From assembly GCA_030725745.1 (NCBI GenBank), contig JANRFH010000013.1, positions 1 through 37,053 of the forward strand: 37,053 nucleotides of DNA. Direction: 5' to 3'. Position numbers and translations under genes: made by a program. Below the pieces are notes generated by a model that saw only the letters and a list, made by a program, of their open reading frames with translations, did no database searches and had not been told where the DNA came from. Below, piece by piece: positions 1 through 37,053 of this stretch. The stretch comes from Akkermansiaceae bacterium. GTDB lineage: Bacteria > Verrucomicrobiota > Verrucomicrobiia > Verrucomicrobiales > Akkermansiaceae. Positions within the stretch are counted from its first letter, which is position 1. Every line of letters begins with the position of its first letter.

Positions 1-124
1 AGAAACACCTGTTTCAGCTCCCGCGCCAAGTCCGTTTTCCGTAGCTCCTTCACCATTTGCGATTGCCGCAGAAACACCTGTTTCAGCTCCCGCGCCAAGT
101 CCGTTTTCCGTAGCTCCTTCACCA
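1..124 (+). repeat. 69-bp in-frame tandem repeat inside the Pro-rich gene
   Basis: Bases 1-55 are identical to 70-124, giving a 69-bp period (23 codons) that keeps frame. The repeat encodes ETPVSAPAPSPFSVAPSP and may extend upstream of the window. The complete identity of the two copies at DNA level points to a recent duplication. Confidence 0.9.
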
Positions 125-922
125 GCTGCACCTGAGGCCAAAGCAAGTTCACCGTTCGCCATCGTCAGAGAAGAAGAGCCAGCGGCAGAGCAACAAAAGG
201 CCGTCCGCCTTCCAGAGCCGCGCAAGCCCAACGAAAGCCCTTTCCAGATCTCCGAGCCCAAGGAATTCGGATTCGAAGCAGCTCCAGAAGCGCGCCAAAA
301 CAGCCCCTTCGAGACACCTAAGCAAGAGTCCGCCCCACAGCCGCAGGCTCCTCCTTCATCACCTTTTTCAGTCGCAGCTGAGCAACCAGCTCCTACACCG
401 GCTCCAGCTCCTACTCCACAAAGCCCATTCTGTGGCTGGCCGCAGGCCGAAGTGGCTCCAAGTCCGGTAGCTGCTGCTCCACAGCCGCCCGCGCCAACTC
501 CGCCAGCACCGACACCGGCACCCGCACCGGAAGCCTTTTCCGCACCTGTTCGGAAACCATCTTACGACTCAAGCAACGAGCCTTCAGAATCTTCGTCCAT
601 CAAGCAGCTGGAACTACGCGCTATCTTCGGCGTTACCCGCGAAATGAACAAAGAGGAGATCCTCCAACGCGCAGGATCCCTTCCCGGCATCCGCGAGATC
701 GCTCGCGTCAGCGAAGAAGATGCCGCCACGGTAAACGCTCTCAAGAAGGTCATTTCCAATCTCGGCTTCGGTGACGGCCCATTGAAACTCTATTCCGGCT
801 CCTCGCCCATCGTGTTCATCCGCGAAGGCAATATCATCCTTGCCATCCAGACCGAAGGCGGCTTCGCCCCGGGTGTCCGCGAGACACTCATGATCGTCGC
901 CCGCGAGCTTGCGAAGGCATAG
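2..922 (+). CDS. Pro-rich repeat protein, partial (5' end outside window)
   Basis: The reading frame is open from the window edge to the stop at 920-922, so the gene begins upstream; an internal ATG at 452 is probably not the true start. About the first 190 residues visible are low-complexity Pro/Ala/Glu sequence with a recurring Ser-Pro-Phe motif (SPFSVA, SPFAIV, SPFQIS, SPFETP, SPFCGW). The last ~105 residues (from about IKQLELRAIFG) form a compact globular domain. Its pattern of helix, strand, FIREGNIILAIQ and a closing helix (RETLMIVARELAK) is reminiscent of a roadblock/LC7 fold, but I am not certain. No signal peptide can be judged because the N-terminus is missing. It converges on oppB with 78 bp between stops. 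Function unknown; a cytoplasmic scaffold or regulator with a disordered linker is one possibility. Confidence 0.75.
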   Translation, partial: ETPVSAPAPSPFSVAPSPFAIAAETPVSAPAPSPFSVAPSPAAPEAKASSPFAIVREEEPAAEQQKAVRLPEPRKPNESPFQISEPKEFGFEAAPEARQNSPFETPKQESAPQPQAPPSSPFSVAAEQPAPTPAPAPTPQSPFCGWPQAEVAPSPVAAAPQPPAPTPPAPTPAPAPEAFSAPVRKPSYDSSNEPSESSSIKQLELRAIFGVTREMNKEEILQRAGSLPGIREIARVSEEDAATVNALKKVISNLGFGDGPLKLYSGSSPIVFIREGNIILAIQTEGGFAPGVRETLMIVARELAKA

Positions 923-1000
923 GGAGCATTAGCTTCCGGGTAAACGCGGCAGAAGCCAATGTCACCTAGGCATGGACAAACCGAGGAAACCGGCGCGACT

Positions 1001-1915
1001 CTATCTGAGCCTCGGGTTCAGAGCCACGAGTGCCAGATCCGCCATTAGGTTCGCAGCCACAATCAGGAAGCCGTAGAAGAGCACCAGCCCCTGGATCAGG
1101 AAAAACTCGCGGTCAGTCGCAGCATTGACGAAATGTTGACCCATGCCGGGGATCTGGAAAATCGTTTCTATCACAAACGATCCAGAGATCATCGCAGCAA
1201 AAGCGGGGCCGATGAAAGCGACTGCAGGAATCAACCCGCCCTTCAAAGCATGGCGTGTGATGATTTTCCGTCCGGGCACACCTTTTGCCCGTGCCGTGCG
1301 TATGTAGTCCTGGCTCAACACATCGAGCATCCCCCCGCGCGAAAGCCGGGCGAGGTAGGCGGCAGTCGGCAGGCCGAGGGTGATCGCAGGCAGTATCCAA
1401 TCTGTCGGCGATGACCAGCCAGCAACATTGAGTGAGTGAAGATGCAAACCAGCACCAACCGCCAGCAAAGGGCCAATGACAAAGCTTGGCAGGCAAATGC
1501 CGATCATCGCGAAGGCGAGGCTGGCGAAATCCGCCGGCGAGTTTTTCTTCACCGCCGCAATGACCCCAGCGGGAATGCCGATCATCAGGGCGATGCCCAT
1601 GGAAGCCAGCCCGAGCACGAGCGATACGGGGAAAGAGTCAGAAATGACCTCATAGACGGACACGCCGTCCTTCTTGATCAGCGGCCCCATGTCTCCGCGA
1701 AAAACAAGATTTCTGAGATACAGCCCGTATTGCACCAGCGATGGTTGGTCGAGGCCGCTGGAGGCTTTGAGCTCTTTGAGGATGTGTTCAGGTACTGCCT
1801 TTTCCGCCGTATAGGGACTTCCCGGCATCAGGCGCACCAAGAAAAACGTCAATGTGACCAACACAAAAAGCGTGAGGAGACCTTGGAGAAAACGTGAGGA
1901 GAAAAGTTTCAGCAT
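1001..1915 (-). CDS. oppB: Peptide/oligopeptide ABC transporter permease, OppB/DppB type
   Basis: This 304-residue inner-membrane protein has the usual OppB/DppB length and layout. A first membrane helix lies at about 9-29, followed by a periplasmic loop, then five more helices at about 97-121, 131-157, 171-190, 228-250 and 272-296. The cytoplasmic EAA-type coupling loop is clear at about 203-222 (DYIRTARAKG), followed by a conserved ETIFQIPGMG segment near 250-259. It would form the channel for peptides delivered by the adjacent binding protein. It lies 7 bp downstream of oppA in the same direction. The expected partners oppC, oppD and oppF do not follow: the next gene converges from the other side. 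It must therefore pair with subunits encoded elsewhere, or the operon has been truncated. Confidence 0.93.
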   Translation of the reverse strand: MLKLFSSRFLQGLLTLFVLVTLTFFLVRLMPGSPYTAEKAVPEHILKELKASSGLDQPSLVQYGLYLRNLVFRGDMGPLIKKDGVSVYEVISDSFPVSLVLGLASMGIALMIGIPAGVIAAVKKNSPADFASLAFAMIGICLPSFVIGPLLAVGAGLHLHSLNVAGWSSPTDWILPAITLGLPTAAYLARLSRGGMLDVLSQDYIRTARAKGVPGRKIITRHALKGGLIPAVAFIGPAFAAMISGSFVIETIFQIPGMGQHFVNAATDREFFLIQGLVLFYGFLIVAANLMADLALVALNPRLR

Positions 1916-1922
1916 AGCGGGA

Positions 1923-3536
1923 TCAGCGAGAAGTTTCCTGAGGAATGAGCTCCACCTTGGTGTAAGGGTGGTTATCGAGAATAAGTGGATCCCAGCCTTT
2001 CACGGCAGGATCAATGAGGTAGTTCTTCCCAACCCAGGCAAGAGGTGTTGCTGGCATTGCATCGAGAAAGATTTTCTCAGCATCACGGAGCACTTCGAAA
2101 CGTTCTGCCGGATCTGTAATCTTAAACGATTCCTCAATCTTATCGGCGTATGCTTGGCTTTCCCATCCGGTGTTATTGTAGGAGCTGGTTGGCGTCCACA
2201 TTTCGAGGAAAGTTAATGGATCAGTGTAATCTCCGATCCAGCCGCCAGCGACGATGTCAAATTCTAGCGCACGGGTTGCCTCCAGATAGGCAGTCCACTC
2301 TCTGTTCTCAATTTCCACCTCCACTCCGAGATGCTCACGCCACATCGCCTGCACGGCCGTAGCCAAAGTGGAGGCTGTCTCGCGGGAGGCGATCAGCAGT
2401 TTCTTCCGTGGGAAACCTTTTCCTCCTGGGTAACCCGCCTCCTCCATGAGTTTTCTGGCAGCCTCTGGATTAAAGGAAACCTCGTGCGGCGGATCATATT
2501 TACCTATCGGCGGCGTCATCCCGTAGGCCTCCGTATAGCCTCTGAAGACGCTTTTACAAAGTGCCTCGCGATCAATCGCCATGCTCAACGCGTGCCGAAC
2601 CCGCTCGTCATCGAACGGCTCACGAGTGGTATTGAAACGGTAGAGCTGGACTCCAAGATAAGGCTCCTGCCTCAAGACCGCAGGGTTTTCACGCTCCATT
2701 AAATCCACCACCTCAGGTGCTGCTCCAGAAGTAATATGGAGCTGTCCATCCCGGAACATGCGCGCTTCTGTAAAAATGTTCGAAATTGGAAGAAACCGGA
2801 TACCGTTCAGTGACACATTAGCTGCATCCCAATAATGAGGATTACGCTCGACCTCGATGTGATCACTACGACGGAAGGACTTGATCCGGAAAGGCCCGTT
2901 TGAAACGAGGTTCTCTGGTTTCGACCAAGCATTGCCCCGCATCCCAATCGTGCCGTATTCCAGCACCTTGTGCTTCGGAACCGGATACCACGTAAAATGC
3001 TTGAGGAGTTCCGGGAAAAATGGCGTCGGCCCACGCAAGTTGAAGCGGAAGTTTAGGGAATCAATCAGCTCGAAACCTACGGTCGAAAAATCCGTAGTCT
3101 CGCCCATGTTGAAAGCTTCCGCCCCTTCCAAAAAATACAGCATTCCAGCATAGCTTGCAGCAAGTTCTGGGGTGAGAATGCGTTCATAGGTAAATGCGAA
3201 ATCTTCGGCGGTGAGGGGGTGTCCGTCAGACCATTTTAAGCCGGGCTTGAGCTTCACCGTCCAGACGGCGGCCGTTTCGTCAGGAGTTAACTCAAGCGCG
3301 ACACCCATCGGCGCGGCGAGGTCTTCCTTTTGGTGAAATTGAACCACGCCCTCGAAAAGCGCACGGTTGATATTACTCTCCAGCACGCCGGAGACGACCT
3401 GCGGATCAAAGCTCTTTGGATCGGCAGAGTTACCTAAAAGCAGAATGCCCTCACGTGTCGCCTTTTCCACCTGAGTTTCCTTCTGGCAGGAGAGCAGACA
3501 AAGGCTGGCGGCAGCGATGGTAATGAGGCGGAACAT
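1923..3536 (-). CDS. oppA: Peptide ABC transporter substrate-binding lipoprotein, OppA/SBP_bac_5 family
   Basis: The protein is a family 5 extracellular solute-binding protein that would bind oligopeptides in the periplasm for import. I chose the ATG at 3536 because it gives a clean lipoprotein signal, MFRLITIAAASLCLLSC, with Cys17 as the acylation site. The open frame reaches a TTG at 3596 that overlaps the sulfatase stop, but that start would bury the signal peptide. Family features include the early GNSADPKSFDPQ segment, LKWSDGHPLTAEDF at about residue 125, and the RHALSMAIDREAL helix in the second lobe. Mature length (about 520 residues) is normal. The sulfatase lies 57 bp upstream in the same direction, so the two may be co-transcribed. 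Peptide specificity is inferred from the family and from oppB. Confidence 0.93.
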   Translation of the reverse strand: MFRLITIAAASLCLLSCQKETQVEKATREGILLLGNSADPKSFDPQVVSGVLESNINRALFEGVVQFHQKEDLAAPMGVALELTPDETAAVWTVKLKPGLKWSDGHPLTAEDFAFTYERILTPELAASYAGMLYFLEGAEAFNMGETTDFSTVGFELIDSLNFRFNLRGPTPFFPELLKHFTWYPVPKHKVLEYGTIGMRGNAWSKPENLVSNGPFRIKSFRRSDHIEVERNPHYWDAANVSLNGIRFLPISNIFTEARMFRDGQLHITSGAAPEVVDLMERENPAVLRQEPYLGVQLYRFNTTREPFDDERVRHALSMAIDREALCKSVFRGYTEAYGMTPPIGKYDPPHEVSFNPEAARKLMEEAGYPGGKGFPRKKLLIASRETASTLATAVQAMWREHLGVEVEIENREWTAYLEATRALEFDIVAGGWIGDYTDPLTFLEMWTPTSSYNNTGWESQAYADKIEESFKITDPAERFEVLRDAEKIFLDAMPATPLAWVGKNYLIDPAVKGWDPLILDNHPYTKVELIPQETSR

Positions 3537-3592
3537 CTTCGCGGCGAAGATGTCAGGTTTTTTCCTGTATTGCAAACGCCGGAAAACCGGTT

Positions 3593-6319
3593 TCAAGGAT
3601 TCACCGTAATGCGGATGAAATACCTGTCCGCGCCCTCTGGCAGCTCAACCGAAAGGCTGGTTGTGCTCCCTGTAGCCGCTGCCGGATAATTCTCATCGAG
3701 AATATCCCATCCATCGAGGTCATCTGAACCCTCTACGAGAAAGTCCCTCCCCGGAATAGATGGCCATGTCGCATCGATAGTGCCTGACGTAGAGGCATCG
3801 ATTTCCATGACAAATGAGCTGGAGCTATCCAACGGATCGGAACCGGTTCCAAGCTCAAGCCCGTCCGGGCTGCCATCCTCATCGCTGTCGGAAAGATCGG
3901 GATTCGTTTCACCGGAATCGACGAGGCCGTTGTTGTTCGGGTCTTCGCTGTTGTCGGCCAAGCCGTCCAAGTCGATGTCCACCCCCGGCAGGCTTGGCAT
4001 GGAAAATGGATCGTCCACCAAGGGTCTCGCAGGAGTAGCTGCCTGCGTGGGGTTATGGGTCGGCCAGAGCTTTCCATAAACTCCCCATGAAGCGTCGAGT
4101 TCGCGAGCCATGGCACGGGCCATCGTCATCACACGTGTAGGTTGTGCGCCGGCGAGGTTCTGGGATTCATCCGGATCGCTCGCGAGGTCGTAGAGTTCGA
4201 AGAGGTTGGAATCGAAACGGTAAATGAGCTTCCAATCCCCCTCACGGAACCACACGAAGTAGTTGCTGCGATGCTCATGCGGCATGTGGCGGAGGATTTT
4301 CTGCGGGCGATGGGTTCCACTTTCTGAGCGCAGATACGCGCTGAGATCATATCCATCCATCGCCGGAGCTTGCACATCGGCGGCCGCTAAGATGCTGGGG
4401 ACGATGTCTTCCACAGTTACCAGATCGTGCTCCACACTCCCTCCAGTGATTGGCAGGGACTGCTGGAAGGAGTTTCCGGTATCGTTTGCGGCCCACGAAA
4501 CGAGCAGGGGCACACGCGTTCCGCCTTCATAGGCCGAGCCTTTTTTGCCGCGCATCGGAAAGTCATCGAAGGCGGAGCCCACTTGATAGCCCTCATCCGT
4601 CAACGCCGGGGAATCACTACCGTTGTCACCGACAAAGAAAATCAACGTATCATCCGCCACACCCAGTTCCGTCATTTTGGCAATGATGTCTCCCAACGAG
4701 ATATCAACCCCCTCGACCATGGTCGCAAATTTCTGATGATTCGTCGAAACCGCCGCGCTGTAGTCACCGGTCGCATCCGGATTGGTCGTAAACGGCGTAT
4801 GGCAGGCGAAATAGGACATGTGCCCGAAGAATGGCACCCCATCGGCCACCGATTGCTCGATCTCCGCATTCAAGGCCTGTGTGATCGCATCGGTGAGGAA
4901 CCTCCCAGTATTTTCATACTCATCCATCCCGATCAGGTTGTTGCCATAGTTTCCGGTGTAGGAACTTGGCGAACCCTTGTTGTCGCCTGCAATATTGATG
5001 TCGAAACCAACATTGGTGGGATAACTGGCCTCGCCCGACAAAGCCCCCAAATGCCATTTTCCGCAGTGAATGGTACGGTAACCTTCCGCTCCCAGTAATT
5101 TAGGCAGCGTGACATCGGAAGCATCCATCCCGTTGTAGCGCCAGTTATTGGGTCCCCGATGCGTTTTTACCGAAAAGGAATTGTTGTCGATGTCCCTGCC
5201 AACATTGAGATGATGCGTGATTCCATGACGCGGAGTGTTGTTGCCGGTCATCAGGGAGGCTCGGGTGGGACTGCACATCGGCATCGCGTAAGCGCGGGTG
5301 AACTTCATCCCACGGGACGCCATTGCTTCCATGTTTGGTGTCTGGTGAAAATTGTTGAAGGCTGTGATCACAGGAACACCGGTATCGTCATACTTGTCAT
5401 ACACAAAAGGAACCGAGGTATCCGTGATTCCGTAGTCGTCCACCAACACCAGCAGGATGTTAGGGCGGGCGGGGCCGACGCCCACCTTGACCTCGGCGGT
5501 GGCACTTTCACTTCCACTGCTTGCGGTCAGCGTGTAGGTCGTGGTGGTGCCCGGATCGACCGGATACGAAGTGCTCCCTGTGACGTTAATATTTCCCGGA
5601 TTGAGGGTAAGTGTGGTCGCATTGCTGACCGACCATGAAAGCGTGGCTCCCACACCCGGCTGCACATACTGGTCATTGGTCGAAAACGAGGAAATCACTG
5701 GAACGGATCCTGGGATGATCTCAAATCCACTGATCGCCGAGCGTGCATCCGAACCACCCGCATTTCCGGTGAGCGTGAACGACGTGCCGGTCAGTCCCGT
5801 GATCGTCACCGTCTTGTCGCTGGAAAAACTGCCGTTGAAATACCCCGCGTCGAGGATCGTGCCGCTCTTGGTGCTCGATCCGTCATTCACGAAATACCCC
5901 ATCGTGCGCGTCCCGCCGTCGTTCGAGTCACCATAAATCACCACGGAATACCCCGCTGCGTAGCTGACGGGAAGATTACTCACCGTCAGCGATTCGTTGG
6001 ATCTGAATCCGACCCAAGCTTCCATCATCACCCAATCCTTGGATTGCGATTCCCATCCAATAGCGTTTTCCTTCAAGAAACCCGCTGAATAAGACAGTCT
6101 CGCGGTGGTCGCAGAACCGGCAGCATCAGAGAGCGCAAAGCTTGAAACCGTCTGGCCGACAGGATTGTTCCAAGTCTCCGCTGCGGTCACCTTCACTCCC
6201 TCCGGCCTAGCATCCATCCCGGCGGCTGTCGTGCCGCTGTCATGGATCGCCACCTTTATCTGCGCATGGCTAGATGCGACAGGAACTAGGAAACAAAGAA
6301 AAATCAGGAGGTTTTTCAT
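3593..6319 (-). CDS. Secreted sulfatase, formylglycine-dependent, with Ig-like and Ca-binding regions
   Basis: This 908-residue protein is a type I sulfatase that would hydrolyse sulfate esters outside the cytoplasm. Residues 1-20 form a signal peptide ending SHA-Q. Residues ~21-205 are a beta-rich domain, and ~206-282 look Ig-like (PVISSF ... LSWSVSNATTLTL). The catalytic domain starts at about 286 (PNILLVLVDDYG, metal-binding Asp294/295). It carries the CSPTR motif at 349-353, where Cys349 would be converted to formylglycine. Near residues 790-830 there is an Asp-rich stretch typical of thrombospondin type 3-like Ca repeats (DIDLDGLADNSEDPNNNG). A C-terminal beta domain follows. There is no PEP-CTERM tail. 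No sulfatase-maturating enzyme is nearby. A hairpin sits just upstream of the start at 6332-6361. The substrate cannot be read from sequence; a sulfated polysaccharide is the usual guess in this phylum. Confidence 0.93.
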   Translation of the reverse strand: MKNLLIFLCFLVPVASSHAQIKVAIHDSGTTAAGMDARPEGVKVTAAETWNNPVGQTVSSFALSDAAGSATTARLSYSAGFLKENAIGWESQSKDWVMMEAWVGFRSNESLTVSNLPVSYAAGYSVVIYGDSNDGGTRTMGYFVNDGSSTKSGTILDAGYFNGSFSSDKTVTITGLTGTSFTLTGNAGGSDARSAISGFEIIPGSVPVISSFSTNDQYVQPGVGATLSWSVSNATTLTLNPGNINVTGSTSYPVDPGTTTTYTLTASSGSESATAEVKVGVGPARPNILLVLVDDYGITDTSVPFVYDKYDDTGVPVITAFNNFHQTPNMEAMASRGMKFTRAYAMPMCSPTRASLMTGNNTPRHGITHHLNVGRDIDNNSFSVKTHRGPNNWRYNGMDASDVTLPKLLGAEGYRTIHCGKWHLGALSGEASYPTNVGFDINIAGDNKGSPSSYTGNYGNNLIGMDEYENTGRFLTDAITQALNAEIEQSVADGVPFFGHMSYFACHTPFTTNPDATGDYSAAVSTNHQKFATMVEGVDISLGDIIAKMTELGVADDTLIFFVGDNGSDSPALTDEGYQVGSAFDDFPMRGKKGSAYEGGTRVPLLVSWAANDTGNSFQQSLPITGGSVEHDLVTVEDIVPSILAAADVQAPAMDGYDLSAYLRSESGTHRPQKILRHMPHEHRSNYFVWFREGDWKLIYRFDSNLFELYDLASDPDESQNLAGAQPTRVMTMARAMARELDASWGVYGKLWPTHNPTQAATPARPLVDDPFSMPSLPGVDIDLDGLADNSEDPNNNGLVDSGETNPDLSDSDEDGSPDGLELGTGSDPLDSSSSFVMEIDASTSGTIDATWPSIPGRDFLVEGSDDLDGWDILDENYPAAATGSTTSLSVELPEGADRYFIRITVNP

Positions 6320-6331
6320 GGGTTTTGACCG

Positions 6332-6361
6332 AAAAAGTCGGAAAGGATTTCCTCCTTTCCG
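6332..6361 (-). terminator. Rho-independent terminator or attenuator before the sulfatase
   Basis: On the minus strand CGGAAAGGA and TCCTTTCCG form a perfect 9-bp stem with a 5-base loop, followed by ACTTTTTC. It lies downstream of the PEP-CTERM gene and only 12 bp upstream of the sulfatase ATG. It could end the upstream transcript or act as a leader attenuator for the sulfatase. Confidence 0.65.
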
Positions 6362-6399
6362 GCTATGAACGAGTATAGGGTGTGTCCACTTTGCCGTAA

Positions 6400-7099
6400 T
6401 CAGGCACGACGGCGGATCAGAGCCAGCATGCCGATACCACCAAACAGTAGCGCAACAGAGCTTGGCTCGGGGACGGCGTAGGTTAAGGTCGAATCATCCC
6501 AAAAAGCGGCTCCATTCCCTCCCGTTTTGGTATATATACCGAAGTTCGGAGTCGTTCCGATCACCGCGCTCCCGGCTGCGATTTCCCATTTGAAAGTCCA
6601 AGTGGTAAACGTCTGGTTTGCGGGAGCAGCTTCAGTCGGTGCCGTGTAAGTCACACCAGCGATGTTATTGAACTCCGTATACATGTTGTTTTCTAGCCTC
6701 AGCCCCAGCGTTGTTACTAGCGCCAACTGTTGTGAAGAACCCTGCTGCAGATCCTGCAGAAGTGTTTGTGCCGGCTTTGATGTCATTCAGACCCGCAAAG
6801 CTGAAAGCATTGCCATTTCCGATTCTTGCGGAAAACGTGTAGGTGCCAGCTTGAATCGTCGATGGAAGGATACCCCCCGCAACTGTCGTATAGGTGTAAT
6901 AGCGGATGCCCATGACGTTATTGCTGTTACTTACGCCCCACAAGCTAGTGGCTTCAGCATTCAGGTTGTCTTTGGTCGTATTAGTGGCTCCCGCTCCGAG
7001 CTGCGTGCCGGCATCGCCTGCGCCGATCACGACGGTTACGGCAGATGAGATGGCAATCGAAGCGAACAGTGAAATCGCTATCACTGAGTATAGGTTCAT
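6400..7099 (-). pseudogene. PEP-CTERM surface protein gene with a frameshift
   Basis: Two overlapping minus-strand frames together make one coherent secreted protein of about 230 residues. The 5' frame starts at the ATG at 7099 with a signal peptide (MNLYSVIAISLFASIAISSA). It runs through beta-rich sequence to about ASNNAGAEA, then continues in the wrong phase to a stop at 6665. The 3' frame resumes as ENNMYTEFNNIAGV and ends in a textbook PEP-CTERM sorting tail: the VPEPSS motif, a hydrophobic stretch and RRRA. The shift maps to about 6686-6697, where skipping one base (+1) joins the frames. PEP-CTERM proteins are processed by exosortase and exported toward the surface or matrix; no exosortase is in the window. 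The gene follows the FecR gene by 61 bp and may belong to its operon. A sequencing error is possible; I see no convincing recoding signal. Confidence 0.8.
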
Positions 7100-7160
7100 T
7101 TTTTTCGTATCATTATTTTGTTGGTTTCTGGTTTTATGGGGGAACTTGTCATGTGAGTAA

Positions 7161-8699
7161 TCATTCCGGCAGACCCGCCTCATATAGCTTGAGGATCACA
7201 TCCTCCTGTAGGGTTCCGGTAAAAATGTAGAGTTCATCGATATCGCCGTTGAACGTATCTCGTTCGCCTGGGCTTTTTCCGATCAGCAGGGGCTCTGAAT
7301 TCTTCGTGTCTGTCTCCGTATCGATATCGCCTGCCCCCACCTCAATATTCTTCCCACCTTTGTAGAGCAGACCAGTTTCCCTGCCGTTTACGTAAATCGA
7401 GACATCAGGCAAACCATTGGCGAGTGTCCTGCCGCGATAGATGAACACCATGTGATGCCAAGTATCATCGCTGAGAACTTTCGCACCATCATACCAGTGC
7501 TGACCAAAAGAGACTCTAGATACCAGCTCCTTGTTATCTCTTAGTATCCCGGCGGCTACTTTCCATTTGGAGGTTTGCCCGTGCCCCTCGCCCCAGCCAG
7601 CGATCCCTGGAGGCATACCATTTTTCTTAACTAGATCCGCGTCCATTCGCACCCAGCAAGCAACCGTCCGTGGCCAAGCACCCGAAATACCCGGCCAATT
7701 CGTGCGGATGAATGCGCCATCTCCTTTCAGGCGGAGTGATCCACCTGAGATCCCAGGAACGATCTCAAGATCTCCGGAAACCATTTTTGCGGAAATTTCC
7801 AAAGATCCTGAAATCGTCCCTTCCACAGCAAAACGACCTTCCTCTTCAGAATCGAAGGTGAAATGCAGGTAAGGAGGAAGCGATGGTAACGATTTATCGA
7901 AGTCTTCAGGACGGACTTCAATTTCCTCAAGAGCTGCACCGTCCGCGGCCTTCAAGGCACCCGAGCCATTCAATATCCTTTCCGAAGTTTCGCCGGTCAA
8001 TTTGCGGACGCTGATCTTGCCTTTGAGCAAATGTGCCTCGTCCGGGAAACCCTCGTGGGAAATGATGCCGAATTCCGTCCCGAGATCGGTGACGAGCAAC
8101 TCGCCTGTCCGCACCTGAAATCCGGATGCTCCCGAGGGAACTTGGAACCAACCCGTTCCCGAATCGAGCTGGATGAGATCTTCTGAATCATAAACTATAT
8201 CGGCAGGTGCTTTGACGATGGCGCGTACGCCCGACGGGAGAGTGAGTTCGACTGTTCCGTGATCCAGCACCATGCGCGATCCTTCAGTAAGCATTTCCGA
8301 TTCAGGGGCGGAACCTTCTGGATGGCTGATGTTGAAAACCGTGCCGGGAGCCAGCCTGAAGTCGGCCATTGGTTCGCGTTTCTCAGCGTTAATGAGGGCG
8401 AAAACTAGAACCCCGACCATGAACAGCACAGCTGCGGCCAGAGCAGATATTCGCACGATCCTGAGCCTCTGCTGTTTCAGAACACGCGATAGTGGGACAA
8501 AACCTTGGTTACGCATCCCCGGTAAGACCTGAGCGGAAAGCTCAAGTTCTAGGATGTTGTGTAGATCAACATAATCGAGGTATTGGCGGCGTGCCTCGGG
8601 ATTGGAAGTGAGTTGTTGCTCAAGGGCAACGAATCCTTCGGCGGTTAGTTCGCCATCGAAGAGCCGCGACAGACTTACATCGAATTCTTCGGCGTTCAC
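7161..8699 (-). CDS. FecR-domain transmembrane protein with C-terminal LamG-like domain (anti-sigma type)
   Basis: The 512-residue protein begins with a cytoplasmic helical region (about 1-75, DVSLSRLFDGELTAEGF) typical of anti-sigma partners in this phylum. One membrane helix follows at about 82-103. A periplasmic FecR domain comes next, with the hallmark segment FQVRTGELLVTDLGTEFGI around 194-212. The C-terminal half (about 277-512) resembles a concanavalin/LamG lectin fold (YLHFTFDS, TVACWVRMD, TWHHMVFIYRG, DIDELYIFTG). It starts with GTG at 8699, overlapping the sigma factor stop by 4 bp (GTGA), which implies translational coupling. The layout suggests a membrane sensor that binds a carbohydrate outside and controls the sigma factor inside. 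Family function is established for FecR; the ligand and the negative or positive sign of control are inference. Confidence 0.88.
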   Translation of the reverse strand: MNAEEFDVSLSRLFDGELTAEGFVALEQQLTSNPEARRQYLDYVDLHNILELELSAQVLPGMRNQGFVPLSRVLKQQRLRIVRISALAAAVLFMVGVLVFALINAEKREPMADFRLAPGTVFNISHPEGSAPESEMLTEGSRMVLDHGTVELTLPSGVRAIVKAPADIVYDSEDLIQLDSGTGWFQVPSGASGFQVRTGELLVTDLGTEFGIISHEGFPDEAHLLKGKISVRKLTGETSERILNGSGALKAADGAALEEIEVRPEDFDKSLPSLPPYLHFTFDSEEEGRFAVEGTISGSLEISAKMVSGDLEIVPGISGGSLRLKGDGAFIRTNWPGISGAWPRTVACWVRMDADLVKKNGMPPGIAGWGEGHGQTSKWKVAAGILRDNKELVSRVSFGQHWYDGAKVLSDDTWHHMVFIYRGRTLANGLPDVSIYVNGRETGLLYKGGKNIEVGAGDIDTETDTKNSEPLLIGKSPGERDTFNGDIDELYIFTGTLQEDVILKLYEAGLPE

Positions 8700-9238
8700 G
8701 CAACTCCTCCTTTCGCATCGATCATGCCATTGATACAGCGGCGCAGGACAGATCGCAGCCGGGAAAGTGTGACCCGGAGGGATTCCTTCGTCCGCCCGGT
8801 TTCCTCTGCCACACGCTCCATCCCGCCTTTCTGGGATTCATAACGGGCGCGCAGAAGATCGCGGTTCTTGCTGGAGAGCTTTCTCAGGCAAAGTATCAGA
8901 GCTGTTCTCTTCTCTTCGAGATCATCGGTCTCCCTACCTATTGATTCATCGGAAAGCAGGGCACCGAGATCGTCGGCGAAGGCCAATTTGCCATCCATCT
9001 TCAGCTTTCTCCGGTGTTCGAGGATCTTGTAGTAGGCTACGGTGCAAGACCACGCGCCGAAGTTCGTTCCGATCTCGAATTCCTCGGCTTTTTCCCACAA
9101 CATGATATTCACCTCTTGGAGGATATCGCGCACATCCGGGCTACCTGGGAGTTGGGAAATGATGTACGACCGTATGACCTCCTGATGATCCGTCAGGAGG
9201 CTTACAAATTCCTGCTGATTGCGGGGATCCATGGCCAT
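8696..9238 (-). CDS. RNA polymerase sigma factor, ECF-like (Rhodopirellula/Verrucomicrobium family type)
   Basis: At 180 residues this has only sigma regions 2 and 4. Region 2 covers about 35-78 (DVRDILQEVNIMLWEKAEEF ... FGAWSCTVAYYKILEHRRK), which contacts core polymerase and the -10 element. Region 4 covers about 113-170 (LSSKNRDLLRARYE ... TKESLRVTLSRLRSVLRRCI) with a helix-turn-helix for the -35 element. The sequence style matches the sigma-70 subfamily that is expanded in Planctomycetes and Verrucomicrobia. ATG at 9238 or at 9232 could be the start. It is encoded 55 bp after the TonB-dependent receptor and overlaps its likely FecR partner by 4 bp. It may direct transcription of the PEP-CTERM and sulfatase genes and of itself; this is inferred from position. 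Confidence 0.92.
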   Translation of the reverse strand: MAMDPRNQQEFVSLLTDHQEVIRSYIISQLPGSPDVRDILQEVNIMLWEKAEEFEIGTNFGAWSCTVAYYKILEHRRKLKMDGKLAFADDLGALLSDESIGRETDDLEEKRTALILCLRKLSSKNRDLLRARYESQKGGMERVAEETGRTKESLRVTLSRLRSVLRRCINGMIDAKGGVA

Positions 9239-9293
9239 ACACCTGAATATGACCCTTTCGAGCGTAGCGTTAACGAATTTTTAGAGGAAACCG

Positions 9294-11387
9294 CTAAAAA
9301 ATGACTTTCACGCCGAAGATCGCATTTAGGCCGGGTTCGTTCTGGCCGGAGCCGTGGTAGCGGTAGTCATCATCGAGGAGGTTTTCCAAGGCAGCGGTAA
9401 GGCGGAGATTTTCCGTGGGATCGTAGCCCGCGCGGAGAGAAGCGGTAGCGTAGGCGGGGGTGCCGTTGGTTGGGATACGTTGGGTATCGCCCCTGTCTGC
9501 TGAGCTTAGGCGATCAGCCTCTGCAGCGGCTTGGATTCGTCCCTCGATCCAGAAAGGGCGGTTCGGATCATCCCAACGGAGGGCGAGTGAGCCGCTGAGT
9601 GGCAGCAGACGTGATGAGTATTCGTCGTTTTCCGGGCCGCCGAGGAATGCAGGGGTCTGGGTGTGTCCATCCTGCCATGCTGCGAAGCCGGAAAACGTCC
9701 AGTCAGAAGCGAAACGCCAGAAACCTTCCAACTCGATGCCGTAGATGTATCCATCTCTACCGTTGGTCGTGACGCTGGTGGTGGATCCGGAAGTTATGGG
9801 CACAGAAGTGATAACATCGGAGACATCCGTGTAAAAGATCGCTGCTCCGAATCCGTGGGTTTCTGCAGTTTTCCGCACGCCAAGCTCGTAGGTGACGAAT
9901 TCCTCCGGCTCCACATCGAGTGAGCCGAGGGCAGTCGTGCCGGAGCGGGAAGTGACGTTGCCTGAGAGATCGTTGAGATTCGGCGCGCGGAAGGCTTGGG
10001 AAATCCCTGCGTAGGCGAGCCATTCGTCATCGAGACGGTAGGTGGCGCGGATCGAGGCCGAGAAGTCGTTCCATGAATCGTCTACTGAAATGTCCGTGCT
10101 GCTTGTGGAATCAAACGACTTACCGAGTTTCGCGCGCGCATGGGTGTAGCGCGCCCCGGTGGTGATTTCTGCTCTCTCTCCAATGGGAAGGATGTATTGG
10201 GCGTAGGCTCCGAAAAGATCGTAGTGCGAATCATCTGCGAGAGGACGGCTGGCGGGATCAGCGACGAATCCGATGCCCTTATCCCGCGCGGATACCGAAT
10301 CGACGACATCCCTGTAGTAATCCAGCCCGTAAACCAGCGAGCCATCCGCCAGAGGCGATTCGAACTCGAGATCCAAGCCGAGAGTATCGACATCGTAGGC
10401 CTGGTAGCGGCGGTCGCTTGCCGAGCGTATCTGGAACTCGGATTCCGAGGAAGTCTGGTAGGACAAGGTCGCCGTCACCCTACGCACGAAAGCATCCGCA
10501 GTATCATTTTCATGCGAGAGGCGCAGGTAGCTGAGGGTTCGTTCCTGGTCGATATCGCGCGCAATGAAAGTGCCGGGCGCCGCGATGTGGCTGCCATGCA
10601 TCCAGCCGGGATTGTTCGTGGTCGAGTGCCAGCGGGATATGTCGTCTTGGTCGAAATTCTGATAAACAAAGGTCAGTGCAGTTTGCGGGGTAAGGGCGTA
10701 GTCTAGCCTCGCATCCAAGGATTGCTCCTGGTAGCCGGTGCCACTCATCAGGCCGATGGCGGAGTCCTCAATGTCACCAAATTCCTTAGCAGAAAGGCCA
10801 AGATGAAGGCCAAACTTTCCTCCGATGCCAGTCTGTGACTCGATGCGCCCGATGTGGCTGCCGCGCCCATTGCTACGGAATTCGTAGTAGGCGGAGCCAT
10901 GGAGAAAAATTTCGCCCTCTGGCTGATTTTGGAAATCCGCGTATTTCGTAAAAGCGTTCAGTGTGCCGCCCACCGCATCAGAGCCATATAGGACGGAGCC
11001 TTGGGATCGGATCAGCTCGAATCGGTCGAGCGAAAGCGGATCGACCGTATTCCAATACTGAACCGGCCCGCCACGGAAGGTGGAATTATTGAAGCGCACC
11101 CCATCCACCAAGAGGAGATTTTGCCTCCCGGTGAAGCCCCGGATGAAAGGAGAGCCGTGCCCGTAAGCGGTTTTTTGGACTAGGACGCCGGGAGTGTAGG
11201 CAAGTGCGTCCGGGAGTGTGCGCACGGATTTTCCACTGAGATCCTCAGAGGAAAAGGAAGTGGCTGAGTATGGAGTTTCATCGTTGGGCTTCTCAGAGCG
11301 AGAAGCAGTGACGATGAGTGGTTCAAGAAAATCCTGACCCAATAGCGGCGCGATCTGGGCTACCGCCAAAAGAAGCGCAAACTTCAC
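9294..11387 (-). CDS. TonB-dependent outer-membrane receptor
   Basis: This 697-residue outer-membrane beta-barrel receptor would take up a scarce ligand using energy from the ExbB/ExbD motor. A signal peptide occupies about residues 1-18. It is followed by a TonB-box-like EPLIVTASR, a plug domain at about 35-155 (LPDALAYTPGVLVQ, FIRGFTGRQNLLLVDGVRFN, VLYGSDAVGGTLNAF), then a barrel ending in Phe. The C-terminal YRYHGSGQNEPG signature is like that of haem/haemoglobin and related iron-chelate receptors, so iron or haem uptake is the first guess. No ligand-specific motif settles it. Translation probably starts at GTG 11387. It is the last gene of a cluster with exbB, two exbD and two TPR genes, and sits 12 bp after the shorter TPR gene. 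The sigma/FecR pair follows, as in ferric-citrate-type signalling, but the receptor lacks an obvious N-terminal signalling domain. Confidence 0.92.
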   Translation of the reverse strand: MKFALLLAVAQIAPLLGQDFLEPLIVTASRSEKPNDETPYSATSFSSEDLSGKSVRTLPDALAYTPGVLVQKTAYGHGSPFIRGFTGRQNLLLVDGVRFNNSTFRGGPVQYWNTVDPLSLDRFELIRSQGSVLYGSDAVGGTLNAFTKYADFQNQPEGEIFLHGSAYYEFRSNGRGSHIGRIESQTGIGGKFGLHLGLSAKEFGDIEDSAIGLMSGTGYQEQSLDARLDYALTPQTALTFVYQNFDQDDISRWHSTTNNPGWMHGSHIAAPGTFIARDIDQERTLSYLRLSHENDTADAFVRRVTATLSYQTSSESEFQIRSASDRRYQAYDVDTLGLDLEFESPLADGSLVYGLDYYRDVVDSVSARDKGIGFVADPASRPLADDSHYDLFGAYAQYILPIGERAEITTGARYTHARAKLGKSFDSTSSTDISVDDSWNDFSASIRATYRLDDEWLAYAGISQAFRAPNLNDLSGNVTSRSGTTALGSLDVEPEEFVTYELGVRKTAETHGFGAAIFYTDVSDVITSVPITSGSTTSVTTNGRDGYIYGIELEGFWRFASDWTFSGFAAWQDGHTQTPAFLGGPENDEYSSRLLPLSGSLALRWDDPNRPFWIEGRIQAAAEADRLSSADRGDTQRIPTNGTPAYATASLRAGYDPTENLRLTAALENLLDDDYRYHGSGQNEPGLNAIFGVKVIF

Positions 11388-11399
11388 CAGAAAACGTCT

Positions 11400-12302
11400 T
11401 TAATTACTGTATTTCAGGAACGGCTTGAAATCACCGGGGAGGGGATCGCCGAGACCGAGAAGACCCTCATATTCTCCAGCAAGAGCATTGGCTTCGATCA
11501 GCAGGGCGCGACCGTTGGAGTTTTTGCTCTCGTCGGGTGTGCCCCAGACGCTCATGGCGAATTTGAGTTCCTCGTTGTCGAGGTAGATGCGGAGCGAGTT
11601 GAGGGCAGCCTTGTTCGCGAGAAGATTCGATGCGCCTGCATCAGCCGTCGTGGCGATGGCGTATTGTGTAAGTGCTTCCAATCCCCTATCGAGCTTTTGA
11701 AGTGCCAAGCCTTTGCAGTAGCCAATCTGAGCGCGCTGATAGCCGGGAAGGGCTTCTGAATCGCGCTCGGAGGCAATACTGAGGACACGCTCCCATGATT
11801 CATCGCGGACAGCATCCCACATGGTGTAGAGGTCGAGCTGGCGGAGGTGGTATTCATTCGTGAGAGGAGCTTTGGCGAAATCCTTGAGCGCGGCGGCAAG
11901 GCCTTCCAAATCACCGAGATGGCGCATGCACTCCATTTCATGAAACGCTGAGAGCGTATGGTAGTTCCCCTTGAGCGGGGCGATGGGCTTGGAGAACTCT
12001 CTGTATGCCTTGAATTTTTCCTGCGCTTCTTTGTATTTGCCGGCCTCGTAGAGATCCATGGCCTCGCTGTATTGCTCAGGCCTGACCACGAAGATCGTCG
12101 TGAAGTCGGAGATCTTAGCATCATTGAAATCGGTGGAGACCGAAGTGAGCTTGTAGCGAATTTGTGTATCCGTAGCCGCTGTGATGAAGCCACGGAAGTT
12201 CGCTCCGTCAGGTTCGGTAAAGTAAGTCTCGGCCTGGAATTCCTGAGCATTGGCAGTCGCGGCAAGAACTGGAACGAGGAGAGCTAAAAGAAGATTTTTC
12301 AT
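11400..12302 (-). CDS. Periplasmic TPR-like protein of the Exb cluster
   Basis: The 300-residue product starts with a signal peptide (MKNLLLALLVPVLAATANAQ), so it should be periplasmic. A short beta-rich part (about 21-75) precedes helical repeat sequence, for example YSEAMDLYEAGKYKEAQEKFKAY at about 98-120 and YCKGLALQKLDRGLEALTQYA near 200-220. These are typical tetratricopeptide-like helix pairs. I do not recognise a specific family name. It lies 37 bp downstream of the large TPR gene and 12 bp upstream of the TonB-dependent receptor, so it is very likely co-transcribed with both. A role as a periplasmic adaptor between the Exb motor and the receptor is plausible but inferred only from context. 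Confidence 0.8.
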   Translation of the reverse strand: MKNLLLALLVPVLAATANAQEFQAETYFTEPDGANFRGFITAATDTQIRYKLTSVSTDFNDAKISDFTTIFVVRPEQYSEAMDLYEAGKYKEAQEKFKAYREFSKPIAPLKGNYHTLSAFHEMECMRHLGDLEGLAAALKDFAKAPLTNEYHLRQLDLYTMWDAVRDESWERVLSIASERDSEALPGYQRAQIGYCKGLALQKLDRGLEALTQYAIATTADAGASNLLANKAALNSLRIYLDNEELKFAMSVWGTPDESKNSNGRALLIEANALAGEYEGLLGLGDPLPGDFKPFLKYSN

Positions 12303-12338
12303 GGTGATGGGAAGTTGTGTTTCGAGGAATGGGGCGGA

Positions 12339-15323
12339 TTACTTCTTGGCTGCCTTTTCTGCCTCTAGCTGCTTGTTGGATTTCACATTAGGATCGGCGA
12401 CGTATTCCTCGGTGAGTCTTTGCACCCGCTCCCATAGCTTGAGATCATCAGGCGACATCTTGTCTTTGAAACGGCCGGTGAGTTCAAGATACTTGAATCC
12501 GCCGTTGTAGGCTCCTTGGCGATCCGAGGCGATCTTTGGATCATCCGAGCTGCGGTTGCGTTTGTGGGAGAGCGTCATCCAAGCTTCCATGGCGGGGGCG
12601 GAGACGGCGATGTTGCCCATGTGAGCAGACCAGACCTTGAGATACATCTTGATGGCGTCATCGGTCATGTTGCGACCCTCGAAGGATTGGGCGAGCATGA
12701 GGCCAACTTCCGGGGCGTATTTGGAGAATCCGAGGGACTTGCCCTCCTCGCGGTCAAGGTATTGGTTCGCACGCTCTGCGGCCGTCGCATACTCCTTTTT
12801 CTTCATGAGAATCTGGACGATGCGATACAATGCATCCTCGCGCTGGGGCTTCTCTTCGGAATCCTGGAGGATGCGTTCGAAGTCTTCGAGAGCTTTGGCT
12901 AGATCCGCATCATCGGATGAATTTCCATAAACATCCGCGCGACCTAAGAGGGCGGCGAACATGTAGGATTTATCAGGGCGGGAGAGCGCCTCATCGTAGT
13001 AGGCGAGGGCTTCGCGCGGAGCTGAGGTGCTCTTGCGGAGGTAGTCACCCAGCTTCACGAGGATGTAGTTGGAAAGATCGGAGAGGGCGAAATCCGTTTT
13101 CAACTGTTGGAAAAGCACTTGGATACCGGCTTCGGCGTTGCGCTTCTGTGCATCGTCCTCGGCACTCTGCACTGCATCTTCGAAGACGCCAATAATGGCG
13201 ATGCGGAGTAGGGCACGTGCGGCTTTGTCTTGGCTGCTGATGCCGGGGAAGTCGTAGTAGTGTGCCTTGAGCTCGTCAGGAGTGTGATCCTTGAGGTAGA
13301 CCTCGGTGTAGGAGTTGATCGCCTCTTCCAAGCCGAAGGCTTCTGGCTGTTTCGCCATGAAAGAGATGACTTTCTGAAGGCGCTCAAGTGCTTCCTTGCC
13401 GCGGCCTGCCGAGTAGAAGGCGGGAACCTGTGCAACGGCCACTTGTGCTTGGTATGGTGAGCCTTCGGAGTATTCTCCCCAGTACCTATCCGCATATGGA
13501 AGGGCGTCTTTCACGCGAGGGCCGGGTTCATCCCCTTCCATGACGGAAAGGAGAGCGACGAGGTAGTAGAGCGCCTCGCCAGCGACACCGTCGTTGCCGC
13601 GTGCTTCGGCGATTTCGAGGGCTTTGACATAGGCGGTTTCCGCATCTTCCATCAAGCTTTCTGCTTGGTTGACGTTACCTAGAAGATTGTATGCTTGGTC
13701 GGTGACTGGGGAATCGGCGAACTCACCGGTGAGGCGGTTGAGGATGGCGATAGCGGGTTCATACTCCTCCTCGGCATAGTGGACGTTCGCACGGTCGTAG
13801 AGGGCAAGTGGAGTGTAGGAGTCTGCGCCTTCCTTGAAGTTCAAGAGGAAAGCGTCGAGCAGGCGTCCGGCCTTCGCCCAGTACTGGAGGCGAGTGAGGT
13901 TCGATGCTTCGAAATAGGCGGCGGGAGCCTTGTAGTCACTCTCCTTGTAGGCTTTCACGTGATCCTCAAGTAACGGGGCGGCCTTGTCGTATTTGCCGGT
14001 GTAATAATATGAACCACCGAGGACAAAGAGCGCGAGGTCGTGTTCCTTGGTGCCTTCCTTAACGGTTCCGCTATCGATGAGATCGGAAGCGATGGTGATG
14101 CAGTCTTCGTATTCACCATCGAAGAACAGGGAGGAAAGCATGAGCTTGCGGACGTCGGGAGCGTGTTTGGATCCCGGGAAATCCTGGAGGAAGCGTGCTC
14201 CGTACTTCTGGACGGTGCCCATTTCACCGAGGATTGATGAGGTGCTGACGAGGCGGAAGAGGTTTTCCTCACGCTTCTCGGCCTTTGGATAATAATCCTC
14301 AAGCTGGAGGTAGGCGGCGTTTGAAGCACGGACGTTGCCTTTTTTCTCACGGAGGTAGGCTGTGGCCGCGAGTTTGATCATTTCCATGGACTTGTCGCCC
14401 TTACTCTCTGCTTCCAGCGCCTTGAGTTCCTCCTCTAACTGCTTTTTATCGAGCTTCAGCGCCCCGTCTGGGATACGGCTAAGACTGCCCATCGATGCGA
14501 TGCGTTCACGAAGTTCATCGATGGCAACTTCCGAGGAAGGTACGAGCTGATAGAGGCTGAAGGCCGTGCTGTCCATTTCGATGGCGATAGCATCACCCGC
14601 AAGTTTCATGAAAAGCTTGGAATAGCGCTGCATGACGAAAGGCGGAGCGACGATTGCGCCCTTGTTCTTGTTGATGAAATCATCGAGCACTTTGGCGTCC
14701 TTGGCCTTCAGAGCGGCTTCGACCAAGGTCTGGAAGCCGGTGATGATGGCGGTGTCTGAGGTTGGGAAGGTGTTGCGGTTGGTGATCGCGATCTCCAGGT
14801 GCTCGTTACCTTCGGGGATTTTGCCGAGTTTGTAATGGGAGATGGCCATGTTCACGTGGAAGGTGCCCCTTTGATAATTGTCGCGATCTTTGTCGCGCTC
14901 CTTCAGGAATTTCTTCCACTGCTCAATGGCGACCTCATATTTCTTCGCGCTGAATGCGGCATCGCCCCACTTGAGGAGAGCCATTTTGTTGAAAAGGTTG
15001 CCACCACTGGTCTTATTGTTCGGGTAGTCCTTGTAGCAGGACTCGAAGGACTTCATGGCATCCTCGTATTTCTTGAGCATCATCTCACAGGCACCCTTGC
15101 GGTAGAGGATGACTCCGAACTGCGGGCCGTAGGTGGTGTTCGCCGATTCCGGGTTGGAACCGAAGCGCTTCACCGCATCCGCATTGATCTTGTAGGCTTC
15201 CTCCCAATTGCCCTCGTTCATGGCTTTAAGGGCTCTGTCGACCAAAGTGCCGAGATCTTCGCCTTGAGCGGAAAGAGGGGTGACGGAGAATGCGAGCGCG
15301 AGAAGAATAAGAAGTTTTTTCAT
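12339..15323 (-). CDS. Large periplasmic tetratricopeptide repeat protein of the Exb cluster
   Basis: I start at the ATG at 15323 because it gives a clean signal peptide (MKKLLILLALAFSVTPLSAQ); the frame is open 30 codons further upstream but that extension is not signal-like. The 994-residue product is almost entirely helical TPR-type repeats. Examples are ALKAMNEGNWEEAYKINADAVKRF near the mature N-terminus, LFVLGGSYYYTGKYDKAAPLLEDHV in the middle and ALYRIVQILMKKKEYATAAERANQYL near the end. It ends in a Lys-rich tail (EAEKAAKK). Large TPR proteins next to exbB/exbD are common in Verrucomicrobia and other Gram-negatives. They are thought to work in the periplasm beside Ton-type motors, but the exact job is unproven. 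A terminator-like hairpin lies between this gene and the upstream exbD, so it may have its own promoter in the 143-bp gap. Confidence 0.85.
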   Translation of the reverse strand: MKKLLILLALAFSVTPLSAQGEDLGTLVDRALKAMNEGNWEEAYKINADAVKRFGSNPESANTTYGPQFGVILYRKGACEMMLKKYEDAMKSFESCYKDYPNNKTSGGNLFNKMALLKWGDAAFSAKKYEVAIEQWKKFLKERDKDRDNYQRGTFHVNMAISHYKLGKIPEGNEHLEIAITNRNTFPTSDTAIITGFQTLVEAALKAKDAKVLDDFINKNKGAIVAPPFVMQRYSKLFMKLAGDAIAIEMDSTAFSLYQLVPSSEVAIDELRERIASMGSLSRIPDGALKLDKKQLEEELKALEAESKGDKSMEMIKLAATAYLREKKGNVRASNAAYLQLEDYYPKAEKREENLFRLVSTSSILGEMGTVQKYGARFLQDFPGSKHAPDVRKLMLSSLFFDGEYEDCITIASDLIDSGTVKEGTKEHDLALFVLGGSYYYTGKYDKAAPLLEDHVKAYKESDYKAPAAYFEASNLTRLQYWAKAGRLLDAFLLNFKEGADSYTPLALYDRANVHYAEEEYEPAIAILNRLTGEFADSPVTDQAYNLLGNVNQAESLMEDAETAYVKALEIAEARGNDGVAGEALYYLVALLSVMEGDEPGPRVKDALPYADRYWGEYSEGSPYQAQVAVAQVPAFYSAGRGKEALERLQKVISFMAKQPEAFGLEEAINSYTEVYLKDHTPDELKAHYYDFPGISSQDKAARALLRIAIIGVFEDAVQSAEDDAQKRNAEAGIQVLFQQLKTDFALSDLSNYILVKLGDYLRKSTSAPREALAYYDEALSRPDKSYMFAALLGRADVYGNSSDDADLAKALEDFERILQDSEEKPQREDALYRIVQILMKKKEYATAAERANQYLDREEGKSLGFSKYAPEVGLMLAQSFEGRNMTDDAIKMYLKVWSAHMGNIAVSAPAMEAWMTLSHKRNRSSDDPKIASDRQGAYNGGFKYLELTGRFKDKMSPDDLKLWERVQRLTEEYVADPNVKSNKQLEAEKAAKK

Positions 15324-15382
15324 GCCTGTGAAGGTGGAGGAGTTTCTGAAGTTAGGAAAACGGAAGTTGCGACGGTATTTTT

Positions 15383-15431
15383 GAAAATAAAAGCCGCCGG
15401 GTGCGTCCTGCAAGCTGGAACGTCCGACGGC
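15383..15431 (-). terminator. Terminator-like hairpin between exbD and the large TPR gene
   Basis: On the minus strand GCCGTCGG pairs with CCGGCGGC (one G-U pair), separated by a 23-base loop that can pair further. It is followed by TTTTATTTTC. It would end or attenuate the exbB-exbD-exbD transcript before the TPR genes. Confidence 0.6.
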
Positions 15432-15466
15432 GTAAAGATTTTAGGGGGAAATAAAGGAAAAATGCC

Positions 15467-15931
15467 TCACTCGATGAGATCGGTGAACGTAATTGAGGTA
15501 ATTTCGGCACCGGCGAGCGAATTCAGCACGTCGATGACGCGCTGTTGGGTCGCGCCGGGGTCGACGTAAACCTGAACTAGCGGCTGGCTACCAGCGCTGG
15601 CTGCAGCTGCGGAGTATAGCTCGAGCTGGCTATCGAGCAGAGGAACCTCGCGCACACTGGTATCGGAATCCAACTGCTGCTGGCCTGCTCCGGTGCCCGT
15701 GTAGATGACACCACTGCCATCCACGCGGATGAACATCGGCTCGATCTTAGGTTGCTCTGCGGAGGACGGGGTGTTCGCCGGCAGGGTCATCGCCAGATCC
15801 GTTTCACGCGGGGTGATGGTGGAGGTGACGAGGAAATAAATGAGGAGCAGGAAGCAGACATCGATAAGCGACGAGATGTCGAGTTCTGGATCTGGTTCCG
15901 GTTCGCGGAGGGATTTTTTGTGACGTGCCAT
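15467..15931 (-). CDS. ExbD/TolR-family biopolymer transport protein (second copy)
   Basis: The 154-residue protein has the ExbD layout. A short basic cytoplasmic N-terminus is followed by one membrane helix at about 20-38 with the proton-path Asp in SSLIDVCFLLLIYFLV, and then a periplasmic domain of about 110 residues. It would form the proton-conducting stator with ExbB and drive TonB-type energy transfer to outer-membrane receptors. It is 15 bp downstream of the other exbD gene and is clearly divergent from it in the periplasmic domain, as expected for a two-ExbD system. The periplasmic part includes an unusual Gln- and Ala-rich stretch (GAGQQQLDSD, AAAASAGSQ). A terminator-like hairpin follows. 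Which ExbD pairs with which partner cannot be told from sequence. Confidence 0.92.
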   Translation of the reverse strand: MARHKKSLREPEPDPELDISSLIDVCFLLLIYFLVTSTITPRETDLAMTLPANTPSSAEQPKIEPMFIRVDGSGVIYTGTGAGQQQLDSDTSVREVPLLDSQLELYSAAAASAGSQPLVQVYVDPGATQQRVIDVLNSLAGAEITSITFTDLIE

Positions 15932-15946
15932 GGGAAGTGGAAGGAT

Positions 15947-16405
15947 TTATTTTTGTTTCAGCCCCTTGTGCGTCGGGTAAACGGCAAAGACTACCTGATC
16001 GACACCGGCAGCGGCAGCAGAGCGGATGGCAGCACGCGAGTATTTGAAAACGGCGTCTTGGTCTCCACGGAGGTGGAGCTTCGGCACGATGCCCAGCTTA
16101 TCAATCTCAGCCTTCTGCGCCTTAACGACCTCGAAAATCGCGGTCTCATCGGGCAGTTGCACGAGATTCTCAGACGTGTAGGTGCCGTCTTCCCAAACGT
16201 TGATGACGATGCGGCCACGCCCATCTTCCTGCGCCTTCGAGTTTTTCGCGATCGGAGGCATGACCTCGGGGTCGGTCTTCACGATGATGGCGGTAGCGTT
16301 GACGATGAAGAAGATGAGGAGCAGGAAGACCATGTCGATCATAGGCGACATGTCGACTTTGGCTTCGTCCTCTTCTGGAGCCGATCTGAGTTTCTTGGAT
16401 GCCAT
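15947..16405 (-). CDS. ExbD/TolR-family biopolymer transport protein (first copy)
   Basis: This 152-residue ExbD homologue has an acidic N-terminal tail (EEDEAKVD). A single membrane helix at about 20-38 carries the conserved Asp in MSPMIDMVFLLLIFFIV, and a periplasmic domain ends in a Lys-rich tail. The C-terminal half carries the typical ExbD sequence VPKLHLRGDQDAVFKYSRAAI, used in strand pairing and partner binding. It follows exbB by 93 bp, with a perfect inverted repeat in the gap, and precedes the second exbD by 15 bp. It would join ExbB in a proton-motive-force-driven motor in the inner membrane. Confidence 0.93.
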   Translation of the reverse strand: MASKKLRSAPEEDEAKVDMSPMIDMVFLLLIFFIVNATAIIVKTDPEVMPPIAKNSKAQEDGRGRIVINVWEDGTYTSENLVQLPDETAIFEVVKAQKAEIDKLGIVPKLHLRGDQDAVFKYSRAAIRSAAAAGVDQVVFAVYPTHKGLKQK

Positions 16406-16443
16406 TGGGGTTCTTCGGTGTTGGTGGGATACGGAGGTTGTTA

Positions 16444-16477
16444 TGTGGAGAAGGAGCTGATTTGCCGCCTCTCCACA
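16444..16477. repeat. Perfect 8-bp inverted repeat between exbB and exbD
   Basis: TGTGGAGA and TCTCCACA flank an 18-base spacer in the exbB-exbD gap. There is no U-tract, so it is unlikely to be a strong terminator. It could form an mRNA stem that affects processing or the ratio of ExbB to ExbD. Confidence 0.55.
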
Positions 16478-16498
16478 GTTGCAGGCTCACTCCGTTTC

Positions 16499-17275
16499 TC
16501 AGACTGCGATACCTTCTGGGATCTTGGCGTAGAGTGTGTCCGCGTTGACCGTGGCGATAGCAGCGTTGAGCATTTCCTCAGCGGCGTGTGAGGAATCGGC
16601 GACGAGTGAGTTGTACCTATTCTTCAGAACGTAGTAGGTGATGATACATGGGATCGCGTTGATCAGTCCCCAGAGGGTGGTCAAAAGCGCGACGGAGATG
16701 TCACCTGCGAGCTGTGATGGATCGGCAGCACCTGCAGTTTTTAGGGTTGCGAAGGCATTGACCATACCGATAACCGTTCCCGTCAGTCCGAGCATCGGTG
16801 ATGCTTGGGCGATGAGTGAGACGTAGTTGATCCACTGCATGTTCTTGCGGGATTCGTTGTTGGTGAAGTCTGCGATGGCGTCTTCCACCTGATCACGGCC
16901 GAGAGTCTCAGGCTGAGTGGCATCGATGTTCGGGAAAGAATAGGCGACCATGCGGCCGAGGTAGGAAGGATGGGAAGCTGCGAGCTCGATGGCGGAGCGG
17001 ACGCGGCAATCGGTCATGTGACCCATGAGAGCTGCCTGAAGATCGGATGGGCAGAACTTCGCCTTGGTGAGATTCATGAAGTTGAACACCGCAAGCGCGA
17101 TGAATGCGACGATGGCGATGCCGATGAAGATCATCGTCGAGCCGCCGTCGAGCACCCATTGGTCAAGGAGAGTCGCTTTCTTTTCCTGAGCGAAAAGCTG
17201 GGGAGCTGCCAGGAGGGACGCGATGATGGTGGCGGTCGCTGTGAAGCGCGGACGAGTTGCGAGTTTTTGAGTCAT
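16499..17275 (-). CDS. exbB: ExbB/TolQ-family (MotA-like) proton channel protein
   Basis: I take the ATG at 17275, which gives a 258-residue protein with a signal-peptide-like N-terminus (MTQKLATRPRF ... AAPQLFAQ). Such an extension is seen in ExbB proteins outside the enterobacteria. A frame extension to 17332 exists but looks non-coding. Membrane helices lie at about 43-68, and at two C-terminal positions carrying the family signatures SPMLGLTGTVIGMVNAF and VALLTTLWGLINAIP. ExbB forms the pentameric channel around an ExbD dimer and converts proton flow to work on TonB-like partners. It is the first gene of the cluster; the ~200 bp upstream are AT-rich and likely hold the promoter, though I do not see a convincing -35/-10 pair. 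Confidence 0.93.
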   Translation of the reverse strand: MTQKLATRPRFTATATIIASLLAAPQLFAQEKKATLLDQWVLDGGSTMIFIGIAIVAFIALAVFNFMNLTKAKFCPSDLQAALMGHMTDCRVRSAIELAASHPSYLGRMVAYSFPNIDATQPETLGRDQVEDAIADFTNNESRKNMQWINYVSLIAQASPMLGLTGTVIGMVNAFATLKTAGAADPSQLAGDISVALLTTLWGLINAIPCIITYYVLKNRYNSLVADSSHAAEEMLNAAIATVNADTLYAKIPEGIAV

Positions 17276-17411
17276 GAAATTAGTGAAGTTTCCTTTGGTA
17301 GTGCGAGGAAGTCTGTAAGATAACACGTTCACGGCAAGAAAGATTTTAGAAAAATCCTAAAGAAAATTTCTTGCGCATCGCGCCACCGTAAGAACTGAAC
17401 TCTGCGCTGAT

Positions 17412-17447
17412 AAAAAAAGCCTGGCTCCGGATGAACAGAGTCGGGCT
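17412..17447 (-). terminator. Rho-independent terminator after the aldolase gene
   Basis: On the minus strand AGCCCGACTC and GAGCCAGGCT form a 10-bp stem with two mismatches, followed directly by seven T residues. It lies 26 bp after the aldolase stop codon. Confidence 0.8.
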
Positions 17448-17472
17448 ATTGAAGTTAAATCCGTTGCAGGTA

Positions 17473-18504
17473 TCAGGCCTTGCCGAAGATAGTCTTCCCG
17501 GAGGACTTGAGGTCGTCGCAGGCAGTCTTCATGCGGTCGCAGAGGCCTTGCTCGGCTTTCTTGAGGTAGGAACGAGGATCGTAGTGCTTCTTGTTTCCAA
17601 CTTCGCCGTCGATCTTGAGCATGCCCTCTATGTTTTCACAAACGTGGGTGACGATAGGGCGGGAGAATGCATATTGAGTGTCGGTGTCGATGTTCATTTT
17701 GATGACACCGTAGTCGAGCGTTTCTTGGAGATCCTCGGAAGAGGTGCCAGAGCCGCCGTGGAAGACGAGATCCATTTCTGCACCAGCACCATGCTTGTCC
17801 ATGACCGCTTTCTGGCCGTCTTTGAGGATGGATGGTTTGAGCTTCACCGAGCCGGGCTTGTAGGCGCCGTGAACGTTTCCGAAGGTGGCGGCGAAGATGA
17901 AGCGGCCGATTGGCTGGAGGGCTTCATAGACTTGCACCATGTCATCGGGTGTGGTGTATAGCTTATCAATAGGAAGGCCGGAGGTGTCGTGGCCGTCCTC
18001 TTCTCCACCTACGCAGCCAGCCTCGACTTCGAGGATGATGCCGAGCTCGGCGCATTCCTTGAGGAGGGCTTTGGAGATTTCGAGGTTTTCCTTCAGGTCA
18101 ACGACGGAGCCATCGAACATGTGGGATTGGAAAAGTGGCCCTTTGCCAGCGGCGATACGCTCACGGGAAGCCTGAAGGAGCGGCTTTAGGAAGCCTTCGA
18201 CTTTCTCAGGGTGGCAGTGATCGGTGTGGAGGCCGATGAGGACATCGTATTTCTCCGCAAGGAGGTAGCAGGCCTCTGCAAGCACGATAGCACCGAAGGC
18301 AGCATCCTTCACGGCGGTGCCGGAGGCGAACTCGCCGCCGCCGGTGGACACCTGGATGATGCCGTCGGACTTCATTTCGGAAAAGGCTTTGAGCGCACCG
18401 TTGATGGTGGTGATGGAGGTGACGTTGATCGCCGGGTAGGCGTATCCGCCTTTCTGGGCGGCATCAATCATCGCGGCGTATTGGGCAGGAGTTGCGATAG
18501 GCAT
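17473..18504 (-). CDS. fbaA: Class II (zinc-dependent) fructose-bisphosphate aldolase
   Basis: This cytoplasmic enzyme splits fructose 1,6-bisphosphate to dihydroxyacetone phosphate and glyceraldehyde 3-phosphate in glycolysis, or joins them in gluconeogenesis. The ATG at 18504 (MPIATPAQYAAMIDAAQ) gives 343 residues, close to the normal size of the longer E. coli FbaA-type class II aldolases; 19 further upstream codons are possible but not aldolase-like. The metal site shows in GLHTDHCHPEK near residue 94, the His of ATFGNVHGAYKPG and the His of LVFHGGSGT, which also begins the phosphate-binding glycine loop. The KMNIDTDTQYAF segment is a further class II signature. The gene stands alone with its own terminator at 17412-17447 and a divergent tRNA upstream. 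Confidence 0.96.
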   Translation of the reverse strand: MPIATPAQYAAMIDAAQKGGYAYPAINVTSITTINGALKAFSEMKSDGIIQVSTGGGEFASGTAVKDAAFGAIVLAEACYLLAEKYDVLIGLHTDHCHPEKVEGFLKPLLQASRERIAAGKGPLFQSHMFDGSVVDLKENLEISKALLKECAELGIILEVEAGCVGGEEDGHDTSGLPIDKLYTTPDDMVQVYEALQPIGRFIFAATFGNVHGAYKPGSVKLKPSILKDGQKAVMDKHGAGAEMDLVFHGGSGTSSEDLQETLDYGVIKMNIDTDTQYAFSRPIVTHVCENIEGMLKIDGEVGNKKHYDPRSYLKKAEQGLCDRMKTACDDLKSSGKTIFGKA

Positions 18505-18569
18505 TCGGCGGAAATAGTAGAAATTTCCCAGACGGGCAAGGGCTAACCCTGCTCTAGCCACGGTATTCC

Positions 18570-18598
18570 TTGCAAAAGCGGGCGTTCATGGATACACC
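18570..18598 (+). promoter_or_regulatory. Possible sigma-70-type promoter for tRNA-Arg
   Basis: TTGCAA (18570-18575) and TACACC (18593-18598) are separated by 17 bp and end 20 bp before the tRNA. The -10 match is weak, so this is tentative. Confidence 0.35.
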
Positions 18599-18618
18599 CT
18601 TGCTCCTCGCACCGGAAT

Positions 18619-18693
18619 GGTCCCGTGGTCCAATGGATAGGACGATGGTCTCCGAAGCCGTAGGTGGTGGTTCGATTCCACCCGGGACCACCA
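18619..18693 (+). tRNA. tRNA-Arg (anticodon CCG)
   Basis: All arms fold. The acceptor stem is GGTCCCG (18619-18625) with CGGGACC (18683-18689) and discriminator A. The D stem is GTCC/GGAC (18628-31, 18640-43). The anticodon loop CTCCGAA (18650-18656) gives anticodon CCG at 18652-18654, which reads CGG arginine codons. The T stem is GGTGG/CCACC around TTCGATT. The CCA end is encoded (18691-18693). The gene is intact; no integrase or repeat of the tRNA 3' end lies next to it in this window. Confidence 0.95.
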
Positions 18694-18699
18694 GAGGTG

Positions 18700-20736
18700 T
18701 CAGTTTTGAAATCCGAGGACAGCATTCACTTCCTTGCGCTTCAGGTCGGCGATTTTCGCCTCGATGAAATTGAAACCTTGGGGGACGACATAGCTGAGTT
18801 TGTCTTTTGCAGACCAGCGTTCAGCCGAGGCATAGATGATTGGTACTGAGATAGCGGCAATGATGATCGCGGAGGAAAATACCGGGAGTAGCAAGCGGGC
18901 GGAGATGGAGTTACGGAGGCAGTGATCCTTTTTCCCGAGTAGCGCAATGAACGCGCTGATCAAAATCGATAAGCCCCACAGTCCGAGTATTGGTGCTAAA
19001 GAAAAGTAGAGTGGCTCTGACAACAACTGGTTGCCAAGCAATGGAAAAGTCGTGAGAGCAATGGTAATTCCAATAATGGGAAACAGGCAGCGCCAGTGGG
19101 GAACATGTTCTGCAATGCCAAAAGCACCGAGCCTTTTGCGCATGCGCCAGCGTATGATAAGTGGCGGAACGCTGAGGATAAGCAGAAGAAGAATCATAAA
19201 GTGTATGGCCGGAAAAATGAAGCCCATGGAACTCAAGCCCCGGCTTCTCCCCCCCATCGGAGTTAGCCAGCTGACGGCGTAGATGAAGGCGAAGGGTGCA
19301 ATGACTCCTAGCCCTATGATCCATACCCAGTCCCTTGCGCTGAAGAGTCCTGATAGCCGACGGGCTAGCTTCTCAATCACTGCGGAAGCCCGCAGGCGGA
19401 AGAATAATACGCTCATGGCCGAGAGGAAAAGTAAGAGGAGCAGCATCCAAACAAATATCAGGGATACAAAATCGTAATCGGCAAGGCGCCCGGGTGTGAG
19501 AAGCAAATCATTGATCACAGGTGGGTCAGGGACGGATCTTAACCCCGTCGGCGTAGTAAATGCATGCAGCACCGAACCGCGCCTATCGATAATGTCGTCT
19601 GAGTTTTTTCCACGAATCACCCGCAGATCCTTCAGCTCTTGAAATCTTGCCGAACGGGCATCAAGAAGTTCTGCGAGATCTTCCAGCCCCAGCCGAGCTG
19701 CACCGTGGAGCATTGTGCGGGTAAGGCTATCTGCATTTGCGTTGTACACCATCTCACCAACCAGTGTCGATTTCGGGCTTTTGCTGATCTGCTTTAAAAA
19801 TGCCTCGGAAAGAGCGAAGTCTCGGCGGAAGCCCTCCTCATCGCCTTCCACTGAGTGGAGGTATGCACTGGTGCAGATGACATCGGCGACTTTTAGGAGC
19901 GATATGACTTGGGATGTTTGCATTGCTGAGTAGGTCAAAGCCCGCAGTTTCTCTAACGCAGTGTTCTTTGGAAAAAGTTTCAGCCGCTCTTCCATCATCA
20001 TGGTCTCATAACTATCCAAACGATCTAACGCGGCGGCCTGCGAGATTAGATCCATTGCCTCTGTGAAGGCGGTGACATCGGCAATCTCCCACTCGGTTTC
20101 ATCAGGGATAGGGCGAAGAGCTACGCCATCGCGCATCCTTTCCGGATTTGAGCTTCTGCCGTATGCACTGCTCACTTTGGAGACGGCTTCTTTTCCGATT
20201 CTCCCTGCGGCTATATATGGGAAAAATGAGTTTTCGGGGTCAATACTTGAGGCTGTATCGAGGTAGTCCGGAGGCAGGACTCCGCGCATTTCCGCGTATT
20301 GGTAAGCAAATTCCGAGTAATATGCCGGGTTCTCCGGGGCACTGAGATACAGGGCTTCTTTTTGTTTAAATGCACTCAACGAAGGGTCGCCTAACAAAAG
20401 AAGTTCCCCAGCGGTAAAATGCGTTGAAGGGAATTGGGTGGAGGTGTGATATAAAGAGCTCGAAACACGAATTTCGCGGAAAATATCGGACACCTTTTTC
20501 GCCGAATGATTGGAAACCAATAACGAAACACCGGCGAGGACGTAGAGTATGCCTATCCAGAGATGAGGGTATTTTTTCGCATCCAAAATACTCCAGCGGG
20601 CGATGGCAACTCCGGCATCCGGGTGATAGGAGTCAGCTTTTTCATCCAATATCGCTATGGCGGCGAGCCGTTGCTCCGCATTGTCCGCGAAGGGCTTGGT
20701 TGCGGCATCGATGAGTGGACTGGGTTCCGGGATCAC
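18700..20736 (-). CDS. Large membrane protein of unknown function, paralogue A
   Basis: The 678-residue protein (GTG start) matches no family I can name. It is a clear paralogue of the product at 24291-26468. Its layout is a ~55-residue cytoplasmic start with NAEQRLAAIAIL and HPDAGVAIARW, then one membrane helix at about 59-76. A large helical extracytoplasmic domain spans about 80-415, with GDPS, APENPAYYSEFAYQY and TASSIDPENSFFPYIAAG. About six more helices lie at ~422-446, 471-492, 504-528, 550-567, 580-600 and 614-635. Shared membrane-region motifs are LGVIAPFA, GGR, FPAIHF and IIRWRMRKR. The ENPAYYSE/IDPENSFF part may be a TPR-like fold in which units of a workload are counted, but no catalytic motif is visible. 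It converges with the tRNA and is divergent from the toxin-antitoxin pair. Confidence 0.8.
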   Translation of the reverse strand: MIPEPSPLIDAATKPFADNAEQRLAAIAILDEKADSYHPDAGVAIARWSILDAKKYPHLWIGILYVLAGVSLLVSNHSAKKVSDIFREIRVSSSLYHTSTQFPSTHFTAGELLLLGDPSLSAFKQKEALYLSAPENPAYYSEFAYQYAEMRGVLPPDYLDTASSIDPENSFFPYIAAGRIGKEAVSKVSSAYGRSSNPERMRDGVALRPIPDETEWEIADVTAFTEAMDLISQAAALDRLDSYETMMMEERLKLFPKNTALEKLRALTYSAMQTSQVISLLKVADVICTSAYLHSVEGDEEGFRRDFALSEAFLKQISKSPKSTLVGEMVYNANADSLTRTMLHGAARLGLEDLAELLDARSARFQELKDLRVIRGKNSDDIIDRRGSVLHAFTTPTGLRSVPDPPVINDLLLTPGRLADYDFVSLIFVWMLLLLLFLSAMSVLFFRLRASAVIEKLARRLSGLFSARDWVWIIGLGVIAPFAFIYAVSWLTPMGGRSRGLSSMGFIFPAIHFMILLLLILSVPPLIIRWRMRKRLGAFGIAEHVPHWRCLFPIIGITIALTTFPLLGNQLLSEPLYFSLAPILGLWGLSILISAFIALLGKKDHCLRNSISARLLLPVFSSAIIIAAISVPIIYASAERWSAKDKLSYVVPQGFNFIEAKIADLKRKEVNAVLGFQN

Positions 20737-20775
20737 CTGTGAGGATTAGCGGAAGATTTACGCCATGAAAAGCGG

Positions 20776-20818
20776 CTACTTGAAGACGCATCAATTGTCT
20801 TTCGAGGTGACTTCCGGC
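20776..20818 (-). pseudogene. Decayed copy of the L,D-transpeptidase 3' end
   Basis: This stretch matches the last 43 bases of the L,D-transpeptidase gene (21408-21450) at about 33 of 43 positions, with 13 of 13 at the stop-codon end. In the matching minus-strand frame it reads MPEVTSKDN-stop-CVFK-stop, against PPDVSVKDKQYVFK-stop in the intact gene. It is a remnant with an internal stop, on the far side of the toxin-antitoxin pair. Confidence 0.65.
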
Positions 20819-20872
20819 ATCAGCAATAAGGTTTGCAGGTGACTCGGTGGAAAATCGGTTTATGATGCTTGC

Positions 20873-21088
20873 ATGAGTCTCGCTGAAATCCTCGAGGAGC
20901 TTCCTGCCTTTTCAATGGCCGAGAGGCAGTTGCTGATCCGCAGGGCGATTGAGCTCGATGAACCCGGGTTATCCGACGCCGAGCTGAGTGTCGTAAAATC
21001 TCGCCTTGCCGATCACGAGGCAGATTACTCAACGGCGGTTTCGTTCGAGGCAATGAAAGAAGCGCTACGCTCCGGTTTCGGCAAATGA
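20873..21088 (+). CDS. Antitoxin, putative addiction module component family
   Basis: This 71-residue acidic protein resembles the short antitoxins of ParE/RelE-type modules known as putative addiction module components. It shows SLAEILEELPAFSMAERQLLIRRAIELD at the N-terminus and a Glu/Asp-rich middle. It would neutralise the toxin encoded immediately downstream by binding it, and probably represses its own promoter. Its stop overlaps the toxin start by 4 bp (ATGA at 21085-21088), the usual coupled arrangement. The pair is inserted between two minus-strand genes and is the only plus-strand protein-coding pair for several kilobases around. Confidence 0.85.
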   Translation: MSLAEILEELPAFSMAERQLLIRRAIELDEPGLSDAELSVVKSRLADHEADYSTAVSFEAMKEALRSGFGK

Positions 21089-21399
21089 GCTGGATTCTGG
21101 AATTCCGCCCCGAGGTTGCAGATGATGTCACGGAGGCTGCTGACTGGTATGAATCGCGCGAATCTGGTCTTGGAGCTGTGTTCGTGGAGGAGATCATCAG
21201 GGTGTGGGAAAAAATAGTGGAACATCCCCATATCGGTTCGCGGCGCCATCCGACTATGGACATCCGTTGGAGATATCCTGAGCGTTTTCCTTATCGAGTG
21301 ATTTACCGGATCAGTGAGGACACGGAATCCATTCTGGTCGTAGCTGTGCTGCATGCCGCCCGGCGGGATGGCGGATGGCAGTCGCGGATAGGTCACTGA
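21085..21399 (+). CDS. ParE/RelE-family toxin (plasmid stabilisation protein)
   Basis: The 104-residue product has the ParE/RelE superfamily pattern: an N-terminal EFRPEVADDVTEAADWYESR helix, a GLGAVFVEEIIRVWEKI second helix, a PHIGSRRHP turn, then the closing strands RYPYRVIYRISEDTESILVVAVLHAARR (here with FPYRVIYRI). Members poison gyrase or cleave mRNA on ribosomes; which applies here cannot be told. It is translationally coupled to its antitoxin by a 4-bp overlap. It ends 9 bp before the convergent stop of the L,D-transpeptidase. The frame is intact, so the module is likely functional. Confidence 0.9.
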   Translation: MSWILEFRPEVADDVTEAADWYESRESGLGAVFVEEIIRVWEKIVEHPHIGSRRHPTMDIRWRYPERFPYRVIYRISEDTESILVVAVLHAARRDGGWQSRIGH

Positions 21400-21407
21400 C
21401 CGTGACT

Positions 21408-22112
21408 CTACTTGAAGACGTATTGCTTGTCCTTCACGGAAACATCCGGCGGGACTTTATTTTTCTCGAAGAGGTCGTAGCCGGTCTTGAGGTTTTTCCA
21501 GAAGGCTAAATTGGGATCGGCGGCAGCCTTTTGCATACGCGCTTCGGTCATGCGGAAGGGGAAGATGTGGACGCGGAAGAAGCGCTGTCCGCCGTTGTGG
21601 GCGGCATTGCAGAGGGTGTAGATTTCCTCGATTTTCTCGTTAGTCATGGCGAGGCAGCCGATGGAGACATTGGAGCCGTGGATCATGATGAAGGAGCCAG
21701 TGCGGTCGTTTGCCTTATCGAATTCGTTGGGATAGCCGATGTTGAAGGCGAGGTGGTAGCGGCTGGTCGGCAGCATGGCGGAGGGAGGGACGAAGTAGAA
21801 TCCCTCTGGCACCTGCCCATCGCCCTCGGCGAGCTTGGGGCCAAGTTCTCCGCTGGCGGCGGCGATTTTGTAACTACGGAAAAGCTCGTAGTTCCCTGAC
21901 TTTATATTCTCCACAAAAAGCTCCAGAACACGCTCCTCCTTGAAGGCGCGGATAAAGACCGGGGAGCCAAGCGTAAGGTCTTTTTCCTTCAATGCTTGCT
22001 CCATGGTCTTACCGATGCGTTGCTTGATTTCCTTTTCCTTCGCCTGCCCCTTCGCCTTGTCTCCGCAGGAGGGGAGCAGGGCTAGGGTGAGAAGCAGGAA
22101 AAAGGATTTCAT
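21408..22112 (-). CDS. L,D-transpeptidase (YkuD) family lipoprotein
   Basis: The 234-residue protein is a lipoprotein with signal MKSFFLLLTLALLPSC and Cys16 as acylation site. It contains a YkuD catalytic domain at about 50-190, with the active-site motif HG at 145-146 and SIGC at 150-153, where Cys153 is the nucleophile. Such enzymes form 3-3 cross-links in peptidoglycan or attach proteins to it; the EVPEGFYFV-like and IMIHGSNVSIGCLAMTN style is of the ErfK/murein type that also contains amidase-like relatives. A C-terminal tail of ~45 residues follows the domain. It starts 15 bp after the subtilase stop, in the same direction, suggesting one operon. A decayed copy of its last codons lies at 20776-20818. 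Confidence 0.92.
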   Translation of the reverse strand: MKSFFLLLTLALLPSCGDKAKGQAKEKEIKQRIGKTMEQALKEKDLTLGSPVFIRAFKEERVLELFVENIKSGNYELFRSYKIAAASGELGPKLAEGDGQVPEGFYFVPPSAMLPTSRYHLAFNIGYPNEFDKANDRTGSFIMIHGSNVSIGCLAMTNEKIEEIYTLCNAAHNGGQRFFRVHIFPFRMTEARMQKAAADPNLAFWKNLKTGYDLFEKNKVPPDVSVKDKQYVFK

Positions 22113-22127
22113 GGGACTGGCGGATGA

Positions 22128-23849
22128 TTACCAGTTCTCGCTGATCCAGTTGGTGGGGTATGCACCGTCTGGAGAGATGATTTGATCGCCAAGGCCGGAA
22201 CCCTTGGACATGACGACGATGGTGTGATCGCCGGAGCCTGCGGAGCCAGTGATGCTAAATCCTTTGGTTCTTTGCTCCTTGATCCAATCGTTTGGCCACG
22301 GCCCAGGCATGCTGTAGGTCTGCTCCTGGATGGTGGTGCCCTTGGTCATGACGAAGAGCCAGCCATCGGCATCGTCATTGGGGACATCATCTCCGGCGAC
22401 GGAGGTGATGCGGTAAGGCGCGCCCTGGCCTTCCTTGGGAGTGCTTGGGGTGGGCTTGGAGTTGATTTCCGGGACGTTAATGACGGGGCCATCGCGGCCG
22501 GGCTTTCTCGCAGAGCGGGCTTCTTCCACCAGCATGGCGAGGTTGTCGCTAGTGAATGAAGCGGCCATTTTGCGGGCGGCTTCGGGATCGATGGCTCCCG
22601 AGGTGGAGCAGATCGAGGCAAGGCTTTCGGTGCGTTTTGAGGATGCTTCGAGCAAGCGGCGGACATCGGTGGCGGTCAGTTCTGGGAAATCCTTGCGGAT
22701 GCCAGCAGCGACACCGGCGACAAGCGGGGAAGCCATTGAAGTGCCGGACATTTCCGCCTCAAGATGGGCGAGAATGGGCGAGACGATGTCCTCGCCGAGG
22801 GCGGCGATCTGAACTGAGCGCGTGCCAAAGTTCGTGAAGGCGGAGGGCTTTCCATTTACATCGAGCGAGGCGACGGTCATCACGTTCGGGAAAAAGCGCG
22901 AGAGGTAGGGAGGCGAAGGAAGGAGCGTGTCGTTGTCCGCCGTCTCATTACCGGCTGCGATGACGATGAGGACATCGGGGTTTTCGTAGAAGGCGATAGC
23001 GAAGGCGGCGGCGTCTGCGATGGTGAGTTCAAGCACGAGGTTCTGGAGCAATATGCCCTCCTCGCCTTGGTAGTTCTGCTTCACGGAGGACGGGTTTTTG
23101 CCGAAGTTCGTGTAGATGTATTCCAGCTCGCTGGCCATGCCCTCGAAGTAAGGGCGGGGGCGTGACCAGCTCATGTTTGCCACGCCAGCACCACAAGTGC
23201 GGAGGTAATCCGAGGCGCGTTGGCCTTTTTTCACCGCTTCTGCGCGGAAAAGGGTGATGACTTGGGAAACAAATTTCGCGTAATCTGGGGAGTTCTCGGC
23301 GAGCTTCACCAGGCCTGCGGTGTCCGTGAAAACGCGACCTGTAGGCGGGGTGACCTGGCCTAGTGCGGAGCCGTGGATGAGCGCCTTGCCATCGCTGTAT
23401 TTCTGGATGATCCCGGCGACGTGAGTGCCGTGCGAGGCGGAATAGAGCATCTCCGCATAGACGAAGTCGTTGAGGTCGAGGTTTGCGGCGGCGAGTGTGC
23501 CGAAGCCGATCTGGCGGACGAGCGGATTCTCGTAACGGTTGCGGAGCCTTTCCTCCATCTTCTCATCGCCCTTGGCAGCGGCGAGGTAATCGGTCAGAAG
23601 CTGGCGGAGGAAGGTTTTGGTCTCCTCGGTGTCGTCGATGTTGAGCTGCGGGGCGACGAGCGGTTCGTCGTTGAGGAAATTCCACCCATAAATGTCATCG
23701 ATGAAGCCGTTTTTATCGTCATCGACGCCGTTCTTTCCTTTGAGCTCCGCTTCGTTTACGTAGTAAGAACTTTTCAGAGTTGGGTGGAAGGGATCGACCC
23801 AGTTGTCGTTGATAAGGGCGAGGTGTTTCGTTTTCACTGGCTCCGGCAC
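22128..23849 (-). CDS. Subtilisin-like S8 serine peptidase, lacking its original N-terminus
   Basis: The 573-residue frame (first available start is GTG 23849) has a complete S8 triad. Asp15 lies in LALINDNWVD (an unusual DNW where DTG or DSG is common), His140 in SHGTHVAGII and Ser371 in GTSMASPLVAG, with oxyanion Asn301 in AAGNETADND. A Ca-loop-like GVDDDKNGFIDDIYGWNF segment lies at 41-58. The last ~100 residues hold a two-fold repeat (VMTKGTTIQEQTYS ... WPNDWIKEQ and VMSKGSGLGDQ ... YPTNWISENW) that resembles the DUF7477 type. The open frame continues upstream without a start, as LLWAGADAGIKDNTGKIARDFLDV, an ankyrin-repeat piece. So the real gene once began at 24181 and this frame has lost its signal peptide by frameshift. 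Unless translation is rescued, the product would stay in the cytoplasm. Confidence 0.88.
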   Translation of the reverse strand: MPEPVKTKHLALINDNWVDPFHPTLKSSYYVNEAELKGKNGVDDDKNGFIDDIYGWNFLNDEPLVAPQLNIDDTEETKTFLRQLLTDYLAAAKGDEKMEERLRNRYENPLVRQIGFGTLAAANLDLNDFVYAEMLYSASHGTHVAGIIQKYSDGKALIHGSALGQVTPPTGRVFTDTAGLVKLAENSPDYAKFVSQVITLFRAEAVKKGQRASDYLRTCGAGVANMSWSRPRPYFEGMASELEYIYTNFGKNPSSVKQNYQGEEGILLQNLVLELTIADAAAFAIAFYENPDVLIVIAAGNETADNDTLLPSPPYLSRFFPNVMTVASLDVNGKPSAFTNFGTRSVQIAALGEDIVSPILAHLEAEMSGTSMASPLVAGVAAGIRKDFPELTATDVRRLLEASSKRTESLASICSTSGAIDPEAARKMAASFTSDNLAMLVEEARSARKPGRDGPVINVPEINSKPTPSTPKEGQGAPYRITSVAGDDVPNDDADGWLFVMTKGTTIQEQTYSMPGPWPNDWIKEQRTKGFSITGSAGSGDHTIVVMSKGSGLGDQIISPDGAYPTNWISENW

Positions 23850-24181
23850 GCGGCCGTATTCTTTACAGAAAGCGTACGCGCGGAGGATGAGAGAAAGCGG
23901 CGCGAAGGCCTCACCCCTGACATCGAGAAAATCGCGGGCGATCTTGCCAGTGTTGTCCTTGATGCCAGCATCTGCCCCTGCCCAGAGGAGGCGGCGGCGA
24001 GCATGAGCGGTGTCTGGCCATCTTTTCCGCGGATATCTGGATCTGCCTCGGCGAGGGCGAGAACGATGCGCGGTGCGTCTCCTTCAGTGGCGGCTTTGAG
24101 GAGAGCGTCTTCGGCTTCACCCGCATGGGCGTTGGCGAAAAGGAGTGGAAAACAGAGCAGGAGGGGGTGGAGTCGTTTCAT
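23834..24181 (-). pseudogene. Detached N-terminus of the subtilase: signal peptide and partial ankyrin repeat
   Basis: From ATG 24181 this frame gives a signal peptide (MKRLHPLLLCFPLLFANAHA) and an ankyrin unit (ALLKAATEGDAPRIVLALAEADPDIRGKDGQTPLMLAAA). It then runs out of phase to a stop at 23834. The next ankyrin piece, LLWAGADAGIKDNTGKIARDF, continues in the subtilase frame. About 9-10 residues expected between the two pieces are missing at about 23980-24002, so a ~30-bp out-of-frame deletion in the GC-rich repeat is likely. The intact ancestor would have been a secreted ankyrin-subtilase fusion. Confidence 0.75.
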
Positions 24182-24222
24182 TTTTTGTGCGTTCGCCCTA
24201 ACAGGCACTCTGCTGTTATATG

Positions 24223-24259
24223 AAAAATCCCGACCCTGCAAGTGGCGGGGCCGGGATTT
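24223..24259 (-). terminator. Terminator after membrane protein paralogue B
   Basis: AAATCCCG and CGGGATTT form the base of a stem, extended inward by CCC/GGG after one mismatch, and the minus strand continues with TTTTTC. It lies 32 bp past the stop of the gene at 24291 and just before the subtilase N-terminus. Confidence 0.75.
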
Positions 24260-24290
24260 ACGTAAGATTTACAGGATTGGTGGGCGAAAG

Positions 24291-26468
24291 TCAGTTTTCC
24301 ATACCGAGAGCCTCGCGGATCTCCTTGCGGTTCTGGGCGGCGACTCGGAACTCGTATTGTCCGAGATCCGGGGCATCTGGATTGATGCTATTGAGCGTGT
24401 CCTGCGCGAGCCAATGGATCTCCGAGGCTCTGTAAATTGGCAGGACAGCAAGGATCGCAATGATAGCGATAGAGAGGCCGGGGAGGATGGCCATGGACGT
24501 TGCGGCTAGGGAAATTCGGTGCTGTGCCTTTCCAATAAGGCCGTGAAGTGCGTTTCCGAAAACTACAGCTAGCCAGAAGGCCACGGGAGCGGCCAAGCCG
24601 ATCAGGACGGGCGTATCCATACCGAATTTCATGATCGCCGGATAGGCAAATATGGTGAGGACGGTAACACCGAGGAGAGCTGGCGCGGCGGTGAGCGCAG
24701 GAATGCCACGAATGCCCAGTGCCCTAATCCGGCGCAATAACCGCCAGCGGATGATGGCCGCAGGCGCGAGCGATACCCACAGGAGAACAACCACCAGATG
24801 CACGCTCGGGAAAAGGAAGAGGAAATGGCTGACCGACCACTCCCGGCCACCAAGATCGGTGAAGCGGTTCAGTAATAAGATGGCAGCAAGAGGTAAGATG
24901 ACCCCGAGGGAGATCGATAGCAGCCAATCAACAGGGCGTAGAAGCTGGATCAGGCGGGCGGCGGTTTTTCTCAATGAAGCGGGGAAGACGAAACGGAAGA
25001 GGAAAACGGGCAGGGCGAAGATAAGCAGGGAGAGCGCGACAGCTATCAGGCCGATGCGCATGGCGAGGGCATGATCCGCATAGCGTTGGGGTGCGAGATC
25101 TTCTGGGGTGATAGGTGGAGGGGTATCGACCTGACACATGAGCATGGGAAACATGAAACCCGCCAATACAGAGGACTTTTCAGTCACCCAATCGTGGTCG
25201 GACGATGACCGAAGTCTTTTCTGATCCTTGATATCCTGCATGGCTTGGTGTTCATCGCCGAATTGCTTTTCCAATTCGGCCAAGCCAAGCCTCTTCGCCG
25301 CGTAGTAGAAATACTCGGCGGTGTTCGCGACCAACACTGAGTTCACCAGCTCATTGAGCAGACCCACATCCGGATTTCCTAACAAGGCTTCGATAAATTG
25401 CTGGCGCATGTCCACCAGCTTGAGGAATCCCTCTTTGTCTCCGTTGTTAGATAATTCCTGAGCTCTTGCGGAGAGCACGGTGGATACCTTCAGCAGAGAA
25501 AAGCTTCCACCTGCTCGTCCGTAAGTCAATAACAGCGCAGTCACCATCTCCTTGGTTGTATCCGTGTTCCGGAAACAACTCATTCTCTCCCTCATCATGG
25601 TCGTTGAGTAGCTTTGGAAGCCTTTCAACTTGGAGGCTTTTTCGATGAGTTCGAGGGATCTTTCGTAAGCCGCCTGATCATTGACCTTATATTCCCTTTC
25701 CTCAGGATCGGGTGATAGCCTTACGCCTTTTACGATCCGAGGCTTCGGAGAGGAACCGGTTCTCGGTTCCATTTCGATGGTATTGTTTTCCGTATTTCCG
25801 GCGAAGAGATAGAGGAAAAACGAATTCCCGGGGTCGATGCGGGATGCTGTTTCGAGAGCTCCTGGTGGAAGTTCATCGAAGGATCGCATATAATCTAAAG
25901 CATATTCGGAGAAATAGGCGGGATTCTCAGGCTCGCTGAGATGGAGAGCTTCCGAATTCTCGATGCTATTGTAATATTCAACGCTCGGATCACCAAGTAG
26001 CAGCTTTTGATGTTTCGAGAGACCTTTCGGAAGAGTTGCGTCCGAAGCCTCTAAAATCGAAGCGTCGTGAAGTTTCGTAATGAAGACAATGTCATCCCGC
26101 TGCGACACCACCACCGCAATCAGTGCGGCCAAAGCAGCGAGGTAGATAGCGGTCTTCCAAAGAAACGGAAATTTCCTGCAATCGACCGCCTCCCATCGAG
26201 CGATGGTTTCCGCTGCCAACGGGTGATCCGGATCGGCAGTTTCCGAGAGGACGGAGATGGCGGTGAGGCGCTGCTCTGCATTTCCCGAGAGGTGGCTCAC
26301 GGCGGCCTCGACGAGCGAATATGGAGCGCGGGTCGGTGTGCCCCTTGGGTATTTTAAGCCGCTGTCTTGCGTGCGGTTTTCCGGGGTGCTCACGACATGG
26401 AGGATTTTTTGAGCGTGCGTGGAGTTGGGTTGACGCACAGGGAAGCGGCTTGCAAAGCCGCGCTCCAT
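24291..26468 (-). CDS. Large membrane protein of unknown function, paralogue B, with N-terminus from a mobile element
   Basis: This ~725-residue protein is the paralogue of the one at 18700-20736. They share NAEQRL, IARW, LLLGDPS, PENPAYFSEYA, TASRIDPGNSFFLY, LGVILPLA, LGGR, FPSVHL and IIRWRLLRR, in the same order, plus a C-terminal RKE-ALGMEN. One membrane helix lies near residue 110, a large helical extracytoplasmic domain follows, and six or so helices fill the last third. The similarity to paralogue A begins at SLVEAAV, exactly where a 154-bp inverted-repeat element ends. The first ~50 residues (MERGFASRFPV ... RGTPTRAPY) are encoded by the element. I chose ATG 26468 because GGAG stands 6 bases before it; ATG 26480 and GTG 26393 are alternatives. 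It follows lpxA by 15 bp. No enzymatic motif is visible and the function is unknown. Confidence 0.78.
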   Translation of the reverse strand: MERGFASRFPVRQPNSTHAQKILHVVSTPENRTQDSGLKYPRGTPTRAPYSLVEAAVSHLSGNAEQRLTAISVLSETADPDHPLAAETIARWEAVDCRKFPFLWKTAIYLAALAALIAVVVSQRDDIVFITKLHDASILEASDATLPKGLSKHQKLLLGDPSVEYYNSIENSEALHLSEPENPAYFSEYALDYMRSFDELPPGALETASRIDPGNSFFLYLFAGNTENNTIEMEPRTGSSPKPRIVKGVRLSPDPEEREYKVNDQAAYERSLELIEKASKLKGFQSYSTTMMRERMSCFRNTDTTKEMVTALLLTYGRAGGSFSLLKVSTVLSARAQELSNNGDKEGFLKLVDMRQQFIEALLGNPDVGLLNELVNSVLVANTAEYFYYAAKRLGLAELEKQFGDEHQAMQDIKDQKRLRSSSDHDWVTEKSSVLAGFMFPMLMCQVDTPPPITPEDLAPQRYADHALAMRIGLIAVALSLLIFALPVFLFRFVFPASLRKTAARLIQLLRPVDWLLSISLGVILPLAAILLLNRFTDLGGREWSVSHFLFLFPSVHLVVVLLWVSLAPAAIIRWRLLRRIRALGIRGIPALTAAPALLGVTVLTIFAYPAIMKFGMDTPVLIGLAAPVAFWLAVVFGNALHGLIGKAQHRISLAATSMAILPGLSIAIIAILAVLPIYRASEIHWLAQDTLNSINPDAPDLGQYEFRVAAQNRKEIREALGMEN

Positions 26469-26471
26469 ATT
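26318..26471. mobile_element. 154-bp MITE/REP-like element with 14-bp perfect terminal inverted repeats
   Basis: AATATGGAGCGCGG at 26318-26331 is the exact reverse complement of CCGCGCTCCATATT at 26458-26471. An inner hairpin GCGGCTT-GCA-AAGCCGC lies at 26445-26461. A 9-bp direct repeat of the end (GCGCTCCAT) follows at 26472-26480. There is no transposase, so it would be non-autonomous. It sits between the lpxA stop codon and paralogue B and is read through as that protein's N-terminus. I have an impression of similar read-through ORFs in other Verrucomicrobia, which needs a search. Confidence 0.75.
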
Positions 26472-26483
26472 GCGCTCCATGTA

Positions 26484-27257
26484 TCAGCGAGAGACGCCGC
26501 GCTGGGAGTTCTCGATGAAATGGATGAGGTGCTCGACGTGCGCGTTGTTTGCGGCGGAGGTTGCTTTGAGGGAGCCGAGGCTGTTGGCGAGGTTCTGGTC
26601 TTTTTTCAGGAACAGGCGCTTGTAGGCGGATTTGATGTCGCGGATGTCAGTTTCCGAAAAACCCCGGCGCTGCAGACCGACGAGATTCACTCCACGGGTG
26701 CTGGCCGGGTGGCCATCTACGATCATGAAGGGAGGGACGTCCTGGATGACCTTTGCGAGGCCTCCGATGATGGCGTGTTTCCCCACACGACAAAACTGGT
26801 GGACGGCAGCAAAGCCGGAGATGATGGCGTGATCCTCGATGGTGACGTGGCCTGCGATGCCGGTGGAGTTCGAGAGGATGATGTGGTCTCCGAGTTGGCA
26901 GTCGTGGGCGATGTGGGAGTAACAGAGTAAAAGATTGTGCGAGCCGATGCGGGTGGGCAGCTCCTCGAAGGTGCCGCGGTGCACGGTGGAGTTTTCCCGA
27001 AAGACATTGTGATCGCCGACTTCAAGGGCGGTGGGCTCACCGATGTATTTGAGATCCTGCGTTTTCCCGCCGATCGCAGCAAATGGGAAGAACTCGTTGT
27101 TTTTCCCGAAGGTGGAGGTGCCTTCAAGCACAACGTGGGAGTGAAGCACGCAGTCATCGCCGAGGGTCACATTCGCACCAATGGTGCAATATGGCCCGAC
27201 ACGGACGTTCTTTCCGAGCTCGGCCTTGGGAGAAATGATGGCGGTGGGATGAATCAC
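26484..27257 (-). CDS. lpxA: Acyl-[ACP]--UDP-N-acetylglucosamine O-acyltransferase
   Basis: LpxA catalyses the first step of lipid A synthesis, transferring a 3-hydroxyacyl chain from acyl carrier protein to UDP-GlcNAc in the cytoplasm. The 257-residue protein (GTG start at 27257) has the left-handed beta-helix hexapeptide pattern from residue 2 (HPTAIISPKAELGKNVRVGPY) to about 185. Signature segments are GGKTQDLKYIGEPT at 63-76, RENSTVHRGT at 87-96 and YSHIAHDC, where His118 is the expected catalytic base. A helical C-terminal domain follows. Length is normal. It shows that the organism makes lipopolysaccharide or at least lipid A. No lpxD or fabZ lies beside it here. Twelve bases after the stop the inverted-repeat element begins (direct repeat at 26472). 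Confidence 0.96.
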   Translation of the reverse strand: MIHPTAIISPKAELGKNVRVGPYCTIGANVTLGDDCVLHSHVVLEGTSTFGKNNEFFPFAAIGGKTQDLKYIGEPTALEVGDHNVFRENSTVHRGTFEELPTRIGSHNLLLCYSHIAHDCQLGDHIILSNSTGIAGHVTIEDHAIISGFAAVHQFCRVGKHAIIGGLAKVIQDVPPFMIVDGHPASTRGVNLVGLQRRGFSETDIRDIKSAYKRLFLKKDQNLANSLGSLKATSAANNAHVEHLIHFIENSQRGVSR

Positions 27258-27323
27258 TGCCGTGATTTCAGACGGATGACCGCGCCGTGACGAGTCATTT
27301 CTGCCACAGAGAAAAAGGAAATC

Positions 27324-27869
27324 CTAGCGCTCGTTCGGAAGGATTGAGGTCAGGGTGGGTGCCTCGACGGGCGTTTCCTCCACGATGACGCCGCGATCGG
27401 TTAGGCGCGGAGCGGGCATATAGCCCTCAGCGATATTTCCGAAACTGCTGCGCTGAGCGAGACTAAGGAGTGTTAGAGAAAGAATGCCGCAGGCCATCGC
27501 TCCGGAAATACCGAACATCCACCAGCGATGACCGCCGCGATATGGCTCGGAGAGACCAGCTTCTGTAGAAGGATCGTATTGCCGGACGGGTGGCGCAGGG
27601 AGGCGTGTAGGTCGTTCCTTAGACACTTTGCCTTCCGAAAGCATATTGCGGAATGGAGAAGCCACCGGCAGTGCCCAGCCAGCGTAATCATCCTCGTTTG
27701 AAGCAAGAACCATATCCTCAGATTTTACATAAACCCTGTCATAGGTGCCTCTAGCGATGACGCCGAGCACGACCGCTTCATCAATGAAACACTCGCTACC
27801 GCAGTATTCACGCGAGCGCTTTTTCTCATGGTTCTCGGAAGGCAATGGGGCGAGGGGCAAAGTTTCCAT
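27324..27869 (-). CDS. Small single-pass membrane protein, unknown
   Basis: I do not recognise this 181-residue protein. The first ~110 residues are hydrophilic, with a short CGSEC pair of cysteines near 23-27 and a folded-looking EAVVLGVIARGTYDRVYV segment, then a Pro-rich linker (RPTRLPAPPVRQYDPS). One membrane helix lies at about 118-138 (MFGISGAMACGILSLTLLSL). A short Pro-rich tail follows. No signal peptide precedes it, so the N-terminal part is probably cytoplasmic. The gene lies 66 bp upstream of lpxA in the same direction and is divergent from the zinc-ribbon membrane protein gene at 28008, which also has a Cys pair and membrane segments. The 138-bp AT-rich gap between them should hold both promoters. 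Confidence 0.7.
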   Translation of the reverse strand: METLPLAPLPSENHEKKRSREYCGSECFIDEAVVLGVIARGTYDRVYVKSEDMVLASNEDDYAGWALPVASPFRNMLSEGKVSKERPTRLPAPPVRQYDPSTEAGLSEPYRGGHRWWMFGISGAMACGILSLTLLSLAQRSSFGNIAEGYMPAPRLTDRGVIVEETPVEAPTLTSILPNER

Positions 27870-28007
27870 GGGCTATCTGAATTAGTTGCTGCTCATCATG
27901 GTTTAAATTCCATTTAGGTCAATTTCTAATTTATCTTAAGTATTTATTTCGTAGGTGATTCCAATGGGTTGCAATTCCGCGACGGCTCATGCAACTTGAG
28001 GTCGAAA

Positions 28008-29591
28008 ATGCCCGAAACGCCAGATTCCCAAGACAACCTGAGCATCCGTTGCCCGAGTTGCCGCCAACGCTTCTCCGTTGAACCATCGCTGATGGACAGG
28101 ATGGTGGAATGCGGTGGTTGCGACGCGCGTTTCCGAATCAATGACGAGGTCATCCTCCGCACCAAGAAATTCTATCCAGGCGAGCGGAAGGCTACAGGAC
28201 TCAGCCGCTTCCAGCGTGTCCCGATGTCTGCTGCGGCGGCACCTCCGGGCTTGCAGCCGATGCGCTATGATGATGTCAGCCCATCAGCAGTCGGCCCAGT
28301 ATCTCCCCAGCGCGTTATTGCGGGTCTTATCGGTGTCGGGCTCATGATTTTTACAGCGCTCATCCTTATTTTCTCCGTCGGGCAGAGCAGTTCATTTTCC
28401 GCCATGACGCTCGAAAATAAGCTGATCATCGCCTGTTTTGTCGCCGTTATCGGTTTCGGGCTGCTGATGTATGCAAACCCGCGCTCCAAGAAAAAGGCCG
28501 GATTTTTCGGCATCCTGTTGGCCGCCGGGCTGATCACAATTCCATTCTTTTTCAAAGGTCAGCCACTCACCGGTAAGCCTACGGCAGAAAATACCGAAAA
28601 ATTCGAGCGGCCATCGTTTCCTGTGGATGAGATCGATCCTGAGGCGGAACTCCGCGAGCGTTTCACCACCAAACCTCTTGAGGACGAGCAGGCGGAGATG
28701 GAAAAACTCGCAAACGGCCAGCAAGCTTTTGGCATTTACCTAACAAACCTCGTCCCACGCAACATGTACACGGTGCGTGACTACCTGATTCGCGATACTG
28801 AAGCAGGGCCGACTTCCCACCCCTTCCCTCGTGAAGATGACGAATACCTGATGATCCTCACAGAGCTGAACAAAGAATTCGAAGAGGTCGCACGCATCGC
28901 CGGCAAACTGGGTGAAACAACCGAGAGCCACCCAGATATCGGAGTGATCGTCGTGAAAGTGAACAACGACCTATTCAAGACCGGATCCTCCGAGAAGCTC
29001 AACAACCCGAGCGATCCGGCCTTCTATGCCCTCAACCAATATGAACTAGATAACATCGACATAGACAGGGTCGAGCGTGCAGTCGAGCGACTGGCGAATG
29101 CAAAGCCAAAAATTTTTCGTTCGGACATCTCTAAAAAATTGGTGCGCATCATGACCCAGCCGGGAGTCGATTTCCATGATTCCTTAGCAAAAGCCCTCAT
29201 CAAATGGGCAGAGGAACCTGGCCCGGCGGGCGAAGCCGCACTGGAAGCCATCCGCAAACTAGTGGCGGCTGGATCACCAGTTCCCGAAAGCCTAGTGGAG
29301 CTAACTGCGAAGGAAGAAATCGGAGAAGCCATTCCGCTTGTGAACCAGCTCTGGCTGCAAAACCCCGGACTCTGGGAAAAACATCTCGCGAAATTCGGCC
29401 CCGCTATCGAGCCGTTGCTTCTCAAACAGATCAATGCAGAAAACGCTCCCTTGCAGCGCTCTACCATCAAGCTGCTTGGGCAGGTCGGCTCCGCTACTAG
29501 CCTCCCTGCTCTGCAGGAACTCATCGATTCCAACAACGCCGAGGTGCGCGTGCTCACTGAGCGGGCGATCGAGGCGATCAACGCCCGCTGA
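28008..29591 (+). CDS. Zinc-ribbon membrane protein with HEAT-like C-terminal region, unknown
   Basis: I start at ATG 28008 (MPETPDSQDN), because the upstream frame begins with an unconvincing TTG at 27969. Near the N-terminus is a zinc ribbon of the MJ0042 kind with Cys15, Cys18, Cys35 and Cys38 (IRCPSCRQRF ... VECGGCDARF). Three membrane helices lie at about 103-124, 138-157 and 164-182. The remaining ~340 residues are helical; the end (PLLLKQINAENAPLQRSTIKLLGQVG ... ALQELIDSNNAEVRVLTERAIEAINAR) looks like HEAT repeats. Such proteins are frequent in Planctomycetes and Verrucomicrobia but have no defined role; a protein-protein scaffold is likely. It overlaps the convergent rmlB gene by 14 bp at the 3' end. 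Confidence 0.8.
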   Translation: MPETPDSQDNLSIRCPSCRQRFSVEPSLMDRMVECGGCDARFRINDEVILRTKKFYPGERKATGLSRFQRVPMSAAAAPPGLQPMRYDDVSPSAVGPVSPQRVIAGLIGVGLMIFTALILIFSVGQSSSFSAMTLENKLIIACFVAVIGFGLLMYANPRSKKKAGFFGILLAAGLITIPFFFKGQPLTGKPTAENTEKFERPSFPVDEIDPEAELRERFTTKPLEDEQAEMEKLANGQQAFGIYLTNLVPRNMYTVRDYLIRDTEAGPTSHPFPREDDEYLMILTELNKEFEEVARIAGKLGETTESHPDIGVIVVKVNNDLFKTGSSEKLNNPSDPAFYALNQYELDNIDIDRVERAVERLANAKPKIFRSDISKKLVRIMTQPGVDFHDSLAKALIKWAEEPGPAGEAALEAIRKLVAAGSPVPESLVELTAKEEIGEAIPLVNQLWLQNPGLWEKHLAKFGPAIEPLLLKQINAENAPLQRSTIKLLGQVGSATSLPALQELIDSNNAEVRVLTERAIEAINAR

Positions 29592-30579
29592 TCGCAGCCG
29601 CGAGAAGCTCAGGAAGCTCGTCCGCCAGGCGTTTCCCTGCGCTCCAGTTCAGCGTGCCTTCGATCTTTGACGGATCAATCGCGTAGCGGAAATCATGACC
29701 TAGCCTATCGCTCACCGAGCAGATCAGGCCAACATATCCACCCTCCTTGCCTGATGGTGTGAGTTCCTCCAGCAGCCCGCAGATTTTCAAGACGAGATCC
29801 GTATTCCGCCACTCATCGCGCGCCCCTATGTCGTAAGTTTCGCCGATGAATCCCCGTTCCGCGATGGCAATCAGAGCCGCGATATGATCAGAAACATGGA
29901 TCCAATCCCTCACCTGCCGCCCGTTTCCATAAACAGGAATCGGCTCACCTGCCAGGGCGCAGGCGATGACCTTCGGGATGAGTTTTTCAGGATGCTGGCC
30001 GGTGCCGTAGTTATTCCCGCAATGCGTCACGATCACTGGTAGTCCGTAGGTTTCCTGCCACGCCCGCACCAAGTGATCCGATCCCGCCTTGCTCGCAGAA
30101 TACGGGGAACTCGGCTCGTATGGGCTGTTCTCATTGAAAAGAACCCCCTCCCCCGCACTGCCATAAACCTCATCCGTCGAGATATGCATGAAACGGAAAT
30201 CTCCGCCCATTTCCCTCGCCGCCTCCAGCAACACACCCGTTCCCAGCACATTGGTTTTCAGAAAATCTAGCGGCCCCTCGATGGAGCGATCCACATGGCT
30301 CTCCGCCGCGAGATGAAAGATCCAGCGCGGGCGAAAATTGCGCATCGCCTGCCTCATTAACACAGCATCAGCAATGTCCGCATGGAGAAATGTGTGACCA
30401 CCCATCGCATCGAACTCGGTGACGAGCTCCGGATTCCCCGCATAGGTCAGCTTGTCGATATTCAGCACCCTGTATCCCATCCCCAGCAGCTTGCGGACAA
30501 GATGCCCGCCGATGAAACCACAGCCGCCGGTCACCATCACCTGCATGCTGTTTTTCGGGCGCTCATCCAGAATATCCAT
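29578..30579 (-). CDS. rmlB: dTDP-glucose 4,6-dehydratase family protein
   Basis: This extended short-chain dehydrogenase would convert dTDP-glucose to dTDP-4-keto-6-deoxyglucose, the second step toward dTDP-rhamnose and other deoxysugars for surface polysaccharide. The NAD-binding GGCGFIG is at 18-24, with the active-site STDEVYG at 134-140 and the Tyr160-SAS-Lys164 pair. HLAAESHVDRSI near 89-100 and GNNYG at 188-192 fit RmlB specifically. I use ATG 30579, preceded by GGAGG three bases upstream; ATG 30546 (MQVMVTGG) is an alternative. The frame is open to 30660 but that extension is unlikely. With 333 residues it is of normal size. No rmlA, rmlC or rmlD is adjacent. It overlaps the stop region of the convergent zinc-ribbon gene and diverges from citrate synthase. 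Confidence 0.9.
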   Translation of the reverse strand: MDILDERPKNSMQVMVTGGCGFIGGHLVRKLLGMGYRVLNIDKLTYAGNPELVTEFDAMGGHTFLHADIADAVLMRQAMRNFRPRWIFHLAAESHVDRSIEGPLDFLKTNVLGTGVLLEAAREMGGDFRFMHISTDEVYGSAGEGVLFNENSPYEPSSPYSASKAGSDHLVRAWQETYGLPVIVTHCGNNYGTGQHPEKLIPKVIACALAGEPIPVYGNGRQVRDWIHVSDHIAALIAIAERGFIGETYDIGARDEWRNTDLVLKICGLLEELTPSGKEGGYVGLICSVSDRLGHDFRYAIDPSKIEGTLNWSAGKRLADELPELLAAAISGR

Positions 30580-30730
30580 GATCCTCCAGGGAGTTTGCGT
30601 GGCGGGATAACGCGCACCAAGTCTCATTTTCCTATGGCATCCGATGGAATACCGATTCAACCTTGCACCTCGGCACGCAAAACGCTTCTTTGTGCGCGGT
30701 CACTTTTTAAAAAATTTCCTATCTCCCATC

Positions 30731-31861
30731 ATGTCAGAATACGCACGCGGCCTAGAAGGGGTCATCGCCAATGAATCCTCCCTCAGCAACGTCATCGGGA
30801 ACATCGGTGAACTTAGCTACGTCGGATACCACATCGATGATCTTGTGGCGAACTGCTGCTACGAAGAGGTCATTTTCCTCCTCCACCACAACCGCCTGCC
30901 AAACGCAGAGGAACTCGCCAGCTTCGAAAAAGGCCTGCGTGCTGATCGTAACCTGCCTGCACCTGTCATTGATTTCCTGAAAACCGCTCCAAAAGACGCC
31001 TCGCCAATGGACGTGCTCCGCACTGCGGTCTCCATGCTCGGCCTCTACGACCACCGCGCCTCCATCGGTGAGCCGGATATCGAGTCAGATGCCGCCATCG
31101 CGCTTTCCCTTTGCTCCCAGTCCGCGACCATAGTCGCAGCTTTCCATCGCTTCCGCAATGGCCTTGAGCTTCCCCCAATCCGCGAGGATCTCACCGAAGC
31201 CCAGCATTTCCTCTACCTCATCAACGGCGAAGTGCCCACCGACATGGCCGCCCACATCCTAGATGTCGCCCTGATCCTCCATGCGGATCATGGAATGAAC
31301 GCCTCCACCTTCTCCGCACGCGTCACCGTCGCCACCCTTTCCGATATGTATTCCGCGATCACCGCAGCCATCGGCACCCTCAAGGGGCCACTTCACGGCG
31401 GCGCGAACGAAGGAGTCATCCACATGCTCCAAGAAATCGGCGAACTCGAAAATGTCGATGCATGGGTCGAAGGCAAGCTCGCCCGGAAAGAGAAAATCAT
31501 GGGCATCGGCCACCGCGTTTACAAAGTGCTTGATCCGCGCGCGCCGCACCTCCGCCGCCTCGCCATCCAGCTCACCGAAGAACTCGGCGAGCCGAAATGG
31601 ATCAAAATGTCAGAGCGCATCGCAGAGATCATGCGCGAGAAAAAGAAACTCGAGGCCAACGTCGATTTCTACTCCGCCACCGTTTACTATTCGCTGGGCA
31701 TCCCGACCGACCTTTTCACACCAATCTTCGCCATCTCCCGCACCTCCGGCTGGACGGCACATGTCCTCGAGCAGCTCAGGGACAACCGCCTCTACCGCCC
31801 GCTCACCCTCTACACGGGCCCGAAAACGCTCAGCCCGGTTCCACCGATCGAATCACGCTAG
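30731..31861 (+). CDS. gltA: Citrate synthase
   Basis: The enzyme condenses acetyl-CoA and oxaloacetate to citrate, entry to the TCA cycle. From ATG 30731 (MSEYARGLEG) the protein has 376 residues, the size of the shorter bacterial citrate synthases; the open frame back to 30644 is an extension without family similarity. Catalytic residues are His222 (GPLHGGANEG), His261 (GIGHRVYK) and Asp312 (VDFYSATVYY). The HADHGMNAST segment at 184-193 is also typical. 2-methylcitrate synthase is a close relative that motif reading cannot fully exclude. It diverges from rmlB (151 bp between starts), and a small lipoprotein gene follows after 15 bp. Confidence 0.93.
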   Translation: MSEYARGLEGVIANESSLSNVIGNIGELSYVGYHIDDLVANCCYEEVIFLLHHNRLPNAEELASFEKGLRADRNLPAPVIDFLKTAPKDASPMDVLRTAVSMLGLYDHRASIGEPDIESDAAIALSLCSQSATIVAAFHRFRNGLELPPIREDLTEAQHFLYLINGEVPTDMAAHILDVALILHADHGMNASTFSARVTVATLSDMYSAITAAIGTLKGPLHGGANEGVIHMLQEIGELENVDAWVEGKLARKEKIMGIGHRVYKVLDPRAPHLRRLAIQLTEELGEPKWIKMSERIAEIMREKKKLEANVDFYSATVYYSLGIPTDLFTPIFAISRTSGWTAHVLEQLRDNRLYRPLTLYTGPKTLSPVPPIESR

Positions 31862-31876
31862 GTCACCCGCCATCCT

Positions 31877-32164
31877 GTGAAAAAACCCATCCTTTCACTC
31901 ATCGCCTGCGCCATCGCATTTTCTTCCTGTGCGTTGGAAAAACAGGAAATCACTTTCCCTAGCGTAGCGGGGAAACCGAAGGAAGAGACGGCGGCAACTG
32001 CCCCCGCACCAACACCAACACCGCTTCCCTCCGCAGATGACGACGGCGGCTTCCGCCTCCCCGACATGTATGCCATGCCGGACAACGAGCAGCTGAAAAG
32101 CACGACAGCTCTACCCTCTGGAGATGGCGACGGCACCGTCACCGCCCAGCCGCCGAGGGAGTGA
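31877..32164 (+). CDS. Small Pro-rich lipoprotein, unknown
   Basis: This 95-residue product (GTG start) has a lipoprotein signal, MKKPILSLIACAIAFSSC, with Cys18 as the acylation site. The rest is low-complexity Pro/Ala/Thr and Asp-rich sequence without a recognisable domain. It begins 15 bp after the citrate synthase stop and is probably read from the same transcript, though no functional tie is evident. No terminator is visible directly after it. Existence rests on the good lipobox and on position; a non-coding ORF is possible. Confidence 0.6.
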   Translation: MKKPILSLIACAIAFSSCALEKQEITFPSVAGKPKEETAATAPAPTPTPLPSADDDGGFRLPDMYAMPDNEQLKSTTALPSGDGDGTVTAQPPRE

Positions 32165-32200
32165 AGAAAGCAAGGTTAGTTTCCGCGCATCCGCCTCTTT

Positions 32201-32293
32201 ATCCCGGCAGGGATTTCAGCAAGTAGCCGGGGGTCGAGCGCAGCTAACACCCCCGGAATATCTCGAATGATCACCAGCACCCCGGCAGGGGTG
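32201..32293. repeat. REP-like palindrome cluster
   Basis: Three hairpins occur in a row: ATCCC-GGCA-GGGAT (32201-32214), CCGGGGGT ... ACCCCCGG (32227-32256) and CACCCC-GGCA-GGGGTG (32278-32293). The first and third share the same GGCA loop. The layout resembles intergenic REP/BIME elements, which are moved by REP-associated transposases encoded elsewhere. Confidence 0.7.
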
Positions 32294-32353
32294 CCAGCTA
32301 GGCTTACCTCATTTTGAACGAATGCCGGAAAACCAAATCCTTTGAGTTTTTTC

Positions 32354-32447
32354 ACCGCAAAGGCGCTAAGCCAGCGAGTTGAAGTTTTTTTAAGATCCTA
32401 TAAAGAAACCACAGAGTCCAAACTTTGCGCCTTCGCGCCTTCGCGGT
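32354..32447. repeat. 94-bp imperfect inverted-repeat element
   Basis: ACCGCAAAGGCGCTAAG (32354-32370) pairs with CTTCGCGCCTTCGCGGT (32431-32447) at 15 of 17 positions, around an AT-rich centre containing ACCACAGAGTC. The right end carries an extra tandem CGCCTTCG. This looks like a short non-autonomous element; the type is common between genes in several phyla. Confidence 0.6.
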
Positions 32448-32533
32448 TCAAACTTCTTCGCTGCATTCACGGTTAATATTCCAAAACGAGTTAGCCCTGG
32501 GGTGCCAGCGTTCCCCTATTGCCCTAGGTGAAT

Positions 32534-32570
32534 AAAAAAACGCCAGTCCCGAATGAATCAGGACTGGCGT
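32534..32570 (-). terminator. Rho-independent terminator of the pyruvate dehydrogenase E2 gene
   Basis: On the minus strand ACGCCAGTCC and GGACTGGCGT form a perfect 10-bp stem with an 11-base loop, followed by seven T residues. It lies 23 bp past the stop codon. Confidence 0.9.
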
Positions 32571-32592
32571 GAAGATGTTGCAATGAATCCGC

Positions 32593-33906
32593 TTACAGAA
32601 GCATTAGCGCCGGGTTCTCGATGAGCTTCTTGACCTCGGCGAGGAAGGTGGCGGCGACGGCTCCATCGACCACGCGGTGATCGGCGGAGAGGCCGATATT
32701 CATGCGGAGGCCGACGGCGAGCTCGCCGTTTTTATCAACGACTGGCTTTTTGATCGCACCGCCGACGGAAAGGATGGCGGCTTGCGGAGGATTGACGATG
32801 GCGTCGAACGAATCGATACCCCATGCGCCGAGGTTCGAAACGGTGATCGTGCCGCCGTCGAACTCGTTGGGCTTGAGTTTCTTCTCCTTGGCGCGGCCTG
32901 CGAAGTCTTTCACGGCACGTGAGATGGCGAGCAGGGATTTGCTTTCCGCCTCACGGATGACCGGGGTGACGAGGCCGTCTTCCACCGCGATGGCGACGGA
33001 CAGGCCAACGTGCTTGAACTGAACGATGTGATCACCCGCGAAGGACGCGTTGATCGCAGGAACAGCTTCGGCGGCGTTGATCGTGGCTTTAAGGATGAAG
33101 TCGTTGACGGAGTACTTGTTACCGTGGGTCTTCTCAGACTGCTCGTTGACCTGCTTGCGCAACGTCATGAGCGGGCCTGCATCCACTTCCACGTGGAGGT
33201 AAAAGTGCGGGATGGTCTGCTTCGAGGTGAGCAGGCGCGAGGCGATGACCTTGCGCATGGAGGAAAGCTCGATGCGCTGATCGCCTTCTTTAGCAACTGG
33301 CTGGATGGCCGATGGGGCAGGCGCGGGTGCCGATACCGGCGCGCTTCCGGTGGACTTGCTTTTCGCAGCAGCGGCAAGGGCGGCGGCGGCAGATGCTTGG
33401 GTGGAAGATTTCGCCCCGCCAGCGGATGCCTTCTCAACATCAGCGGCGACAATGCGGCCAGCAGGGCCGGTGCCGGAAAGGGCGGAGATATCGACTCCGA
33501 GTTCACCCGCGACCTTGCGGGCGAGCGGCGAGGCTTTGACTCGCTCACCATCCGATGACTGCGGTGCGGCGACAGGTGCGGGTGCTGATGAAGTTTCTGC
33601 TGCTGCGGGAGCTTCAGGCGATGGGCTACTTGCTGCAGCAGGTGCTGATGCGGCGGATTCGCCAGAGCCATCTCCATCAAGCACGGCGAGAACTCCACCG
33701 ATCTCAGCCTTTTCACCTTCCTGGACGCGGATTTCAGTGATCGTGCCTTCATCGAAAGCCTCCATTTCCATGGTCGCCTTGTCGGTCTCGACTTCTGCAA
33801 GGATGTCGCCGATCTCGACAGAGTCGCCGACTTGTTTGTGCCATTTGATGAGTGTGCCCTCGGTCATGGTGTCCGAGAGTTTGGGCATTTCGATGTTTAC
33901 TGACAT
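32593..33906 (-). CDS. pdhC: Dihydrolipoamide acetyltransferase, E2 of pyruvate dehydrogenase
   Basis: E2 transfers the acetyl group from lipoyl-lysine to CoA in the pyruvate dehydrogenase complex. ATG 33906 ([14 protein letters not shown]) gives 437 residues; upstream codons to 33990 are not conserved in type. One lipoyl domain occupies 1-80 with the lipoylated Lys43 in ETDKATMEM. An Ala/Pro-rich linker follows, then the E1/E3-binding domain ([31 protein letters not shown]), another Ala-rich linker and the catalytic domain. That domain contains the HFYLHVEVD strand and the active-site SADHRVVDG near the C-terminus. The [11 protein letters not shown] start favours pyruvate over 2-oxoglutarate substrate. 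E1 and E3 genes are not beside it. It has its own strong terminator. Confidence 0.95.
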
Positions 33907-33992
33907 GATATTGGGGAAAAGGGATACTACGGGGAGAGGATGAGAGATGGGGCGGGGATTTCCAGCCCTTTTTGCGCTATGGGGAAACAAAG

Positions 33993-34022
33993 AAGCGCGG
34001 GAGGTATCACCTCACCGCGCTT
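33993..34022 (-). terminator. Terminator of the Cys-rich lipoprotein gene
   Basis: AAGCGCGG and CCGCGCTT enclose an inner GAGGT/ACCTC pair, giving a long stem with one bulge. The minus strand continues CTTTGTTT, an interrupted T-run. It lies 26 bp after the stop at 34049. Confidence 0.7.
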
Positions 34023-34048
34023 GTTTGAAAATTTATTCGTTCGCAGGG

Positions 34049-34453
34049 TTAAGGAGCGAGCGGCTTCATGGTCGGAGTCAGGCCGATATTCGGGCTGCCG
34101 GTGGGACCTTGAGCAGTCACCATCACCAAAGTTCCGTCAGCTGTTGTGCCGCAGCAATCTTTCTTCGGGCAGTAAAGGCGAACGCATTTCTGGCAAGGAA
34201 CGCGGACTTTCTTGGTGATCGTCTTGTAGCGAGGAACTTGTTTTTCGACAGTTTCTGTCATGCCGCCTTTGGAGTCGAAGCCGCTCTTGGAATCGGAGCG
34301 GACTTCTTCGTAAACCGTGTCGTAACCGTCTGCAACCTGCTTGGTTTCAGTGCGGTAACCTGCGGTCTGCGTGCCGATGCCAAACATCGAGCAGCAAGAA
34401 GAGAAACCCAAGGAAAGGGAGACGAGAATAAGGAGGCTGAAGAATTTTTTCAT
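34049..34453 (-). CDS. Cys-rich lipoprotein, unknown
   Basis: ATG 34453 gives a 134-residue protein with a lipoprotein signal (MKKFFSLLILVSLSLGFSSC) and a second Cys directly after the acylated one. The mature part has a basic, beta-prone middle (VPRYKTITKKVRVPC) and a cluster CQKC-RLYCPKKDCC that could bind a metal or form disulfides. It ends in a short Gly/Pro-rich tail. I do not recognise a family. The open frame extends to 34492, but the lipobox fixes the start. A 25-codon ORF with its own lipobox-like signal lies directly upstream (34474-34551), and a terminator follows. Confidence 0.75.
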   Translation of the reverse strand: MKKFFSLLILVSLSLGFSSCCSMFGIGTQTAGYRTETKQVADGYDTVYEEVRSDSKSGFDSKGGMTETVEKQVPRYKTITKKVRVPCQKCVRLYCPKKDCCGTTADGTLVMVTAQGPTGSPNIGLTPTMKPLAP

Positions 34454-34473
34454 CGTTGTGTGTTTTGGATTTT

Positions 34474-34551
34474 TTAGAAGAGGCAGCAGCAAGAGGAAGA
34501 AACGAACGCCATTGCGGCGAGGAGGATCCAGAGAGCGGTGCGTGTAAACAT
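34474..34551 (-). CDS. Tiny lipoprotein-like peptide, 25 residues
   Basis: The ORF from ATG 34551 to TAA 34474 encodes MFTRTALWILLAAMAFVSSS followed by CCCLF. That is a basic start, a hydrophobic core and a lipobox-like VSSSC, so it would be almost only a lipid anchor, as in entericidin-type peptides. It is 20 bp upstream of the Cys-rich lipoprotein start and in the same direction. It could be a real small lipoprotein or a leader ORF; expression is unproven. Confidence 0.45.
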   Translation of the reverse strand: MFTRTALWILLAAMAFVSSSCCCLF

Positions 34552-34663
34552 GCCCTCAGAGTATTGCGACACCGGCACTTGGCAATAAAATTTATACCCC
34601 AGCCATCAAAGAGTGGCCGATCCGGGCTGGACTTGGTCTCGGGGCGTCTCCATTTTCCGGAAG

Positions 34664-35689
34664 ATGACTGATGAGGAATGGATGGCAATGGCTCTAGCCG
34701 AGGCTCGGAAAGGGGTTGGCAAGACCTCGCCGAATCCGCCGGTGGGGGCGGTAATGGTAAACAATGGAGAACTTCTCGGCGCGGGGTGGCACCACGGCGC
34801 CGGGCTGCCACATGCCGAGGTGGAGGCCATTTCCGACGCGATATGCAAGCACGGCGAAGGCTGCCTGAAGGGTGCAACCGCTTATGTAACCTTAGAGCCG
34901 TGCTCCACGACTGGGCGCACCCCCGCCTGCACAGGTGGGCTGATCGCTGCGGGGATTTCGCGTGTGGTCTATGCCTGCCAGGATCCGAATCCCCTGCACG
35001 CGGGTGCCGCAGATGGCGTATTAGAGGCGGTAGGTATCGCGGTGAGTTCGGGTGTTCTTGAGGAAAAATGCCAAGCGATTCTCCGTCCGTTTTCCAAAGT
35101 CCAGCACACTGGCCTTCCATGGGTGATCTGGAAATGTGCGATGTCGCTGGATGGAAAAATTACCCGCCCGGCAGGCGAAGGACAGTGGTTGAGCGGCGAG
35201 GAATCACGCGCGGATGTGCAGCGGCTACGGGCAGAGGTAGATGCTATTATCACCAGCGGAGAAACGGTGCGCGCCGACAAACCCGCACTGACGATTCGTG
35301 TCCCTGAGCTACTGGAAGGTCGGAATCAGCCATGGCGCGTCGTGGTCACGGACAAACAAGAGACATCACAGGTGGAGGCGGCGCTATTCTCAGATGAATG
35401 GCGGGAAAGGACTCTCATACGCAGCGGCGCGGACCTTGAACTGATCTTGCGGAATCTCGTGCGCGAGCAAGGCGTGCTCTCGGTTATGATCGAGGCGGGC
35501 GGGAAATTTTCTTCAGCGATGATCGCCGGCGGCTTCGTGGACGAGGCGGTCATTTATCAAGCTCCTCTTCTCTGCGGAGCGACAGTGCCTGCCTTGGGAG
35601 GCTCTTTGCCCCAGTCACTACGCCTCGAAGGGGTGACTCATGAAAAGATCGGAGACGACCATAAGTTCCGGGGGCTATTGGTCGTATGA
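34664..35689 (+). CDS. ribD: Bifunctional riboflavin biosynthesis protein (deaminase/reductase)
   Basis: RibD carries out two steps of riboflavin synthesis: deamination of the diaminopyrimidine ribosyl phosphate and reduction of its ribose. ATG 34664 (MTDEEWMAMALAEA) gives 341 residues, a usual size. The N-terminal deaminase domain has the zinc ligands and catalytic Glu in HAE (50-52), Cys80 and Cys89 (PCSTTGRTPAC). The C-terminal reductase domain starts at about 152 (WVIWKCAMSLDGKIT) and includes SGEESRADVQRLRAEVDAII and VMIEAGGKFSSAMI. I see no FMN riboswitch in the 110 bp upstream, and no other rib gene is adjacent. Its stop overlaps the start of an ABC ATPase gene by 4 bp, so the two are translationally coupled. 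Confidence 0.95.
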   Translation: MTDEEWMAMALAEARKGVGKTSPNPPVGAVMVNNGELLGAGWHHGAGLPHAEVEAISDAICKHGEGCLKGATAYVTLEPCSTTGRTPACTGGLIAAGISRVVYACQDPNPLHAGAADGVLEAVGIAVSSGVLEEKCQAILRPFSKVQHTGLPWVIWKCAMSLDGKITRPAGEGQWLSGEESRADVQRLRAEVDAIITSGETVRADKPALTIRVPELLEGRNQPWRVVVTDKQETSQVEAALFSDEWRERTLIRSGADLELILRNLVREQGVLSVMIEAGGKFSSAMIAGGFVDEAVIYQAPLLCGATVPALGGSLPQSLRLEGVTHEKIGDDHKFRGLLVV

Positions 35690-36468
35690 AATTTTTCGAA
35701 ACTGCAAACGCCAATGTCTGGCGCGGCGATGTGCTGGCTCTGCGCGATCTAAATCTCTCGCTGCGTAGCGATGAAAGCGTTGCCATCCTCGGCGCAAACG
35801 GAGCGGGGAAAAGCAGCCTGCTCAAGCTCATGACCGGGGAAGTCCGCGCGGAGGCGAAGCCCGGAGCCTTGTGCCGCGTCTTCGGCGAGGAGCAATGGTG
35901 CCTTGAGGAGCTGCGGCACAGAGTTGGCCTCGTGATGCCGGAGGAAGTCGCAAGGTTTTTGCCAGATGAAGTGGCAGCGGATGTCGTGCACTCCGCCTTC
36001 CGCGGTGCCTACGGGCGGACTGGCGACATGCGTTTCAAGAAATCCGAAAAAGAACGCGCCGCGAAAGCGATGGCGGATGTCGGTGTGGCGGATCTCGCAG
36101 GCAGGCTCTTCGGGCAGCTTTCCTCCGGGGAGAAACGGCGTTTCCTCATCGCCCGTGCATTGGTGCATGAGCCGGAAGTCCTCGTGCTCGACGAGCCATC
36201 CACTGCACTAGATTTCGCCGCGCGGCTGGCGATGCTTGAAAGGCTACGCAGCATCGCACAAGGCGCTGGCACCATCGTTCTCGTCACCCATGATCCGGGG
36301 GAAATTCTTCCGGATATCGACCGGGTCATCTTGCTGGATCGCGGGAAAATCGTCGCCGACGGAGCAAAGCGGAAGATCTTGAAGTCCGATGTCCTCAGCG
36401 AGCTCTACGGCATGCAACTCAAGCTCAGCTGGCTGGAGGGCTGGCCAGTGGTGAGGCCGGTTCGCTAA
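35686..36468 (+). CDS. ABC transporter-type ATPase without permease partner
   Basis: The 260-residue protein is a single nucleotide-binding domain. It has Walker [10 protein letters not shown] (36-44), the ABC signature LSSGEKRR (145-152), Walker B VLVLDEPS (166-173) and the H-loop in [10 protein letters not shown]. The position of the Q-loop glutamine, which normally couples ATP hydrolysis to the membrane domain, reads GLVMPEE, so the Gln is absent or displaced. No permease or binding protein gene is adjacent. It most resembles stand-alone YlmA/ModF-like ATPases. It overlaps ribD by 4 bp (ATGA) and converges on yidD with a 4-bp overlap. The job is unclear; it may work with membrane partners encoded elsewhere or outside transport. 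Confidence 0.88.
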
Positions 36469-36704
36469 CTCTTTTTCTTCGGTACAGGATCGTAGCCATG
36501 TGTGCCCCATGGGTGGCAGCGGAGGAGACGGCGTATCGTCAGCCACGTTCCTTTCAACGCGCCATGAACCTTGATCGCCTCGATGCCGTAGTGGCTGCAG
36601 GAAGGATCATGCCGGCACACACCATGCCCACCGCTCGCCAAACGCAGCCATGGGGAAATGGCTAGTTGGTAGAAGCGGATCAGTTTCGTGAGCACCCAGG
36701 ACAC
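36465..36704 (-). CDS. yidD: Membrane protein insertion efficiency factor YidD
   Basis: This 79-residue protein shows the whole YidD pattern: [13 protein letters not shown] at the N-terminus, [15 protein letters not shown] in the middle and [18 protein letters not shown] at the end. YidD is a small peripheral inner-membrane protein that assists YidC in inserting membrane proteins. It usually sits between rnpA and yidC near dnaA, but here neither neighbour is present, so it has been separated from that cluster. The start is probably GTG 36704. Its stop (TAG, 36465-36467) overlaps the convergent ABC ATPase stop by 4 bp. Confidence 0.95.
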
Positions 36705-36707
36705 GCC

Positions 36708-36747
36708 TCAACTCTCAACTCTCAACTCTCAAAATTCAACTTTCAAT
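36708..36747. repeat. 7-bp tandem repeat followed by a hairpin
   Basis: TCAACTC is repeated three times exactly from 36708 to 36728 and then in degenerate form (TCAAAAT, TCAACTT) to 36747. A 7-bp palindrome, ATGGAGA-GAGT-TCTCCAT, follows at 36746-36763. Such heptamers are prone to slippage. It lies just upstream of yidD, in the gap to the gene at 36859. Confidence 0.75.
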
Positions 36748-36858
36748 GGAGAGAGTTCTCCATGCGATCAACTAGCCAACAAGCCACACCAACATAATTT
36801 CTTGGCAAAAAATATGAAGTTGTGGGAGCCTCGACTCAATTCAAACAAAGGAAAAATC

Positions 36859-37053
36859 ATGGATGGAAAAGTAAAAGGGTTCCCCGGGCTTTACCGGGAG
36901 ACCGATAGCAAAGGTATTTCCCGCTACCGGATTCTCATCAATCACAACAAGCAGATCACCCAAGAGTATTTCTATTTTGGAGCCAAAGTGACCGAAAGAG
37001 CCGCCAAAAAGGCGGCGAAGGAACGTTGGACGAAGTTGCGGAAGAAATACCCG
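36859..37053 (+). CDS. Small basic protein, partial (3' end outside window); AP2-like or integrase-arm-like
   Basis: The frame from ATG 36859 is open to the window end (65 codons), with AAAGGA seven bases upstream as a good ribosome-binding site. The sequence (GFPGLYRETDSKGISRYRI, QEYFYFGAKVTERAAKKAAK, ERWTKLRKKYP) is basic. Strands are followed by a helix rich in Lys and Ala. The pattern of strand, YFYFG and an Ala-rich helix recalls AP2-type or phage-integrase arm DNA-binding domains, which are often on mobile genes. The rest of the gene is needed to decide. The upstream 154 bp hold only the heptamer repeat and a hairpin. Confidence 0.6.
   Translation, partial: MDGKVKGFPGLYRETDSKGISRYRILINHNKQITQEYFYFGAKVTERAAKKAAKERWTKLRKKYP

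Follow-up and report, generated by a model that had tools for sequence, protein, structure and literature searches.

A 154-bp REPIN lies at the joint between lpxA and a membrane protein gene, here called B, in the 37,053-nt window (the whole stretch of DNA that was analyzed). The repeat probably gave B its start codon and its first ~50 residues, in an opportunistic capture with two apparent sister cases. The REPIN consists of two inverted REP hairpins, which an HUH transposase of the RAYT type presumably mobilizes in trans. The interpretation given in the initial annotation, in which a mobile element inserted behind lpxA acts as a portable translation start for B, is partly supported: the element, its anatomy and its repetitive nature were borne out, and the idea that the element is by nature a portable start was not.

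The repeat family and the element at the lpxA–B joint

The source genome (3.42 Mb in 57 contigs; Verrucomicrobiales) contains 35 matches to a 163-bp query at E≤0.001, one of full length and 34 partial. The short REP core occurs 33 times in this genome at up to three mismatches, compared with none for a reversed control pattern. These counts confirm that the element is real and repetitive, and they support its placement in a repeat family of mobile type; the sequence is present in many copies, though just one is full length. At up to two mismatches, the short core was found in 6 of the 59 genomes searched, source included (27 copies in the source, 48 in G080, 5 in G094, 3 in G008, 2 in G005 and 1 in G004). 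A looser motif scan of portions of the genomes gave 49 candidates in the source and 64 in its relative G080, the latter count including a few doubtful matches and palindromes scored on both strands.

The REP consists of GGAG followed by GCGGCTTTGCAAGCCGC, or by a GCGGG...CCCGC variant, and its tag is thus not the canonical GTAG. A set of 68 distinct cores, selected in view of the two stem variants, has 435 paired cells among its 476 stem cells (in column shuffles, the mean is 419 and the maximum 430). The stems show 13 double changes, compared with a shuffle maximum of 9, and 11 of the 13 are at one pair. Heads-out doublets number 31 (12 from the portions of the source genome examined and 19 from G080), with 18 of them spanning 104–111 bp. 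The features of REP membership that are present are a tagged palindrome, many copies in few relatives, and inverted doublets at typical spacing.

Ten Y1_Tnp matches were found in the source genome. Two RAYT-like ORFs of 196 and 198 residues, on contigs C30 and C57 respectively, are flanked by GGAG/GGAC-headed palindrome pairs that belong to families other than that of the element. A RAYT remnant in G094 (C33; L137:1542–1925), a genome from another family of the order, lies between REPs that have the TGGAGCGCGG head of the element and is a candidate source of the cognate transposase. Both the mobility of the REPIN and the transposase that would mobilize it are what we infer. Because of the repeat copies, the stem palindrome, the doublets and the Y1_Tnp/RAYT-like genes, we call the element a REPIN of a GGAG-tagged REP family.

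REPINs, or REP doublets, and their RAYTs have been described by Bertels and Rainey 2011 (PMC3116915) and Nunvar et al. 2010 (PMC2817692). Judged against the accessible parts of these two papers, the present family is similar in its many short tagged palindromes, inverted pairs, typical spacing, large predicted hairpin and RAYT-type genes, and differs in its GGAG tag in place of GTAG and in a long subtype with ~20 extra loop bases. Unlike the known systems, no cognate RAYT flanked by exactly the same REP was found among the RAYTs of the source genome, and some copies appear to carry a gene start. Tags vary among known REP families (GTGG and others), according to the accessible text of PMC3733652.

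The element has perfect 14-bp ends (AATATGGAGCGCGG at 26318–26331 and CCGCGCTCCATATT at 26458–26471), and an inverted-repeat search extends its arms to 29 nt with 76% complementarity, 96 nt apart (Table 1). It is composed of one long and one short REP. As first annotated, it lies 12 bases (26472–26483) from the lpxA stop codon (26484–26486), and a 9-bp repeat within these bases places GGAG six bases ahead of ATG2 (26468–26466). The repeat, GCGCTCCAT at 26472–26480, is a second copy of 26460–26468. A 3-bp GCG is found on the flanks of the REPIN. No consistent target-site duplication was seen among the REP copies inspected by eye, and an Rfam scan of 25900–26900 was without match.

The 9-bp stretch had been described as a duplication of the element end. 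It is probably a truncated tandem REP head, with native origin as the remaining alternative. Of 113 candidate REPs, 4 have a REP-head fragment of 8 nt or longer within the 24 nt upstream, as do 6 of 1780 control windows; one of the four (C3:149699) could be due to chance. The corresponding numbers are 6 and 18 for fragments of 7 nt, and 9 and 91 for 6 nt.

A second REP-like repeat, GTCGCGATTTCTAAATCGCGGTTC and its variants, is located directly 5′ of the B orthologue, whose start is intact, in two relatives (G080:C44:52944–52967 and G005:C150:34225–34248). At up to three mismatches, it has 65 copies in G022, 21 in G005, 19 in the source and 5 in G080 (control, 0).

Table 1. Positions of the features discussed; numbers without a prefix refer to the window.
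Feature	Position	Strand	Description
REPIN (REP doublet)	26318–26471	.	154 bp, perfect 14-bp ends
Left REP	26318–26362	+	Long subtype, hairpin loop ~20 bases longer, by comparison with other copies
Right REP	26445–26471	-	Short subtype, core TGGAGCGCGGCTTTGCAAGCCGC at 26445–26467
9-nt REP-head copy	26472–26480	-	External to the REPIN, contains ATG1
Gene B	24291–26480	-	729-aa membrane protein, family without Pfam match
lpxA	26484–27257	-	Gene upstream of B, Acetyltransf_11 and Hexapep domains
Paralogue A	18700–20736	-	GTG start, without REPIN at start
ATG1	26478–26480	-	First in-frame start of B, 3 nt past the lpxA stop, predicted unpaired
ATG2	26466–26468	-	Start codon within the end of the REPIN, predicted to pair as part of the terminal stem
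GGAG	26475–26478	-	Six bases 5′ of ATG2
GTG61	26298–26300	-	First in-frame start past the element, within the conserved core
RAYT-like ORF, C30	L063:1414–2004
RAYT-like ORF, C57	L143:1469–2065

The start of gene B

Residues 53–729 of B align with residues 5–678 of its paralogue A at 33% identity (BLASTP). The similarity had been placed exactly at the end of the element, which is correct to within two codons. Matches to B were obtained in 18 of 39 genomes (source included), and none among the named genomes searched. The 31 non-self matches start at residues 49–56 in 15 cases, later in 13 and earlier in 3, and the three earlier ones (residues 15, 40 and 41) all cross in-frame stops. Homologues align only from about residue 50 onward, and conservation of the first ~50 residues, which would have spoken against their addition by the element, was not found. 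The closest homologues begin with M/V-[IL]-P-x-x-x-P-L-I-x-A or similar, and B resumes with S-L-V-E-A-A directly past the element.

The REPIN fills codons 4–55 of B, with its last base in the first position of codon 55. No start codon lies between the REPIN and the conserved core of B, and the first one to follow, GTG61, is inside that core. Full-length B must start in the REPIN or in the adjacent 9-nt fragment, because there is no other start upstream of the core; ATG1 belongs to the fragment and is external to the REPIN. The ~50 residues at the N-terminus of B appear to be repeat-encoded.

The lpxA–B junction has a predicted folding energy of −75.3 kcal/mol (shuffle mean −59.5, z −3.9, with 0 of 200 shuffles as low). 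In the predicted fold, ATG2 is contained in the 14-bp terminal stem, three of the GGAG bases are in a flanking 5-bp stem, and ATG1 is unpaired. Since the prediction buries ATG2 in the REPIN stem, we favor re-initiation at ATG1 as the simplest reading. Ribosomes ending on lpxA would then re-initiate at ATG1, and coupling of B to the translation of lpxA is possible. We infer the start that is used, this coupling and the production of the proteins.

An alternative is that the REPIN is merely a leader. B would start at GTG61, the open frame through the REPIN would be due to chance, and any role of the repeat would be in mRNA structure or stability. Consistent with this, GAGG is located five bases 5′ of GTG61, four other ORFs with a REP near the start (on C2, C9, C17 and C52) have a plausible later ATG, and in G005 and G080 the start of the B orthologue is intact and has another REP-like repeat upstream. 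Additionally, the authors of PMC3733652, in the accessible part of their text, regard most N-terminal REPs as extragenic and as placed in genes by misannotation. However, a start at GTG61 would lose SLVEAA, which matches the conserved family start, and initiation further downstream in either sister gene would not spare its first membrane segment or signal peptide. We consider the leader reading rather unlikely. The question of the start would be moot if B were a decaying, unexpressed duplicate whose open frame is a relic. The presence of a second paralogue, A, and the displacement of B relative to G080 could be read in this way, but B has 729 codons without stops and aligns over its full length to its orthologues with 40–42% identity, which makes decay very improbable.

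Origin of the lpxA–B joint

LpxA matches were found in 71 of the 73 genomes of the genus, some of them weak. In the 29 best loci of the relatives (1,500-base flank in 26, shorter in 3), no match to B or A was found downstream of lpxA. The gene order is lpxA–REPIN–B–protease–Ldt–A–aldolase in the source and lpxA–Ldt–B′–aldolase in G080, a REP-rich relative; the genes labeled Ldt, protease and aldolase are what we take them to be from the look of their sequences. The native start of B and its first 7–8 codons were recognized as such on neither side of the REPIN, except on the simple-insertion reading below. Judged by these gene orders, the REPIN marks a rearrangement breakpoint or joint. Since it lies at a breakpoint, and B adjoins lpxA in none of the 29 relatives, simple insertion is not the sole route; insertion, insertion with deletion, and a relocation of B that has the REPIN at its joint are all compatible. 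The initial claim that the insertion replaced the native start is weakened by the unseen native codons and by the gene order of the relatives.

A simple insertion without deletion would require that B already followed lpxA, that its start overlapped the stop codon of lpxA (xTGA), and that the REPIN entered six codons into the gene. The element-free frame, xTG-I-H-G-A-P-L-V-E-A, resembles by eye the V-L-P-K-S-H-P-L-I-E-A of the orthologues. A length of 154 bp is 3n+1, which would put the old start out of frame and leave ATG1 and ATG2 as rescue. On this reading, ATGGAGCGC would be native sequence that resembles the REP head either by coincidence or through a target preference. Against this reading, the codon now present at the place of the old start is CTG, the ancestral state is unsupported among the 29 relatives, and the frequency of head fragments of at least 8 nt near REPs, as compared with the control windows, favors a repeat origin of the 9 nt. 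We regard simple insertion as unlikely.

In the capture that we prefer, B would have lost its native start and first 7–8 codons at the joint with lpxA. The frame of B would now pass through the REPIN, and initiation at ATG1 or ATG2 would add the ~50 repeat-encoded residues.

Other genes that appear to start in REPINs

The same type of capture would have taken place at two other junctions, one of which is shared with a related species. The first sister case is a GT2-domain membrane protein of 670 residues (contig C37), with its start inside the REPIN at C37:16862–16970. The start of its G080 orthologue (69% identity) is also inside a REPIN (G080:C22:2246–2354), which is the best match to the source repeat among the 19 G080 doublets, whether the entire element or just its spacer is compared. 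In both genomes, 18 codons separate the ATG from the repeat edge (by eye), and these codons show little amino-acid conservation between source and G080 except for NPRSI. A scan with an alignment of this gene yielded 14 loci. In G065, G010, G081 and L246, the orthologue lacks such a REPIN and has an ATG or GTG start of its own where the upstream gene ends. G022, also without a recognizable REPIN, encodes SPRSIAW where the source and G080 have NPRSIAW, and part of NPRSIAW in the repeat-coincident codons may be native. Another palindrome-like stretch is common to G004 and G022 at the GT2 junction.

The second sister case is a secreted SQHop_cyclase-like protein (contig C3). The REPIN at C3:35680–35808 contains its start and encodes the initial portion of its signal peptide. 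Seven loci of relatives were inspected, of which L203 is left out of the comparison; the relatives in G004, G080, G005, G084 and G052 have their own start and signal peptide. The gene is behind the same upstream gene in G004, G080 and G084, and in another context in L205. The G004 and G084 junctions contain a different palindrome (GTAGCGGCGATCTCCGGTCGCC), whose TAG is the stop codon of the upstream gene.

Neither sister gene has a later start that keeps its first membrane segment or signal peptide intact. Three of the 12 source doublets (those of B, GT2 and the SQHop_cyclase-like gene) appear to be start captures; the gene-by-gene check covered these three and the doublets on C2, C9 and C17. 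The single capture in G080 is a minimum, taken from a listing of that genome's ORFs that have a REP close to their start.

The possibility that selection shaped REPINs into portable translation starts, each with its ribosome-binding site and start codon, was evaluated with the 31 doublets. The presence of ATG and GGAG in the REP end, and the apparent starts of three genes of one genome in REPINs, are in its favor. However, an in-frame ATG is available in 51 of 186 combinations of orientation and exit frame, compared with 45.9 (sd 4.9) in dinucleotide shuffles, and 49 of 300 shuffles reach 51. When GTG and TTG are included, the count is 95 of 186, compared with 99.4 (sd 5.3), and 251 of 300 shuffles reach 95. 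Usable starts are thus no commoner than in shuffled sequence. The start sites also differ, being in the REP end for B and in the spacer for the other two genes. The shuffle control does not support an evolved portable start, which we consider extremely improbable. Capture looks like chance plus selection: chance would give an ATG start in about one quarter of the orientation and frame combinations, and selection would retain those captures after which the gene is still expressed. No special adaptation is required for a repeat to contain a start codon, as shuffles provide one about equally often, and small repeats can rewrite protein starts though they are not specially built for it.

A broader reading is that, in this lineage of Verrucomicrobiales, REPINs in tight junctions repeatedly take over starts, and that the lpxA–B hairpin hides the start signal of the repeat itself such that B is made only by ribosomes coming from lpxA. 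If true, a selfish repeat would have been turned into a device for translational coupling that also encodes an N-terminus. We put this forward tentatively, as possible but doubtful.

Repeats at the N-termini of ORFs are usually attributed to annotation error. The occurrence of REPs within genes, N-termini included, is already published: the accessible text of PMC3733652 reports intragenic GTAG/CGTC REPs and dimers, many of them N-terminal and many in the verrucomicrobium O. terrae. Unlike the misannotation favored there, the repeat-free relatives, the lack of other starts and the one case common to two genomes argue for real capture here. The Rickettsia palindromic elements, as described in the accessible parts of PMC10969869 and PMC3733652, are ~150-bp palindromic repeats read in frame in proteins. 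The REPIN at the start of B resembles them by description, as a palindromic repeat of about this length in frame, and differs in that it is located at the gene start and carries the start codon, where theirs are spliced into an existing frame. Enterobacterial RU/ERIC-type MITE-like repeats form N-terminal parts of proteins, once within a predicted signal sequence (Delihas 2007, PMC2759123); they differ in repeat, host and ends, and start codons are unmentioned in the accessible text. Among the titles and abstract openings surveyed, no description of start codons borne by REPs, REPINs or MITEs was recognized. The accessible parts of PMC3733652, PMC3116915, PMC2817692, PMC2759123 and PMC10969869 do not combine repeat-free relatives with a repeat-borne start found across species. 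The three loci in one genome are concrete places to test how non-coding mobile repeats turn coding.

Several further ORFs that have a REP close to the N-terminus were rejected as captures. Those on C2 (479 residues), C9 (373 residues), C17 (387 residues) and C52 (234 residues) have a plausible later ATG and are leader cases; the repeats on C2, C9 and C17 are doublets, and the later starts were judged by eye. C3:34906–35754 and an ORF on C56 (176 residues) look by eye like doubtful ORFs. A long-subtype REP, possibly an internal insertion, is found in a 300-residue ORF without Pfam match at C49:34784–35686; the 150 nt that follow the repeat contain no start codon.
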